NCBI RefSeq assembly: GCF_900450765.1
Contig: NZ_UGGU01000003.1
Coordinates: forward strand, 558,001-622,000
Direction of reading: 5' to 3'
DNA from: Fusobacterium necrogenes
GTDB taxonomy: Bacteria; Fusobacteriota; Fusobacteriia; Fusobacteriales; Fusobacteriaceae
DNA length: 64,000 nucleotides
The notes under the pieces are model-generated. The model saw only the letters and a program-made list of their open reading frames with translations, was not told the origin of the DNA and did no database searches. Made by a program: the position numbers and the translations under genes. Positions 1-64,000 of this stretch are shown here, in pieces. Position 1 is the first letter of the stretch. Every line of letters starts with the position of its first letter.

Positions 1-1644
1 GAAAGTTTCTAATTTTAATTTAAAGGCTATGTCAGCATGAGAGATTGAAGCTATCTCATTAAAAACATCATCACTACTAAACCAAACACAATTTCTTATC
101 TCAAGATTATCCTTTCTCACATTAAACATAGTATGGTTTTTCTCTTTACCAATAGGACGGACTCCAGATATTTCACAATTATTTAAAGCAAAAAGTGGAG
201 ATGGGTTACCAAAACCAAAAGGTTCTAAAAGAGAAATTTTATCTATAAAGTCGTAGGAGATTTTATAGGCTGGTATAGTTATATCTAATTTTACAGGTTT
301 TATTAAGGATGACTCTGGAATATTTTCTTTAGCATACTCATTTATTCTCTTAGAGAATTCATCTATATTTTCTATATTGATTGAAAATCCAGCTGCTCCA
401 GCATGTCCACCATATTTCACAAAAAGTTCTTTCATGGTATTGAGAGCTTCTATCATATTAAATCCCTCTATACTTCTACATGAGGCAGTGGCTATACCCT
501 CATCTGGTTTTATCTCCATGATGATAGTAGGCTTATAGTATCTATCTAAAATTTTAGAGGCGACTATTCCAATTACTCCGTGATGAAATCCTTCCTCTGC
601 TACTACTAAGACACTATCTTCAAAAAGTTTTTCATTTTCGATTTTAAAAAGAGCTCTTTCTAAAATCATCTCCTGTATCTCTTTTCTTTCAGCATTATTA
701 TTTAAAAGCTCATTTATTATCTCACTACATACTCTATGGTCTTTTTCTATAAATAACTCTACAGCTCTTTTAGCATCTTCTAATCTTCCAGCAGCATTAA
801 ATATTGGAGCTATAATAAATCCAATATCATAGGTATTAAATTTTTTTGTCTTATAATCTTCAAATATTTTTTTTATAAGCATACTTATTCCAAGCCAATG
901 ACTTTTATTAAGCTGCTCCATTCCAAATTTTGTGAAGATTCTATTCTCTTCTAAAAGAGGCACTATATCAGCTACTGTTCCTATTGCAACAATATCTAAA
1001 TATTTATATAACTCCTCTTTTTTTTCTAGTCTATCAAAGAGAGCATAGATAAGCATAAAAGCCGTTCCTACTCCAGCCATATATTTAAAAGGAAACTGAT
1101 TGTCCTCTCTTTTGGGATTGATTACAGCATAAGCTGGGGGATTGCCATTATTAATCTCGTGGTGATCAGTAACTATAATCTCTAAACCTAAAGAGTTGGC
1201 ATACTCTATCTCAGGATGAGCAGAGATACCACAGTCTACAGTAATAATTACCTTTCCCCCTTGAGATTTTATATAGTCCATAGCTTCTTTGTTGAGTCCA
1301 TATCCTTCATCTCTTAGAGGAATATAGTATCTAGGGGTAATTCCTATCTCTGATAGAGCAAGATAACACAAAGAGGTAGAGGTAATTCCATCTACATCAT
1401 AATCTCCATATATCCATACCTCTTCTTTATTTTTTTTAGCTTGCAGTATTCTTTCTATTGCTATATCCATATCTTTTAATAAAAGTGGGGAGTGTATATT
1501 ATCTAAAGAGGTATTTATAAATTTATATATTTTCTCTTCATCTCTAATATCTCTATTGTATAGTAGATTTAAAATATCTCTATCAATGTTAAGATTAGAT
1601 AGTAAATTAGGAATATTTTTATATATCCACCTTGTATTTCTCAT
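1..1644 (-). CDS. recJ: Single-stranded-DNA-specific exonuclease RecJ (3' end beyond window)
   Basis: A 5'-3' single-strand DNA exonuclease used in recombination and mismatch repair. I translated it by hand: the frame opens at an ATG (complement 1642-1644) behind AAGGAG and runs without a stop to base 1, giving 548 residues of what is normally a protein of 560-850. The DHH phosphoesterase signature is visible: DYDVDG near residue 80 followed by VTDHHE, and a later GGHAGAAGFS, the DHHA1 substrate-binding motif. The C-terminal part is missing only because the window ends. The next gene upstream (also minus) ends 11 bases before this start, so the two are probably cotranscribed. Confidence 0.93.
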   Translation of the reverse strand, partial: MRNTRWIYKNIPNLLSNLNIDRDILNLLYNRDIRDEEKIYKFINTSLDNIHSPLLLKDMDIAIERILQAKKNKEEVWIYGDYDVDGITSTSLCYLALSEIGITPRYYIPLRDEGYGLNKEAMDYIKSQGGKVIITVDCGISAHPEIEYANSLGLEIIVTDHHEINNGNPPAYAVINPKREDNQFPFKYMAGVGTAFMLIYALFDRLEKKEELYKYLDIVAIGTVADIVPLLEENRIFTKFGMEQLNKSHWLGISMLIKKIFEDYKTKKFNTYDIGFIIAPIFNAAGRLEDAKRAVELFIEKDHRVCSEIINELLNNNAERKEIQEMILERALFKIENEKLFEDSVLVVAEEGFHHGVIGIVASKILDRYYKPTIIMEIKPDEGIATASCRSIEGFNMIEALNTMKELFVKYGGHAGAAGFSINIENIDEFSKRINEYAKENIPESSLIKPVKLDITIPAYKISYDFIDKISLLEPFGFGNPSPLFALNNCEISGVRPIGKEKNHTMFNVRKDNLEIRNCVWFSSDDVFNEIASISHADIAFKLKLETF

Positions 1645-1655
1645 TTTATCTCCTT

Positions 1656-3503
1656 TTAAAAACTATAGAGTTTTAAATAAAATATATAGGTTATAAACAT
1701 ATTTTGTAAAAAGAATCTTTCTTCAGGAATAACAATCGATGAAAGATTGATATCATTATTATCTCCAAAAAATAGAAGATTTACGTACTCCTCTCCATAC
1801 ACATAAGCTATTAATGTCTTTATTTTACTTCCTTCATATTTAGTGAGAAGATCTTTTAAAATTTTAGTACCTTCTTGAATATTATTCTTTACATCAAATA
1901 ATTCAAAGAAATCTAAGGAACTATTTTCGTTATATGAAATATTCATAATACCAAATTTTGAATCTTTAGATATATAATAAGGATTAAATTCTGATATAGT
2001 ATGTATAATTGTATAAATTAACTCTTGTGGAACATCATAAGTTTTAGAGCATTCTTGAATAATATCTTTATAATATAGAGGAAAATTATAACCTATAAGA
2101 TTATTATATTCAGAAAAATTATTCAAAGATTTAAATGAGTTTTTAAATGCTAACTCATAAAAATTTCCGTTTTCTAGAACTAAAGTTGTAGCTAGAGTTG
2201 CTTCAGTCGTATTTTTTTTAGCAAAACTACTTTTAATAAAGGCTACTCTTAAGATATCTCTATCTTTTAAATTAGCTATGTCAGAGAGTTGTTTTATCTC
2301 TAGACTATCAGCTTTTGGAATAAAATCTCTAGGTAAAAATTTTTGATCTTTTAAGATTAAATCTGAAAAATTCATTAAGTTTTCCAAAGAATTTAAATTG
2401 TTGATAGATATTTTTCCACTTTCAAGATATTTTTTAAAATAGAGACTTGAATATGTATTGGGATATTTTTGTACTATATTTTTGGCAGCTGAAAATGAAG
2501 CTTTTTGATCGCCAATATAAATATAACAAAATGCCATCATAGAATCTACAATAATATTTTTTTCTTTTACATTTTTTAGATTATCTAAAGAACTTTTGTA
2601 ATCTTCAATGGCAAAATAGATACCTGCAGAATAATAATTAGCCTTTGAGTAAAATTCACCATCTTTAACAGAGTTAAAAAGAAATAAAGCTCTTGAAAAA
2701 TCTCTTTTTTTGTAGAAAGCGATACCTCTATAGTACTTGAACATATCTTTAAACTCTTTATTGTAATTTTGAGTTAAATCTAAAACCTTTTTATAATCTT
2801 TTTTTTCAATTAGGAGTTCAAAATAATCTTTATATATTAATTCTTTTTCTTCTATAGAAAGATTTTTTTTACTTAAAAGCAAAGAGTAGAATTCATCAGC
2901 TTTAATATATTCTTTTTTAGAAACATAAAATTTAGCTATTTTTAATAGGTCTGTAGTATAAAATTCATCAATCATATCAAAGTTATATTCAAATTTTAGT
3001 TCTAATTTAGCTTTATAGGTAGAAGAAAAATCTTTTAATATTTCTAATGCTTTTTTTTCATAGCGAGCTACAAAAGGATAATATACATCAGAACTTACTC
3101 TATTTAGATAAATCATAGCTTTATTTTTATCCCCTATTTTTAAAAACGAATCACCAAGAGAAAAATCCCTTTCAGCAAAGATATGCAATTTTTCAGTTTC
3201 ATAGTTATCGTTTAATAGAGATGATGAAATATAAACAGCTTTCTCTAAATAGTAAGCAGCATTTTTATAATCTCCTAATTTGTAATAATTCATTCCAATA
3301 AAAAAATAAGCATAATTATTAGATAATATTGCTGAAGAAGGGAAAGTTTTCAAAAGTGTTTCAAAATTTAATTGTGCTACAGCATAATCTTTTTTATAAT
3401 AAGCCTTCTTTCCAGTTAAAAAAAGGGTATAATCCTGGTTGACATAACTAAAACTTTTATCAAAGTATATAAAAATAAGAAAAATTAAAATAAATTTTTT
3501 CAT
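1656..3503 (-). CDS. Secreted TPR protein with degenerate lytic-transglycosylase-like domain
   Basis: A 615-residue protein. I place the start at 3503, behind GAGGTG, because the start begins a clear signal peptide (MKKFILIFLIFIYF) and lies downstream of the predicted promoter; a longer frame opens at 3563 but lies over that promoter. Residues 25-400 are tetratricopeptide-like helices (repeated YY.LG.Y..A and F..A..YF patterns). Residues 474-575 resemble an SLT domain: YKDII, a YDVPQELIYTII helix, FNPYY, and a late LIAYVYG. At the position of the catalytic Glu of Slt/MltE-type enzymes (usually QES) the sequence reads TIS, with Ile503. I infer an envelope protein, perhaps a non-catalytic peptidoglycan binder; activity is doubtful. 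Confidence 0.7.
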   Translation of the reverse strand: MKKFILIFLIFIYFDKSFSYVNQDYTLFLTGKKAYYKKDYAVAQLNFETLLKTFPSSAILSNNYAYFFIGMNYYKLGDYKNAAYYLEKAVYISSSLLNDNYETEKLHIFAERDFSLGDSFLKIGDKNKAMIYLNRVSSDVYYPFVARYEKKALEILKDFSSTYKAKLELKFEYNFDMIDEFYTTDLLKIAKFYVSKKEYIKADEFYSLLLSKKNLSIEEKELIYKDYFELLIEKKDYKKVLDLTQNYNKEFKDMFKYYRGIAFYKKRDFSRALFLFNSVKDGEFYSKANYYSAGIYFAIEDYKSSLDNLKNVKEKNIIVDSMMAFCYIYIGDQKASFSAAKNIVQKYPNTYSSLYFKKYLESGKISINNLNSLENLMNFSDLILKDQKFLPRDFIPKADSLEIKQLSDIANLKDRDILRVAFIKSSFAKKNTTEATLATTLVLENGNFYELAFKNSFKSLNNFSEYNNLIGYNFPLYYKDIIQECSKTYDVPQELIYTIIHTISEFNPYYISKDSKFGIMNISYNENSSLDFFELFDVKNNIQEGTKILKDLLTKYEGSKIKTLIAYVYGEEYVNLLFFGDNNDINLSSIVIPEERFFLQNMFITYIFYLKLYSF

Positions 3504-3534
3504 AATTGAGCACCTCGTCCATGATATATGTATA

Positions 3535-3563
3535 ATTATCTCAAAATTATTGAAAAATGGCAA
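3535..3563 (-). promoter_or_regulatory. Promoter of the TPR/SLT-like gene
   Basis: On the minus strand TTGCCA (complement 3558-3563) is followed 17 bases later by GATAAT (complement 3535-3540). It places transcription start near 3528, 25 bases before the chosen ATG. Confidence 0.5.
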
Positions 3564-3583
3564 TGGATTTTATAAAAAATATC

Positions 3584-3612
3584 TTGAAATTATCTGCAAA
3601 GTGTTAGATAAT
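3584..3612 (+). promoter_or_regulatory. Promoter of mutL operon
   Basis: TTGAAA (3584-3589), 17-base spacer, GATAAT (3607-3612), 36 bases ahead of the TTG start of mutL. Confidence 0.5.
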
Positions 3613-3648
3613 TAAGGGGAACAATAGATTTTTATAGGAGGTGAGCTT

Positions 3649-5535
3649 TTGGGAAAAATAAAAATATTAGATGAGTCTGTTTCAAATATTATTGCTGCTG
3701 GTGAAGTTGTAGAAAATCCAGCTAGTATGATAAAAGAACTCTTAGAAAACTCATTAGATGCAGAGAGTAAAAATATTAGAATAGAGGTAAAAAATGGTGG
3801 AAGAGATGTAATTATATCAGATGATGGGATAGGAATGTTACAAGATGATTTACTACTTTCTATAGAGAGACATGCAACAAGTAAAATTTCAAAAAAAGAT
3901 GACTTGTATAATTTGTATACTTATGGATTTAGAGGAGAGGCTCTTTCTTCTATAAGTGCAGTAGCAAAACTAAGTATTTCATCTAGAACGGCTGACTGTG
4001 AAGTAGGATCACGTATTACAGTTTTAGGAGGAAAGGTAACAAGTTTAAAAGATATACAAAGAAATAGAGGGACTACTATTGAGATAAGTGAATTGTTTTT
4101 TAATACTCCAGCTAGATTGAAATTTTTAAGAAAAGTAACTACGGAGTATATGAATATAAAAGATATAGTTATACAAGAGGCTTTATCTAATCCAGAGGTT
4201 GCTATAGTTTTAGTACTAGATGGAAAAGTGAGTATAAAGACAAGTGGAAATGGAATAGATAATACAATAATTGAAATATTTGGAAAAAATATATTAAAAA
4301 ATATGAAAAAATTTAAATTGGGATATTTGGGAAATGGTGCTATATATAGAAGTAGTAAGGATTCTATTTTTATCTTTGTAAATGGAAGAATAGTAAAATC
4401 TAAAATAGTTGAAAGTGCTGTGATAGATGGTTATTATACAAAGCTTATGAAAGGAAAGTATCCATTTGCAATAATATTTTTAGAGATAGAACCAAGAAAT
4501 GTAGATGTAAATGTACATCCATCTAAAAAGGTTGTGAAGTTTGCTGATGAAGAAGCTATCTATAATTATGTTTTAAAAGAAATTGAAAAATCATTAGCTA
4601 GAGATGATAATTTTGTTTCTCCTACATTTCAAGAAAAAGTAGAAAAGGCTGAGAGTAAATTTTTAGATTTCTCAGAATTTGAAAAATTTATACCTGTAAA
4701 ATCAGAACCGCAGCAACTACAAGAGCTGTTAAAAAAAGATAGTGAAAAAGAGAAAACTACTGAAAAAGAGGTAAAGTCATCTGATTATGATAAAGAAGAA
4801 TTAGGAATAATTTCGAAAAAAATAGTTGATCAAAATATAGCTGAGGAAGAAATAAATTATTCTAAAGAAGAGAGAAATTATGATCGTTTTATAAATAACG
4901 AAAAAGAAATAAAAGAGAAAGTTAATTTAGAGTCTTTTGAGATAAAGGAAGAGTTAAAAGATAAAGAATTAGAAGTAAATTTTAGAGTGATAGGTCAAGT
5001 GTTCGATACATTCATTTTGGTTGAGAGAGATGGAGTATTTGAAGTTTATGATCAACATATAATTCACGAAAGAATTCTATATGAAAAATTAAAAGCTAAA
5101 TACTATGGAACTGAAGTTAGCATGCAGCAACTTCTTGTACCTATTAGAATAACTATTGACCCAAGAGAAAGGGAGCTTATTTTTGAAAAAGAATATGAAT
5201 TATTAAAAGCAGGATTTGAAATTGATAGATTTTCAGATAACGAAATACTTATAAGAGCTATTCCTATGCTAGAGTTTAAAGAGAGTATAGAAAATATTTT
5301 TAGAAATATTTTGAAGAATATTAAGGAAAATAAAAATATTGATATAAGAGAGAATATTCTAATATCTATGTCTTGTAAGGGAGCTATAAAAGCAAAAGAA
5401 AAATTAAGTCAGGATGAGATGGAGAAAATTATAAAAGAGTTACATCAAATAGGAGAATATACATGTCCACATGGTAGACCTATTATAGTAAAAATAACAA
5501 AAGATGATTTAGAAAAACTTTTTAAAAGAAAATAA
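3649..5535 (+). CDS. mutL: DNA mismatch repair protein MutL
   Basis: The ATPase and matchmaker of mismatch repair, linking MutS recognition to strand incision. 628 residues from a TTG start 5 bases after AGGAGGTGAG. The N-terminal GHKL ATPase is complete: IKELLENSLDA (motif I), DDGIGM, and GFRGEALSSI. A charged Lys/Glu-rich linker (about residues 330-430) leads to the dimerisation domain, which carries DQHIIHER at 468 and CPHGRP at 606. Those are the metal-binding motifs of the nicking-endonuclease type of MutL, so this protein probably cuts DNA itself, as expected where MutH is absent. It heads a run of same-strand genes; rlmH starts 10 bases downstream. Confidence 0.96.
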   Translation: MGKIKILDESVSNIIAAGEVVENPASMIKELLENSLDAESKNIRIEVKNGGRDVIISDDGIGMLQDDLLLSIERHATSKISKKDDLYNLYTYGFRGEALSSISAVAKLSISSRTADCEVGSRITVLGGKVTSLKDIQRNRGTTIEISELFFNTPARLKFLRKVTTEYMNIKDIVIQEALSNPEVAIVLVLDGKVSIKTSGNGIDNTIIEIFGKNILKNMKKFKLGYLGNGAIYRSSKDSIFIFVNGRIVKSKIVESAVIDGYYTKLMKGKYPFAIIFLEIEPRNVDVNVHPSKKVVKFADEEAIYNYVLKEIEKSLARDDNFVSPTFQEKVEKAESKFLDFSEFEKFIPVKSEPQQLQELLKKDSEKEKTTEKEVKSSDYDKEELGIISKKIVDQNIAEEEINYSKEERNYDRFINNEKEIKEKVNLESFEIKEELKDKELEVNFRVIGQVFDTFILVERDGVFEVYDQHIIHERILYEKLKAKYYGTEVSMQQLLVPIRITIDPRERELIFEKEYELLKAGFEIDRFSDNEILIRAIPMLEFKESIENIFRNILKNIKENKNIDIRENILISMSCKGAIKAKEKLSQDEMEKIIKELHQIGEYTCPHGRPIIVKITKDDLEKLFKRK

Positions 5536-5545
5536 GGAGAAAAAT

Positions 5546-6013
5546 TTGAATATAAACATAGTATGTATAGGGAAAGTGAAGGATAAGTATATTATCGAAG
5601 GAATAAATGAATTCTTGAAAAGAATGCAATCTTTTGCTAAAATGAAAGTAGTAGAGTTAAAAGAAGATGGAAATGATAATAATAGAAATATTTCCATTGA
5701 AAAGGAGTCTGAAGATATATTAAAAACTCTTGAAAAATTAGGAGGATACAATATTCTTTTGGATATACAAGGAAGGAGTTATTCTTCTGAAGAGATGGCT
5801 AATGAAGTGGAAAAGATAATTGTAAAAGGAGCTAGTACAATAAATTTCATAATAGGGGGCTCTTATGGTGTTTCACAAAAAGTAAGAGATAGTAGTCATT
5901 TGAGACTTAGTTTTTCAAAAATGACATTTCCACATCAATTGATGAGATTAATTTTGATTGAACAGATATATAGATGGTTTAGTATAATAAATAATGGGAA
6001 ATATCATAAGTAA
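5546..6013 (+). CDS. rlmH: 23S rRNA (pseudouridine1915-N3)-methyltransferase RlmH
   Basis: An SPOUT-class enzyme that methylates pseudouridine 1915 in helix 69 of 23S rRNA using SAM. 155 residues, the family's usual length. The start is TTG at 5546, behind AAGGAG; no ATG gives a full N-terminus. The knot region GGSYGVS (residues 104-110) and the invariant C-terminal YHK (153-155) are present. It lies 10 bases after mutL and 30 before the next gene. Confidence 0.96.
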   Translation: MNINIVCIGKVKDKYIIEGINEFLKRMQSFAKMKVVELKEDGNDNNRNISIEKESEDILKTLEKLGGYNILLDIQGRSYSSEEMANEVEKIIVKGASTINFIIGGSYGVSQKVRDSSHLRLSFSKMTFPHQLMRLILIEQIYRWFSIINNGKYHK

Positions 6014-6043
6014 AGTAGAAGGAATTTGTAAGGAGGAAATTAT

Positions 6044-6385
6044 ATGTATTCACAAGGAGAAACTTTTTATCATAGCGTAGATGATAAAGAACTTGAGTTA
6101 AGTGTAGTAGAGAACATTAGTATGAAAGATAGGGAATATATTATAGCTGAAGATTATGATGGAGAATTACGTGTATTTGTTTATGATGAGGATGAAGAGG
6201 AAATATACTTACTAGAAGATTCAGATGCTATGGAAATAATTGAATATTGGCAAGATGAGTACATGTCTGGAAAAGATATAGGAGATTATGAAGATGATGA
6301 GTATTATGATAGGGAAGATAGAGAGTACGATGATAGATATGATAATGAAGATTACTATGAAGAAGAAGAAGAGGACTATTATTGA
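6044..6385 (+). CDS. DUF1292 (YrzB-like) small acidic protein
   Basis: 113 residues, function unknown. The first 70 residues have the compact beta-rich layout of DUF1292 (YIIAEDYDGELRVFVYDEDEEE, then a LEDSDAMEIIEYW helix). The last 35 residues are almost only Asp, Glu, Tyr and Arg, a low-complexity acidic tail. Strong SD AAGGAGGAAAT precedes the ATG. Its TGA overlaps the next gene's ATG by one base (TGATG), so the two are likely translationally coupled. Confidence 0.7.
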   Translation: MYSQGETFYHSVDDKELELSVVENISMKDREYIIAEDYDGELRVFVYDEDEEEIYLLEDSDAMEIIEYWQDEYMSGKDIGDYEDDEYYDREDREYDDRYDNEDYYEEEEEDYY

Positions 6386-6756
6386 TGAAAAAATTTATAA
6401 TTAAAAGCACTGATAATTATGGAGAGAAAAATTTTGAAATAGTGAGTGGCGAATTACAAGATCAAAATGATCAACTTATCTATAAGTATACAAGTAAACT
6501 TGGTAAGTGTAAATTGATTTTTTCTAAAAGAAAGGTAAGTATATTAAGGCAAGGAGAAGTATTTACAAAGATAGATATAGATTTGGATAAAAAAACAGAA
6601 TTTTGTTATGTAACTAAAGAGATAAAAAAGTATTTTGAAGTAGTGGGAGAAGAGATTAGTATAGATAGAGAAAAAAAGATATCAAAGGTTTCATATAAGA
6701 TTTATGAAGGAATAGAGGAGTTAAATAAGATAACTGTAGCTATAAGAAGTTATTAG
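6385..6756 (+). CDS. DUF1934-like protein (YwiB family)
   Basis: 123 residues. I use the ATG at 6385 (overlapping the previous stop) rather than the TTG just before it. The sequence is a series of short beta strands with the pattern seen in B. subtilis YwiB: K.LGK.KLIFSKRKVSILRQGEV..KIDID, then a C-terminal half with IDREKKISKVSYKI and a final strand. That fold is a calycin-like barrel; no biochemical role is established. Family assignment is by remembered pattern and moderate. Confidence 0.6.
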   Translation: MKKFIIKSTDNYGEKNFEIVSGELQDQNDQLIYKYTSKLGKCKLIFSKRKVSILRQGEVFTKIDIDLDKKTEFCYVTKEIKKYFEVVGEEISIDREKKISKVSYKIYEGIEELNKITVAIRSY

Positions 6757-6766
6757 TGGAGGAGAT

Positions 6767-8248
6767 ATGAAAAAATTTATATATTTATGTTTAGTTCTAC
6801 TATTGAGTAGTTGTACAAGTTTAGAAAGCTTTAAATCTAATTTTAATTTAAATGGAAAGAAAAAAGAAAATGAATCAGAAAAGAGTCTAAATACATATAA
6901 TGAATTAGAAACTCAACAAATTATTTTAAATAGTTCAGCTCCAGCAGGAATACTTACAGATATATCAAATAGTTTAAAAAGAGGGTATGTAAGAGAGTAT
7001 AATAGTAGTTATAGAAGTGATTATGAAGTATATGTAGGAGATACTTTATCTATTCCTTTAGCTTTAGGAGAAGATAGTTATAATGTATTTTTTGCACCCT
7101 TAGGTACTTCATATGAAATTGAAATAAGAGAGGGAAAATTATTTTTTAGAGGAATATATCAAGGAAACTATGAAATAATGTTATATTCTTCAGGATCATT
7201 TAGTAGAAAGATACTTATTAAAAATAAATTAAAATATGAATTTACAGAACAAAATAATTATGAAGTAATAGTAGAAAGCTATAAAAATTCTAATATGAAA
7301 GCTTTATCTGATAGTGTAGCTGTCCATAGAATAGCTTTTCCAAATAGTTTTAGAGATAAGGAAATATCTTTTTTACTTATAGATTTAGCTGGAAGAGATG
7401 GAAATGCTAAAATCATAAAAGAAGAGATTGATTTTTTACAAAAATATACAAAGTTAGATGAATATGATAAATTAAATATTGTTAATTCTTTAAAACTTAT
7501 ACAGGATAAAAATTTTGAGATAAGTTCAGCTTTGCTTGAATTTAATCCTTCATATATGAATTTAAATCAAGAAATAGCAAAACTAATAATGATTAAAGAA
7601 AATCCAACTCAAGATGAAATAATTTTTATGGAGAATCTATATAGAGTAACTCCAATGCTTGACTCAAATCTTGGAAATTTTATAGGAAACTGGTATATAA
7701 AAAATGGAGACGCTATGAAAGGAGCTATGTATTTAAATGCTAACGATGGAAATGGTGGAAATTTACCTTTGACTACTCCAATAATACCCAATCAATCTAT
7801 AAACATGGATCAAGTAGTTACTCCAGAAGATTTAGAAGCTCAAAATTACACACAGTATCTAACTTTTTTTGAAGAAGGAAAGAAAAGATTTGAAAAGGAG
7901 AATTATGTAGAAGCAGGAATATATTTTGAAAAAGCTTTAGAACTCAATAAAAATTATGTAGAACAAAAAGAGATATATTTTTATTTAGGAGAGAGTTATT
8001 TTAAGACTGGAAATTATTCGGAAGCTATAAAAGATTATAAAAATTCTTTAAATTTAGAAAAAAATGATGAAAAAAAAGCAGAAATATATTATAATATAGG
8101 AATGGCATACGATAAACTTGGAGATAAAGAGCAAGCTGTAAATTATTTGACGTATGTGAGACAAAACTATGCTAATTCACCTTGGAGTGTAAAAAGCAGC
8201 CTATACCTCTTACAGCAGATGCAACAAAATCCAAAAAATAAAAAATAA
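6767..8248 (+). CDS. Lipoprotein with C-terminal TPR repeats
   Basis: 493 residues. Signal peptide and lipobox are clear: MKKFIYLCLVLLLSSC, with Cys16 as the lipidated residue, so it is anchored to a membrane, probably the outer membrane. Residues about 75-165 are beta-rich (VGDTLSIPLALGED, EIMLYSSGSF) and could be an Ig-like domain. Residues about 350-480 hold three TPRs (FEKENYVEAGIYFEKALEL, YLGESYFKTGNYSEAIKDY, YNIGMAYDKLGDKEQAV), in the style of CpoB/YbgF-BamD-type envelope proteins. A GGAGG precedes the ATG, 10 bases after the previous stop. Precise role unknown. Confidence 0.75.
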   Translation: MKKFIYLCLVLLLSSCTSLESFKSNFNLNGKKKENESEKSLNTYNELETQQIILNSSAPAGILTDISNSLKRGYVREYNSSYRSDYEVYVGDTLSIPLALGEDSYNVFFAPLGTSYEIEIREGKLFFRGIYQGNYEIMLYSSGSFSRKILIKNKLKYEFTEQNNYEVIVESYKNSNMKALSDSVAVHRIAFPNSFRDKEISFLLIDLAGRDGNAKIIKEEIDFLQKYTKLDEYDKLNIVNSLKLIQDKNFEISSALLEFNPSYMNLNQEIAKLIMIKENPTQDEIIFMENLYRVTPMLDSNLGNFIGNWYIKNGDAMKGAMYLNANDGNGGNLPLTTPIIPNQSINMDQVVTPEDLEAQNYTQYLTFFEEGKKRFEKENYVEAGIYFEKALELNKNYVEQKEIYFYLGESYFKTGNYSEAIKDYKNSLNLEKNDEKKAEIYYNIGMAYDKLGDKEQAVNYLTYVRQNYANSPWSVKSSLYLLQQMQQNPKNKK

Positions 8249-8254
8249 GAATAA

Positions 8255-9754
<1,500 letters not shown>

Positions 9755-9771
9755 TTAACTAACTATAAAAA

Positions 9772-9921
9772 TCAAGAATGGTGAAGATTGAAAAGAATAA
9801 ATAGAGCAAGTCGGCAAAAACGAATGCTAAAAAACACAACTGTTTGAGTGAAACGAGTTTTGTGTTTTTAGTGAGTTGAGCCATACTTGCTCTTTATTCT
9901 TTGAACGAGAACCATTCTTGA
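9772..9921. repeat. Palindromic repeat, copy 1 (variant arms)
   Basis: About 150 bp that folds on itself almost end to end. Outer arms TCAAGAATGGT / ACCATTCTTGA pair perfectly (11 bp); a middle pair AAAGAATAAATAGAGCAAGT / ACTTGCTCTTTATTCTTT pairs over 18 bp with one bulge and one gap; the core is CTAAAAAACACAACT / AGTTTTGTGTTTTTAG around a GTTTGAGTGAAACG loop. The core also occurs at 41160-41325 and 46631-46798, but the outer arms here are a different sequence. It lies between lysS and lrgA and could act as terminator and processing site. No transposase is linked. Confidence 0.85.
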
Positions 9922-9942
9922 ATTATTATTCAAGGAGCAAAA

Positions 9943-10290
9943 ATGATTAGAGAATTCTTACTAATATTTGTTATAAACTATATAGGGATAATATTAACAG
10001 AGGTTTTTCACTTACCAATTCCTGGGACAATTAGTGGAATGTTATTACTATTTGCTTTATTATATTTTAAAATTTTAAAACTTTCTTATATAGAAAATGC
10101 AGGAAATTTTTTACTTTTAAATATGACAATATTCTTTCTTCCACCATCAGTAAGTTTATTAGAAAGTATGTATCTATTGAAAACAGGTTTATTTAAAATA
10201 CTGTTCTTAGTAATTTTTTCAACATTGATAACAATGGTAATTACAGCTTTAACTGTACAATATTTAATTGAAAGAGGAGAGAGAAAATAA
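9943..10290 (+). CDS. lrgA: LrgA/CidA holin-like membrane protein
   Basis: 115 residues, four predicted membrane helices. Typical LrgA features: FLLIFVINYIGIILTEVFHLPIPGTISGMLLLF, then NMTIFFLPPSV. In Gram-positive bacteria LrgA/CidA proteins modulate murein hydrolase export, cell death and pyruvate uptake; which applies here cannot be read from sequence. Its TAA shares a base with the ATG of lrgB. SD CAAGGAG. Confidence 0.88.
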   Translation: MIREFLLIFVINYIGIILTEVFHLPIPGTISGMLLLFALLYFKILKLSYIENAGNFLLLNMTIFFLPPSVSLLESMYLLKTGLFKILFLVIFSTLITMVITALTVQYLIERGERK

Positions 10291-10979
10291 TGGAAGGAAT
10301 AACAAATAATCCACTTTTTGGCGTAATAATAAGTTTAATAGCTTTTGAAATAGGGAAATTTATATTTAATAAGACAAAATTAGCATTATTTAATCCACTA
10401 CTTATTGCTACGATAATTGTTATGGGATTTTTAAACTTTTTTCATATTACTGTAGCAGATTATATGTTGGGAGGGAATTTGATAGTTTTCTTTTTAGCTC
10501 CAGCTACTGTGGTTTTAGCTATTCCACTATTTCAGCAGATAGACTTATTGAAGAAACATTTCATTCCTATTATAGGTGGAGGAATTGTAGGAGCAGTAGT
10601 AGCGATACTCTCTGTAATAATATTGGGAAAATTATTGGGAATAGATAATCAACTTTTACTCTCTTTTATGCCTAAATCTATAACTACTCCAATAGGAATA
10701 GAACTTTCAAAAATGTTAGGAGGAATTCCTTCAATAACTGTTTTTGCAATAGTTATAACAGGAATTACAGGAAATGTAACAGCTCCTTTTATATATTCTA
10801 TTTTTAGAATAAAAAATCCTATTGCTAAGGGATTAGGACTTGGAATATCAAGTCATGCAGTAGGAACAAGTAGAGCCATTGAGATGGGAAAAGTAGAGGG
10901 AGCTATGAGTGCCTTATCAATAGTGATAGCAGGTATACTTACAATTATTTTAGCACCATTAATTAGTACAATAATATAA
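10290..10979 (+). CDS. lrgB: LrgB/CidB antiholin-like membrane protein
   Basis: 229 residues, multi-spanning. Family hallmarks: PLFGVIISLIAFEIGKF, FLAPATVVLAIPLF, MPKSITTPIGIELS, and SSHAVGTSRAIEMG. Works with LrgA in the inner membrane. Starts at the last base of lrgA's stop, so translation is coupled. Confidence 0.92.
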   Translation: MEGITNNPLFGVIISLIAFEIGKFIFNKTKLALFNPLLIATIIVMGFLNFFHITVADYMLGGNLIVFFLAPATVVLAIPLFQQIDLLKKHFIPIIGGGIVGAVVAILSVIILGKLLGIDNQLLLSFMPKSITTPIGIELSKMLGGIPSITVFAIVITGITGNVTAPFIYSIFRIKNPIAKGLGLGISSHAVGTSRAIEMGKVEGAMSALSIVIAGILTIILAPLISTII

Positions 10980-10997
10980 AAATTTAAGCAAGAGATG

Positions 10998-11026
10998 TTG
11001 ATTTTTTTAATAAAATTCTATATAAT
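10998..11026 (+). promoter_or_regulatory. Promoter of the amino-acid ABC transporter operon
   Basis: TTGATT (10998-11003), 17-base spacer, TATAAT (11021-11026), about 50 bases before the ATG at 11079. Confidence 0.6.
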
Positions 11027-11078
11027 ATAAAAAATGACTAAATTAGTCAAGAATTAAAAGCGTTGGAGGAAGATTCTT

Positions 11079-11888
11079 ATGAAGAAAAAAATTTTAATAT
11101 TATTGATTATTTTGTTTTCAACAACTTTGTTATTAGGTTGCTTTAGTAAAAGTAAAGGTGAGAAAGATGTGTTAAATGTCGGAATGGAACTTGCATATCC
11201 TCCATTTGAAACTAAAGATGAAAATGGAGAACCAAGTGGTGTGAGTGTAGATTTTGTTAAAGAGTTTGGAAAATATATAGGTAAGGATGTAAAAATAAAA
11301 AATATAGCCTGGGATGGACTTATTCCATCAATTCAAACTAAGAAAGTTGATTTAGTTGTTTCATCTATGACGATAACTGAAGAAAGAGAAAAAGTTGTAG
11401 ATTTTTCTATTCCCTATGCTAATTCATTATTAGGAATGCTTATAAATAAAAACTCAAAAGTATTTAGTATTGATGATTTAGATCAAGTGGGTACAGTTGT
11501 AGCTGTAAAAAATGGATCTACTGGATTTTTATATGCACAAAAATATTTGAATAAAGCACAAATTAGATCTTTTAATGATGAAAGTGCTTGTGTAACAGAA
11601 GTAGTTCAAGGAAAAGCGGATGTATTTTTATATGATCAATTAACTATTTATAGAAATTGGAAAAAAAATGAAGATTCAACAAGAGCTGTATTCATCCCAT
11701 TTCAAGAGCCAGAAAAATGGGGGGTTGCCTTTGCTAGTGGAAATACAGAAATGGTTTCAAAAATGAATGAGTTTATAAAAAAATTTACAGCAGAGGGTGG
11801 TTTTGATAAATTAACAGAAAAGTATCTATCAGAAGAGAAAAAAAGCTTTGATCAATTGGGATTTAAATGGTTTTTTGATTTAAATTAG
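11079..11888 (+). CDS. Polar amino-acid ABC transporter, substrate-binding lipoprotein
   Basis: 269 residues. Lipoprotein signal with lipobox LLGC (Cys21). The mature part is a solute-binding protein family 3 fold: GMELAYPPFE, SGVSVDFVKEFGKYIGK, WDGLIPSIQTKKVDLVVSSMT.T.ER, VDFSIPYA. The Arg in the TEERE segment and the Asp of the hinge normally bind the amino-acid alpha groups. Substrate not determinable from sequence. First gene of a three-gene operon with permease and ATPase. Confidence 0.92.
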   Translation: MKKKILILLIILFSTTLLLGCFSKSKGEKDVLNVGMELAYPPFETKDENGEPSGVSVDFVKEFGKYIGKDVKIKNIAWDGLIPSIQTKKVDLVVSSMTITEEREKVVDFSIPYANSLLGMLINKNSKVFSIDDLDQVGTVVAVKNGSTGFLYAQKYLNKAQIRSFNDESACVTEVVQGKADVFLYDQLTIYRNWKKNEDSTRAVFIPFQEPEKWGVAFASGNTEMVSKMNEFIKKFTAEGGFDKLTEKYLSEEKKSFDQLGFKWFFDLN

Positions 11889-11894
11889 CAGGAG

Positions 11895-12683
11895 GTGTTT
11901 AAAATAAAATCTATTTTTTATATCACTGATAATAAAAAAATATCTATTTATAAGATAGCTTTTAACTCCTTAATTTTGCTAATAATTATTTTTATGTTAT
12001 TTTATTTTTCATTGAGAAAAATAGGGTTGAATTTAGATTTTTCTTTTTTAAAACTATTTAAAGGACGAGTTTTGGATGGCTTTTTCTTAACAGTTTATAT
12101 AAGTTGTGCAAGTTTCTTATTAAGTTCAACAATTGGAATAATAATTGCTGTTTTTCAAAAGAGTAATTTCATAATATTAAGATATTTTAGTCTATTATAT
12201 GTAAAATTTATTCGTGGAACTCCTCTAATTATGCAGATATATCTCTTTTTTTATATAGTTGGAACTGCATGGGGAATAGAGAATCGCTTTATATCTGGAG
12301 TAATAATACTTTCTATATTTGAAGGGGCTTATATATCAGAAATTTTACGTGGAAGTTTTGAATCTCTTGATAAAAATCAATTAGAAGTTGCAAGGTCTGT
12401 AGGATATACAAGAAGACAGATAATTAGATTTGTTATTTTCCCTCAACTTATAGCTCAAACTATTCCAGCATTAACTGGACAGTTTGCTTCTATTATAAAG
12501 GATTCTTCGCTCTTATCAATAATAGCTATTATAGAACTTACTCAAACAATGAGAGAAATTTCTGCTACAAATTTTAAACTATTTGAAACTTATATAGTAT
12601 TAGGAATTTTATATTTAATTTTGACATTACCTCTATCTTATATCAGTGAGAGATTAGAGAGGAGGTTTAAATATGAGAATTAA
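11895..12683 (+). CDS. Polar amino-acid ABC transporter, permease
   Basis: 262 residues with about five membrane helices and the EAA loop typical of HisMQ-type permeases (EVARSVGYTRRQIIRFVIFPQ). FIRGTPLIMQIYLFFY is the usual family motif. The start is odd: the only in-frame GTG (11895) lies inside the Shine-Dalgarno sequence GCAGGAGG, with no spacer. An in-frame ATA at 11904, 8 bases beyond GGAGG, is at the right distance and would remove three residues. Ends 11 bases into the ATPase gene. Confidence 0.88.
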   Translation: MFKIKSIFYITDNKKISIYKIAFNSLILLIIIFMLFYFSLRKIGLNLDFSFLKLFKGRVLDGFFLTVYISCASFLLSSTIGIIIAVFQKSNFIILRYFSLLYVKFIRGTPLIMQIYLFFYIVGTAWGIENRFISGVIILSIFEGAYISEILRGSFESLDKNQLEVARSVGYTRRQIIRFVIFPQLIAQTIPALTGQFASIIKDSSLLSIIAIIELTQTMREISATNFKLFETYIVLGILYLILTLPLSYISERLERRFKYEN

Positions 12684-13413
12684 ATTAAAAAATCTTTCAA
12701 AAACTTTTTCTGATGAAAGAAAAATACTTGATAATATAAATTTTGATGAAGAGATTAAATCATTAGCAATAATAGGGCCATCTGGTGGTGGAAAATCTAC
12801 ACTTTTAAAGATTATAGCCGGCTTGTTATCGCCAACTTCAGGAAGTGTTGAAGTAGATGGTACCCTTATAAATTTTGATGAAAATGAATTAGTAAAATAT
12901 AGAAAATCTATAGGCTTTATATTTCAACATGATGGATTGTTTAAACATATGACTGTTTTAGAAAATATAGTTAATCCTTTAGTTCAAGTACATGGTTATA
13001 AATTGAGTGAAGCCAAAGAAGCTGCATTATCATATCTTAAAAGATTTGGGCTTGAGAAAGAGATAAATAAATTCCCATATGAGTTATCAGGAGGACAAAA
13101 GCAACGTGTTAGTATAGCAAGAGCTATTTCATTTAAACCAAGATTTTTATTGTTTGATGAACCAACTTCAGCTTTAGATCCTGAGTATACAGTTGAGGTT
13201 TTGGATATTATAAATGAGTTAAAAGAAGATGGAGTGAATTTCATAATAGTAACTCATGAAATGGGTTTTGCAAGATATGCATGTGAAAAAATTTGTTTTT
13301 TATATGGAGGGAAAATACTAGAGTATGGGGAGAGTTCAAAGGTTTTCACAAATCCTTCAAGTATGGAATTAAAAAGATTTTTAAGTAAACTTTTAGAGTG
13401 GGAAAAAGTATAA
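12673..13413 (+). CDS. Polar amino-acid ABC transporter, ATP-binding protein
   Basis: 246 residues. Walker A GPSGGGKST, Q-loop FQHDGLF, signature LSGGQKQR, Walker B LLFDEPTSALDPE, and switch His in THEMGFA are all present. Belongs to the GlnQ/HisP group. Overlaps the permease gene; SD GAGAGGAGG is inside it. A bidirectional terminator follows. Confidence 0.94.
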   Translation: MRIKLKNLSKTFSDERKILDNINFDEEIKSLAIIGPSGGGKSTLLKIIAGLLSPTSGSVEVDGTLINFDENELVKYRKSIGFIFQHDGLFKHMTVLENIVNPLVQVHGYKLSEAKEAALSYLKRFGLEKEINKFPYELSGGQKQRVSIARAISFKPRFLLFDEPTSALDPEYTVEVLDIINELKEDGVNFIIVTHEMGFARYACEKICFLYGGKILEYGESSKVFTNPSSMELKRFLSKLLEWEKV

Positions 13414-13420
13414 AGTTATA

Positions 13421-13461
13421 AAAAACCAAGAAATGTTAAAAAACTAACTCTTGGTTTTTTT
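13421..13461. terminator. Bidirectional terminator
   Basis: AAAAACCAAGA pairs with TCTTGGTTTTT around a 19-base loop, with T-runs on both strands. Serves the ABC operon (+) and the convergent Crp-type gene (-). Confidence 0.8.
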
Positions 13462-13472
13462 ATATAATATAA

Positions 13473-14168
13473 TTATAAACTAGTTTCAAAGGTACCATTA
13501 AAATATTTTAAAAGATTTTCTAAATTAGGAATAGTAAATCTTTTTCTTTTTACAGAGATAAGTCCTAAATTAGATAATACTTTTGTTTGCCTAGAAACTG
13601 TTTCTCTTTTAGCACCTAGTATTTCACTTAAATATGTAATAGATAGATCAAAGTTTATTTCAGTACCAAAATCCACATTTATTCCAAAATCACAAGCTAA
13701 TTTATATAAAGTAAAAGCTATTTGTCTATCAACTGTTATAGAATTAGAGGTATTTTTTATTTGATGTGACATAACTCTATTTTTAGAGATGAGAGACTCT
13801 ATAACTGCTTTTGCGAGTGGATAGCTTTTTTCTAATATTTTTACAAAATCCTTTCTATCAATTTCTAGAAGTTTAGTTGTAGTTAAAAGTTCACAACTTA
13901 AAAGAGTGATGTTGTCATATAAAATAACCTCATTTAAAACATCACCATTTCCAAATAGGAATACAACTTTTTTGGTATTATCTGGATTTGGTTTATATAG
14001 CGAGGCGACTCCTTCAAGAATAAAATAGATAGTATGAATTTTTTCTTTATTTGAATAAAGTAAATCTCCTTTTTTATATTCTTTTATTTTTACCATGGTA
14101 AGTAACTCTTTTAGAGCTTCTTTATCCAGATTTTGGAACAATTTTATTTTAGTGAGCTCGTTTTTCAA
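13473..14168 (-). CDS. Crp/Fnr-family transcription regulator
   Basis: 231 residues from a TTG start at 14168, chosen because GGAGGTG lies 6 bases ahead; frames extending to 14315 would add a hydrophobic tail encoded over the promoter. N-terminal cyclic-nucleotide-type beta-roll (YKKGDLLYSNKEKIHTIYFILEGVASLYK), C-terminal winged helix (YLSEILGAKRETVSRQTKVLSNLGLI). No Cys cluster for a 4Fe-4S Fnr and the cAMP-contact motif is not clear, so ligand is unknown. Lies divergent from the acid phosphatase gene, 237 bases away. Confidence 0.88.
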   Translation of the reverse strand: MKNELTKIKLFQNLDKEALKELLTMVKIKEYKKGDLLYSNKEKIHTIYFILEGVASLYKPNPDNTKKVVFLFGNGDVLNEVILYDNITLLSCELLTTTKLLEIDRKDFVKILEKSYPLAKAVIESLISKNRVMSHQIKNTSNSITVDRQIAFTLYKLACDFGINVDFGTEINFDLSITYLSEILGAKRETVSRQTKVLSNLGLISVKRKRFTIPNLENLLKYFNGTFETSL

Positions 14169-14186
14169 GTAATTCACCTCCATTAA

Positions 14187-14225
14187 AATATCAAATACAT
14201 TATATAGGAAATAATTAGATTTTAC
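14187..14225 (-). promoter_or_regulatory. Promoter of the Crp/Fnr-type gene
   Basis: On the minus strand TTGTAA, a 17-base spacer, then TATAAT, ending about 30 bases before the TTG start. Confidence 0.5.
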
Positions 14226-14344
14226 AACTAAAAAATATATTGTTTTGACAAAAATTAATAAAAAGACAACATTTTTAGCAATCAAATAAGTATTTATAAA
14301 ATTATACCGAAACAATATATAAATTTATATAAATTAGTAAAAAT

Positions 14345-14374
14345 GTTGATTTTTTTATACAAGTATTGTATAAT
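14345..14374 (+). promoter_or_regulatory. Promoter of the acid phosphatase gene
   Basis: TTGATT, 17-base spacer, TATAAT, about 30 bases ahead of the ATG at 14406. Confidence 0.6.
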
Positions 14375-14405
14375 CTAGATAACTCAAAAAATTAGGAGGA
14401 CTGTG

Positions 14406-15239
14406 ATGAGAAATAGAAAACTTTTATCGTTATTAGGTATTTGTGTAATAATACTAACTACAACAGCTTGTAGTAATAATCTAGCTAATAGAGTTGAAGA
14501 TAAGGTAGTTCTTACCTATGATGAATTATCGGCTAAAGAGAATACTATGGGAACAAATTGGTATCAAACTTCAGGAGAAGCTAAAGCTTTATATTTACAA
14601 GGATATAATGTAGCTACTCAAAAATTAAAAGAGTATTTAAAACTTCCACACAATAAACCATATTCAATAGTATTGGATTTAGATGAAACGGTAGTAGATA
14701 ATAGTCCATATCAAGCTGAAAATATTTTAAGAGGGAGGGCATATGATATAGAGTCTTGGGATGAATGGGTACAAATGAAAAAAGCAAAAGCTGTTCCAGG
14801 AGCAAAGGAATTTTTACAATTTGCAGATAAAAATGGAGTGAAAATATATTATATTTCGGATAGAGTAGAAAGTCAATTAGAAGCTACTATTGAGAATTTA
14901 AAAGCTGAAGGGATTCCTGTACAAGGAGAAGATAGTGTATTATTAAAAAATAAAGAAGATAAAAGTGGAAAAGTTAATCGTCGTGAATATGTTAAAAAAC
15001 ATACTCAATTAATTATGCTTTTTGGAGATAATTTATCAGATTTTGATGTATTTTCTTCTAAATCAATAGAGGAAAGAAATAATAAAGTAGAAGAATTAGC
15101 AAAGGAGTTTGGAGATAGATTTATAATCTTCCCTAATCCTATGTATGGAGCATTTGAAAGTGCTATATATGGAGGAGAGTTCCCAAGTTCTGAGCAAAAA
15201 GTTAAAAAAAGAAAAAATATATTAAAAGCTTATGAATGA
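14406..15239 (+). CDS. e(P4)-family acid phosphatase lipoprotein (5'-nucleotidase type)
   Basis: 277 residues. ATG at 14406 is 5 bases after GGAGG and preferred over the GTG at 14403. Lipoprotein signal with ACS (lipobox TTAC). The mature protein is a class C (HAD) phosphatase: DLDETVVDNS with the two catalytic Asp, the KAVPGAKEFLQFA helix, and GDNLSDFDVF as the metal-binding motif. Haemophilus e(P4) dephosphorylates NMN and other nucleotides outside the membrane so that nucleosides can be imported; the same role is plausible. Confidence 0.92.
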   Translation: MRNRKLLSLLGICVIILTTTACSNNLANRVEDKVVLTYDELSAKENTMGTNWYQTSGEAKALYLQGYNVATQKLKEYLKLPHNKPYSIVLDLDETVVDNSPYQAENILRGRAYDIESWDEWVQMKKAKAVPGAKEFLQFADKNGVKIYYISDRVESQLEATIENLKAEGIPVQGEDSVLLKNKEDKSGKVNRREYVKKHTQLIMLFGDNLSDFDVFSSKSIEERNNKVEELAKEFGDRFIIFPNPMYGAFESAIYGGEFPSSEQKVKKRKNILKAYE

Positions 15240-15264
15240 TTAATAGATGTAAAATAGTTAATTA

Positions 15265-15360
15265 AGTGAATATTATAATTTAAAGAGTATTTTATTTTAA
15301 ATTTTAATAATTTAAGCAAAAGTAAAATATGGATTATAATTTATAATATTCGCTTTTTTA
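15265..15360 (+). terminator. Long-hairpin terminator after acid phosphatase
   Basis: AGTGAATATTATAA (15265-15278) pairs with TTATAATATTCGCT (15341-15354), one G-T pair, then TTTTTTATTT. The loop holds a further TATTTTA/TAAAATA pair. The stem is longer and its arms farther apart than in usual terminators. Confidence 0.55.
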
Positions 15361-15419
15361 TTTACAAAATTTTTTTAAGGATGTTATAATAATATAAAAT
15401 ATTTAAGAGGTGATAAAAT

Positions 15420-16235
15420 ATGAAAAAAGTGTGGAGTATGTATTTTAGCGGAACAGGAACTACAGAAAAAGTAGTAAAGAGGATAGGTAATACTTTAGGA
15501 GAAAAATTAGGAGTAGAGAGAGGAAACATTAACTTTACTCCTAAAGCTTCAAGAGAGAAAGAGTATACCTTTTCAAAAGAGGAGATAGTAGTTTTAGGTG
15601 TTCCAGTTATAGCAGGTAGAGTTCCTAATCTTTTACTAAATTTTTTAGATACAATAAGAGGTGAAGGAGCTTTAGCAGTACCAATAGTACTATTTGGAAA
15701 TAGAAACTATGATGATGCTTTAATTGAGTTAAGAGATATCTTATTAAAAGATGGTTTTTTTGTAGTGGGAGCTGGAGCTTTTGTAGGAGAACATTCATTT
15801 TCTAGAGAATTAGGAAGGGGTAGACCAGATAAAGAAGATTTAGAAATAGCAGATATTTTGGTTGAAAAAATAATTAAAAATATAGAGAATAAAAAATATC
15901 TTTCAGAAAAACTATATGTAAGAGGCGAGAGTCCATATAGATGGTATTATCAGCCAAGGGATTCTAAAGGAAATCCAATAGATATCAGAAAAGTAAAACC
16001 TAAGACAGATATGAATTTATGTGATAAATGTGGTTTATGTGTGGTACTTTGTCCGCTTGGCTCTATAGAAAAAGAAAAAGTTGATATAGTAAGTGGAATA
16101 TGTATGAAATGTTGTGGATGTATAAAAAAATGTCCTCAAGGAGCTAAGTATTTTGATGATAATAATTTTATATACCATAAGGAAGAACTAGAATTAGAGT
16201 ATAAAAGAAGAGCAACAGTAGAAATATTTTACTAA
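15420..16235 (+). CDS. EFR1-type flavodoxin-ferredoxin protein
   Basis: 271 residues, cytosolic electron carrier. Residues 1-165 form a flavodoxin-like domain (YFSGTGTTEKVVKRI as FMN phosphate loop, FGNRNYDDAL). Residues 195-250 are a two-cluster ferredoxin: CDKCGLCVVLCP and CMKCCGCIKKCP, giving eight Cys for two 4Fe-4S clusters (with one extra Cys). Such fusions are common in anaerobes with unknown partners. Single gene with its own terminator. Confidence 0.9.
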   Translation: MKKVWSMYFSGTGTTEKVVKRIGNTLGEKLGVERGNINFTPKASREKEYTFSKEEIVVLGVPVIAGRVPNLLLNFLDTIRGEGALAVPIVLFGNRNYDDALIELRDILLKDGFFVVGAGAFVGEHSFSRELGRGRPDKEDLEIADILVEKIIKNIENKKYLSEKLYVRGESPYRWYYQPRDSKGNPIDIRKVKPKTDMNLCDKCGLCVVLCPLGSIEKEKVDIVSGICMKCCGCIKKCPQGAKYFDDNNFIYHKEELELEYKRRATVEIFY

Positions 16236-16248
16236 TAAATAGTATAAG

Positions 16249-16284
16249 TAGGAGAGAAGAAAAAAGATATCTCTCCTATTTTTA
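16249..16284 (+). terminator. Terminator after EFR1 gene
   Basis: TAGGAGAGA and TCTCTCCTA pair around 12 bases, followed by TTTTTATT. Confidence 0.75.
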
Positions 16285-16350
16285 TTGAAAAATAAAAAAG
16301 AAAATGATATAATAATTGAGTAAAATAATAAGGAATAAAAGGGGAAGATA

Positions 16351-16728
16351 ATGAAATTTATTTTTATAGGAGTGTTATTAATAATGAATATATTTGCAAA
16401 TACTTATAGTAAAAAGTTAGCTTATCAGATAATATCACAAGATAAAGCTAAAGAAATGATGGAAGAAAATAATAACTATATTATTTTGGATGTAAGAACA
16501 GATTGGGAATATAGAATGGGACATATAGAGGGAGCTATAAATATTCCTAATGAGGAAATAGGGTATAGAGAAATAGAAGCTCTTCCTGATAAAAATCAAC
16601 CTATTTTAGTATATTGTAGAAGTGGACATAGAAGTAAAGAAGCATCTGCTAAGTTGGCTGTATTGGGATATAAAAATATTTATGAATTTGGTGGAATTAT
16701 GACATGGGAGTATGGCTTGGTAGAATAA
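16351..16728 (+). CDS. Exported rhodanese-like sulfurtransferase
   Basis: 125 residues, one rhodanese domain behind a short hydrophobic N-terminus (FIFIGVLLIMNIFA), so probably exported or membrane-anchored. LDVRTDWEYRMGHIEGAINIP is the CH2A-like motif; the active loop CRSGHRS has Cys89 as the persulfide-carrying residue. Substrate unknown. SD AAAGGGGAAG. Confidence 0.88.
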   Translation: MKFIFIGVLLIMNIFANTYSKKLAYQIISQDKAKEMMEENNNYIILDVRTDWEYRMGHIEGAINIPNEEIGYREIEALPDKNQPILVYCRSGHRSKEASAKLAVLGYKNIYEFGGIMTWEYGLVE

Positions 16729-16763
16729 AAATATATTTTCTTAAAAATATAAAATAAAAATAA

Positions 16764-16792
16764 TTGACTGATTGTATATTGTGTTGTATAAT
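16764..16792 (+). promoter_or_regulatory. Promoter of the small lipoprotein gene
   Basis: TTGACT (16764-16769), 17-base spacer, TATAAT (16787-16792). Confidence 0.65.
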
Positions 16793-16821
16793 TAAAAGAA
16801 ATAATATACAAGGAGTGGGCT

Positions 16822-17157
16822 ATGGAAAAAATAGTAAAATTATTTGTTATATTAATGGTTGTAGCACTAACTGGATGCAGCAATACTGAAACGCAAGAGA
16901 CATCAGCACAAAAGAAAAATGGAGGAAAAGTTGCTTTTATAACAGAAGTTCTCATAGATAGTGCTATTGCTAATGCATATAATGAGATAGCATTTGGTAG
17001 GGAAATTATAAAAACTAAATCTGTAAGTAAAAGTGATAGTGTTACTACTACTGGAATAGATGCTTCTGGAAATTTAAATACACATACAGTGACAGAAACT
17101 ACTACTAAAACCAAAAGTAAAGGAGCAAGTTTTGGAGTTGGTATGGGAGATTATTAA
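16822..17157 (+). CDS. Small lipoprotein of unknown function
   Basis: 111 residues. Lipoprotein signal ending in LTGC (Cys20). The mature part has a helix (EVLIDSAIANAYNEIAFG) and then a Ser/Thr/Lys-rich stretch (about 72-100) resembling a surface linker, ending in GASFGVGMGDY. I recognise no family. Its own promoter precedes it and a strong terminator starts at its stop codon, so it is a one-gene unit. SD AAGGAGTGG. Confidence 0.7.
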   Translation: MEKIVKLFVILMVVALTGCSNTETQETSAQKKNGGKVAFITEVLIDSAIANAYNEIAFGREIIKTKSVSKSDSVTTTGIDASGNLNTHTVTETTTKTKSKGASFGVGMGDY

Positions 17158-17187
17158 AAAAACTGAGAATTTTCTCAGTTTTTTTCA
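17155..17187. terminator. Bidirectional terminator
   Basis: AAAAAAACTGAGAA, loop TTTT, CTCAGTTTTTTTC. T-runs on both strands: it serves the lipoprotein gene (+) and the convergent yihY operon (-). Confidence 0.85.
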
Positions 17188-18419
17188 ATATACTCTTTAA
17201 AAGAAAAGTTGAAGTTCTTCTCTCTAACACAATCTAAAAGACTTTCTAATTCATCACTATTTTTGAAATTAATTTTTTCTCCAAAATTTTCAAGAGATTT
17301 AAAAATTGTTTTGAATGAAATAGTATCAATATTTTTTATGATGACATAATTTTTTTCATCTTTATCTCCTATCTCACCAACTAGTTCATCAGAGATAAAT
17401 ATTTCCAGAATATGTTTTATAATTTCATAAGGAATATCATATTTTTTAACAACTTCGTTAATATTAAGAGGAGAAAGGCTGTTATGATATCTTTCTATTA
17501 ATTCTTTCATGACAATTACAGCAGTATATTCTTTTATTTTAAAATTTATATCATCTATTCCCTTTGTAAAAAGATGTAACTCCCTATTTTGTAAAAAATA
17601 GCAGAGATGAGAGCCTAATATGATAAAAAACCACATTAATTTTAACCAGAAAAGAAAAATAAATATTACAGAAAAACTTCCATAAATTTTGTTGTATGTG
17701 TTAACCATATCTTGTAATAGGATAAATAAAGATTGAAAACCAGAAAAAAACATAGCTATAAAAACAGCAGAGATGAGGGCAGGAATAAATCTCACTCTTG
17801 TATTTGGAATAAGCATATACATAATTGTAAAAAAGAATAACAAAGTTAAAAAAGGAACAAATTTAATAAAGATATTAAGAATTAAATTTTCCATTCCAAG
17901 TCTGTTTCCAATTATTTTAATAATTCCACTAGAAATAACCATTAAGGTAGGAAATAATATAAAAAATGAAATATAATCAGTTATTTTTCTTAAAAGCATT
18001 CTAGATTTTTCTACTCTCCAAATGTCATTAAAGGCTTTTTCTATGATAGCAAACATTGATATTAATGTCCAACCTAAGAATAAAAATCCTATTCCAGCTA
18101 AGATTCCTGTCCTGGTATTCTCTAAAAAATTTTGAGCAAAGGTAATTAAAAGATTTATTGACTCTTCATTTAATGGAGAATATTCTCTCAATTTTATAAG
18201 TAGGTAATCAGCAACTCCAAACCAAGTTCCTAAACTAAAAAGAATAGCAAAGATAGGAACAAGTGATAAAATTGTATAGAAACAAAGAGAGGTAACCCAA
18301 AGTCCTGAATTAGCTCTCTTATAACTTTCTAATGCTTTCTTACTAACGCTAATTATATTATTTAATTTTCCTTGGGATACTATTTCTTTATATGAATCAA
18401 TAATTGATTTTAATTTCAT
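17175..18419 (-). CDS. YihY/BrkB-family inner-membrane protein
   Basis: 414 residues. The first 300 carry about six membrane helices with the family motif SGLWVTSLCFYTILSLVPIFAILFSLGTWFG (spread over residues 37-67) and FNDIWRVEKSR. The tail (about 300-414) is soluble with a winged-helix-like look. Once miscalled RNase BN; the true role is unknown, with transport or membrane homeostasis suggested. Last gene of the htpX operon, 10 bases after its upstream neighbour; SD TTAGGAGGA. Confidence 0.88.
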   Translation of the reverse strand: MKLKSIIDSYKEIVSQGKLNNIISVSKKALESYKRANSGLWVTSLCFYTILSLVPIFAILFSLGTWFGVADYLLIKLREYSPLNEESINLLITFAQNFLENTRTGILAGIGFLFLGWTLISMFAIIEKAFNDIWRVEKSRMLLRKITDYISFFILFPTLMVISSGIIKIIGNRLGMENLILNIFIKFVPFLTLLFFFTIMYMLIPNTRVRFIPALISAVFIAMFFSGFQSLFILLQDMVNTYNKIYGSFSVIFIFLFWLKLMWFFIILGSHLCYFLQNRELHLFTKGIDDINFKIKEYTAVIVMKELIERYHNSLSPLNINEVVKKYDIPYEIIKHILEIFISDELVGEIGDKDEKNYVIIKNIDTISFKTIFKSLENFGEKINFKNSDELESLLDCVREKNFNFSFKEYIEKN

Positions 18420-18429
18420 AGATATCCTC

Positions 18430-18891
18430 CTAATTTAAATTATTAACATCCAATAAATTATTGGATATATTTTCATTCATATTAGGAGTATTTAAATTAT
18501 TTTGAAGAATATCTTGAGTATTCTTAGGTTTTTCTTGAGGTAAATTTTTATTTTTAAAGTTAGCTTCAAAATTTTTTTTGTCTAATGCATATATACTAGA
18601 AAGAGTAGGAGGGGAATAAAAATAATCCCCAACTCTCACTAATTTTTTTTGTCCATTTGAATCATAAATATAGAAAGGAGTTTCTGTGTTTCCAATAAGG
18701 GTCATCACATTATCATCTATCTGCATAGCTTTTAATTCTTTTTCATTATCATTTGATATATATGTTGGAGATACCTCCATAAGCATAATTAATCTTTCCA
18801 TAAGAAAATATTCAGGAATAATTTCTGTTCCCTGAGTTTTAATAGTAAAAAGAGTTAAAAGACTAAAAACTCCAATAAAAATTTTTTTCAT
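18430..18891 (-). CDS. Exported protein of unknown function
   Basis: 153 residues with a signal peptide (MKKIFIGVFSLLTLFTIKTQG). The middle (about 65-95) looks beta-rich, LIGNTETPFYIYDSNGQKKL.RVGDYFY; the tail is Asn-rich and probably disordered. No family recognised. Sits between htpX (8 bases upstream) and yihY in one operon, so an envelope role is likely. Confidence 0.7.
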   Translation of the reverse strand: MKKIFIGVFSLLTLFTIKTQGTEIIPEYFLMERLIMLMEVSPTYISNDNEKELKAMQIDDNVMTLIGNTETPFYIYDSNGQKKLVRVGDYFYSPPTLSSIYALDKKNFEANFKNKNLPQEKPKNTQDILQNNLNTPNMNENISNNLLDVNNLN

Positions 18892-18899
18892 GAATCCTC

Positions 18900-19748
18900 C
18901 TACTCGTATCTCATCTCTTCTAATTTTCTTATTCTATCTTCAGTAGATGGGTGTGTACTAAAAAGGTTAGCCATTTTATTTCCAGATAAAGGACTTACAA
19001 TAAACATATTTTCAGTCGCTGGAGCAGCATTAGGCATTGGTATTCTTTTACTATACATATCTAATTTTCTCAAAGCATTAGCTAGATATTGTGGATTTCC
19101 ACTAACTTGAGCTCCAAATCTATCAGCCTTGTATTCTCTTGTTCTAGAGATAGCCATCTGTACTAACATTGCTGCCATAGGAGCAAAAATAGCTATAGCT
19201 ATTAAAGCAAATGGATTGCTTCTACCTTCTTCATCATTACTCCTACTACCACCAAATATGGCTGCCCATTGAGCCATATTAGCAAGAAAAGATATGGCTC
19301 CAGCCATAGTAGCAGCAATTGTACTAATAAGTATATCTCTATTGTGTACATGTCCTAATTCATGTCCAATTACTCCAGCTAATTCATAATCATCAACTAA
19401 ATCCATAAGGCCTCTAGTTACTGCTATAGCTGCATTTTGTGGATTTCTACCAGTAGCAAAGGCATTAGGTTGAGCTTCATTTATAATATATACCTTAGGC
19501 ATAGGAAGGTCAGAGTTTCTAGCTAATTTTTCAACTAATTGATAAAGATGAGTATTTTTATCTTCTACAGGTTGAGCTCTATACATAGATAAAACTATTT
19601 TATCACTAAACCAATAGGAAATGAAATTCATAACTCCAGCTATAATTAAAGCGATTATGATTCCATTTTGTCCTCCAATTGCATTACCTATAAGTAGGAG
19701 AATAAATGTTAATACTCCCATAAGTATAAATGTTTTTAGTGTATTCAT
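18900..19748 (-). CDS. htpX: Membrane zinc protease HtpX (M48)
   Basis: 282 residues. Two N-terminal membrane helices, zinc motif HELGH (His129, Glu130, His133), two more hydrophobic helices (about 145-215), then a downstream SRTREYKADRFGA with the third metal ligand Glu. Cleaves damaged membrane proteins. First gene of a three-gene minus operon; SD AAGGAGTG. Confidence 0.95.
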   Translation of the reverse strand: MNTLKTFILMGVLTFILLLIGNAIGGQNGIIIALIIAGVMNFISYWFSDKIVLSMYRAQPVEDKNTHLYQLVEKLARNSDLPMPKVYIINEAQPNAFATGRNPQNAAIAVTRGLMDLVDDYELAGVIGHELGHVHNRDILISTIAATMAGAISFLANMAQWAAIFGGSRSNDEEGRSNPFALIAIAIFAPMAAMLVQMAISRTREYKADRFGAQVSGNPQYLANALRKLDMYSKRIPMPNAAPATENMFIVSPLSGNKMANLFSTHPSTEDRIRKLEEMRYE

Positions 19749-19864
19749 TATTAATTCACTCCTTGAAATATTTCTTAATACTTTATATAACGTAAAATTA
19801 ATTTTATAATTCTTTGGTTTAAAATACTAAATGTCAATCATCCTCCTTTATTAATTATAGTTAT

Positions 19865-19892
19865 ATTATACATTATTTTTAAATTTCTTCAA
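19865..19892 (-). promoter_or_regulatory. Promoter of the htpX operon
   Basis: On the minus strand TTGAAG (complement 19887-19892), 16-base spacer, TATAAT (complement 19865-19870). Confidence 0.55.
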
Positions 19893-19944
19893 CATATTTA
19901 TCTTTTCATATAATTGTGTCAAGAGTATGATAAATTTTTATATA

Positions 19945-19973
19945 TTGAAGAAAAAGTGAATTTTGAGTATAAT
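19945..19973 (+). promoter_or_regulatory. Promoter of the aroB-ppx gene
   Basis: TTGAAG (19945-19950), 17-base spacer, TATAAT (19968-19973). Its -35 is the same hexamer as that of the divergent htpX promoter. Confidence 0.6.
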
Positions 19974-20002
19974 TTAATAAAAAATAAATTAGGAGAAAAT
20001 AG

Positions 20003-21982
20003 ATGAATATAATAAATATAAATACTTTAAATACAGATTATCCTATAATTTTAGGATGTAATGTAATATCAGAATTAAAAAAATATACAATATCTTATGA
20101 TAAAATATTGATCTTATCAAATGAAGATATTGGATATATATATTTTAGAAAGCTACTAAGGGAACTAAATGATGAGAGAATAAAAACTTTTACAATACCA
20201 GAGGGTGAAAAATTTAAAAATTTAGAAACAATTTCAACTATTTATGATTTTATGGCAAAAGAAAATTTTTCAAGAAAATCTTTGATTATCTCTCTAGGTG
20301 GAGGAGTAGTCTGTGATATGGGAGGATTTGTAGGGGCTACCTATATGAGAGGGATAGATTTTATACAGGTGCCAACTTCGCTTCTTGCTCAGGTTGATGC
20401 AAGTATAGGTGGGAAGACAGCAGTAGACCATCCCAGAGGAAAAAATCTTATAGGAGTATTTAAACAACCTAAAGCTGTAATAATAGATGTAGAATTTTTA
20501 AAAACTCTTCCTAAAGAGCAGTTTTTTTCTGGAATGGCTGAGGTAATTAAACACTCTCTTCTATTGGAGAATAGAGATTATTTTAAATTTTTAATGGAGA
20601 GAAGAGAGAAAATTTTATCTTTGGAAAGTAGCTCATTAATAGAAATGATAAAAAAATCTTGTGAGATAAAGAGAGAAATTGTAGAAAAAGATGAGTTTGA
20701 GTTAGGAGAGAGAGCTTTATTAAATTTAGGACATACCTATGGACACTCTTTAGAAAAACTTTTTAATTTTGAAAATATAACTCATGGGGAGGCAGTAGCT
20801 AAGGGAATAGTTTTTGAATTGGAGCTATCTAAGGTTTTAAATGGAATAGAAGATGAGTTTATCAGTGAGATAAAAGATATTTTTAGAAGTTATGGTTTAA
20901 ATTCAAATCCGATCTATTATCCTGAGAAAATATTGTTGGATGTTATGAAAAAAGATAAGAAAAACTCTTTTGATAAAATAAACTTTATTCTTTTTGATAA
21001 AAATAAAAAAGTGTATAAAGATAGTGTTGAGGTAAAAAATATTTTAGAAGTAAATAATCTATTTTCTTCTAGATATATAAAGGGAATTATTGATATTGGA
21101 ACTAATTCTTGCAGATTATTTTTAGCACAGGTATATGAAGATAGAGAGATAAAGATAGAAAAAGAGATTTCTAAAGATGTAGAGATAGTAAAATTAGGAG
21201 AAGATGTAAATAAAAATGGATATCTAAAAAAAGAAGCTATTAAAAGAACCATAGATTGTTTGAAAAAATATAAGGAGAAGGCTGATAAGTTTGGGGCTAG
21301 TAAAGTAATAGCTTTTGCTACATCTGCTACTAGAGATTCTCAAAATAGAGAGGAATTTTTATCACAAGTGAGAGATATAGGAATAGATATTAGATGTATA
21401 ACTGGAGAAAGAGAGGCTCAACTTAATTTTTTAGGAAACTCAATAGTCTTCAAAGATAGAATTTTGGTTTTAGATATTGGTGGTGGAAGTACAGAGTTTA
21501 CTCTGGGAGAAAATGGAAATATAGAGTTTACTAAAAGTATAAATATTGGAGCTGTAAGAGGAACAGAGAGATTTTTTCCAGAGCAAAACTATACAGAAGA
21601 GAATATAGAAGAGTGTAGAAATTGGATAAAAGAGATGATATCTGGGGTGAAATTTTTAAAAGATAATAATTTTACATTAGTGGGGGTAGCAGGAACAGCT
21701 ACTACTCAAATTTCTGTACAGAAGCAGATGGAGATTTATGATAGCTCAGAGGTACATCTTTCAAAAATAAATTTAGATGAACTTAGACAAAACCTACAAT
21801 TATTTTTATCTTGTGATGGTGAAAAAAGAAAGGAGATTGTAGGTTTAGAAGCAAAAAGAGCTGATGTGATAATAGCTGGAACTATAATCTTGATAACTAT
21901 TATGGAGGAATTAGGTGTAGATAGTATGCTTGTATCAGAGTCGGATAATTTAAATGGAGCAATGATAATTAAAGAGGTATAA
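20003..21982 (+). CDS. aroB: Fusion: 3-dehydroquinate synthase (AroB) + Ppx/GppA phosphatase
   Basis: 659 residues in one uninterrupted frame. Residues 1-352 are a full AroB, which converts DAHP to 3-dehydroquinate: GEKFKN, SLGGGVVCDMGGF, DASIGGKTAVDH, metal ligands Glu180, His244 and His261, and the KKDKKN motif. Residues 356-659 are a short exopolyphosphatase/ppGpp-phosphatase-type domain: IDIGTNSCRLF, ATSATRDSQN, and LDIGGGSTEF, the three phosphate loops. Both halves look catalytically intact. The pairing of a shikimate enzyme with an actin-like phosphatase is unusual. The gene has its own promoter; aroC, aroE and aroQ are elsewhere in the window. Confidence 0.9.
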   Translation: MNIININTLNTDYPIILGCNVISELKKYTISYDKILILSNEDIGYIYFRKLLRELNDERIKTFTIPEGEKFKNLETISTIYDFMAKENFSRKSLIISLGGGVVCDMGGFVGATYMRGIDFIQVPTSLLAQVDASIGGKTAVDHPRGKNLIGVFKQPKAVIIDVEFLKTLPKEQFFSGMAEVIKHSLLLENRDYFKFLMERREKILSLESSSLIEMIKKSCEIKREIVEKDEFELGERALLNLGHTYGHSLEKLFNFENITHGEAVAKGIVFELELSKVLNGIEDEFISEIKDIFRSYGLNSNPIYYPEKILLDVMKKDKKNSFDKINFILFDKNKKVYKDSVEVKNILEVNNLFSSRYIKGIIDIGTNSCRLFLAQVYEDREIKIEKEISKDVEIVKLGEDVNKNGYLKKEAIKRTIDCLKKYKEKADKFGASKVIAFATSATRDSQNREEFLSQVRDIGIDIRCITGEREAQLNFLGNSIVFKDRILVLDIGGGSTEFTLGENGNIEFTKSINIGAVRGTERFFPEQNYTEENIEECRNWIKEMISGVKFLKDNNFTLVGVAGTATTQISVQKQMEIYDSSEVHLSKINLDELRQNLQLFLSCDGEKRKEIVGLEAKRADVIIAGTIILITIMEELGVDSMLVSESDNLNGAMIIKEV

Positions 21983-22062
21983 AATATTCTTATAGAATTG
22001 TTTGGAAAAATATAGTAAAATGTATTAGTTAATAAACAAAGTTTAAAAATATTGGAGGAAAT

Positions 22063-22323
22063 ATGACACCTAGATTAGCAAAAATATTAGATGCTTATGA
22101 TAGTTTTAATAGTACAACAAGAAAGAGACTAGTAGCTGGAAATCTTTATGACTACTTTATGCAAGAGTTCAGAGGAGAAATAGAGATGATATATAACTCT
22201 GCTACAAAGGAAGATATAAAAGAGGATATCAAAGGTATGGCAGAGATAATCTACAAAGAGGAAGAGAAAGAAAAAAGAGATTTTTTAGTGGGTGTACTTG
22301 TAGATATAGTAAAAATGATGTAA
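22063..22323 (+). CDS. Small protein of unknown function heading the sel operon
   Basis: 86 residues, all-helical in appearance: LAKILDAYDSFNSTTRKRLVAGNLYDYFMQEF, then an acidic helix and a hydrophobic C-terminal helix (FLVGVLVDIVKMM). No family recognised. SD TGGAGGAAAT and the 24-base gap to selD suggest real translation and cotranscription with the selenium genes, but a selenium role is only a guess from place. Confidence 0.6.
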   Translation: MTPRLAKILDAYDSFNSTTRKRLVAGNLYDYFMQEFRGEIEMIYNSATKEDIKEDIKGMAEIIYKEEEKEKRDFLVGVLVDIVKMM

Positions 22324-22347
22324 AGTTATACAGATGAGGTGAGTGAG

Positions 22348-23376
22348 TTGGATAAATTGCATTTAGATAGATGCTCAATTGGTGGTTGAGCAAGTAAAAT
22401 AGGACCAGAGGTTCTTTCAGAAATATTACATGGTCTTCCGAGTGTGGAAGATAAAAATTTAATAGTAGGATTTGAAAAATCAGATGATGCTGCTGTATAT
22501 AAACTAACTGAAGATTTAGCAATTATACAGACGTTGGATTTTTTTACTCCTATGACAGATGACCCATATATTTTTGGACAGATAGCTGCGGCAAATTCAC
22601 TAAGTGATGTGTATGCTATGGGAGGACAGCCTAAGACAGCTATGAATATAGTATGTTTTCCACAAAAGATGGATATAAAAATATTGGGAAAGATATTGAG
22701 AGGTGGAGCTGAAAAGGTAATGGAAGCTGGAGCTGTTCTAAGTGGTGGACACTCTATACATGATCCAGAGGTAAAGTATGGGCTTTCAGTAACAGGAATA
22801 GCACACCCAGATAAGATTTTAAAAAATCATGGTTGTGAAAATGGAGATATCTTAATATGTACTAAAAAGCTTGGAACAGGTATAGTTACAACTGCATCAA
22901 AGGTAAATCTTGCAAGTAAAGAGGCAATAGATGAGTCTGTAAAACAGATGACTACTTTGAATAAATACGCTGCTGAGATAATTGTAAATTATCCTATTAC
23001 AGCTTGTACAGATATAACAGGATTTGGTTTTTTAGGACATGCATATGAGATGGCAAAAGGTTCTGATAAAACATTGGTGTTTGAAGGAGATTTTATTCCA
23101 TATATAGCAGATGCTAAAGAGTATGCTAAAGAGTTTTTAATAACTACTGGAGGACAACAAAATAGAAATTTTATAGGTAGAGATATAGATTTTGGAAAAA
23201 CTCCTCTTTGGTTACAAGAGATAATGTTTGACCCACAAACTTCAGGTGGACTTTTATTCTCTGTAAAAAAAGAGCAAGTAGGAGTTCTTATGAAAGAGTT
23301 TCAAGAAAAGAATATAGATGCCTATATAATAGGTTCCGTTGAAGAGAAAAAAGAGAAATATTTAATTGTGAGGTAG
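22348..23376 (+). CDS. selD: Selenide, water dikinase SelD (selenocysteine-containing)
   Basis: Makes selenophosphate from selenide and ATP for Sec-tRNA synthesis. I extend the frame through an in-frame TGA at 22387-22389: it begins at TTG 22348 (GAGGTG 6 bases upstream), and reads MDKLHLDRCSIGG-Sec-ASK, placing Sec at residue 14 where other SelDs have the catalytic Cys or Sec. Total 342 residues including Sec. The rest is a normal SelD: FFTPMTDDPYIFGQIAAANSLSD, GGHSI, TDITGFGFLGHA, and DPQTSGGLL. Reading from the GTG at 22444 would miss the catalytic loop. A hairpin just downstream fits a bacterial SECIS. selA starts 3 bases after its stop. Confidence 0.95.
22387..22415 (+). promoter_or_regulatory. 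Sec codon (TGA) and candidate bSECIS hairpin of selD
   Basis: TGA at 22387-22389. AGGACC (22401-22406) pairs with GGTTCT (22410-22415) across the loop AGA; the apical loop lies about 17 bases after TGA, within the range known for bacterial SECIS elements recognised by SelB. Confidence 0.65.
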
Positions 23377-23379
23377 AAG

Positions 23380-24741
23380 ATGAATAATCTTTTTCGTAAA
23401 CTTCCTAAACTAGATATACTTATGAAAGATGAAAAATTAGATGAGTGTAGAGAGAAGTTAAATTATAACACTTTATACACTCTAGTAAAAAATGAGATAG
23501 ATAGTTTTAGAGAGAAAATAAAAAATAGAGAGATAGAGGATTTTGAAGTAGAAGACATAATAAAAAATATCCTAGATAGATCAAAATTTGCTGGGAATAA
23601 TAAGCTAAAAAAAGTAATTAATGGAAGTGGTGTAATTATCCACACAAACCTTGGACGTTCTGTACTTAATAAAAAAATAGCAGAGAAGATGGGAGAGGTA
23701 GTAAGTAATTATAATAACCTTGAGTATGATTTGGAAACAGGAAAAAGAGGACATAGAAACTCACATGTTGAGGAATTGATATGTAAGATAACAGGAGCAG
23801 AGGGAGCTCTAGTAGTTAATAATAATGCTGCTGCTGTAATCATCTGTTTAAATGAATTTGCTAGAGGAAAAAACTCTATTGTATCAAGAGGGGAATTAGT
23901 AGAGATTGGTGGTTCTTTTAGAATACCAGATATAATGGAACTATCTGGTTCAAAACTAAAAGAGGTAGGGACTACAAATAAGACTAATATTTCAGATTAT
24001 GAAAGAGCTATTGATGAGGAAACTGCACTTATTTTAAAGGTTCATAGGTCAAATTTTAAAATAACAGGATTTACTGATGAGGTAGGAAATAGAGATATAG
24101 CAAACCTTGGAAAAGAGAATGGAATACTTACTATGGAAGATTTAGGAAGTGGAGTTCTTGTAGATTTTTCAAAATATGGAGTAGTGAAAGAGCCTACTGT
24201 ACAGGAGAGCATCTCTTCTGGAATAGATATAATTACAATAAGTGGAGATAAACTCTTAGGTGGACCACAGTGTGGTATTATTTTAGCTAAACAAGAGTAT
24301 ATAGCAAGACTTAAGAAAAATCAGTATCTGAGAGCTTTTAGAGTGGATAAACTAGTTTTATCTGCTTTGGAAGGAACACTAAGATACTACCTTGATGAGA
24401 GAGAAGCTGTAAGAGAGATACCTACTCTTAGAATGATAACCGAGGATAAAAAAGAGGTATTAAAAAGAGCAGAGAAACTTCAAAAAATGCTGATAGAAAA
24501 AAATATATCTACAAGTATAATAGAAACTAGAGCAAAAATAGGTGGAGGCTCTATGCCAGAAGAAACTGTACCTAGTTATGCTTTAGTATTTACAGGAGAT
24601 GCTGTAAAATTAGAAAAGTATTTCCGTACTGGAGATATAAATATAATTGGAAGAGTAGCTGATGACTCATTTATCTTAGATATGAAAACTATAAGAGATG
24701 AGGATATGGAAATAATAGTAGAAAAAGCTATTAATATGTAA
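23380..24741 (+). CDS. selA: L-seryl-tRNA(Sec) selenium transferase SelA
   Basis: Converts Ser-tRNA(Sec) to Sec-tRNA(Sec) with selenophosphate, using PLP. 453 residues, normal length. Family landmarks: NGSGVIIHTNLGRS, NNNAAAVIICLNEFA, EDLGSGVLVDF, and SGDKLLGGPQCGII with Lys291 as PLP Lys. Starts 3 bases after selD. Confidence 0.97.
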   Translation: MNNLFRKLPKLDILMKDEKLDECREKLNYNTLYTLVKNEIDSFREKIKNREIEDFEVEDIIKNILDRSKFAGNNKLKKVINGSGVIIHTNLGRSVLNKKIAEKMGEVVSNYNNLEYDLETGKRGHRNSHVEELICKITGAEGALVVNNNAAAVIICLNEFARGKNSIVSRGELVEIGGSFRIPDIMELSGSKLKEVGTTNKTNISDYERAIDEETALILKVHRSNFKITGFTDEVGNRDIANLGKENGILTMEDLGSGVLVDFSKYGVVKEPTVQESISSGIDIITISGDKLLGGPQCGIILAKQEYIARLKKNQYLRAFRVDKLVLSALEGTLRYYLDEREAVREIPTLRMITEDKKEVLKRAEKLQKMLIEKNISTSIIETRAKIGGGSMPEETVPSYALVFTGDAVKLEKYFRTGDINIIGRVADDSFILDMKTIRDEDMEIIVEKAINM

Positions 24742-24774
24742 AAAAATTGAGATAATGAGAAGGGGGTGAGAAGA

Positions 24775-26634
24775 GTGAGAGATATAGTAGTGGGAATGGC
24801 AGGACATATAGATCACGGAAAAACAACAGTAGTAAAATATCTTACAGGAGTGGATACTGATACATTACCAGAGGAAAAATCTAGAGGAATGACAATAAAT
24901 TTAGGTTTTACTCAGATAAAGTTTGACGATGGAAGTAGAGTTGGACTTATAGATGTACCTGGGCATGAAAAATTTATAAAAAATATGAGTGCAGGGGTTT
25001 CAGGTGTGGATTATCTGCTTATGGTGATAGCTTGTGATGATGGAATTATGCCACAGACAGAAGAACATTTCCAGATATTAAAACTCTTTGGTGTAAAAAA
25101 AGGAATGATACTTCTTACAAAGAGAGATTTAGTAGATGAGAAGAGATATGAAGAGGTAAAAAAACAGTGTAGGGAGTATTTTAAAGGGAGTTTTTTAGAA
25201 AACTCTCCTCTTCTCCCTCTTTCAATAATCGATATTGAAAGTTATAACACTCTTAAAAATTTATTGAAAGATGAGTTAAAAAAAATAGATTTAGAAGAGA
25301 AAGAGAGATACTTTCGAATGGATATAGATAGAGTATTCTCTGTAAAAGGTTTTGGTTGTGTAGTAACGGGAACAGTAAAAAGTGGAAAGATAAGTATAGG
25401 TGATACTCTTACAATCTATCCTCAAAATAAAATGGTAAAGGTAAAAGGGTTAGAATCTCACGGAGAAAAAAAGGATAGTATAGGAACAGGAAATAGATGT
25501 GCTATAAATCTAGCTGGAATCGAAAGTAGTGAGATAAAAAGAGGAGATATTATAGGAAAATCTATTTTAACAGGAGATAGAATAGAGTGTAAATTAACTC
25601 TTTTAGAGAACTCTCCTAAGATAAAAAATAATCATAGAATAAGATTAAATATTGGAACTGATGAGATAATAGGAAGAGTAAAAATTTATGAAAAAAATTA
25701 TATTTTAGCTGGAGAATCAGCTTTTGTACAAATAGATTTAGAAGAGGTATTAGGGGGAGTATTAAAAGAGAGAGGAATAGTTAGAAATTACTCTCCAATA
25801 TCTACAATTGGTGGAATAGAGCTTTTGGATTTTTCTAAAAAAGAGTTTAATAGAAAAGATATAAAACAGATAGAATTACTTAAGGTGTTATCTCAAGAGG
25901 ACAATGAAAAAAAAGTAGAAGAGTTAATAAAAACTGATAGAGAGTTAGAGGATATTTTTTCTCTTTTTGGGGAGAAAATTTCGTTAAAAAATCTCATTGA
26001 AGCTAAGAAGATTTTCCTTTTGGATAAAAAATATATTCATAGAGATATACTCTTAGAAAAAATTTCTATAATAGTAGATGAGTTAGAAAAATTTTATAGT
26101 GAGAATAGATTAATGAGAGGAATTTTAAAATCTCAAATAAAAGAGAGGTATTTTAAAGATTATTCTTTAAAAGATTATAATAAATTTTTTGATTTAGATT
26201 TAGTAAAAGAGAAGATAATAGTAGTAAATGAGCTAGTGGCTTTAAAAGAGTTTAAAATAAGATTAAATAAAGAGGAAAAAGATATGAAAGAGGAGATTTT
26301 TTCCTATTATAAAGAGCAAAAATTTAATTTGAAACCTTATTCCTACTACTTGAAAGTTACTAAAGATAAAAATTTATTTGAACAAGTGCATAGATATATG
26401 GTTGAAGAGGGATTTATTCAATATTTAGAAGAGGAGTACTACATATTAAATGGATATTTAAAAGAGAGTACAAAGCTTATTAAAAATTTTCTTGAAAAAA
26501 ATGGGAAAATACAAGTGAAAGAGGCAAAAGAGGTATTGAATAATAGTAGAGATAGTAGTATACTTATCTTAAGGAAATTAGATGCTCTAAAAGTGACTAA
26601 AAATATAGATGGAATCAGAATGTTGAGAGAATAG
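24775..26634 (+). CDS. selB: Selenocysteine-specific elongation factor SelB
   Basis: GTPase that brings Sec-tRNA to UGA codons with a SECIS hairpin. I use GTG at 24775, 5 bases after GGGGGTGA, giving 619 residues starting MRDIVVGMAGHIDHGKTT; the in-frame GTG at 24766 lies within the SD. G motifs: GHIDHGKT, DVPGHEKF, TKRDL. The EF-Tu-like half (to about 330) is followed by a winged-helix mRNA-binding tail (about 390-619, LREKNG-type repeats), which binds SECIS. SelB size is in the normal range. Confidence 0.95.
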   Translation: MRDIVVGMAGHIDHGKTTVVKYLTGVDTDTLPEEKSRGMTINLGFTQIKFDDGSRVGLIDVPGHEKFIKNMSAGVSGVDYLLMVIACDDGIMPQTEEHFQILKLFGVKKGMILLTKRDLVDEKRYEEVKKQCREYFKGSFLENSPLLPLSIIDIESYNTLKNLLKDELKKIDLEEKERYFRMDIDRVFSVKGFGCVVTGTVKSGKISIGDTLTIYPQNKMVKVKGLESHGEKKDSIGTGNRCAINLAGIESSEIKRGDIIGKSILTGDRIECKLTLLENSPKIKNNHRIRLNIGTDEIIGRVKIYEKNYILAGESAFVQIDLEEVLGGVLKERGIVRNYSPISTIGGIELLDFSKKEFNRKDIKQIELLKVLSQEDNEKKVEELIKTDRELEDIFSLFGEKISLKNLIEAKKIFLLDKKYIHRDILLEKISIIVDELEKFYSENRLMRGILKSQIKERYFKDYSLKDYNKFFDLDLVKEKIIVVNELVALKEFKIRLNKEEKDMKEEIFSYYKEQKFNLKPYSYYLKVTKDKNLFEQVHRYMVEEGFIQYLEEEYYILNGYLKESTKLIKNFLEKNGKIQVKEAKEVLNNSRDSSILILRKLDALKVTKNIDGIRMLRE

Positions 26635-26643
26635 GAGGTAGCT

Positions 26644-27219
26644 GTGATAAAAGTAGATGCTATTGGACAAGTGTGTCCAGTACCAATTATAATGACAAAA
26701 AATGCTTTAAAGGATATAGAAGAAGGACAAGTAGAAGTATCTGTTGATAATAGAATTTCATTAGAAAATTTACAGAAAATGTCAAAAGAGATGGGATATG
26801 ACTACACAGTAGAAGAGAGTGGAGATATTTTTAAAATTATAATCAATAAAATGAGAGAGAGCGTAGAGGTAAGAGAGTGTGAAGAAAATACAATTGTAGT
26901 TATAGATTCCTTACATATGGGTAAAGGAGATATAGAGTTAGGAAGAATACTTATGAAAGGATTTATTTATACACTTTCAGAGATGGAAGAGTTACCTAAA
27001 ACAATTCTTTTCTATAATGAAGGAGTTAAACTTGCAATAGAGGGAGCAGAGAGTTTACAAGATTTAAAATCTTTAGAAGAGAGAGGAGTAGAGATTTTAT
27101 CTTGTGGAACTTGTTTGAATTTTTATGGAATAGCTGAAAAATTAAGAGTAGGAAGTGTTACTAATATGTATACTATTCTTGAAAGGCAGATGAAAGCTAC
27201 AAGGGTGATTAAACCATAA
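26644..27219 (+). CDS. yedF: YedF, sulfurtransferase-like selenium metabolism protein
   Basis: 191 residues, start GTG behind AGGAGGTAG. N-terminal TusA-like SirA domain (VDAIGQVCPVPIIMTKNAL, Cys in the CP motif), C-terminal DsrE-like domain with VVIDSLHMGKGD and a CGTCLNFYG motif. YedF is consistently found with selDAB in bacteria and archaea and is thought to handle selenium or sulfur delivery. One base overlap with the next gene. Confidence 0.9.
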   Translation: MIKVDAIGQVCPVPIIMTKNALKDIEEGQVEVSVDNRISLENLQKMSKEMGYDYTVEESGDIFKIIINKMRESVEVRECEENTIVVIDSLHMGKGDIELGRILMKGFIYTLSEMEELPKTILFYNEGVKLAIEGAESLQDLKSLEERGVEILSCGTCLNFYGIAEKLRVGSVTNMYTILERQMKATRVIKP

Positions 27220-27479
27220 TGAAAGTTGAAAAGTTTCTATTATTAGTTTCAAACTCCACTCATTATGTGATGAAATTAGAAAAACTCTTGCAAAATTTTA
27301 AAATATGTTGTAGAATAATACCGTTGCCTAAAGAGATAAGTGTTGGGTGTGGTCTTTCTATTAGAGCAGAGCTTTCTGACAAAGAGATAATTGAAAAAAT
27401 TCTAAAAGATAATGAAGTTGAAGTAAGTAAGTATCTTGTAGAAAAAGAGGGATTTAAGAAAAAAGTAGAGAAAATTTAA
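27219..27479 (+). CDS. DUF3343 small protein (putative Se/S carrier)
   Basis: 86 residues. Ferredoxin-fold-like order of beta and alpha elements and the family motif PLPKEISVGCGLSIRAE with a single conserved Cys. DUF3343 proteins are commonly called putative Se/S carriers from their link to selenium and sulfur genes. Its ATG overlaps the yedF stop (TAATG). Its own stop is 1 base ahead of tRNA-Sec. Confidence 0.82.
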   Translation: MKVEKFLLLVSNSTHYVMKLEKLLQNFKICCRIIPLPKEISVGCGLSIRAELSDKEIIEKILKDNEVEVSKYLVEKEGFKKKVEKI

Positions 27480-27480
27480 T

Positions 27481-27572
27481 GGAAGCGGGAGAAAACTGGT
27501 GTTTTCAGCAGTCTTCAAAACTGTAGGGTGGCTTAGGTCATTGGTAGGTTCGATTCCTACACGCTTCCGCCA
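27481..27572 (+). tRNA. selC: tRNA-Sec (anticodon TCA)
   Basis: Reads GGAAGCGG...CGCTTCCGCCA: acceptor arm GGAAGCG/CGCTTCC, encoded CCA, T arm GTAGG TTCGATT CCTAC, anticodon arm CAGT CTTCAAA ACTG with TCA, and the long extra arm expected of a Sec or Ser tRNA. It begins 1 base after the stop codon of the preceding gene, with no room for a promoter, so it must be excised from the sel mRNA. Confidence 0.97.
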
Positions 27573-27606
27573 AAACAAAACATTATAAATAAATATTTAA
27601 AATATA

Positions 27607-27646
27607 AGAAAAATTTGCTTTAATAGAGTAAATTTTTCTTTTTTTA
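27607..27646 (+). terminator. Terminator of the sel operon
   Basis: AGAAAAATTT pairs with AAATTTTTCT, loop 13 bases, then TTTTTTT. Lies 35 bases after tRNA-Sec. Confidence 0.75.
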
Positions 27647-27868
27647 TAAAGATTGTAATGTTAAATAAATAGAGGAATAAGAGTTAAAAAATTGAGTGAT
27701 TTATAAAGAAAATCAGAAAGTTAGTAAAATTAGAAATTTTGAATTTTAAATGCTTAAATAGAGAGTTTTTGTCAATAAAAAAACTACATCCTTCACTTTA
27801 GATAACTAAAGCTTTAGATGTAGTATGTAGCTTATTAAATTTTATAATACTAACTTAATTAAATAGAG
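27647..27868. other. Gap between the sel operon and coaX
   Basis: AT-rich with no gene seen. Only the minus-strand terminator at 27775-27823 stands out. Confidence 0.6.
27775..27823 (-). terminator. Terminator after coaX
   Basis: On the minus strand CTACATC...GATGTAG with an inner CTTTAG/CTAAAG pair, followed by TTTTTTTATT. Confidence 0.75.
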
Positions 27869-28639
27869 TTATTTATTATTTTGATAGAGAGTGTATAGGC
27901 CTTTGATACTCAAATCAGATTGATATACATCAATTTCATCTATTTCAGCTGAAAGTATTTTACCAAGACCACCAGTGGCAACTACAAAATATTCTTCTCC
28001 AACTTCTTCTTTTATCTTTTTTATGATATGTTTTATTTGACCAGCATATCCATAGAAAATACCAGCTTGTATAGCTGAGATAGTATCGTGTCCTAGAACA
28101 CTTTCGGGATTAGAGAATTTTACTTTAGGTAATTTTGCAGTATTTCCACATAGAGCATTGATACTCATTTCTATTCCAGGAAGGATACCTCCACCTATAT
28201 AGACATTTTCTTTTAGTACTTCATAAGTAGTAGCAGTTCCTAGATCTAAAGTTATTAGGTTTTTATGAGGATATTCTTTTAAAGCTTGGGCTATATTAGC
28301 TATTCTATCTGCACCAAAACCTGTTGGATTAACTTTTTCATCAAATGTAAAGTCTAACTTTAGATTTAGATCAACTAGCATAGGTTCGATATCGAAATAT
28401 TTCCTACCAAAGAATTGAAAAATAGTTATTAAATTAGGAACTACTGAAGATAGAACGATTCCACTGACTTTTTCAATTTCTATTCCATTAAATTTTGAGA
28501 TATTTCTAAAGTATGAAAAATATTCATCTTCTGTCAATCGTTCATTTGTTGCGATCCTAAAAGTAAGTAAAATATTTCCTTTTTCATCAAAAATTCCTGT
28601 TACAATATGAGTATTTCCTATATCAACAGTTATAAGCAT
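27869..28639 (-). CDS. coaX: Type III pantothenate kinase
   Basis: First step of CoA synthesis, phosphorylating pantothenate. 256 residues, normal for CoaX. Actin-like phosphate loops: VDIGNTHIVTG at the start, FGADRIANIAQA, and LDLGTATTYEV. SD AAGGTGG. Follows the aminopeptidase gene by 16 bases in the same direction. Confidence 0.95.
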   Translation of the reverse strand: MLITVDIGNTHIVTGIFDEKGNILLTFRIATNERLTEDEYFSYFRNISKFNGIEIEKVSGIVLSSVVPNLITIFQFFGRKYFDIEPMLVDLNLKLDFTFDEKVNPTGFGADRIANIAQALKEYPHKNLITLDLGTATTYEVLKENVYIGGGILPGIEMSINALCGNTAKLPKVKFSNPESVLGHDTISAIQAGIFYGYAGQIKHIIKKIKEEVGEEYFVVATGGLGKILSAEIDEIDVYQSDLSIKGLYTLYQNNK

Positions 28640-28655
28640 AAAACACCACCTTAAA

Positions 28656-29771
28656 TTATTTTAAGTTTTCAGGATTTAAAACTTTTAATTCATCTAAAAC
28701 AAAAATCCCATCTTTTCTGATTAAAATGTCATCTATCCAAATTTCTCCACCACCAAATTCTGGTCGTTGAATAAGAACTAGATCCCAGTGAATATTAGAG
28801 TTATTACCATTATCAGCTTGTTTATAAGCTTGACCAGGAGTAAAGTGTATACTTCCAGATATTTTTTCGTCAAATAATGTATCTTTCATAGGTTTTAGGA
28901 TATATGGATTTACTCCAAAAGCAAATTCTCCAATATATCTAGCACCTTCATCGGAGTTCAAAATTTCATTTAACTTTTCTGAATTATTAGCGGTAGCTTT
29001 TATAATTTTTCCGTTTTTAAATTCAAAAACTATATTTTCAAAAGTAAATCCTTCATAAACAGATGGAGTATTGTAAGAGATTATACCATTAACACTATCT
29101 TTTACAGGGGCAGTATAAAGTTCACCATCTGGAATATTTCTAAGTCCATAACATTTGACATTTGGAATTCCTTTAATAGAAAAACTAATATCTGTTCCAG
29201 GGCCTACTATTCTAACTTTATCTGATTTGTTTAAAAGAGAACTTAAGCTATCCATAGCTTTTTCCATTTTAGAATAATCAAGACAACAAACATCAAAATA
29301 AAAATTCTCGAAATTTTCTAATGATGTATTAGCAAGTTGAGCCATTGAATTATTAGGATATCTCAAAATTACCCATTTCGTATTATTAACTCTTTCTTTT
29401 AAATGTATAGGTTGCATAAAAATGTCTGAATACATCCTCATTTTTTCATCTTCAATGTCAGAAAATTCAGCAGTATTATCACTACCTCTGATACCTATGT
29501 AACAATCCATATCCTTCATTCTCTCTAATTCATATTTTGCCATTAATTCTAGTTGTTCTGTTGTAGAGGTTTTTAAAATTTCTCTTATAATAGAGTGGTC
29601 CTTTAAAGTAACAAAGGGTAATCCTCCTACTTGATGTATTTCCTTTACTAATGCTTTTGCTAGATTTTTAGGAGCATTTCCAAAAACTTCTATTAAAACT
29701 TTTTCTCCTTTTTGTACTCTACAAGAGTGAGAAACAAGATTTTTTGCTAATTTTAATATTCTATTATCCAC
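28656..29771 (-). CDS. M29-family aminopeptidase
   Basis: 371 residues. Start GTG at 29771, 6 bases after GAGGTG; the in-frame GTG at 29780 lies within that SD. Metal ligands of M29 enzymes are recognisable: IPDGE, IGEFAFGVNP, SIHFTPGQAY, and SNIHWDLV. Cuts N-terminal residues from peptides in the cytosol; specificity unknown. Likely cotranscribed with coaX. Confidence 0.9.
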   Translation of the reverse strand: MDNRILKLAKNLVSHSCRVQKGEKVLIEVFGNAPKNLAKALVKEIHQVGGLPFVTLKDHSIIREILKTSTTEQLELMAKYELERMKDMDCYIGIRGSDNTAEFSDIEDEKMRMYSDIFMQPIHLKERVNNTKWVILRYPNNSMAQLANTSLENFENFYFDVCCLDYSKMEKAMDSLSSLLNKSDKVRIVGPGTDISFSIKGIPNVKCYGLRNIPDGELYTAPVKDSVNGIISYNTPSVYEGFTFENIVFEFKNGKIIKATANNSEKLNEILNSDEGARYIGEFAFGVNPYILKPMKDTLFDEKISGSIHFTPGQAYKQADNGNNSNIHWDLVLIQRPEFGGGEIWIDDILIRKDGIFVLDELKVLNPENLK

Positions 29772-29900
29772 AATATTCACCTCATAATATTTTTTTCAAT
29801 TATAGCATAGAATAATGAAAAATAGAATAGATAAGGGATAGAAAAATGAAATTGAAAATTTTAAAAAAGTTAAAGATTAAAAACTATTTTACACAGAATG

Positions 29901-29927
29901 AAAAAAGCCACTCAAAATTTTGAGTGG
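29901..29927 (-). terminator. Terminator after the tRNA pair
   Basis: CCACTCAAAATTTTGAGTGG is a perfect 20-base palindrome (29908-29927), followed on the minus strand by CTTTTTTC. Confidence 0.85.
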
Positions 29928-29938
29928 TTAATTACAAA

Positions 29939-30013
29939 TGGCTGGGGTGGCTGGATTCGAACCAACGCATGACGGAGTCAAAGTCCGTTGCCTTACCGCT
30001 TGGCGACACCCCA
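29939..30013 (-). tRNA. tRNA-Gln (anticodon TTG)
   Basis: Minus strand, 75 bases with encoded CCA. Acceptor TGGGGTG/CACCCCA, anticodon loop ACTTTGACT reading TTG, T loop GGTTCGAATCC. Lies just 3' of tRNA-Pro in the same transcript. Confidence 0.96.
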
Positions 30014-30021
30014 ATTAAAAA

Positions 30022-30098
30022 TGGTCGGAATAGCAAGATTCGAACTTGCGGCCCCCTGCTCCCAAGGCAGATGCGCTACCGGACTGCGCTATATTCCG
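30022..30098 (-). tRNA. tRNA-Pro (anticodon TGG)
   Basis: Minus strand, 77 bases with encoded ACCA. Acceptor CGGAATA/TATTCCG, anticodon loop CTTGGGA reading TGG, T loop AGTTCGAATCT. The C1-G72 first pair is typical of tRNA-Pro. Confidence 0.96.
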
Positions 30099-30115
30099 CT
30101 TCATTGACAAAAATA

Positions 30116-30144
30116 ATAATATCATATTTTAAAATAAATGTCAA
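30116..30144 (-). promoter_or_regulatory. Promoter of the tRNA pair
   Basis: On the minus strand TTGACA (complement 30139-30144), 17-base spacer, TATTAT (complement 30116-30121). Confidence 0.65.
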
Positions 30145-30219
30145 TTAAAAAATAACTTTCCAAAAAAATTTTTTAATGGTATTATATTGTAGTATAACAA
30201 AATATAAGGAGTTAAATTT

Positions 30220-31017
30220 ATGAAATACAAAGCAATAGTATGTGATTTAGATGGAACACTTTTAAATGAAGAACATAAGTTTTCTGAAGAAACAAAAGAA
30301 ACTATAAAAGAAGTTAAAAAAACAGGAAGAAAAATATTCATAGCTACAGGTCGTCATCATTTAGATGCGTTAAAATTAAAGGAGCAACTTGGATTAGACT
30401 CATATTTAATTAGTTCTAATGGAGCTAGAATACATGATGAAAATAATATAGAGGTATATGAAAAAAATATTGATAAAGAAGTAGTTGATTTCATATTATC
30501 AGTAAAGTGTAAAGAAGGAATAGAAAGACATGTTTATACAGATACAAAATGGTATGTAGAAAGAGATAAAGAGGAGTATCTCTCTTTTCATCAAGAAAGT
30601 AAATTTTTTCATGAAGTAAAGGAGTTTTCTAAGATAGAAAATGAAAAGTTTATTAAAATATTTTTTGTATCTAAGAATATAGATGAGTTGTTAAAGTTAG
30701 AAGAGTACTTCATAAAAGTCATAGGAAGTAAAGTGTCGATAACACTATCTGGGCCGGAGTGTTTAGAAATTATGGCAAAAGATGTTACTAAAGGAGAAGC
30801 TATAAAAAATATTATGCAAAAATTAAATATCTCATTAGAGAATACTATGGCTTTTGGAGATGGTTTAAATGATTATGAAATGTTAAAAGAAGTAGGGAAA
30901 GGATTACTTATGGGAAATTGTGCTACTAGACTTAGGGATAAGCTTCCTAATAATGAAATAATTGGAAAGAATATTGAAAATGGGGTAGCTAATTATTTAA
31001 AGAAACTTTTTTTATAA
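30220..31017 (+). CDS. Cof-type HAD-IIB family phosphatase
   Basis: 265 residues. Catalytic DLDGTLLNEEH (nucleophile Asp at residue 9), Thr motif IFIATGRHHLDALKL, and GDGLNDYEML near the C-terminus; the large C2B cap lies between. Cof/YidA-like enzymes dephosphorylate sugar phosphates and cofactors. Substrate unknown. A paralogue lies at 53307. Confidence 0.9.
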   Translation: MKYKAIVCDLDGTLLNEEHKFSEETKETIKEVKKTGRKIFIATGRHHLDALKLKEQLGLDSYLISSNGARIHDENNIEVYEKNIDKEVVDFILSVKCKEGIERHVYTDTKWYVERDKEEYLSFHQESKFFHEVKEFSKIENEKFIKIFFVSKNIDELLKLEEYFIKVIGSKVSITLSGPECLEIMAKDVTKGEAIKNIMQKLNISLENTMAFGDGLNDYEMLKEVGKGLLMGNCATRLRDKLPNNEIIGKNIENGVANYLKKLFL

Positions 31018-31049
31018 GGTATTATTTTAATTTTTATCTGGAGGTATGA

Positions 31050-32276
31050 ATGGAAAAAATAAAAATTATGAAAGATAATCCTTATCATAAAAGAAATAAA
31101 ATAGATAAAGTACTTAAGAAGCTTGAATTAGAAAATAGAAAGAAAGCAAAAAATCGAGGAATAGTATTGCTATTATTTTTACTTATAATATTGAGTAATT
31201 TAAATATGATCAGTACAAATTTTTATGATATTTACTATAAGGGAATAAAGGTTGTAGGAAGGCATTTTATCTATATTTTTATAGGAGTAATATGTTTTAT
31301 AATTACTTCAAGAATAGATTACAAGTATTACAACAAAAATAAAGTTTGTGGCTTTATTTTTTTATTTTCTGTTTTATCTTTGCTAGGGGTAATAATAGGA
31401 AGTAAAATTCCTATGCTTTCTGAGGTAGTTCCAAAAGTAAAGGGAGCTATAGGTTGGATAAGGATAGGGGGGATAAGTATACAACCATCTGAACTTATGA
31501 AGCTTCCATTTATAATAATAATAGCTCATATACTAAAAAGATGTGAAGAGGAGAGATATGATGCTAAAAAAATTATATTTAGTTTGCTTCCAGTTTTTTT
31601 AGTATTTATAGTATTAATTAATCTCCAAAAAGATATGGGGACATCAATACATTACTTGGGTATATTTTGTTTTATGCTTTTTATGAGTAGAATAAGTATG
31701 AAGTGGATAACTATAGGAGTTATCTTTTCATTTTCTTTGATAGGAGGACTTTTTTATTATGTAACTCAATTGAGTGATCTAAGTGAAAAAAGTTATAAAA
31801 TAAAAAGAATTAGTAGTTATTTAGATGGGATTTTGAGAAATGAATATGACTTTGGTGTAGGATATCAAGTAGGACAATCACTTGTTGCTTTTGGAAGTGG
31901 TGGAATAATAGGGAAAGGTTATGGTAATGGAGTACAAAAATATAGTTATCTTCCTGAGATAAAAACAGATTTTATAATGGCTACATATGGAGAAGAGTTT
32001 GGATTTATAGGAATGATACTTTTACTTTTAATTTTTTTATTATTGTTTAACATTGTCCAAAGAACAGCTATGGATACAAAGGAGTATTTTGGAAAGTATT
32101 TAGCTGTAGGAATAGCTGGGTATGTAATTATTCAAGTTATAATAAATCTTTCAGTTGCTTTAGGAATACTTCCTGTATTTGGAATACCGATGCCATTTTT
32201 TAGTTCAGGAGGAAGTTCACTTATTACAGTGTTTTCAGCCATAGGTATAATAATAAATATTAATAGACATAGGTAA
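31050..32276 (+). CDS. rodA: FtsW/RodA/SpoVE-family peptidoglycan polymerase (RodA-like)
   Basis: 408 residues, about ten membrane helices. The N-terminal 40 residues are basic and cytosolic. SEDS motifs: IRIGGISIQPSELMKLPFII, LQKDMGTS, KTDFIMATYGEEFGF, and PFFSSGGSSL. Polymerises glycan strands from lipid II with a class B PBP. I favour RodA over FtsW from the lack of division genes nearby, but the choice is weak. SD TGGAGG. Confidence 0.85.
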   Translation: MEKIKIMKDNPYHKRNKIDKVLKKLELENRKKAKNRGIVLLLFLLIILSNLNMISTNFYDIYYKGIKVVGRHFIYIFIGVICFIITSRIDYKYYNKNKVCGFIFLFSVLSLLGVIIGSKIPMLSEVVPKVKGAIGWIRIGGISIQPSELMKLPFIIIIAHILKRCEEERYDAKKIIFSLLPVFLVFIVLINLQKDMGTSIHYLGIFCFMLFMSRISMKWITIGVIFSFSLIGGLFYYVTQLSDLSEKSYKIKRISSYLDGILRNEYDFGVGYQVGQSLVAFGSGGIIGKGYGNGVQKYSYLPEIKTDFIMATYGEEFGFIGMILLLLIFLLLFNIVQRTAMDTKEYFGKYLAVGIAGYVIIQVIINLSVALGILPVFGIPMPFFSSGGSSLITVFSAIGIIININRHR

Positions 32277-32281
32277 ATATT

Positions 32282-32326
32282 CTACACTTGAAATCTTAGA
32301 TAAAGATGGAGAGTGTAGTTTTTTAT
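32282..32326 (+). terminator. Terminator after rodA
   Basis: CTACACT pairs with AGTGTAG (loop 23 bases), then TTTTTTATTTTA. Confidence 0.7.
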
Positions 32327-32377
32327 TTTATGAAATTATAAAAATGTATAAAGAAAGTAATCTATTATTATTTTTTC

Positions 32378-32409
32378 TTAATTAATAAATTAATGAAATG
32401 TGTTATAAT
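32378..32409 (+). promoter_or_regulatory. Promoter of aroC-aroE-aroQ
   Basis: A clear TATAAT at 32404-32409; the -35 (about 32380) is only a weak TTAATT-like hexamer. Confidence 0.4.
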
Positions 32410-32439
32410 TATATCAGAATTATTAAAAAGGAGATAAAT

Positions 32440-33534
32440 ATGGGAGCTAATTGGGGACATAGTTTGAGATTATCAATTTTTGGGGAATCTCATGGAAAAG
32501 CGCTAGGGATAAATATAGATGGATTAGCTAGTGATATAGATATTGATTTTGAAAGTATAGAGAGAGATATGGGAAGGAGAGCACCAGGAAAAAATAGTTT
32601 TTCTACCCAAAGAAAAGAGAGCGATAGCTTTGAGATTTTAAGTGGAATCTGTGATGGAAAAACTACAGGAGCTCCTCTTTGTGCAATTATTAGAAATGAA
32701 GATAAAAAATCTAAGGATTATTCAAAATTAAAAGAGGTAATGAGACCTAGTCATAGTGATTATCCAGCATATATAAAATATAGAGGATATAATGATGTAA
32801 GAGGTGGAGGTCATTTTTCTGGAAGAATAACTGCCCCACTTGTTTTTGCTGGAAGCTTGGCTAAGAGTATCTTAGCTAAAAAGGGAATATATGTAGGAGC
32901 TATGATAGAGAGTATAAAAAATATAGAAGTAGAAATGCCAACTGAAGATAGATTATCTAAAGAGCTTTTTGATGAGCTGGCTAAAAAAGAGATGGCTATT
33001 TTAGATGAAAAGAAAATAGTAAAGATAAAAGAGGAGATAGAGAGAGCTAGAATGAATCAAGACTCCGTTGGTGGAACTATAGAATGTTTTGCCATAGGAG
33101 TACCAGCAGGTTTAGGAGAGCCATTTTTTGATTCATTAGAGAGTAGTATAGCTCATTTAGCTTTTTCTGTACCAGCTGTAAAAGGAATAGAGTTTGGAAA
33201 AGGATTTGATATAGCAAAATATTATGGTAGTGAAGTAAATGATGAATACTACTATAAAAATAGTATAGTGAAAACTAAATCCAATAATAACGGAGGAATA
33301 TTAGGGGGAATATCCAATGGAATGCCTATAAATTTTAAAGTTGTCATAAAACCTACCCCATCTATTTCTAAGCTTCAACATACAATAAATATAAAAGATA
33401 AAAAAGATTGTGAATTAGAAATAGAGGGAAGACATGACCCTTGTATAGTACCAAGAGCAGTAGTGGTAATAGAATCAATAATGGCAATAGCATTGTTAGA
33501 TAAGATATATGAAGCAGGAGGCAGATATGAATAA
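32440..33534 (+). CDS. aroC: Chorismate synthase
   Basis: Last step of the shikimate pathway, EPSP to chorismate, requiring reduced FMN. 364 residues from the ATG at 32440 (SD AAAGGAG); an upstream extension reads over the promoter. Motifs: GESHGKALG, DMGRRAPGKN, RGGGHFSGRITA, and FVxR-like PCIVPRAVVVIES near the end. Overlaps aroE by 8 bases. Confidence 0.96.
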   Translation: MGANWGHSLRLSIFGESHGKALGINIDGLASDIDIDFESIERDMGRRAPGKNSFSTQRKESDSFEILSGICDGKTTGAPLCAIIRNEDKKSKDYSKLKEVMRPSHSDYPAYIKYRGYNDVRGGGHFSGRITAPLVFAGSLAKSILAKKGIYVGAMIESIKNIEVEMPTEDRLSKELFDELAKKEMAILDEKKIVKIKEEIERARMNQDSVGGTIECFAIGVPAGLGEPFFDSLESSIAHLAFSVPAVKGIEFGKGFDIAKYYGSEVNDEYYYKNSIVKTKSNNNGGILGGISNGMPINFKVVIKPTPSISKLQHTINIKDKKDCELEIEGRHDPCIVPRAVVVIESIMAIALLDKIYEAGGRYE

Positions 33535-34375
33535 ATATGGTCTTGTGGGGAAAAAATTGGGGCACTCACTATCTCCAGAGATACATAATTATATTTTTGA
33601 TAAGCTTGGAGTAGAAGCAGAGTACTCATTGTATGAGATTGAAGATGGAAAAGATATTTTAAAATTGATGAAAGAAAAAGGGATAAAGGGATTTAATATA
33701 ACTATTCCTTATAAAGAGATTGTGATGAGTCAACTTGATTTTATCTCTGAGGAAGCAGAAAAAATTGGAGCTGTAAATCTAGTGAAAATAAAAAATGGTA
33801 AAAGCTACGGGTATAATAGTGATTACTATGGGGTCATAGAGATGCTAGAAAAACATGGTGTCAAAGTAAAAGGGAAAATATGCTATGTTCTAGGAAGTGG
33901 TGGGGCTTCAAAATCTGTGATAGTAGCTCTACATGACTTAGGAGCTAAAGAGATAGTTGTAGTAACTAGAGATGTGGAATCAAAGAGAAGAGAGTTGAAA
34001 AATAGATTTAGAAATATAGAGGTAGTATCTTATGAAAATATAATAGGTGGAGATATTGTTGTAAATACTACTCCACTAGGGATGTATCCTAATATAGATA
34101 GCTCTCCTCTAGATGAGGAAATTTTAAAGCGTTTTGATATAGCTGTTGATGTTGTATATAATCCTAAGACTACGAAATTTTTACAATTAGCAAAAAATTG
34201 TAGTTTGAAATGTGTAGATGGAGTATCTATGCTTGTAGGTCAAGCTATAAAAAGTGATGAACTTTGGGAGGGAATAGAGGTAGATAGAGATACAAGAGAT
34301 GAAGTAGAGAAAAGAGTTATAGAGAGATTAGAGGAGATGAAAAATAGTGAAAGTAATGGTAATAAATGGACCTAA
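33527..34375 (+). CDS. aroE: Shikimate dehydrogenase
   Basis: Reduces 3-dehydroshikimate with NADPH. 282 residues from ATG 33527 (SD AGCAGGAGG). KKLGHSLSPEIHN binds shikimate, GFNITIPYKE carries the catalytic Lys, NSDYYG, and VLGSGGASKSV is the nucleotide loop. Ends 29 bases into aroQ. Confidence 0.95.
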   Translation: MNKYGLVGKKLGHSLSPEIHNYIFDKLGVEAEYSLYEIEDGKDILKLMKEKGIKGFNITIPYKEIVMSQLDFISEEAEKIGAVNLVKIKNGKSYGYNSDYYGVIEMLEKHGVKVKGKICYVLGSGGASKSVIVALHDLGAKEIVVVTRDVESKRRELKNRFRNIEVVSYENIIGGDIVVNTTPLGMYPNIDSSPLDEEILKRFDIAVDVVYNPKTTKFLQLAKNCSLKCVDGVSMLVGQAIKSDELWEGIEVDRDTRDEVEKRVIERLEEMKNSESNGNKWT

Positions 34376-34784
34376 TATAAATTTTCTGGGAATAAGAGAG
34401 AAAAATATTTATGGTGTACAAACTTATGAAGAGATGTGTGCATATATTAAGGAGAATTTAGCTAAAGATATTGATGTAACAATATATCAAAGTAATATTG
34501 AGGGAGAGATTATAAACTTTATACAAAGAGCATATTTAGAAAAGTATGATGGGATAGTAATAAATCCAGGGGCATATACTCATACTTCGATAGCTCTATA
34601 TGATGCTATAAAAAGTGTAGATATTCCAACAATAGAAGTACATCTCACAAATATTCATAAAAGAGAAGAATTTAGACATAAATCTTTCACAGCACCAGCT
34701 TGTATAGGACAAATTTGTGGATTAGGAAGTGATGGATATCTCTTAGCAATAGAATTTTTATATAAAAAATATACAAACAAATAG
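34347..34784 (+). CDS. aroQ: 3-dehydroquinate dehydratase, type II
   Basis: 145 residues. GTG 34347 gives MKVMVINGPNINFLGIRE with the catalytic Arg and Tyr (NIYGV) loop; Asn and His motifs INPGAYTHTSIAL and VHLTNIHKREEFRH follow. The type II fold matches the usual 145-150 length. The overlap with aroE suggests translational coupling. With AroB in the fusion at 20003, four shikimate enzymes are in the window. Confidence 0.95.
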   Translation: MKVMVINGPNINFLGIREKNIYGVQTYEEMCAYIKENLAKDIDVTIYQSNIEGEIINFIQRAYLEKYDGIVINPGAYTHTSIALYDAIKSVDIPTIEVHLTNIHKREEFRHKSFTAPACIGQICGLGSDGYLLAIEFLYKKYTNK

Positions 34785-34854
34785 ATTTATTTATGTTTGA
34801 AAAGTACTAAATATAAATTAAAAAATGATTAATATAGGAAAAAAAGTTTTTATT

Positions 34855-34883
34855 TTGACAAAAGTTTACTTTTATGATATTCT
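34855..34883 (+). promoter_or_regulatory. Promoter of the fhs-pur operon
   Basis: TTGACA (34855-34860), 17-base spacer, TATTCT (34878-34883), placing transcription start about 15 bases ahead of the riboswitch. Confidence 0.65.
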
Positions 34884-34906
34884 TTAGTATATAATAAAAA
34901 ATATAT

Positions 34907-34969
34907 CTCATATATACCTCTAATATGGAGAGGAGTTTCTACGGTTAACCTTAAATTAACTGCTATGAG
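34907..34969 (+). ncRNA. Purine riboswitch aptamer (guanine type)
   Basis: Matches the xpt-class fold: P1 CTCAT/ATGAG, P2 CCTCT (loop AATATGG) AGAGG, J2/3 AGTTTCTAC, P3 CGGTTAA (loop CCTTAAA) TTAACTG. The base at the specificity position (34963) before TATG is C, which in this class selects guanine or hypoxanthine over adenine. It lies in the leader of fhs-pur genes, so guanine would be expected to switch the pathway off. Confidence 0.93.
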
Positions 34970-34971
34970 TT

Positions 34972-35010
34972 AAAGGAAATGATGTTTGGTCATGCCTTCC
35001 TTTTTGGTAT
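34972..35010 (+). terminator. Expression-platform terminator of the riboswitch
   Basis: AAAGGAA (34972-34978) pairs with TTCCTTT (34997-35003), with an inner ATGA/TCAT pair, then TTGG. The T-run is short. It begins 3 bases after P1, as expected for a transcription-off switch. Confidence 0.65.
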
Positions 35011-35042
35011 ATATGAATTAAAAAAATGCTAAGGAGGAGAAA

Positions 35043-35162
35043 ATGCTGTTTGTTGATAAGAAAAGAAAAAAATTAAAAAATAGGTTAAAAAAAGTATTTA
35101 TCAACAAAGGCATAATTGTAAACCTAAGAGTAGATATAAATAATGGTCTAAGTGTGTACTGA
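35043..35162 (+). CDS. 39-codon leader ORF between riboswitch and fhs
   Basis: Translates as MLFVDKKRKKLKNRLKKVF... and ends ...NNGLSVY (39 residues, about a third Lys or Arg). Strong SD AAGGAGGAG lies 4 bases ahead of its ATG. I found it by reading; no family is known to me. Its TGA (35160-35162) lies in the loop of the hairpin 35145-35188, so ribosomes reaching the stop would cover the left arm. It may be a leader peptide that affects downstream transcription, or a small peptide of its own. Confidence 0.45.
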   Translation: MLFVDKKRKKLKNRLKKVFINKGIIVNLRVDINNGLSVY

Positions 35163-35195
35163 TGCAAAGCATGAGTGTGCGCTTAGACCTTTTAC
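35145..35195 (+). terminator. Second hairpin before fhs (terminator or attenuator)
   Basis: GGTCTAAG (35145-35152) pairs with CTTAGACC (35182-35189), followed by TTTTACTTT. The inside has a weak ATGC/GCAT pair. Situated after the riboswitch terminator and overlapping the end of the 39-codon ORF. Confidence 0.5.
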
Positions 35196-35222
35196 TTTAA
35201 AAGAGATTTTAAGGAGGAAAAT

Positions 35223-36887
35223 GTGAAAACAGATATTCAGATAGCTCAAGAGGCAAAAATAGTAAATATTTCAGAAATAGTAAAAAAGGTAGGACTTACT
35301 GAAGATGATATAGAGCATTATGGAAAATATAAAGCAAAAGTTAACCTTGATGTGTTAAAAAGATTAGAAAATAAAAAAGATGGTAAACTAGTATTGGTAA
35401 CAGCTATCACACCAACTCCAGCTGGGGAGGGAAAATCAACAGTTACAGTAGGACTTACTCAAGCTTTGAATAAATTAGGCAAATCTTCAGTAGCTGCTTT
35501 AAGAGAACCATCTCTTGGACCTGTATTTGGAATGAAAGGTGGAGCTACTGGTGGAGGATATGCACAAGTAATTCCTATGGAAGATATAAATTTACATTTT
35601 ACTGGAGATTTACATGCAATAGGAGTAGCACACAACTTAATAGCTGCTTGTATTGATAACCATATCAATTCAGGAAATTTACTAAATATAGATGTTACAA
35701 AAATCTCTTGGAAAAGAGTAGTAGATATGAATGATAGAGCATTAAGAGAAATAGTTATTGGACTTGGTGGAAAAGCTAATGGAATACCTAGAGAATCATC
35801 TTTTCAAATAACAGTAGCTTCTGAGATAATGGCAGCTCTATGTTTAGCAAACTCACTTATGGATTTAAAAGATAAAATTAGAAGTATGGTATTTGGATAC
35901 TCAAGAGATGGAAAAGCTCTTACAGTAGGAGATTTGAAAATAGAGGGGGCTGTAACTGCACTATTAAAAGAGGCTTTAAAACCCAACCTTGTTCAAACTT
36001 TAGAAAATACTCCAGTATTTATCCACGGGGGGCCATTTGCTAATATAGCTCATGGATGTAACTCAATCTTAGCTACAAAATTAGCATTAAAACTTTCTGA
36101 TTATGCTATAACAGAGGCTGGATTTGCTGCTGACTTAGGGGCAGAAAAATTCTTAGATATAAAATGTAGAAAAGGAAATCTAAGACCTAACTGTGTAGTA
36201 ATAGTAGCAACAGTAAGAGCTTTAAAACATCACGGAGGAGCTAAGGAGTTATCAGAAGAGAGCTTAGAAGCATTAGAAAAAGGAATAGCTAACTTAGATA
36301 AACATATAGAGAATATGAAAAAATATAACTTACCAGTTGTGGTAGCAATCAATAGATTTGTAAGCGACACTGAAAGAGAACTTGAATTTATTGAAAAGCA
36401 CTGTAAAGAGTTAGATGTACCAGTTGCTCTATGTGAGGTATGGGCAAAAGGTGGAGAGGGAGGAATAGCTCTTGCTAAAGAGGTAATGGCTCAATTAGAA
36501 AAAGAGACTGATAACTATACACCACTTTACTCATTAGATTTAAGTATAAAAGAGAAGATAGAAACAATAGCAAAAGAGATATATGGAGCTGATGGAGTAG
36601 AGTTTAGCTCTGGAGCTAAGAAGATGTTAAAGACAATAGATGAGCTAGGATATGGAAACTTACCAGTTTGTATGTCTAAAACTCAAAAATCTTTATCAGA
36701 TAATGCTTCACTAATAGGTAGACCAACAGGATTCACTGTAACAATAAATGAACTAAGAATATCAGCAGGAGCAGGATTTATAGTAGCTATGGCTGGAGAT
36801 ATAATAGATATGCCGGGACTACCTAAAAAACCAGCAGCAGAGTTGATAGATATAGATGAGAATGGAAGAATAGAAGGATTATTCTAA
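35223..36887 (+). CDS. fhs: Formate-tetrahydrofolate ligase
   Basis: Makes 10-formyl-THF from formate and ATP. 554 residues, normal for the family. ATP loop [12 protein letters not shown]; also [17 protein letters not shown]. Starts at GTG behind AAGGAGGAAAAT. Being first in a pur operon fits because PurN and PurH use the 10-formyl-THF. Confidence 0.97.
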
Positions 36888-36923
36888 TAAAAAAATCTAT
36901 GTTAAAATTTTTCAGGAGGAGAA

Positions 36924-39900
36924 ATGAATTACCGTATTTTTGTAGAAAAGAAATCAGGATTTGATTTAGATGCTAAAAGACTTGAGAATGAATTAAGAGA
37001 GAGTCTTCAATTAGAGGGGCTAGAAAAAGTAAGATTATTAAACTGTTATGATGTCTTTGGAATAGATAGTGAAGAGTTAGCAAAGGCTAAAAAACTTATA
37101 TTCTCAGAGGTAGTAACAGATAGAGTAACTGAAGAGTTAGACAGTAAAGGGTCAAAATACTTTGCTGTAGAATTTTTACCAGGGCAGTTTGACCAAAGAG
37201 CTGACTCAGCTATGCAATGTTTAAATCTAATCTCTGATAAAAACCAAAATGTAGTAGTAACAAGTGGAAAAGTTATAATCTTAGAGGGAAATATATCAGA
37301 AGAGGAGCTAAACAAAGTAAAAAATTACTATATCAACCCTGTGGAGATGAGAGAGAAAATTCTTAAGAAATTAGAGGTAGAAGAGGGAGAATTAGCTCAA
37401 GAAGTTCCTGTATTTGAAGGATTTATTACATATGGAGCTGAGAAGCTAGAAAAATTTAGAAAAGAGCTTGGATTAGCTATGACATTTGCTGATATAGCCT
37501 TTGTACAAGAGTATTTTAGAGATACGGAAAAAAGAGATCCAACTGAAACAGAGATAAAGGTATTAGACACTTATTGGTCTGACCATTGTAGACATACAAC
37601 ATTTGAAACTAAAATAAAAAATATTGTTTTCCCAAAATCAGCTTTTGGAGAAACATTACAAAAAGCTTTCGAAAACTATTTAGGAGCAAGAAAATTTGTA
37701 CATCAAGAAAGACTCGAAAAAAAATATATATCTCTAATGGATATGGCAACAATCTGTGGAAAAGAGATGAGAAAAACTGGTAAGCTAGATGACTTAGAGG
37801 TATCTGATGAGATAAATGCTTGCTCAGTATACATAGATGTAGATGTAGATGGAAAAATAGAAAAGTGGCTACTTATGTTTAAAAACGAAACTCATAACCA
37901 CCCTACTGAGATAGAGCCATTTGGAGGAGCTTCTACTTGTTTAGGAGGAGCAATAAGAGACCCATTATCAGGAAGATCTTATGTATACCAAGCTATTAGG
38001 GTAACAGGTTCTGGTAACCCATTGGAAAAATTAGAGGATACTTTACAAGGAAAATTACCTCAAAAGAAAATAACAACAGGAGCAGCAGCAGGATACTCAT
38101 CTTATGGAAACCAAATAGGACTTACTACTGGACATGTAGCTGAAATCTATCACGATGGATATAAGGCTAAGAGAATGGAAGTAGGAGCAGTAGTTGGAGC
38201 TGTGCCAGCTGATTGGGTAAGAAGAGAGAATGCTTCTAAGGGAGATATAGTTGTACTACTTGGAGGAAAAACAGGAAGAGATGGTTGTGGAGGAGCAACT
38301 GGTTCTTCTAAAGAGCATACAGATGATTCCTTAAGACTTTGTGGAGCAGAGGTACAAAAAGGAAATGCTCCAGAAGAGAGAAAAATCCAAAGATTATTTA
38401 GAAATCCAGAGGTTACAAGACTTGTTAAAAAATGTAATGACTTTGGAGCTGGAGGGGTATCAGTAGCAATAGGAGAGTTGGCTCCTGGACTAGATATCAA
38501 CTTAGATGTAGTTCCTACTAAATATTTAGGACTTAGTGGAACAGAGTTAGCTATCTCTGAATCACAAGAGAGAATGGCAGTAGTAATAGAGGCTAAAGAT
38601 AGAGATAAATTTATAGAATTAGCAAATAGAGAGAACTTACAAGCAACAGTTGTAGCAGTGGTTACTGACACAAATAGACTTGTGCTAAATTGGAAAGGTA
38701 AGAAGATAGTAGATATCTCAAGAGAGTTTTTAGATACTAACGGAGTTACTCAAGAAACAGAGGTAGAGGTAGAAAATATCTCTTATGAAGAAAGCCCACT
38801 TACAAAGGTAGCTTATGAGGGAGAGAATTTAGAAGCTAAATGGTACAATATGTTATCATCTTTAAATGTAGCTTCTCAAAAGGGACTTATGGAGATATTT
38901 GACTCTACAATAGGAGCTACTACAGTACTTATGCCATTTGGTGGAAAATATCAAATGACTCCAACAGATGTAAGCGTACAAAAATTACCATTACTTAAAG
39001 GGGAAACAGATACAGCTTCTGCTATCACTTGGGGATACAATCCAGTATTATCATCTTGGTCACAATTCCATGGTGGAGCTTATGCAGTAGTTGAATCATT
39101 AGCAAAATTAGTAAGTGTGGGAGTAGATTATAAGAGAGTAAGACTTTCATTCCAAGAGTACTTCCAAAAACTTGGACAAAATCCTAAAAACTGGGGAAAA
39201 CCTTTCTCAGCTCTATTAGGAACAATAGAGATGCAAAGAGCTTTTGAAATACCAGCTATTGGAGGAAAGGACTCTATGAGTGGAACATTTAATGATATTC
39301 ACGTTCCACCTACACTAATATCTTTTGCTGTATCTCCAGTAAAAGCTAGTGTAGTAATATCTCCAGAGTTTAAAAAGGCTGGAAACAAAATCTACTTAGT
39401 AAAACACCATATGTTAGAAAACTATATGCCTAATGTGGAAGAGTTAAAAGCAAACTTTGAATATGTATATGAAAATATAGTTAATGGAAATATAGTATCA
39501 GCTATGACATTAAAAACTGGTGGTATAGCTGAAGCAGTAAGTAAAATGACATTTGGAAACAGAATAGGAGCTAAGATATCTAATCTTGGAGATGAGTTAT
39601 TCAAGTTAGGATATGGAACATTTATAGTGGAGTCAAATGTAGAGCTTACAGGTAAAAATGTAGAATTATTAGGAGAAACAATCTCTGAATACAAAGTAGT
39701 AGTAGGAGATATTGAGATAGATATGACTGCAGGAGAGAAGGTATGGTTAGATAAACTATTCCCAGTTTTCCCTCATAAAACAGTAGAGAAAGTTGAAAAA
39801 TATATCTGGACTCCTTACAATGCTAAAGAGATAGTAGTTTGTAAAAATAAGATAGCTAAACCAAGAGTATTAGTACCAGCTTTCCCAGGAACAAACTGTG

Positions 39901-40652
39901 AATATGATTCAGCTAGAGTATTTGAAAAAGCTGGGGCAGAATCAAATATATTAGTATTTAGAAACCTAACTCAAGAGTATATCAATGACTCAATAGAAAA
40001 GGTGGTAAAAGAGATAAATAACTCTCAAATCCTAATGTTCCCAGGAGGATTCAGTGCTGGAGATGAGCCAGATGGTTCTGGTAAATTTATAGCAACAGTA
40101 CTTACTAACCCTAAAGTAGCAGAAGCTATCCATAAGTTCTTAGAGAGAGATGGACTTATATTAGGAATTTGTAATGGATTCCAAGCTCTTATCAAATCTG
40201 GATTACTTCCTTATGGAGAGATAGGTAAGGTTACTGAAGATTCACCAACTCTTACATTCAATAAGATAGGTAGACATATATCTCAAATGGTAAAAACTAA
40301 AGTAACTTCTAATAAATCACCTTGGCTTGCTGGAATAGAAACAGGTTTAGAGTTTGAAATAGCTGTGTCACATGGAGAGGGAAGATTCTTTGCTAGTGAT
40401 GAGGTAATTAAAAAGCTATTTGAAAATGGACAAGTGGCAACTCAATATGTCAACTTAGAGGGAGAGCCAACTAATGAGTTTAGATTTAACCCTAATGGTT
40501 CAAGCTTTGCTATTGAAGGAATTACTTCTCCAGATGGAAGAGTATTTGGTAAGATGGGACATACAGAAAGATATGGAAACAATGTATTTAAAAATATAAT
40601 TGGAAATAAAGAGCAAAAAATATTTGAAAATGGAGTAAAATATTTCAAATAA
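36924..40652 (+). CDS. purL: Phosphoribosylformylglycinamidine synthase, single-chain PurL
   Basis: 1242 residues: synthase and glutaminase in one chain, as in enterobacteria and many clostridia, so no separate PurS or PurQ is needed. N-terminal linker, two AIRS-like halves (DTYWSDHCRHTTF near 210, FGGASTCLGGAIRDP, GGKTGRDGCGGATGSSK, GGKDSMSGTF), and a C-terminal class I amidotransferase with PAFPGTNCEYDS and GICNGFQALI, in which Cys1083 is the nucleophile, and SHGEGRF. SD CAGGAGG. Confidence 0.97.
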   Translation: MNYRIFVEKKSGFDLDAKRLENELRESLQLEGLEKVRLLNCYDVFGIDSEELAKAKKLIFSEVVTDRVTEELDSKGSKYFAVEFLPGQFDQRADSAMQCLNLISDKNQNVVVTSGKVIILEGNISEEELNKVKNYYINPVEMREKILKKLEVEEGELAQEVPVFEGFITYGAEKLEKFRKELGLAMTFADIAFVQEYFRDTEKRDPTETEIKVLDTYWSDHCRHTTFETKIKNIVFPKSAFGETLQKAFENYLGARKFVHQERLEKKYISLMDMATICGKEMRKTGKLDDLEVSDEINACSVYIDVDVDGKIEKWLLMFKNETHNHPTEIEPFGGASTCLGGAIRDPLSGRSYVYQAIRVTGSGNPLEKLEDTLQGKLPQKKITTGAAAGYSSYGNQIGLTTGHVAEIYHDGYKAKRMEVGAVVGAVPADWVRRENASKGDIVVLLGGKTGRDGCGGATGSSKEHTDDSLRLCGAEVQKGNAPEERKIQRLFRNPEVTRLVKKCNDFGAGGVSVAIGELAPGLDINLDVVPTKYLGLSGTELAISESQERMAVVIEAKDRDKFIELANRENLQATVVAVVTDTNRLVLNWKGKKIVDISREFLDTNGVTQETEVEVENISYEESPLTKVAYEGENLEAKWYNMLSSLNVASQKGLMEIFDSTIGATTVLMPFGGKYQMTPTDVSVQKLPLLKGETDTASAITWGYNPVLSSWSQFHGGAYAVVESLAKLVSVGVDYKRVRLSFQEYFQKLGQNPKNWGKPFSALLGTIEMQRAFEIPAIGGKDSMSGTFNDIHVPPTLISFAVSPVKASVVISPEFKKAGNKIYLVKHHMLENYMPNVEELKANFEYVYENIVNGNIVSAMTLKTGGIAEAVSKMTFGNRIGAKISNLGDELFKLGYGTFIVESNVELTGKNVELLGETISEYKVVVGDIEIDMTAGEKVWLDKLFPVFPHKTVEKVEKYIWTPYNAKEIVVCKNKIAKPRVLVPAFPGTNCEYDSARVFEKAGAESNILVFRNLTQEYINDSIEKVVKEINNSQILMFPGGFSAGDEPDGSGKFIATVLTNPKVAEAIHKFLERDGLILGICNGFQALIKSGLLPYGEIGKVTEDSPTLTFNKIGRHISQMVKTKVTSNKSPWLAGIETGLEFEIAVSHGEGRFFASDEVIKKLFENGQVATQYVNLEGEPTNEFRFNPNGSSFAIEGITSPDGRVFGKMGHTERYGNNVFKNIIGNKEQKIFENGVKYFK

Positions 40653-40665
40653 TTTAGGAGGACAA

Positions 40666-41145
40666 ATGAAAGTAGCTATTATTTTCGGAAGTAAATCAGA
40701 TACAGAGAAGATGAGAGGAGCAGCTAACTGCTTAAAAGAGTTTGGAATAGAGTATTCAGCTCATGTACTTTCAGCTCATAGAGTACCTGAAAAATTAGAA
40801 GAAACATTAGAAAAATTAGAAGTAGAAGGTTATGATGTAATTATAGCTGGAGCTGGACTTGCAGCTCATTTACCTGGAGTTATAGCTTCAAAAACTACAC
40901 TGCCAGTAATAGGAGTGCCTATTGAGGCAGCTTTTAACGGAATGGACGCACTACTATCAATAGTACAAATGCCAAAATCAATCCCAGTAGCAACTGTTGG
41001 AGTAAATAACTCATATAATGCAGGAATGTTAGCTGTACAAATGCTTTCATTAAAATCTCCAGAACTAAAAGAGAAATTAAGAAACTTCAGAAAAGATATG
41101 AAAGCTAAGTTTATAGCTGATAATGAGTCAGGAGTAGAACTATAA
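40666..41145 (+). CDS. purE: 5-(carboxyamino)imidazole ribonucleotide mutase PurE
   Basis: 159 residues. GSKSDTEKM phosphate loop, VLSAHRVPEKL, AGLAAHLPGVIA, and GVPIEAAFNGMDALLSIVQMPKSIPVATV. No purK is seen in this operon, so carboxylation of AIR may be spontaneous or use a purK elsewhere; whether the enzyme is class I or II cannot be fixed from sequence here. SD TTAGGAGG. Confidence 0.93.
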   Translation: MKVAIIFGSKSDTEKMRGAANCLKEFGIEYSAHVLSAHRVPEKLEETLEKLEVEGYDVIIAGAGLAAHLPGVIASKTTLPVIGVPIEAAFNGMDALLSIVQMPKSIPVATVGVNNSYNAGMLAVQMLSLKSPELKEKLRNFRKDMKAKFIADNESGVEL

Positions 41146-41159
41146 GATAAATTATAATA

Positions 41160-41325
41160 TTGAAAACTTAAAGAGTTGCGTAAATTACGTAAAGAAGTTA
41201 AATTAACTCAGCGAAATCGAACGCTAAAAAACGCAACTGTTTGAACGAAGTGAGTTTTGCGTTTTTAGTGAGATAAGCCATAGTTAATCAACTTCTTGAA
41301 GTATGGAGCAACTCTTAGTTTTCAA
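41160..41325. repeat. Palindromic repeat, copy 2 (inside pur operon)
   Basis: About 165 bp between purE and purC. Outer arms TTGAAAACTTAAAGAGTTGC / GCAACTCTTAGTTTTCAA pair with small bulges; inner arms AAGAAGTTAAATTAACT / AGTTAATCAACTTCTT pair; AGCG...CGCT forms a small hairpin; the core is CTAAAAAACGCAACT / AGTTTTGCGTTTTTAG. Relative to copies 1 and 3, one A-T pair of the core has become G-C on both sides, a compensatory change. Confidence 0.87.
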
Positions 41326-41387
41326 GAGAATGAATTAGAATAAAAATAAGGTATAAAAATATTAAAAGTATCTCAGGAGGAATTAAA

Positions 41388-42101
41388 ATGTCAGTAGAAA
41401 AAAAAGATTTTATTTATGAAGGAAAAGCTAAACAAGTATATTCAACAACAGATGAGAACTTAGTAATAATTCACTATAAAGATGATGCAACAGCAGGAAA
41501 TGGAACTAAAAAAGGAACAATAGTAAATAAAGGTGTAATGAACAACAAAATAACAGCTATGTTATTCAGAATGTTAGAGAAAAATGGAATAAAAACTCAC
41601 TTAGTAGATGTATTAAATGATAGAGATCAACTTTGTCAAAAAGTAAAAATATTTCCATTAGAAGTAATAGTAAGAAACGTAATAGCTGGTTCAATGGCAG
41701 CAAGAGTTGGAGTTCCAGAGGGAACTAAACCAACTAATACAATATTCGAAATTTGCTATAAAAATGACGCTTATGGAGACCCATTAATCAATGACCATCA
41801 TGCAGTTGCTTTAGGACTTTGTACTTATGAAGAGTTAGCAGAGATATATAGAATTACTGCTCAGATCAATAATCTATTGAAAGATGCTTTTGATAAAACA
41901 GGGATCACTTTAGTGGACTTTAAAATAGAATTTGGTAAAAATTTTAAAGGAGAAATCTTACTAGCTGATGAAATAACTCCAGACACTTGTAGATTATGGG
42001 ATAAAGAAACTGGAAAGAAATTAGATAAAGATAGATTTAGAAGAGATCTTGGTGGAATAGAAGAGGCTTATATAGAAGTATTAAAGAGATTGGGGGCTTA
42101 A
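41388..42101 (+). CDS. purC: SAICAR synthetase
   Basis: 237 residues, normal length. [11 protein letters not shown] at the start, [31 protein letters not shown], and [17 protein letters not shown]-dependent addition of aspartate to CAIR. Its TAA shares a base with the ATG of purF. Confidence 0.97.
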
Positions 42102-43501
42102 TGATGAACTGCACAGAAATTCTAATGGCTAAAGATAAAATGGAAGAGGAGTGTGGAGTATTTGGAATATATTCAAAAGAGGTAAATGAAGTAGCACAAA
42201 TAACTTACTACGGATTATATGCTCTTCAACATAGAGGTCAAGAGAGTGCGGGAATATCTGTTTCTAATTTTGGAGAGATAGTAACTTATAAAGGAATGGG
42301 ACTTACTGCAGATGTATTTACACCAGAAACTTTAAATAATCTTGTTGGAAATGCTGCAATAGGACATGTGAGATACTCTACAACAGGGGCGAGCAAATTA
42401 GAAAATGCTCAGCCTCTTGAGAGTAGATATAAATTAGGGCAAATAGCAGTAGCTCACAATGGAAATTTAACTAATGCAAAGATAATAAGAGAGTTATTAG
42501 AAGATGCTGGTTCTACTTTTAATACTTCAATAGACTCAGAAGTTATCATCAAGATGATAGCAAGAAAAGCTAATGGAAATGTTGAAGATGCTATAAGAAG
42601 TACAGTAGGAGCTATAAAAGGAGCTTATGCATTAGTAATCTTAGCTGGAAACAAATTGGTAGGAGTAAGAGACCCATATGGAATAAGACCACTTTGCTTA
42701 GGTATAAATGAAAATGGAGATTATATTTTAGCTTCTGAATCTTGTGCCATTGATGCTGTGGGAGGAACTCTAATTAGAGATGTATTACCAGGAGAGATGG
42801 TAATAATAGATGAGAATGGAGTAAAATCTGTAAAATATTCAGAAAATAATAAAAAAGCACCTTGCTCATTTGAACACATATACTTTGCTAGACCTGATAG
42901 TGTAATAGATGGATTAAATGTATACGAGTCTAGGGTAGAGGCTGGAAGATTACTTGCTAAACAGATGAAAGTAGATGCAGATGTAGTAATAGGTGTACCA
43001 GATTCTGGAATACCAGCAGCTATTGGTTTTGCTGAAGCTAGTGGAATACCTTATGCAATAGGGCTAGTAAAAAATAAATATATAGGAAGAACATTTATAA
43101 AACCTACTCAAGCTCTAAGAGAGCAAGCTGTAATGGTAAAATTAAATCCATTAAAAGTAAATCTTGAAGGAAAAAGAGTAGTAATAATTGATGACTCACT
43201 AGTGAGAGGAACAACAAGTAAGATTTTAATAGAGATAATCAGAAGAGCAGGAGCTAAGGAAGTACACTTCCGTTCAGCTTCTCCAGCTGTAAAACACTCT
43301 TGCTATTTTGGGATAGATACGGCTCATAGGGAGGAGTTAATAGCAGCTAGATTATCAGTAGAAGAGATAAGAAAAGAAATAAATGCAGATACATTAGATT
43401 ACTTATCGATGGAAAATATGTTAAAGTCTTTAAAAGGATGTGACTACTGTGTAGGATGCTTTAATGGAGAATATCCAGTAGATACACCAACAGAAATATA
43501 A
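42101..43501 (+). CDS. purF: Amidophosphoribosyltransferase
   Basis: First step of purine synthesis. 466 residues. A 17-residue propeptide ([17 protein letters not shown]) precedes CGVFGIYS, whose Cys18 becomes the N-terminal nucleophile. GIPAAIGFAEASGIPY, IDDSLVRGTTSK is the PRPP loop, and four C-terminal Cys (HSCYFG and CDYCVGC) resemble the 4Fe-4S type of B. subtilis. Overlap with purC is a single base. Confidence 0.97.
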   Translation: MMNCTEILMAKDKMEEECGVFGIYSKEVNEVAQITYYGLYALQHRGQESAGISVSNFGEIVTYKGMGLTADVFTPETLNNLVGNAAIGHVRYSTTGASKLENAQPLESRYKLGQIAVAHNGNLTNAKIIRELLEDAGSTFNTSIDSEVIIKMIARKANGNVEDAIRSTVGAIKGAYALVILAGNKLVGVRDPYGIRPLCLGINENGDYILASESCAIDAVGGTLIRDVLPGEMVIIDENGVKSVKYSENNKKAPCSFEHIYFARPDSVIDGLNVYESRVEAGRLLAKQMKVDADVVIGVPDSGIPAAIGFAEASGIPYAIGLVKNKYIGRTFIKPTQALREQAVMVKLNPLKVNLEGKRVVIIDDSLVRGTTSKILIEIIRRAGAKEVHFRSASPAVKHSCYFGIDTAHREELIAARLSVEEIRKEINADTLDYLSMENMLKSLKGCDYCVGCFNGEYPVDTPTEI

Positions 43502-43527
43502 AAACAATTTAAATTTTGGAGGAAAAA

Positions 43528-44529
43528 ATGGCAATTTCATATAAAGAAGCTGGAGTAGATAAAGAGGAAGGATATAGAGCAGTAGAGCTGATGAAGAAAG
43601 CTGTTGCTAAAACAATGAATAGTAACGTATTAAATGGACTTGGAAGTTTTGGAGCTATGTATGAGTTAGGAAAATATGAAAATCCTGTATTAGTTTCTGG
43701 AACTGATGGAGTAGGAACAAAATTAGAGATAGCTCTTACTACAAAAAAATATGACACAGTAGGAATAGATGCTGTTGCTATGTGTGTAAATGACGTTCTT
43801 TGTCACGGAGCAAAACCAATATTCTTTTTAGATTATCTAGCTTGTGGAAAATTAGATGCTGAAGTAGCAGCTGAATTAGTTTCTGGAGTAGCTGAAGGTT
43901 GTTATCAAGCTGGAGCTGCCCTTATAGGTGGAGAAACAGCAGAAATGCCAGGATTCTACAAAGTAGGAGATTATGATATAGCTGGTTTCTGTGTGGGAGC
44001 AGTAGAAAAATCTAAAATAGTAAATGGAAGTACAACTTCTGAAGGAGATATCTTAATAGCTATACCATCTTCTGGAGTACATAGTAATGGATTCTCATTA
44101 GTAAGAAAGGTAATAACTGACTATAATAAAGAGTATAATGGAAAACCAATTAGTGAAACTCTTCTTACACCTACAAAAATATATGTAAAACCAGTTCTTG
44201 CTGTATTAGAAAAATATAATGTAAAAGGTATGGCTCATATAACTGGAGGAGGATTACCTGAGAACTTACCTAGAACAATAAGTGAAGGACATCAACCAGT
44301 TGTATTAAAAGAAAAATTAAGAGTATTAGACATATTTAAATATATTCAAAAAGAGGGGGATATCCCAGAAGATGAGATGTATGGAACATTCAATATGGGA
44401 GTAGGTTTTGTACTAGTAGTAGACCCTAAAGATAAAGATGGAGTAATAGAAGAGCTTGCTAAATATGGAGAAGAAGCTTTTGAAATAGGATATGTTCAAA
44501 AGGGAGAAAAGGGACTATGTTTAAAATAG
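43528..44529 (+). CDS. purM: AIR synthetase
   Basis: 333 residues from ATG 43528 (MAISYKEAGVDKEEG), behind TTGGAGG; the in-frame TTG at 43516 lies in that SD. Landmarks: SGTDGVGTKLEIA, GGETAEMPGFY, GVHSNGFSLVRKV, and HITGGGLPENLPR. Overlaps purN by 13 bases. Confidence 0.96.
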   Translation: MAISYKEAGVDKEEGYRAVELMKKAVAKTMNSNVLNGLGSFGAMYELGKYENPVLVSGTDGVGTKLEIALTTKKYDTVGIDAVAMCVNDVLCHGAKPIFFLDYLACGKLDAEVAAELVSGVAEGCYQAGAALIGGETAEMPGFYKVGDYDIAGFCVGAVEKSKIVNGSTTSEGDILIAIPSSGVHSNGFSLVRKVITDYNKEYNGKPISETLLTPTKIYVKPVLAVLEKYNVKGMAHITGGGLPENLPRTISEGHQPVVLKEKLRVLDIFKYIQKEGDIPEDEMYGTFNMGVGFVLVVDPKDKDGVIEELAKYGEEAFEIGYVQKGEKGLCLK

Positions 44530-45110
44530 GAGTTTTAGTTTCTGGTGGAGGAAGTAATCTTCAATCCATAATAGATAAATCTAAAAGTGGAGAATTACAA
44601 TGTAACGTTGAAGTTGTAATTGGAGATAGAGAGTGTTATGGAGTAGAGAGAGCTAAGGAAGCTGGAATAGATAGGCATGTATTAGATAGAAAAATTTTAA
44701 AAAAAGAGCTATGTAAAGAAATAGATAAAATCATAACAGAAAAAGGAGTAGAGTTAGTAGTTTTAGCTGGATTTTTATCTATTATTGATGAGGAGTTTGT
44801 GAACAAGTGGAAAGGAAAAATAATTAATATTCATCCTTCACTTCTCCCAAAGTTTGGCGGTCCTGGAATGTATGGGATAAAAGTACATGAAGCTGTACTA
44901 AAAGCTGGAGAGCAAGAAAGTGGTTGTACAGTACACTATGTGGATACAGGAGTTGATAGTGGAGAGATAATAGCTCAAAAGAGAGTAAAAGTTTTAGTCG
45001 GCGATACTCCAGAGACATTACAGAAGAGAATATTGATGGAGGAACATAAACTTTTACCTGAATCTATTGCAAAAATTATAACAGAAAAAAATAAAGGAGT
45101 TTATTCATAA
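44517..45110 (+). CDS. purN: GAR formyltransferase PurN
   Basis: 197 residues. [11 protein letters not shown] near the start, then [17 protein letters not shown] with catalytic Asn and His, and [13 protein letters not shown] with the Asp. Uses the 10-formyl-THF made by Fhs. Its TAA shares a base with purH's ATG. Confidence 0.96.
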
Positions 45111-46612
45111 TGAAAAGAGCATTAATATCAGTTTTTGATAAAAATGGAATATTAGAGTTTGTACAATTTTTAGTAAAACACAATGTGGAGATAATCTCAA
45201 CAGGTGGAACATATAGATATTTAAAAGAGAATGGAGTACCTGTAATAGAGGTAGCTGAAGTAACAAAAGCTCCAGAGATGTTAGATGGAAGAGTAAAAAC
45301 TCTACACCCTGTAATTCATGGAGGAATTTTAGCTATAAGAGATAATGAGGAGCATATGGCTACTATAAAAGCTAGAGGAATAGAAACTATTGATATGGTA
45401 GTTGTAAATCTATATCCATTCTTTAAGAAAGTAAATGAGGATTTGACTTTTGAAGAAAAAGTTGAATTCATAGATATTGGTGGACCTACAATGCTAAGAT
45501 CAGCAGCGAAATCTTTTAAAGATGTTGTAGTAATTAGTGATACAGCTGACTATGAAACTGTTATGAGAGAGATGGAAGCTGGAGAGGTAACATTTGAAAC
45601 AAGAAAAAGACTTGCTGGAAAAGTTTTCAACTTAACATCTGCTTATGATGCAGCTATATCTAGTTTCTTACTTGGAGATGAGATGCCTCATTATCTAAAT
45701 GCTTCATATGAAAAAGTTATGGATTTAAGATATGGAGAGAATCCTCATCAAAAAGCTGCTTATTATGTATCAACTACTGATAGTGGAGCTATGAAAGATT
45801 TTGAACAATTAAATGGAAAAGAGCTTTCATTTAATAATATAAGAGATATGGACGTAGCTTGGAAAGTAGCTTGTGAATTTGAAGAACCAGCTTGTTGTGG
45901 AGTAAAACATTCTACTCCATGTGGGGCAGCTATTGGAAAGGATATACATGAAGCTTATGTAAAAGCTTATGAGTGTGATCCTGTATCTATATTTGGAGGA
46001 ATAGTAGCTCTTAATAAAGAGGTAGATAAGGCAACTGCTGAGGAGTTAGTAAAAATATTCTTAGAGATAGTAATAGCTCCAAGCTTTACAGAGGAAGCTT
46101 TAGAAGTGTTGCGAACTAAGAAAAATCTAAGAGTAATAAAATGCCATCATAAACCTATGGATAAAATAAATTTTGTAAAAGTAGATGGAGGAATCTTAGT
46201 ACAAGATGAGGATTTGAGTTTCTCTACTCACTATGAAACTGTTACAGAAAAAGTTCCTACTGAAAAAGAGATGAGTGACTTAGACTTTGGAATGAAGATA
46301 GTAAAACATGTAAAATCTAATGCTATTGTAGTAGCTAAAGAGAAGATGGCTATTGGAATAGGAAATGGAGAAACAAACAGAATTTGGCCTACTGAACAAG
46401 CAATAGAAAGAGCTGGAGAGAGAATAGAGGGAGCTGTTCTTGCTTCTGACGCTTTCTTTCCATTTAGAGATGTAGTAGACACTTGTGCAAAACATGGAAT
46501 CAAGGCCATCATTCAACCTGGTGGATCTCTTAGAGATAAGGAATCTATTGAAGCTTGTAATGAGCATGGAATAGCTATGATATTCAGTGGAATGAGACAT
46601 TTCAAACACTAA
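45110..46612 (+). CDS. purH: Bifunctional AICAR formyltransferase / IMP cyclohydrolase
   Basis: 500 residues. N-terminal cyclohydrolase ([25 protein letters not shown]), C-terminal formyltransferase ([23 protein letters not shown] with the catalytic KH). Last two steps to IMP. Confidence 0.97.
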
Positions 46613-46630
46613 TTTTCTATGAATTAGATT

Positions 46631-46798
46631 AAGAAAACTTTAAGAATTGTGGAGATTATGGAGAGAAGTTAGATTAACTTAGCGAAAAGGAACGCTAAAA
46701 AACACAACTGTTTGAGGCATAGCCGAGTTTTGTGTTTTTAGTGAATTGAGCCATAGTTAATCAACTTCTTGAAATACGGAGCAATTCTTAGTTTTCTT
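46631..46798. repeat. Palindromic repeat, copy 3 (inside pur operon)
   Basis: About 168 bp between purH and purD. Outer arms AAGAAAACTTTAAGAATTG / CAATTCTTAGTTTTCTT; inner AGAAGTTAGATTAACT / AGTTAATCAACTTCT; AGCG...CGCT hairpin; core CTAAAAAACACAACT / AGTTTTGTGTTTTTAG. The terminal loop differs from other copies and carries its own GGC-ATA-GCC stem. Closest in arms to copy 2. Confidence 0.87.
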
Positions 46799-46844
46799 TT
46801 AAGAAAGAGAGATTAGAAATTAGAAGTTTAAAGGAGAAGAGAGA

Positions 46845-48098
46845 ATGAAAATATTAGTAGTTGGAAGCGGTGGAAGAGAGCATACTATCTGCTGGAAAGT
46901 AAGTCAAAATGAGAAAGTAGAAAAAGTATACTGTGCTCCAGGAAATGGTGGAACAGAGTTACTTGAAAAAGGAGAGAATGTAAACCTAAAAGGAGTAGAT
47001 GAGATTCTTGCCTTTGCTAAAGAGAATAAAATAGATTTAACTATCGTTGGAAGTGAGGAGCTTCTAGTAGATGGTATTGTAGAGAAATTCCAAGCTGAAG
47101 GATTAAAAATCTTTGGACCAGATAAGAAAGCTGCTCTACTTGAAGGGTCAAAAGCTTTTGCTAAAGATTTTATGAAAAAGTATGGAGTAAAAACAGCTGC
47201 TTATGAAGTATTTAAGGAAGCTGAAAAGGCTAAGGAATATATAAAAACTTGTGAGTTTCCTCTAGTGGTAAAAGCTAGTGGACTTGCTGCTGGTAAAGGG
47301 GTACTTATCTGCCAAAATCTTGAAGAGGCTCTAAAAGCAGTAGATGAGATAATGATAGATAAAGTATTCAGCAGTGCTGGAGAACAAATTGTAGTAGAGG
47401 AGTTCTTAGATGGAGTAGAGGCTTCAATCTTATCAGTTACTGACTCAAAGATTATCCTACCTTTTATCTCTGCTAAAGACCATAAGAAAATTGGAGAGAA
47501 AGAAACAGGATTAAATACAGGAGGAATGGGAACAATAGCCCCTAACCCTTATGTAACTAAAGAGGTATATGATAAATTTATAACTGAGATAATGAATCCC
47601 ACTCTTGAGGGAATAAAAGCAGAGGGAATGGATTTTGCTGGATTTATATTCTTTGGACTGATGATAACTGCTAAGGGAGTTTATCTTCTTGAGTACAATA
47701 TGAGATTGGGAGACCCAGAAACTCAAGTTGTATTACCATTACTTGAATCAGATTTTATAAATCTATTAGAAAGTGGAATAGATAGAAAGCTTTCTGAGAT
47801 AGATGTAAAATGGAGTAATAAATCAGCTTGTTGTGTAGTTCTTGCTTCAGGTGGATATCCAGAAAAATATAACAAAGATTATGAAATAACAGGTATGGAT
47901 AGTGTAGATAATATGTTATTTGTAGCTGGAGCTAAATTAGAAGATGGAAAACTTCTTACTAATGGTGGAAGGGTAATCAATGTGGTAGCTATTGGAGATA
48001 ACCTTGAAGAAGCTAGAGCAAAAGCTTACTCTGATGCTAAGAAAGTAAACTTTGAGAAGAAATACTTTAGAAAAGATATTGGAGTATTATATAGATAA
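46845..48098 (+). CDS. purD: GAR synthetase PurD
   Basis: 417 residues. VVGSGGREHTICWK, ATP-grasp core (AKDFMKKYGVKTAAY, GLAAGKGVLIC), MNTGGMGT-like LNTGGMGTIAPNP, and YNMRLGDPETQVVLPLL. SD AAGGAGAAG. Last gene of the pur operon. Confidence 0.97.
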   Translation: MKILVVGSGGREHTICWKVSQNEKVEKVYCAPGNGGTELLEKGENVNLKGVDEILAFAKENKIDLTIVGSEELLVDGIVEKFQAEGLKIFGPDKKAALLEGSKAFAKDFMKKYGVKTAAYEVFKEAEKAKEYIKTCEFPLVVKASGLAAGKGVLICQNLEEALKAVDEIMIDKVFSSAGEQIVVEEFLDGVEASILSVTDSKIILPFISAKDHKKIGEKETGLNTGGMGTIAPNPYVTKEVYDKFITEIMNPTLEGIKAEGMDFAGFIFFGLMITAKGVYLLEYNMRLGDPETQVVLPLLESDFINLLESGIDRKLSEIDVKWSNKSACCVVLASGGYPEKYNKDYEITGMDSVDNMLFVAGAKLEDGKLLTNGGRVINVVAIGDNLEEARAKAYSDAKKVNFEKKYFRKDIGVLYR

Positions 48099-48106
48099 AT
48101 TATAAT

Positions 48107-48146
48107 GGGAGTTGCAATATAAATTGTAACTCTCTTTTTTCTTTTT
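48107..48146 (+). terminator. Terminator of the pur operon
   Basis: GAGTTGCAAT (48109-48118) pairs with ATTGTAACTC (48123-48132), one G-T pair, then TCTTTTTTCTTTTT. Confidence 0.8.
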
Positions 48147-48238
48147 AAGGAGATAAAATTAAAAAAATATGATATAATATTTGATAATGTTAAGAAGATT
48201 TAACAACTATAGAATAAAGTTTTGGAGGGATTTATAAA

Positions 48239-48268
48239 ATGAAGGTATTTCGGCAGCATAATTTATGA
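48239..48268 (+). other. Nine-codon ORF ahead of the ECF operon
   Basis: Reads MKVFRQHNL, with GGAGGG 9 bases before the ATG. A TATAAT (48173-48178) lies upstream, with no good -35. It could be a leader peptide, or a chance SD-ATG pair; nothing further supports translation. Confidence 0.25.
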
Positions 48269-48314
48269 AAGAAAAATATTAAAATAAGAATAAAATAGAA
48301 AAGGATGCGAGATT

Positions 48315-48875
48315 ATGAATAAAAGAATATTATTTTTAACAATATCAGCAATGGGAATAGGATTAAATATAGTATTGGCCGTATTAGCTAAAACTTTTGC
48401 TATTCCATTTTTATTTTTTGATACTATTGGAACAATATTAGCTGGGGTACTCTTAGGACCATTTTTTGGAGGAGTAACAGGACTTATTACCAATGTTATA
48501 ACTTCAGTTGTAAATAATCCTGTGGAGCTACCTTATGCAATAGTAAATATGGTAATTGGTATATTTGTAGGACTAGTAGCTAAAAGATTTGCTTTTGATA
48601 TTAAGACTGCTCTAATAACAGGACTTATTTTATCAGTACTAGCTCCACTTATTGGAACACCTATTACTGTATATTTATTTGGTGGACTAGCAGGAGGAAC
48701 TTTGGATATCTTTGTAGGTTGGTTGGCTAAGAGTGGACAGAAGATATTTACGGCAGCTTTTATTCCAAGAGTATTGTCAAATATTATTGATAAGAGTGTT
48801 TCATGTATTATAGTTGCTTTAATAATTCAAAAATTACCTCAAAATATAAAAAGAGAGTTGAAAGAAAATGAATAG
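48315..48875 (+). CDS. ECF transporter S component (CD3073-like)
   Basis: 186 residues, about six membrane helices. The substrate-binding subunit of an energy-coupling-factor importer: FLFFDTIGTILAGVLLGPFFGGVTGLITNV and PVELPYAIVNMVIGIFVG, and the RVLSNIIDKSV tail. Pairing with the next gene matches the Clostridioides CD3073/CD3072 arrangement known to me. Substrate unknown. Its 3' end overlaps the next gene by 8 bases. Confidence 0.8.
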   Translation: MNKRILFLTISAMGIGLNIVLAVLAKTFAIPFLFFDTIGTILAGVLLGPFFGGVTGLITNVITSVVNNPVELPYAIVNMVIGIFVGLVAKRFAFDIKTALITGLILSVLAPLIGTPITVYLFGGLAGGTLDIFVGWLAKSGQKIFTAAFIPRVLSNIIDKSVSCIIVALIIQKLPQNIKRELKENE

Positions 48876-49398
48876 AGGGAGAAAAATTTTAATTATTTCT
48901 CACTGTATTCTAAACCAAAATTCAGTTGTTTTACCTTACGGAAGAGAGATGAAAGACTTTCAAGAGATGGTAAAATATTGTATGGAAAATAATATAGGGC
49001 TTGTACAACTTCCTTGTCCAGAGCTAAGACAGTTAGGACTTAAAAGATGGGGACACCTTAAGACACAATTAGATTATTCAGGATATAGAAACCAATGTAA
49101 AAATATTTTGTATCCTATAATTGAAGAGTTAGAGGATTACAAAGCCAATAGCTATGAAGTATTAGGAGTATGTGGAATAAAGGGAAGCCCTACTTGTGGA
49201 GTAAGTCTAACATGTGTGGGAGATTGGCAAGGGGAGGTCAATACCTATAAAAGTATAGAAGATGCTCAATCAAAAGTTAAGATGGTAGAAGAAAAAGGAA
49301 TACTTATGGAGATTTTTCAAGAGTTACTAGAGGAGAAGAGAGTAAAAATAAATTTCTTTGACTTTGATAATTGGAGGGAGAATCTTGATAGAGATTAA
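48868..49398 (+). CDS. TudS/DUF523-related putative desulfidase (CD3072-like)
   Basis: 176 residues. Three Cys placed as in DUF523/TudS enzymes, which hold a 4Fe-4S cluster and remove sulfur from thiouracil: Cys13 (SHCILN), Cys50 (LPCPEL), Cys110 (KGSPTCGVS). Encoded within an ECF transporter operon between the S component and the ATPases, so it may process what the transporter brings in. That link is an inference. Overlaps both neighbours. Confidence 0.78.
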   Translation: MNRGRKILIISHCILNQNSVVLPYGREMKDFQEMVKYCMENNIGLVQLPCPELRQLGLKRWGHLKTQLDYSGYRNQCKNILYPIIEELEDYKANSYEVLGVCGIKGSPTCGVSLTCVGDWQGEVNTYKSIEDAQSKVKMVEEKGILMEIFQELLEEKRVKINFFDFDNWRENLDRD

Positions 49399-50203
49399 AA
49401 ATATTGATTTTTCATATTATGAAAGAGAAGTATTTAAAAATTTCTCTTTAAAATTGGAAGATGGAAAATTTTATACTCTTTTAGGGAAAAATGGCTCTGG
49501 AAAATCCACATTGGTAAAACTTCTATTGGGAATAGTGAAGGTAAAAAGTGGAGAGATATTGGTAGATGGGAAAAATATAAATGATAATCTCTATGAAGTA
49601 AGAAAAAATATAGGAATGGTTTTTCAGAATCCAGATGAACAGATAGTTTCTGAAAGGATAGATGAGGAGTTAGCCTTTTCAATGGAAAACTATGGATACT
49701 CTTCTATGGAGATGAGAGAAAGAATAGAAGAGGTTTTACAAGAGATAAATCTTTTAGAAAAAAGGGATTTGAGAATATCTCAACTATCTGGAGGAGAGAA
49801 ACAAAGATTATGTATAGGTTCAGCTCTGATGTTAAAGCCAAAGGTTTTAGTATTAGATGAGGGAACTGCTATGCTAGATGAAAAAAATAGAGAGAATATA
49901 ATGGAGCTTCTGAAAAGATTGAGAGATAGAGGAGTAACGATTCTCTTAATTAGCCATCATTTAGATGAGCTAAAATATGTAGATGAAGTGATATATTTAA
50001 AAAATGGAGAACTATGGCAAGGAGATAGAGATAAGTTCTTAAAAGAGATTATTACGGGTAGTCTTGGAGAGAGTTTAGAACTTCCACCAAATTTCTATAT
50101 AGCTAGAGAGATTTTTAGAAGAAAAGGGATAGATATTAGCAAAAATCTTTTTAGTAGTGAGGAGGTGGCAGAGCATCTATGGAGATTAAGCTTGAAAAAG
50201 TAG
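49385..50203 (+). CDS. ecfA1: ECF transporter ATPase, first subunit
   Basis: 272 residues from TTG 49385 (behind GGAGGGAG), overlapping the desulfidase by 14 bases. Walker A GKNGSGKST (34-42), signature LSGGEKQR, Walker B VLVLDEGTAMLD. The DEGTAMLD form is typical of EcfA rather than the DEPTSALD of common importers. Pairs with the next ATPase. Confidence 0.9.
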   Translation: MIEIKNIDFSYYEREVFKNFSLKLEDGKFYTLLGKNGSGKSTLVKLLLGIVKVKSGEILVDGKNINDNLYEVRKNIGMVFQNPDEQIVSERIDEELAFSMENYGYSSMEMRERIEEVLQEINLLEKRDLRISQLSGGEKQRLCIGSALMLKPKVLVLDEGTAMLDEKNRENIMELLKRLRDRGVTILLISHHLDELKYVDEVIYLKNGELWQGDRDKFLKEIITGSLGESLELPPNFYIAREIFRRKGIDISKNLFSSEEVAEHLWRLSLKK

Positions 50204-50964
50204 GAGCTGGATTTACTAATGAATATCTAAAAGATATAGAGTTATATTTTTCAAATAATGAGTGGTGTTTTTTCATAGGGGAAACAGGAAGTGGAAAGTC
50301 TACACTACTTCAAACAGTAGCTTATTTGACAAAAATATTCTCTGGAAAGCTTACTTTCAATGGAAAAGAGCTAAAGGATAAAAGTACTTTAAGAGAGTTT
50401 AGAGATAAGGTTGGAGTGATGTTCCAATATACAGAGAAACAGTTTTTCTGTAATAGTGTAAAAGAGGAGATTACCTATACACTTAAGAGAAAGAAGGTTT
50501 CTGATGAAGAGATAGAGAAAAAATTAGAAAAGGTTTTAGAGCTTTTAAGTTTTCCTAGAGAGATACTATCTAACTCTCCTTTTGAAATAAGTGGAGGACA
50601 GAAGAGGTTTACTGCCCTTGCTTCAATACTAATCAATGAGCCAAAGATTTTGATACTAGATGAACCTACTGCTGGATTGGATATTGAAAATAAGAGAATA
50701 TTTTATTCAGTTTTAGAGAGATTAAAAAAATTTGGAACAATGATAATTCAAAGTTCTCATACATTAGAAGATGTCTTAAAATATGGAGAGAGAGTAATAA
50801 AATTAGAAAAGGGAAGAGTAATAAAAGATGGAAATCCTAAAAAGATTTTATTAGAGGAGAGAAGTGAGAGTACAGATATCTTTAGAATCTTATCTGAAAA
50901 AGGTATGGATTTAAGTGAGATGAACTCAATAGAGGAGTTATGTGAGGTGATGTTAAGTGAGTAA
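50179..50964 (+). CDS. ecfA2: ECF transporter ATPase, second subunit
   Basis: 261 residues. Walker A GETGSGKST, Q-loop MFQYTEKQ, signature ISGGQKRF, Walker B LILDEPTAGLD, switch in SHTLEDV. Overlaps ecfA1 by 25 bases and ecfT by 8. Confidence 0.9.
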   Translation: MEIKLEKVGAGFTNEYLKDIELYFSNNEWCFFIGETGSGKSTLLQTVAYLTKIFSGKLTFNGKELKDKSTLREFRDKVGVMFQYTEKQFFCNSVKEEITYTLKRKKVSDEEIEKKLEKVLELLSFPREILSNSPFEISGGQKRFTALASILINEPKILILDEPTAGLDIENKRIFYSVLERLKKFGTMIIQSSHTLEDVLKYGERVIKLEKGRVIKDGNPKKILLEERSESTDIFRILSEKGMDLSEMNSIEELCEVMLSE

Positions 50965-51661
50965 ATATGACCCAAGGACACTATTTTTTACAACATTTAT
51001 CTATATACTTCTTTTAGCAATGATGAGAAAATATAGTGATATAGCAGCACTTTTACCATTTTTGATAGGACATATTCTACTTTTCTCAATAAAAAAAGAG
51101 AATCTAAAAAGAGTTTTAAAATACTCTATAACACTTTTCTTATCTATTATCTTTATCAATTATTTTTTAATTGGAAGAGACTTAGAATATATAGTTGTAG
51201 GTGTATTTAGATTTTTAGGAATAATCTTTATAGCTGTTACTTTAGTTTCTTCAATAGATATTGATGAGATAGGATTTGTGATGGAGAGTTTTTTATCTCC
51301 ACTTAAAATTTTTAAAATACCAGTAAATTCCATAGCTGTAATCACTGCTCTTGGATTAAAATTTATTCCTCTGCTTCAAGAGGAAGGGCAGAGAATATAC
51401 TTAGCTCAAAAGGCTAGAGGACTAGATTTTGAATTGATGGGTATAGGAGAAAGAGTAAAAAGTGTAATTAATCTATTTTTTCCAGTGGTTGTATCTGGAA
51501 TACAAAAAGCCTTTCACATAGCTACTGCTATGGAAGTGAGAGGATATGGAAATGAGATGAAAAGAACAAGATTGAGAGAATATATTTTTTCTAAAAAGGA
51601 TTATTTATATATAAGCTTTATTGGAATCTTATTATTTATGAGAGTAATATTTATAGATTAG
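50957..51661 (+). CDS. ecfT: ECF transporter T component
   Basis: 234 residues, GTG start, about five membrane helices. The coupling motif is present near the end: AQKARG (about residue 155) and MEVRGYG (about 195), the two ARG-type motifs that link T component and ATPases. With no other S gene here, this looks like a dedicated (group I) ECF system. Confidence 0.9.
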   Translation: MSKYDPRTLFFTTFIYILLLAMMRKYSDIAALLPFLIGHILLFSIKKENLKRVLKYSITLFLSIIFINYFLIGRDLEYIVVGVFRFLGIIFIAVTLVSSIDIDEIGFVMESFLSPLKIFKIPVNSIAVITALGLKFIPLLQEEGQRIYLAQKARGLDFELMGIGERVKSVINLFFPVVVSGIQKAFHIATAMEVRGYGNEMKRTRLREYIFSKKDYLYISFIGILLFMRVIFID

Positions 51662-51711
51662 GACAAGAGAATTATTTTGGAGAAAAATAGTATAAATATT
51701 ATATTAAAATA

Positions 51712-51752
51712 AAGTCAAGAAAATATTATTTATATATTTTCTTGACTTTTTA
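51712..51752. terminator. Terminator of ECF operon, possibly bidirectional
   Basis: AAGTCAAGAAAATAT pairs with ATATTTTCTTGACTT, loop 7 bases, then TTTATAA. On the minus strand TTTATTTT follows, so it may also end the HTH-TPR gene. Confidence 0.8.
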
Positions 51753-51828
51753 TAAAGGTTAAAAACTTTTATTTATTAAGAAAGGGGAAGTATATTGTAT
51801 TCAAAACAAAAATTAAAAGTATAATAAT

Positions 51829-53070
51829 TTATATTTTAGTATTTAAAAATAATTCAATCTTTTTAGGTAGTTCATTAGGTAGAAATTTTTTATAGTAATT
51901 TAAAATTTTTAAAGAAACCTCATAATTAGCAGTATTTTTCAATAATTCTAAATATTCTAATTCAATACTTTGAACAGAATAAAAATCACTTTTATCTAGA
52001 ACTTCAAAAAGTTCTCCAATGATTTCTACTCTAAGGTTAAGGGAATCTTCTATATTTTTACCTATTACAAGAGCTTCCATATAATAGGATTTTGTATCTT
52101 TGATTTTACCTAGTCTTTTAGTACCTTTAGCAAGAGTATATAAAATATTAAGAGTTTCTAAAGTATTTCCAGTTACCTCATGTATAATAGATTTAGCTTT
52201 TTCATAGTATTTTTTTATTAAGTCATTATCAGAAGTAGTGAGTCCAATTTTGATAATTTCAGCATAAGCTAAACATTTTTCTTTGCTATTTCTACCTTTA
52301 GCAAGAGAGGAGTATTCTTTTATAGAATCAGCAATTTTATTTTGTTCTCTTAAAGCTCTAGCTAAAAGATTTCTAACGATATATATGGTTTCATCATTTT
52401 TACTTTTTTTATATAAAAAATTTATTATTTCTAGAGCTTCATCATACTCTTTTACATCTAAAAGAGCTTTAGCATATGAGTATTTTAATTTTTCGTTATC
52501 AATAGTTAGTTTTTCTTTAGGCAACCAAGATGAAAATCTTCTATATGTATAGATAAAGCCTAATGGATCTTTTATTTGTTCACACATATAGAACATATCT
52601 TGTAACTTTTCATGAAGATTTTGTATTTTTCTAACTCCATGAAAAGATTTTAGAAGGTATTCAATTGCAAGAAAATATCTTTTTCTTCTTTTAAAACGAA
52701 GATAAAGGTTTTCACAAAAGATTTCTCTTTCTTTAGGTTGGAGTTCATAGAGAGCTTCTTCTATAATCCATAAATTTTCATTACTAATATCAATTTCACT
52801 GATTAACATATTATTAAGAAATTCAATAGCTTGCTGTTCCTTAGATTTCATAAGTTCTTCTAAAGAAATTTTATCATTTATTCCTTTTTCTTTTAAAATT
52901 TTATGGAAATTTTTACAAAGTAATTTAGCAGTTTTTTCAGTTAAAGATCTCTTGCCAATTTCAATCATTCCTAAAAAAACGCGGGTAATATCTTCCCCTA
53001 CTAATTCTCCTTGGGTTATTTTATATTTTTTTCTCAATTTTAATAATTTTTCTTCTGGTGATAAAAACAT
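51829..53070 (-). CDS. HTH-TPR regulator (Rgg/PlcR-like architecture)
   Basis: 413 residues. The first 65 residues are a HTH_3-like domain (LKLRKKYKITQGELVGEDITRVFLGMIEIGKRSLT), though its recognition helix is poorly conserved. The rest is TPR-like helices (DEALEIINFLYKKS, ADSIKEYSSLAKGR, GKIKDTKSYYMEALVIGK). Such regulators often bind peptides; no peptide gene is seen beside it. Target unknown. Confidence 0.7.
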   Translation of the reverse strand: MFLSPEEKLLKLRKKYKITQGELVGEDITRVFLGMIEIGKRSLTEKTAKLLCKNFHKILKEKGINDKISLEELMKSKEQQAIEFLNNMLISEIDISNENLWIIEEALYELQPKEREIFCENLYLRFKRRKRYFLAIEYLLKSFHGVRKIQNLHEKLQDMFYMCEQIKDPLGFIYTYRRFSSWLPKEKLTIDNEKLKYSYAKALLDVKEYDEALEIINFLYKKSKNDETIYIVRNLLARALREQNKIADSIKEYSSLAKGRNSKEKCLAYAEIIKIGLTTSDNDLIKKYYEKAKSIIHEVTGNTLETLNILYTLAKGTKRLGKIKDTKSYYMEALVIGKNIEDSLNLRVEIIGELFEVLDKSDFYSVQSIELEYLELLKNTANYEVSLKILNYYKKFLPNELPKKIELFLNTKI

Positions 53071-53246
53071 CTTTCTCCCCCTATAAAATATGTAACTTCT
53101 AATATTATAAATATTATATAATAATTTTTTAAAAATGTATAGTATTTCAACATAACTATGACAAAAAAATGACTAAATATATAGTAATAGAATAAAAAAC
53201 TGTATAAATAGATAAATTGAATTTAGAAAATTAAAAAATTTTATAG

Positions 53247-53275
53247 TTGATATTTTAATTTTTAAATAATATAAT
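53247..53275 (+). promoter_or_regulatory. Promoter of the second Cof-type phosphatase
   Basis: TTGATA (53247-53252), 17-base spacer, TATAAT (53270-53275). Confidence 0.6.
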
Positions 53276-53306
53276 TAAATAAAAATATATAATAGGTGGA
53301 ATGAAA

Positions 53307-54104
53307 ATGAAAATAAAAGCAATTGCGGTAGACTTAGATGGAACATTATTAAATTCAAATAAAAAAATTTCTGATATAAATAAAAAAGTTTTGAAAGAAT
53401 TTGAAAAAAGAGGAGTAAAAGTATTTATAGTTACAGGAAGAACTTACATATCAGCTAAACCATATGCAGAAGAGTTAGATATAGATAGTTCTATAATAGC
53501 TTATAATGGGGCAAAGGTAGTAGATTATAAAAATAATAAAATACTTTTTAATTTACCTTTAAATGAAGAATATTCTAAAAGAGTAATAAAGCTTGGAAAA
53601 AGTAGAGGGTTTCATATAAATTTGTATCAAGATAATAAATGGTATGTAGAAGATATAGATAATGAAGAAACTAAATATTATGCTAATCATACAGGGCTTA
53701 CTCCAGTACAAAAATCTTTTGATGATTTTGATAATTATTTTATGACTAAGATAAGTATTCAGGATATGAGAAGTTCAGAAGAGTTCGATGAATTTTGTTA
53801 TGAAATAAAGAAATTATTTGGAAAAGAGGTATATACAGCAAAATCTCAAACTTTTCTTTTTGAAGTTTTAAATAAAGAGGTAAATAAGGGGATTGTTTTA
53901 GAAAAAGTCTTGAAATCTCATGGAATCTCTACTGATGAATGCGTTGCTTTTGGAGATGCTGATAATGATATAGAAATGTTACAGGTTGTAAAATATGGGG
54001 TTGCTATGGGTAATGCTAGTTTAGAGTTGAAAAGATTAGTAAATTATGTTACAGATACAAATGATGAGGATGGAGTAGCTAGATTCTTGAAAAAATATTT
54101 TTGA
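53307..54104 (+). CDS. Cof-type HAD-IIB family phosphatase
   Basis: 265 residues from ATG 53307, which is 7 bases from AGGTGG; the ATG at 53301 is too near. DLDGTLLNSNKK, VFIVTGRTYISAK, and FGDADNDIEMLQ. Similar in length and layout to the gene at 30220 but clearly diverged. Substrate unknown. Confidence 0.9.
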   Translation: MKIKAIAVDLDGTLLNSNKKISDINKKVLKEFEKRGVKVFIVTGRTYISAKPYAEELDIDSSIIAYNGAKVVDYKNNKILFNLPLNEEYSKRVIKLGKSRGFHINLYQDNKWYVEDIDNEETKYYANHTGLTPVQKSFDDFDNYFMTKISIQDMRSSEEFDEFCYEIKKLFGKEVYTAKSQTFLFEVLNKEVNKGIVLEKVLKSHGISTDECVAFGDADNDIEMLQVVKYGVAMGNASLELKRLVNYVTDTNDEDGVARFLKKYF

Positions 54105-54129
54105 CACATTTTTTTTATTATGATAAAAT
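54101..54129 (+). promoter_or_regulatory. Promoter of guaA
   Basis: TTGACA (54101-54106), overlapping the stop of the previous gene, 17-base spacer, TAAAAT (54124-54129). The leader to 54216 shows no purine riboswitch. Confidence 0.55.
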
Positions 54130-54215
54130 TTAAAACAGTTAGTATTTATTATTAAGTAAATTTTTTTAGTTTTCAACAGGGTATCAGCCCGTTTATATTA
54201 AATATGGAGGTTAAA

Positions 54216-55754
54216 ATGAAAGAAAATAGTATTATTATACTAGACTTTGGTTCTCAATACAATCAATTGATTGCTAGAAGAGTCAGAGAAATGGGGGTTT
54301 ATGCTGAAGTTGTTCCTTATTTTGAGCCTTTAGATAGAATACTTGCTAGAAAGCCTAAGGGAATTATCTTATCAGGAGGACCTGCTTCTGTATATCTAGA
54401 AGGAGCTCCTACAATAAGTAAAGAGTTATATCAACAAGGAATTCCAGTATTAGGCATTTGTTATGGGATGCAAATTACTACTCATTTAATGGGTGGAGAG
54501 GTAGCTAGAGCCGATAAACAAGAGTTTGGTAAAGCTGAATTGATAATTGATGATGTAAACAGTCCATTATTCCAAAATGTACCAAATAACTCTAAAGTTT
54601 GGATGAGTCATAATGACCATGTAACAAAAATGGCACCTGGATTTGTTCAAATAGGACATACAGATTCATGTGTAGCTGCTACTTACAATAAGGATATCAA
54701 TACTTATTGTATCCAATTCCATGCTGAGGTTACTCACTCAGAATATGGAACTCAAATCCTTAGAAACTTTGTATTTAATGTAGCTGGTTGTGAACAAAAC
54801 TGGTCTATGGGTAACTACATAGAAGAAACTATAAAAAATATTAGAGAGACAGTAGGAGATAAGAAAGTATTATTAGGACTTTCTGGAGGAGTTGACTCAT
54901 CAGTAGCTGCTACTTTAATTCATAAAGCGATAGGAGATCAACTAACTTGTATCTTTGTTGATACTGGACTTTTAAGAAAAGATGAAGCTAAAAAAGTAAT
55001 GGAGGTATATGGAGAAAACTTCCATATGAATATAAAATGTGTAGATGCTGAAGAGAGATTCCTTTCTAAATTAGCAGGGGTATCTGATCCAGAAGCTAAG
55101 AGAAAAATAATAGGAAAAGAGTTTATTGAAGTATTTGATGAAGAAGCAGCAAAACTTACTGATGTAGAATTCCTAGCTCAAGGAACTATTTATCCAGATG
55201 TTATTGAATCTATGTCTGTAAAAGGACCTTCTATGACAATTAAGTCACATCACAATGTAGGTGGACTTCCTGAAGATATGAAATTTAAACTTCTTGAGCC
55301 ATTGAGAGAACTTTTCAAAGATGAAGTAAGAAAAGTTGGAAGAGAGTTAGGAATTCCTGATCATATGGTTGATAGACATCCATTCCCAGGACCTGGACTT
55401 GGAATTAGAATTTTAGGAGAAGTTAGTAAAGAAAAAGCTGATATCTTAAGAGAAGCTGATGATATATTTATCGAAGAGTTAAGAAAAGCTAATTTATATA
55501 ATAAAGTAAGCCAAGCTTTCGTAGTGCTATTACCAGTAAAATCAGTAGGAGTAATGGGAGACGAGAGAACTTATGAGTACACAGCTGTTTTAAGATCTGC
55601 TAATACAATAGATTTTATGACTGCTACTTGGTCTCATTTACCATTTGATTTCTTAGAAAGAGTATCTAATAGAATTTTAAATGAAGTTAAAGGAATTAAT
55701 AGATTAACTTATGATATCTCTTCTAAACCACCTGCAACTATCGAGTGGGAATAG
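54216..55754 (+). CDS. guaA: GMP synthase (glutamine-hydrolysing)
   Basis: Converts XMP to GMP. 512 residues from ATG 54216, behind ATGGAGG (an in-frame ATG at 54204 is part of that SD). Class I amidotransferase with GICYGMQ (Cys82) and FHAEVTHS; the ATP loop GLSGGVDSSVAA; the C-terminal dimerisation domain with TAVLRSANTIDF and SKPPATIEWE. Normal size. Confidence 0.97.
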   Translation: MKENSIIILDFGSQYNQLIARRVREMGVYAEVVPYFEPLDRILARKPKGIILSGGPASVYLEGAPTISKELYQQGIPVLGICYGMQITTHLMGGEVARADKQEFGKAELIIDDVNSPLFQNVPNNSKVWMSHNDHVTKMAPGFVQIGHTDSCVAATYNKDINTYCIQFHAEVTHSEYGTQILRNFVFNVAGCEQNWSMGNYIEETIKNIRETVGDKKVLLGLSGGVDSSVAATLIHKAIGDQLTCIFVDTGLLRKDEAKKVMEVYGENFHMNIKCVDAEERFLSKLAGVSDPEAKRKIIGKEFIEVFDEEAAKLTDVEFLAQGTIYPDVIESMSVKGPSMTIKSHHNVGGLPEDMKFKLLEPLRELFKDEVRKVGRELGIPDHMVDRHPFPGPGLGIRILGEVSKEKADILREADDIFIEELRKANLYNKVSQAFVVLLPVKSVGVMGDERTYEYTAVLRSANTIDFMTATWSHLPFDFLERVSNRILNEVKGINRLTYDISSKPPATIEWE

Positions 55755-55834
55755 TTTTTAATCTAAGATTGGGTTTGTTGCGTTAGTTTAGGTTAAAAAA
55801 GGCTCAGATAGTAAAATAACAATTTAAAAATTTG

Positions 55835-55867
55835 CCCCTAGTAACTTAACTAGGGGTTTTTATTTTT
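55835..55867 (+). terminator. Terminator of guaA
   Basis: CCCCTAGT pairs with ACTAGGGG, loop 6 bases, then TTTTTATTTTTT. Confidence 0.9.
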
Positions 55868-56156
55868 TCTAAATATGATATAATGTAAAAAATATAAAAA
55901 GAGATGTGGAAAATGTCAGAGCAAGAGTTAGAAAAGAATTTAAAAAAGGATTACTTCAACAGATGTTTGTATAATTAATAAAAGAATAGAGGAAAGATAT
56001 GATAGAAAATGAAAAAGCAAGATTAGGGCTTTCATATGATGCTAGTTATGATAAAAATTTTTGAAATAAAGTGTGAAAAGTTGTATTGGAAGTTATTTTA
56101 ATAATTGAGAATTAATTTTAAAGAGCAAAACTTTTAAAAAGAAAAAAGGAGAGAGT
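55868..56156 (+). pseudogene. Gap with probable remnant of a sugar O-acetyltransferase
   Basis: No full gene. A 22-codon ORF beginning at 55999 reads MIENEKARLGLSYDASYDKNF and then a stop. The order E-K, G-L, YDASYD resembles the N-terminal cap of maltose/galactoside O-acetyltransferases, but the hexapeptide-repeat body is absent and the next frame is broken. An upstream 21-codon ORF (about 55914) is unrecognised. The resemblance is short, so the call is weak. It marks the left edge of the accessory region. Confidence 0.3.
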
Positions 56157-56429
56157 ATGAATAGATTATACTATATAGAATTTTCACATGTAATTATTTT
56201 ACAAGAGGTTGAAATAGGAATGGAAACAGAGGATAGTTTAGTAACAGCTTTAGGTTGTTCATTAAATAAGATTCCTAAGAGATTTTTAGCTGATGACTAT
56301 TCTTATTACAATGGAAATATCTGTATATTTAGAAGGAGTAAAGAGGAGCTTTTAGTAGCTTTTAGAAAGTATAAAGAGAGTATTTTAAAAAATATAGCTG
56401 AGATAGAAAAAGAATTAAGTGTAAAATAA
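56157..56429 (+). CDS. Small hypothetical protein
   Basis: 90 residues. ATG behind AAAGGAGAGAGT, good SD. Likely alpha-beta: RLYYIEFSHVIILQEVEIGM, DYSYYNGNICIF, then a charged helix (EELLVAFRKYKESILKNIAEIEKEL). No family recognised. No convincing promoter of its own. Confidence 0.55.
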   Translation: MNRLYYIEFSHVIILQEVEIGMETEDSLVTALGCSLNKIPKRFLADDYSYYNGNICIFRRSKEELLVAFRKYKESILKNIAEIEKELSVK

Positions 56430-56444
56430 AAATATAAAAGTAAA

Positions 56445-56518
56445 ATATTTAGTGTTAAAAAAATATAAAAATTAACATTTTTTTCTAAATGTGATATAAT
56501 AAAATTAACACTAAATAT
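56445..56518. promoter_or_regulatory. 14-bp inverted repeat flanking the AAA-gene promoter
   Basis: ATATTTAGTGTTAA (56445-56458) and TTAACACTAAATAT (56505-56518) are perfect reverse complements 46 bases apart. Between them lies a promoter, TTAACA (56472-56477), 17 bases, TATAAT (56495-56500). No T-run follows, so a terminator is unlikely; a repressor looping site is the likeliest reading. Confidence 0.6.
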
Positions 56519-56538
56519 ATTTAAGAAAGAGGTTAAAG

Positions 56539-57837
56539 ATGTATAGAAAGATTTTTCAATATTTAAAAGAATGGAAAGAAAGTCCATATAGAAAACCACT
56601 TATATTGCAAGGGGCAAGACAAGTAGGGAAAACTCACTCTGTTCTAACTTTTGGAAAAAATGAATATGAAAATGTTGCATACTTTAATTTTGAAACTGAT
56701 ATTAGATTGAAAGAAACATTTGAAGAAAATATAAATCCAGATTACTTAATTCCAATACTTTCTAGATTATCAAATCAAACTATAATAAAGGAGAAAACCC
56801 TTATATTTTTTGATGAGATACAACTTTGTGAAAAAGCTTTAACATCATTAAAATATTTCTATGAACAAGCTCCAGAATATCATATTATTGTGGCAGGTAG
56901 TTTACTTGGAATAGCTGTAAATAGACAAGAGTTTTCATTTCCAGTGGGGAAGGTAGATATTAAAACTCTATATCCAATGGATTTAGAGGAGTTTTTATTA
57001 GCTATGGGAGAAGAGGAGTTAATAAAAATTATTAAAAAATCCTTTGATGAGAATGCTCCTATGCCAAGTGTATTACATGATGTTGCTTTAGAATATTATA
57101 GAAAATACTTAGTAGTTGGAGGAATGCCAGAGTGTGTAATTAAATTTAGAGAAACACAAAATTATACTTTGATTAGACATACTCAAGATATGATATTACT
57201 AAGTTATTTAAATGATATGAGTAAGTACAATGTTACAAATGAGATAAAAAAGACAAGGTTAGTTTATGATAATATTACTGTACAGCTCTCTAAGGAGAAT
57301 ACAAGATTTCAATATAAGCTAATAAAATCAGGTGGAAGAGCTTCAGAATTTGAAAATGCTATTGAGTGGTTAATACTTTCAGGGATAACTTCTAGGATAT
57401 ATGGATTAGAAGATATTATGAAACCTTTAGAGAACTATAAGAATACAGAGGCTTTTAAAATCTATGTATCAGATGTAGGACTTCTATGTGCTAAAAAGGA
57501 GATAGTACCAGAGGATATATTATATCTTTCAAATGAGTTAAATGACTTTAAAGGTGGAATGACTGAGAACTATGTAAATATTCAACTCAATGTAAAAGAA
57601 TACACTCAATACTATTGGAAAGCACCAAAGGGAGCACATGAGATAGATTTTATTATTATGAGAGAGGGAAAAATAATTCCAATAGAGGTAAAATCTGCTG
57701 ATAATACTAGGTCTAAAAGCTTGGATTACTATATGAAAAAATATCAGCCAGAGTATGGTATTAAGATTTCAACTAAAAACTTTGGCTTTGAAAATGGAGT
57801 AAAGAGTATTCCTCTATATGCAACTTTTTGTATTTAA
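56539..57837 (+). CDS. AAA ATPase with DUF4143 domain
   Basis: 432 residues. Walker A GARQVGKTHS (about 25-34), Walker B TLIFFDEIQ (about 92-100), then sensor AGSLLGIAV. The C-terminal DUF4143 ends in a PD-(D/E)xK-like motif: Asp370 in HEIDFII and EVK at 383-385, often nuclease-like but not shown to cut in this family. These ATPases are abundant in mobile and defence regions with unclear function. A 10-bp hairpin TTTTGTATTT/AAATACAAAA overlaps its stop codon. Confidence 0.85.
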   Translation: MYRKIFQYLKEWKESPYRKPLILQGARQVGKTHSVLTFGKNEYENVAYFNFETDIRLKETFEENINPDYLIPILSRLSNQTIIKEKTLIFFDEIQLCEKALTSLKYFYEQAPEYHIIVAGSLLGIAVNRQEFSFPVGKVDIKTLYPMDLEEFLLAMGEEELIKIIKKSFDENAPMPSVLHDVALEYYRKYLVVGGMPECVIKFRETQNYTLIRHTQDMILLSYLNDMSKYNVTNEIKKTRLVYDNITVQLSKENTRFQYKLIKSGGRASEFENAIEWLILSGITSRIYGLEDIMKPLENYKNTEAFKIYVSDVGLLCAKKEIVPEDILYLSNELNDFKGGMTENYVNIQLNVKEYTQYYWKAPKGAHEIDFIIMREGKIIPIEVKSADNTRSKSLDYYMKKYQPEYGIKISTKNFGFENGVKSIPLYATFCI

Positions 57838-57894
57838 TGAAATACAAAATAAATTTCATATGTTATAATAAAAATAGAAAAATACTTATTTAGG

Positions 57895-60252
57895 GTGAAA
57901 AATTATGGGCTAATATCAAATAATAGAATAAACATGTATGATTCTTTACGAAAATCGATAGTTGAATCTGATGAGATAATTATGAATGTTTCTTTTATCA
58001 GAGATTCTGGAATGAGATTACTAATAAAAGATTTAAAAGAAGCTAAGGAACAAGGAAAAAAGATAAAAATTCTTACAAGTGACTATATGAAAGTAACAGA
58101 ACCTAATGCTCTATATAGATTATTAGAGATTGGTGGAGTTAAGATTTTTGATAATCCTCTTAATAAATCTTTTCATCCTAAAACATATATATTTAAAAAG
58201 AAAGATAATTTTGAAATATATGTTGGGTCTTCTAATATATCCTATTCAGCCCTTATAAGTGGAGTAGAGTGGAATTACCACTTTTTAAGTGGAGAGAATG
58301 AAGATGTAAAAGAGATTTTAGAGGAATTTTCAGAGCTTTATGAGAATAATAGCTTTGACCTTTCTCTTGAATGGTTAAGAGAGTATGAGAAAAGATATAG
58401 AAAAAGTGAATATGGAGAGATATTTGACGATAAAGAAAAGATAAAAAATGAGATAATTGAACCTATAAAGTTCCAAATACCAGCCCTTTATGAATTGTCT
58501 AAAACAAGGGAAGAGGGGTATAAAAAGGCTATGATAGTAGTAGGAACAGGACTTGGAAAAACTTATCTAGCTGTATTTGATTCTATGAATTTTAAAAGAG
58601 TTCTATTTATAGCTCATAGAGATGAGATATTAAGAGGAGCAAGAAAATCTTTTGAAAGTGTATATAAAAATGAAAGAACTTATGGATATTTTAATGGACT
58701 TGAAAAAGATAGTGAGAAAGATATTGTTTTTGCTAGTATATCAACACTTTCAAGGGATGAATATTTAAAAGATAGTTGGTTTAAAAGAGATAGCTTTGAC
58801 TATATAGTAGTAGATGAATTTCATCATAGTAGTTCAAAAAGTTATTTAAAAGTATTAGAGTATTTTGAACCTAAATTCCTTTTAGGACTTACTGCAACAC
58901 CAGATAGAGCAGATAATGGAGATATATATAAGTTATGTGACTATAATATAGCTTATGAGTGTGATTTTAGAGTTGGAATTAATAATGGTTGGTTAGTTCC
59001 CTTTGAATATTTTGGAATATATGATGATATTGATTATTCTCTTATTCCTTGGAGAAGTGGAAAGTATGATTTGACTGAACTAGAAAATGCTTTGATAGTT
59101 GAGAAAAGAGTAGAGTTAGTTTATAAGAAATATATGGAGTTTAGAAAGAATTTCACTGTTGGATTTTGTGCTGGAGTAAGACATTGTCAAATAATGAATG
59201 ATTACTTTAAAAAGCAGAAAATAAAAAGTGAGATAATAATAGGAGAAACACCAATTTCTAAAAGGCAAGAGATAATAGAAAAGTTTAAAAATGGCGAGAT
59301 AGAAGTAATTTTTACTGTGGATATATTTAATGAGGGAGTGGATATTCCTTGTATAGATACTCTATTATTTTTACGTCCTACATCTTCGTATACTATCTTT
59401 ATTCAACAACTTGGAAGAGGACTTAGAACTTTTGAAAGGAAGGATAAGTTGAGAGTTTTAGATTTTGTAGGAAACTATAAAGGTGCTGAATTAAAACCAC
59501 TATTTTTAACTGGGAACTACAAAAGAGGAAAAGGAATAATCAACACTACTGATAAAGAGTTTATTCTTCCAGAGGGATGCAGAGCAGAGTTTAGTTTCAA
59601 ATTAATTGAACATTTTGAATCATTTAAAAGAAAAAATATAAGACAAGAAGAGCTTGTAAAGGAAGATTATAAAGCCCTTATAGAAAACTTAGAAAAAATA
59701 CCTACTCTTATGGAAACTTATACTTTTGGAGAAGTACCAGTACATATGTATATAAAGGTTTTTAAAAGTTGGTATAATTTTCAAAAGGAGATGGAAGTTT
59801 TAACTACTGAACAAAATTTATATTCTAATAAAGCTATAGATTTTTTAAATTTTTTAGAAACTACATCTATGACAAAATCATATAAGATGCCACTTTTTTT
59901 ATCACTTCTTGATGATTTAAGTCAAAGTAAAACTCTTACAGAGATAGGAGAATACTTTAGAAAATTTTATCAAAGTGAGGAGCATAGAAAAGATTTAAAT
60001 AATAAGAAACATCAAGATTGGGAAAATTGGAGTAATAAGAAATTTGAAAAGTTAGCTGAGGATAATCCTATTAAATATCTTACTGAAAATGGAAAAAATA
60101 TAGAGTTTTTTGTTTATGAAGATAAAAAGTTTACTCTTAACTTGGAGCTTTTTAATGAGTTTAGAGAGAATAAGAGTTTGTTAGCTGAAGTAAGAGAAAG
60201 AATAGAGTATAGAGTTATAAATTATTTTAGTAGAAAATATATGGAGGATTGA
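57895..60252 (+). CDS. PLD-nuclease-like + SF2 (DEAD/DEAH) helicase
   Basis: 785 residues from a GTG with weak SD (no better start found). Residues 15-160 are a single phospholipase-D-like half: SFHPKTYIF (His94, Lys96) and YVGSSNIS (111). From about 195 an SF2 helicase: Walker A GTGLGKT (about 217-223), DEFHH (307-311) in place of DEAD, LTATPDRAD (about 330), and QQLGRGLR (about 504) as motif VI. The C-terminal 200 residues are helical and unrecognised. Single-HKD enzymes act as dimers. Its TGA overlaps the methyltransferase start, so the two are likely a unit. Confidence 0.85.
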   Translation: MKNYGLISNNRINMYDSLRKSIVESDEIIMNVSFIRDSGMRLLIKDLKEAKEQGKKIKILTSDYMKVTEPNALYRLLEIGGVKIFDNPLNKSFHPKTYIFKKKDNFEIYVGSSNISYSALISGVEWNYHFLSGENEDVKEILEEFSELYENNSFDLSLEWLREYEKRYRKSEYGEIFDDKEKIKNEIIEPIKFQIPALYELSKTREEGYKKAMIVVGTGLGKTYLAVFDSMNFKRVLFIAHRDEILRGARKSFESVYKNERTYGYFNGLEKDSEKDIVFASISTLSRDEYLKDSWFKRDSFDYIVVDEFHHSSSKSYLKVLEYFEPKFLLGLTATPDRADNGDIYKLCDYNIAYECDFRVGINNGWLVPFEYFGIYDDIDYSLIPWRSGKYDLTELENALIVEKRVELVYKKYMEFRKNFTVGFCAGVRHCQIMNDYFKKQKIKSEIIIGETPISKRQEIIEKFKNGEIEVIFTVDIFNEGVDIPCIDTLLFLRPTSSYTIFIQQLGRGLRTFERKDKLRVLDFVGNYKGAELKPLFLTGNYKRGKGIINTTDKEFILPEGCRAEFSFKLIEHFESFKRKNIRQEELVKEDYKALIENLEKIPTLMETYTFGEVPVHMYIKVFKSWYNFQKEMEVLTTEQNLYSNKAIDFLNFLETTSMTKSYKMPLFLSLLDDLSQSKTLTEIGEYFRKFYQSEEHRKDLNNKKHQDWENWSNKKFEKLAEDNPIKYLTENGKNIEFFVYEDKKFTLNLELFNEFRENKSLLAEVRERIEYRVINYFSRKYMED

Positions 60253-60836
60253 TGTCTGTAAAATTTTATAATGACAATGTTGAAAGCTTTTTTAATCAGA
60301 CTGTTAAAGCTGATATGAGCTATTTATATAGTAAATTCTTAGAAAAATTACCTCAAAATAATGGGAAAATATTAGATTTAGGTTGTGGAAGTGGAAGGGA
60401 TAGCAAATACTTTAAAAATCTAGGATTTGAAGTGGTAGCCTTAGATATGTCTGAAGAGTTAGCTAAAAGAGCAGGAGAATATATAGGTCAAGAGGTTATT
60501 GTTAAAGATATGAGAGAACTTAACTTTCATAATGAGTTTGTTGGAGTGTGGGCTTGTGCTTCCATTTTACATATACCAATTGAAGAAGTTAAAGTTGTTT
60601 TTGAAAAAGTATTTGAGAGTTTAAAAAATGGTGGTATCTTCTATTCATCTTTTAAGTATGGAGAAAAGGACTATCTCAAAGATGGAAGAGAGTTTACTTG
60701 TTTCACTCCAGAGAGATTTTTTCAATATTTCCCTCAATATAAAGAGAATATAGTAGAAATATTTGAAACTTCTGATGTTAGAGAGGGGAGAGAAGGGGAA
60801 AAGTGGTTTAATATTATAATGAGAAAGACTGGGTAG
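60252..60836 (+). CDS. Class I SAM-dependent methyltransferase
   Basis: 194 residues from ATG 60252, which overlaps the helicase stop (TGATG), with GGAGG 4 bases ahead. Motif I ILDLGCGSGRDS, post-I ALDMS, motif IV-like WACASILHIP, and SFKYGEKDY. No DNA-methylase NPPY or DPPY is seen, so it resembles TehB-type small-molecule methyltransferases more than a modification enzyme. Substrate unknown. Ends within a terminator hairpin. Confidence 0.82.
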   Translation: MSVKFYNDNVESFFNQTVKADMSYLYSKFLEKLPQNNGKILDLGCGSGRDSKYFKNLGFEVVALDMSEELAKRAGEYIGQEVIVKDMRELNFHNEFVGVWACASILHIPIEEVKVVFEKVFESLKNGGIFYSSFKYGEKDYLKDGREFTCFTPERFFQYFPQYKENIVEIFETSDVREGREGEKWFNIIMRKTG

Positions 60837-60868
60837 GTAGGTATTACTACTCAGCCTTTAGTTTTATT
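60827..60868 (+). terminator. Terminator of the helicase-methyltransferase unit
   Basis: GACTGGGTAG (60827-60836) pairs with CTACTCAGCC (60847-60856), one mismatch and one G-T, then TTTAGTTTTATTTT. The stop codon of the methyltransferase lies in the left arm. Confidence 0.65.
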
Positions 60869-62588
60869 TTATATTCGTAGTGAAATTGTATTTTTGCTCT
60901 GCCCAAGCTTCAAGAAGAGCAGTAGAATAATAAGAATTTCCTCTTTCAGTAAGATAATATTTTTTTAACTCTTTTTCAGAGAAAGACTTTTTGATAATTT
61001 TAATATATCCAACATTTTTAAACTCATTACTCATAAAATCTTGGGGATAAATACCTAAATATATTTCATTAAATACTATTCGTTTATTGTCAATTTTAAT
61101 TTCTATTCTTAAATCATTATAAATATTAACACTTTCTCCTAAAGTTAGATAATTTAACAGATGAGAAATATCTTTTCGCTTCCTTATTTCTCCTGTTTCA
61201 AAAAATAATACTTGTAAAAGTATTTTATAATATATATCTGCAAAATATTTATCTTTAATCTTATAACCTTGATATGAAGAAATAATATTTCCTAAATTAA
61301 GCTGTTCTTTTCCAATTTTTTCTCCATTTAAATATTCAAAAAAGGTTTTAAAACAGAGAAGAGCTATGGAAATATCTCCGTTATTATCATTTTTATTTTC
61401 CACATTCTTTCCATCATTTTTAATTTTATTGAAAAACTCTTCTTTAATAAAATATAGAATCAACATAATCATAAGAGGGTAACTACCTTTTTCCCATTTT
61501 TCTAAAGAGGCAAGTAGGATTCTAAATTTCTTAAAAGACTTAATAAAATTTCTTGGAGAAACAACGGAACTATCACAGTTTGAACTGAAAGCATCTAAAA
61601 ATATAGATTCATATATTCTAATATCGTCCTCTGAAATTCCTTCATTATTCACTTCATAGGTTTGGGGCTGATTATATTTATCATACTCTATTTGAATAAA
61701 ATCCTCATATTCAAGCTCTGGTAAATTAAATTGAATATCAAAAAATTTCTCAAAATACTCTGAACACTCATCATCTTGTAAATAAGAAGTTGAAATAATA
61801 CTTTGTAATTGCTTTTTATTTACTAAGAAAACAAAGATAATATTTTTCACACCAAAAAAATGTTTTATTGTTTCTAATAGTTCAATAGCATAAGTAGGCT
61901 TACATCTATCTAACTCATCTATCACTATAACTTTCAACTTTTTATTTTTAGATAAAGCTATTTTAAAATTACTCACTAATTTTTTATATCTCTGATATTC
62001 TTTTAATTCATCAGTATTAATATCTTTGGTTTCATTAAAAGTATCTATAATTTCTTTTCTTTTTTCTTCACTTATTCCAACTGTATTTAAAATTTTATTT
62101 AGCCCAATTTCTCCTATAAAATTAACTGCTTCATCCCAGCCTATTTTTTTTAATGTTTGAATTCCTCTTGAAAAAAGATTTTTAGCTTCTTCTTTTATAG
62201 TATTGCTTAATCCAATTGCTTCATCAATCTCTCCAATTAAAGATTTCATAGGGTCAGAAAAATAGTCAGTTTCCCAAGCATTAATATTTATTAATTTAAT
62301 TTCCTCTCCTCTAATTACGTTTTCTTTCTCTATCTTTTCCTTTAGTGCTTTAGAAAAAAAGCTTTTCCCCATTCCCCAAGGGGCATCTATAAATATTCTT
62401 TGAATATGATCAGAATTATTTTCTAATTCTTCAATTATTAGTTTAATTTTATCTTTTTGTTTTTTAACTTTTTTTAGAGATTCTAATTCTACTAATTTCT
62501 CTTGTTCTTCAAATTGAGTATTGATTAGATTATATAATTGTTCGATAAAAGCTTTTCTCTTTTTAGTTAATTTTTCATAATGTTTCAT
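60864..62588 (-). CDS. KAP-family P-loop NTPase
   Basis: 574 residues. N-terminal coiled region, Walker A APWGMGKSFF (about 69-78), Walker B VIVIDELDRCK (about 220-230) followed by PTYAIELLETIKHFF, the KAP family signature. Then an insertion-rich helical part with one possible membrane segment (YPLMIMLILYFI, about 390-402). KAP NTPases occur in several anti-phage systems and near plasmid/phage genes. No partner follows it on the same strand in view. SD AAAGGGGGAA. Confidence 0.82.
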   Translation of the reverse strand: MKHYEKLTKKRKAFIEQLYNLINTQFEEQEKLVELESLKKVKKQKDKIKLIIEELENNSDHIQRIFIDAPWGMGKSFFSKALKEKIEKENVIRGEEIKLININAWETDYFSDPMKSLIGEIDEAIGLSNTIKEEAKNLFSRGIQTLKKIGWDEAVNFIGEIGLNKILNTVGISEEKRKEIIDTFNETKDINTDELKEYQRYKKLVSNFKIALSKNKKLKVIVIDELDRCKPTYAIELLETIKHFFGVKNIIFVFLVNKKQLQSIISTSYLQDDECSEYFEKFFDIQFNLPELEYEDFIQIEYDKYNQPQTYEVNNEGISEDDIRIYESIFLDAFSSNCDSSVVSPRNFIKSFKKFRILLASLEKWEKGSYPLMIMLILYFIKEEFFNKIKNDGKNVENKNDNNGDISIALLCFKTFFEYLNGEKIGKEQLNLGNIISSYQGYKIKDKYFADIYYKILLQVLFFETGEIRKRKDISHLLNYLTLGESVNIYNDLRIEIKIDNKRIVFNEIYLGIYPQDFMSNEFKNVGYIKIIKKSFSEKELKKYYLTERGNSYYSTALLEAWAEQKYNFTTNIK

Positions 62589-62613
62589 CAGATTCCCCCT
62601 TTAATAGTAATAG

Positions 62614-62651
62614 TACCATATTTTGATTAAAAAAGCATAAAAAATATGGTA
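62614..62651. promoter_or_regulatory. 11-bp inverted repeat between KAP gene and hsdR
   Basis: TACCATATTTT (62614-62624) and AAAATATGGTA (62641-62651) are exact reverse complements 16 bases apart. The right half reaches the TGGTAAAAT extended -10 of hsdR (62650-62655), so a bound protein would likely affect both divergent genes. Confidence 0.55.
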
Positions 62652-62696
62652 AAATAAATAAGAGAAAACATCATAGATACTTAAATGGGGTGGGTT

Positions 62697-64000
62697 ATGG
62701 CAAAAAAGAGTGAGTTTAATGAAGCAACAAGGGTACAAATGCCTGCTTTAGTTCATTTAACTAGAATAGGTTATGAATATATAGGAAAGATTTCAGAAGT
62801 TAGGACTGATATAGATTATCAGCCAGATACTAACATATTAATAGATGAATTTAAAAAACAATTTGAAAAATTAAATCCTGAGCATAAAGATAAATTTGAT
62901 GATACTTTAAAAACTATAGTTCAAGAGTTAGATAATGATGACATAGGAAAGAGTTTTTATAAAAGATTAGTTTCAGTTTCTCCTATTAAATTAATAGACT
63001 TTGAGAATATCCAAAATAATAGTTTTTGTTGTACAGCAGAGTTTACTTGTAAGAATGGAGAAGAGGAGTTTAGACCAGATATAACTTTGTTTGTAAATGG
63101 ACTTCCTTTGGTATTTGTAGAGGTAAAAAAACCAAATAATGATGGTGGAATTATTGCTGAAAGTAATAGAATGAATGAGAAAAGATTTCCTAATAAAAAA
63201 TTTAGAAGATTCATAAATATAACTCAACTTATGATTTTTTCTAATAACATGGAATATGATGCTATGGGAGGAATAGTTCCAATACAGGGAGCTTTTTACT
63301 GTACAGCTTCAAAGAAAAAAGCTTTTTTTAACTGTTTTAGAGAAGATACAAAGGGAAATGAAGAGATACCAGAGTTTTTACAAAGTTTTCCATATAAGGA
63401 GATAGACAGGGATATTGAGAGAAAAATCCTAACAGATTTTAATAATCAAGTATTACACTTAGCTCCTGAATATCTAACTAATCTTGATGTAAATACACCT
63501 ACTAATAGAATATTGACTTCTATGTGTAGTCCTGAAAGATTATTATATTTATTAAAATATGGTATAGCTTATGTAAATTTTGAAAAAGAAGTTGATGGTA
63601 AGATAGAATCTATTGAAGAAAAGCATATAATGAGATATCAACAGCTATTTGCTTCTCTGGCACTAAGAAAAAAATTAGAAGCTGGGATTAAGTCAGGAAT
63701 AATATGGCATACTCAAGGAAGTGGAAAAACAGCTTTATCTTATCATTTAACAAATATACTTAAAGATTATTATTCAAGCAAAAATCAAGTAGCAAAATTT
63801 TATTTTATAGTGGATAGGTTAGATTTGTTAGAACAATCAAGTCAAGAGTTTGAAGCTAGGGGATTGAGTGTAAAAACAGCAAATACAAGAGCTGAACTTA
63901 TGCAACAGTTTAGAGAAAATAAATCTTTAGAGGGGTCATCTGGACAAAATGAGATAACAGTAGTAAATATCCAAAGATTTGAAGAGGATAGAGAAAAGGT
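62697..64000 (+). CDS. hsdR: Type I restriction endonuclease subunit HsdR (3' end beyond window)
   Basis: Hand-translated from ATG 62697, behind GGGTGGG, open to the right edge: 434 residues plus two bases of a protein usually near 1000. The N-terminal nuclease motif RPDITLFVNGLPLVFVEVK carries the catalytic Asp128, Glu142 and Lys144; next VQ-like ITQL and IPQ-type segments; then Walker A HTQGSGKTALSY (about 338-350). HsdR cuts after translocating DNA; hsdM and hsdS are presumably to the right. Confidence 0.93.
   Translation, partial: MAKKSEFNEATRVQMPALVHLTRIGYEYIGKISEVRTDIDYQPDTNILIDEFKKQFEKLNPEHKDKFDDTLKTIVQELDNDDIGKSFYKRLVSVSPIKLIDFENIQNNSFCCTAEFTCKNGEEEFRPDITLFVNGLPLVFVEVKKPNNDGGIIAESNRMNEKRFPNKKFRRFINITQLMIFSNNMEYDAMGGIVPIQGAFYCTASKKKAFFNCFREDTKGNEEIPEFLQSFPYKEIDRDIERKILTDFNNQVLHLAPEYLTNLDVNTPTNRILTSMCSPERLLYLLKYGIAYVNFEKEVDGKIESIEEKHIMRYQQLFASLALRKKLEAGIKSGIIWHTQGSGKTALSYHLTNILKDYYSSKNQVAKFYFIVDRLDLLEQSSQEFEARGLSVKTANTRAELMQQFRENKSLEGSSGQNEITVVNIQRFEEDREK

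Follow-up and report, generated by a model that had tools for sequence, protein, structure and literature searches.

A purine riboswitch followed by a leader ORF that runs into a terminator-like hairpin at fusobacterial purine operons

Textbook riboswitches act directly, their target being a terminator or the regulated gene's own start site; the transcription-terminating guanine riboswitches, such as B. subtilis xpt, are of this sort. In the E. coli pyrBI leader it is a trailing ribosome that prevents the intrinsic terminator of pyrL (PMC5021804), and low UTP slows the polymerase on this leader, which is 49% U (PMC10135430). For the B12 riboswitch of M. tuberculosis ppe2, translation of a uORF is needed if the downstream gene is to be expressed, mainly by termination-reinitiation at an overlapping stop and start; the same 2024 paper states that the effect of riboswitch-associated uORFs on expression had not previously been addressed (PMC11260477). 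Finally, the S. meliloti metA SAM-II leader combines a riboswitch-controlled SD with an intrinsic terminator (PMC9373788). Among open-licence papers we found neither a riboswitch that controls an intrinsic terminator by way of a leader ORF, nor a fusobacterial purine leader ORF of such a kind: a riboswitch combined with ribosome-mediated attenuation, which we did not find described, would be a new wiring.

The leader of fhs and purL

The window, by which we mean the whole 64-kb stretch of DNA that was analyzed, covers positions 558001-622000 of a 2.0 Mb genome; coordinates below are those of the window, and all features of the leader lie on its forward strand. (Elsewhere in the window, a selenocysteine tRNA gene at 27481-27568 (RF01852, 71.7 bits) was noted, suggesting selenoprotein synthesis in this organism.) The leader sits behind aroE-aroQ and in front of fhs (formate--tetrahydrofolate ligase, GTG start, 35223-36887; NCBIfam NF010030, 909 bits) and purL (phosphoribosylformylglycinamidine synthase, 36924-40652; NCBIfam TIGR01857, 1979 bits). 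A likely promoter, TTGACA-17-TATTCT with a TG before the -10 element, was picked by a consensus scan at 34855-34883 (10/12 matches); shuffled sequence yields similar numbers of sites, and the call is drawn from its position, which would likely start the transcript at ~34890, at the 5′ edge of the aptamer.

The purine riboswitch aptamer occupies 34888-34985 (Rfam RF00167, 64.9 bits against a gathering threshold of 37, E 4.6e-9): P1 pairs 34907-34912 with 34964-34969, P1-P2-P3 are present with their conserved junctions, and the other Rfam matches in 34780-35300 are two sub-threshold microRNA hits. Its J3-1 reads GCUAUGAG in the Rfam alignment, with the C of position 74 before UA. The guanine type assigned by the initial annotation is thereby upheld, and the aptamer is predicted to bind guanine. 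Three relatives carry a second purine aptamer between fhs and purL, the gene that follows it (L016, 3175-3272; L018, 3152-3249; L019, 1414-1511 on the minus strand), and in these the operon may be guanine-controlled twice. In genus g8, fhs has a ZMP/ZTP riboswitch instead (L023, L025, L027, L029, L073, L078, L084), and L025, L078 and L084 have a divergent purine riboswitch ahead of a gene that resembles a permease.

The initial annotation had also given the aptamer a terminator of its own, and this we could not sustain: the hairpin in question, AAGGAA..TTCCTT at approximately 34973-35002, reaches only -7.3 kcal and is followed by the tail TTTGGTAT, a poor terminator. It is not kept in the relatives L002, L003 and L005, and no aptamer-adjacent terminator is called in these three or in L006-L010. 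The consensus scan of the window, which also misses the hairpin that we describe next, lists no terminator after the aptamer.

Further downstream lies an ORF of 39 codons, MLFVDKKRKKLKNRLKKVFINKGIIVNLRVDINNGLSVY, that starts with ATG and ends with TGA (35043-35162; stop 35160-35162); a strong SD, TAAGGAGG, is placed 5 nt upstream of the start. An SD-led ORF with these coordinates had been annotated. The ORF enters the 5′ arm of a 45-nt hairpin, GGUCUAAGUGUGUACU..AGUGUGCGCUUAGACC (35145-35189, -26.3 kcal), which we call T2, and its stop codon is located at the apical end of T2, in agreement with the earlier placement of the stop in the hairpin loop. With its flanks (35135-35215) T2 reaches -31.8 kcal (z = -7.0; 0/200 shuffles as good). 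The annotated hairpin is thus sound, while the T-run that was claimed along with it is short and weak in the window: the U-rich tail, TTTTACTTTA (35190-35199), consists of TTTT at 35190-35193 and then ACTTT. Several relatives have TTTTTAAT or TTTTTATT at this place. We infer that T2 terminates transcription.

The ORF and T2 across Fusobacteriota

In 31 genomes from seven genera, the region before fhs had a T2-type hairpin with a U-tail, and an ORF running into it, every time; 29 of these 31 leaders pass a strict SD rule. PurL-headed operons supplied ten further leaders with an ORF into T2. In all 41 tabulated leaders, from 15 genera, the ORF has 16-60 codons and stops between -2 and +40 nt of T2, that is from 2 nt before the hairpin to its 3′ arm; a translatable ORF with its end overlapping the terminator is a mark of ribosome-mediated attenuation of the pyrBI kind, and all 41 have it. 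By the initial annotation's own terms, an ORF missing or a stop displaced in relatives would have counted against it; the tabulation shows neither, and the control of a terminator by riboswitch plus leader ORF that it proposed is strongly supported.

The ORF-T2 unit is also present in the purE-headed operons of g2, g4, g8 and g11, and in g17, which brings the total to 53 leaders in 20 genera (besides the 41, g17 and g4 each contribute four, g8 contributes two, and a single leader comes from g11 and another from g2); the 41 come from a scripted tabulation and the remaining 12 were found partly by reading the sequence. A g8 leader (L268) in which the frame, judged by eye, runs through and beyond T2 was left out of the count. 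The ORF is missing in g3 (L231) and in one g11 genome (L273), both with a conventional platform, and nothing was seen within the stretch read in g16, g19 and one g17 genome. Wherever it occurs, the unit heads a purine biosynthesis operon, and the annotated wording, fhs-pur, was too narrow, given that the first gene may be fhs, purL or purE. Leaders without an Rfam aptamer match keep the unit as well (L013, L014, L081, L082, L090 and g17).

Chance is a poor source of such leaders. Dinucleotide shuffles give an SD-led ORF that ends in the hairpin at a rate of about 1.7% per leader, and an open frame, given the start, at about 8%. Among 15 intergenic terminator-like hairpins of the window, a single one has such an ORF, and it is T2. 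As a control, scripts asked for a terminator in which an SD-led ORF of 12-70 codons ends; this arrangement is present in 35/36 aptamer-bearing purine-operon leaders, in 0/30 Bacillota purine riboswitches (24 of them with a terminator) and in 0/14 other fusobacterial purine riboswitches, the latter being nearly all from the window's genus and mostly before permease-type genes. We conclude that the leader arrangement is real, conserved and functional-looking.

Both arms of T2 carry a near-palindrome, AAGTGTRYACTT, conserved in g1 and g12, and we considered whether the arms are DNA operators bound by a repressor. This candidate was rejected, and we judge it very improbable: the stem sequence is fully changed across genera while the hairpin and its U-tail are kept (arms differ in g14, g13, g6, g9, g26, g4 and g8), which argues for an RNA structure, and matches elsewhere in the genome are no more numerous than those of a reversed-pattern control. 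An alignment of 13 sequences has 95.9% of its cells paired as T2 requires, as compared with at most 55.7% when the partner is slid; with so little sequence change, formal covariation is weak. A covariance model of T2 (R1) has strong matches only before fhs, one per genome, and the search for other genomic copies of the motif returned one near match, inside a coding region.

Another question is whether the peptide matters. Informative within-clade pairs mostly have a pN/pS of 0.27-0.6, pairs with 0-1 synonymous change being uninformative, and substitutions lean synonymous, as would be expected of a translated, weakly constrained peptide. Between genera, the leader peptides are unrelated in both sequence and length, so that it is the translation of the leader ORF, and not the identity of its product, that looks conserved. 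The mild purifying selection, together with the frequency of basic residues and the likeness, by eye, of the Leptotrichiaceae-side (f4) ORFs around RQxxxLSTLF, could be read as attenuation of the trp-type or stalling-peptide kind, in which a ribosome pause at particular codons or by the nascent chain sets T2. Such attenuation is improbable in our estimation: the genera have no run of codons in common at a set spacing from T2, as they would in an amino-acid (trp/his-type) leader, the peptide matches no protein family above cut-off, lengths range from 16 to 60 codons among unrelated sequences, and the RQxxxLSTLF motif may instead reflect an RNA hairpin, AGACAA..TTGTCT.

The last-named hairpin is internal to the ORFs of the second family (f4), and is shared, as is the motif like RQxxxLSTLF, by L215, L219, L220, L221, L217, L222, L279 and L280; it is possibly a transcription-pause hairpin that synchronises ribosome and polymerase. 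The window's leader ORF has an inverted repeat of its own, TTTGTTGATAA..TTATCAACAAA (35049-35059 and 35098-35108), and a shorter one, TTTGTTA..TAACAAA, is found inside the ORF in L002, L003 and L005; the repeat could be a pause or an anti-T2 element.

The same data bear on another proposal: that the ORF encodes a riboswitch-controlled small protein, with T2 as its terminator and fhs transcribed from its own promoter. A strong SD, a riboswitch in front and a terminator at the ORF's end would all suit a gene of this type, as would the spacing of ~400 nt between T2 and purL in g17. In the window, the gap from T2 to the fhs start is 33 nt, with no good promoter among the sites listed by the consensus scan. 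Since, moreover, no conserved protein is apparent, the stop falls within the terminator instead of ahead of it, and the unit always heads a purine operon, we regard the small-protein proposal as quite improbable.

Alternative folds between aptamer and ORF

Sequences on either side of the aptamer's 3′ end offer two folds. The strand UCAUAUAUACC (34908-34918), which overlaps P1/J1-2/P2 of the aptamer, is complementary in 11/11 positions to GGUAUAUAUGA (35006-35016); we name this pairing helix X. In the aptamer-forced fold, the leader ORF's SD region, AUGCUAAGGAGGA (35026-35038), is instead sequestered by an anti-SD strand, UCCUUUUUGGUAU (34998-35010). As GGUAU (35006-35010) is common to the 3′ strand of helix X and the anti-SD strand, the two folds are mutually exclusive. 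Forced-fold calculations, from which these accessibility figures derive, leave the window's SD unpaired at 0.21 with the aptamer forced and at 0.65 with helix X forced. All six members of the sub-clade (L001-L005, L011) keep the 11/11 pairs, and in each the SD opens, from 0.00-0.21 to 0.65-0.96. The energies in these six range from the alternative being favoured by 5 kcal to the aptamer being favoured by 3 kcal; in the window helix X is less stable than the aptamer fold by ~3 kcal, which means that the choice between them has to be taken as kinetic.

The sister sub-clade g1b has a different helix Y, fully paired in 6/6, which has its strongest effect on the AUG (unpaired 0.31-0.93 with helix Y forced versus 0.00-0.01); the aptamer fold is favoured there by 3-8 kcal, except in L010. 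When 36 aptamer leaders from all genera were folded unforced with P1 penalised, the SD became more open in 9 and less open in 13. Because this outcome is mixed, we restrict the claim of SD gating to leaders that have a conserved exclusive helix, and it is supported in g1, g21 and L218 alone.

In the forced folds, the SD that behaves as that of a translational riboswitch is the leader ORF's and not that of fhs: in the window's genus the platform seems to be a bistable translational switch aimed at the leader ORF SD. Two further leaders are instructive in this respect. The leader ORF of L216 has its SD beginning 1 nt past P1, and that of L079 has an SD overlapping the 3′ side of P1, so that no terminator fits between aptamer and ORF; along with the exclusive helices, this argues for translational control of the leader ORF, and hence of fhs-purL via T2. 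L216 and L079 are at the same time minimal riboswitch leaders.

The initial annotation had suggested that ribosome position on the ORF could control T2 without regard to guanine. With the riboswitch platform directed at the ORF SD, the parts would act in series in the window's genus, and here the claim is probably wrong. Series wiring is not universal: g14, g20, g24, g2, g4 and g11 have a separate U-tailed terminator between aptamer and ORF, that is, a guanine riboswitch of the transcription-terminating type, which the window's genus does not show. The claim of independence fits these genera, and those without an aptamer.

A proposed mechanism and its place among known systems

Computation shows the aptamer, the ORF and T2, that all three are conserved, and a pair of folds that exclude each other; we infer guanine binding, ORF translation, termination at T2 and occlusion by the ribosome, and consider it fairly probable that the guanine riboswitch acts via the translated leader ORF on the intrinsic terminator T2. 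With guanine bound, P1 would be stable and GGUAU (35006-35010) would be available for the anti-SD hairpin, which would hide the SD of the leader ORF; no ribosome would trail the polymerase, and T2 would fold and stop transcription before fhs-purL. Without guanine, GGUAUAUAUGA would invade the aptamer to form helix X and open the SD, upon which a ribosome could initiate on the 39-codon ORF and move to the stop inside T2. Positioned over the 5′ arm, it would block the terminator and allow fhs-purL to be transcribed, the leader peptide itself being a by-product. The size of a ribosome's footprint is such that the stop positions seen would let it cover the 5′ arm of T2.

T2 might, on the other hand, be set by a race between polymerase and ribosome in an independent attenuator resembling pyrBI, in which a scarcity of purine nucleotides would slow the polymerase on an A-rich leader, much as pyrL senses UTP (PMC10135430), so that the ribosome draws level with it and keeps T2 from forming, and in which the riboswitch is a separate input. 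The retention of ORF-T2 without an aptamer, or behind the separate U-tailed terminators of g14, g20, g24, g2, g4 and g11, speaks for this, as do its constant association with purine biosynthesis operons and its unconserved peptide. Composition agrees in part: A makes up 52% of the window's ORF as far as T2, and the A content of the ORF is at or above the 87th percentile of same-genome fhs windows in 16/19 leaders and exceeds T in 15/20 genera. A-richness fails, however, in g14, where three A-poor leaders fall in the 4th-5th percentile of fhs windows, and in g10 and g9; it could also reflect AT-rich genomes or Lys-rich peptides. There is no known pause site, and the riboswitch of the window's genus seems aimed at the ORF SD. 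We think an independent attenuator possible, though unlikely; it is compatible with the riboswitch-gated mechanism, and likelier where the aptamer is missing or has its own terminator. In genera of the latter sort, ORF-T2 is a second and possibly pyrBI-like attenuator in series, and the two devices probably sense different things.

Purine-nucleotide sensing by ORF-T2 is plausible as a second input. We tentatively entertain, as a doubtful generalization, a phylum-wide two-input purine attenuator: a guanine riboswitch combined with a peptide-indifferent ORF and terminator that would read the purine nucleotide pool via polymerase-ribosome coupling, the riboswitch in some genera only gating the leader ORF. 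Sensing of fMet/10-formyl-THF by the leader start codon was rejected: some operons begin with a gene other than fhs, and the feedback would have a positive sign. Should the riboswitch-gated mechanism be true, a disposable ORF would turn a translational riboswitch into a transcription-termination switch. Sensor and terminator could then evolve separately, which lineages with ORF-T2 but without an aptamer fit, and the leader would speak for a close coupling of transcription to translation in Fusobacteriota.

With the xpt type, the window's leader shares its aptamer class and purine gene target, and L231 (g3) looks xpt-type; it differs in that the window's genus has no conserved U-tailed terminator adjoining the aptamer; T2, placed at the ORF's end, begins 159 nt beyond the Rfam aptamer match. 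Like pyrBI, it has a leader ORF that runs into the intrinsic terminator of a nucleotide biosynthesis operon (PMC5021804, PMC10135430). Unlike pyrBI, which has been studied experimentally, the fusobacterial leader is known from computation alone; a riboswitch precedes its ORF, targeting the ORF SD in the window's genus, and it serves purine rather than pyrimidine synthesis, being A-rich, not U-rich, and not so in all genera. The metA SAM-II leader likewise has a riboswitch-controlled SD and then an intrinsic terminator before the start codon used (PMC9373788), but no separate leader ORF with its stop in the terminator, and its SD serves translation from AUG2. We regard the interplay of B12 riboswitch and uORF in M. 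tuberculosis as the nearest published case (PMC11260477): ppe2 and metE also have a riboswitch leader with a short ORF, translated there, but whereas the ppe2 coupling involves no intrinsic terminator, the window's ORF ends inside one, 60 nt before the gene.
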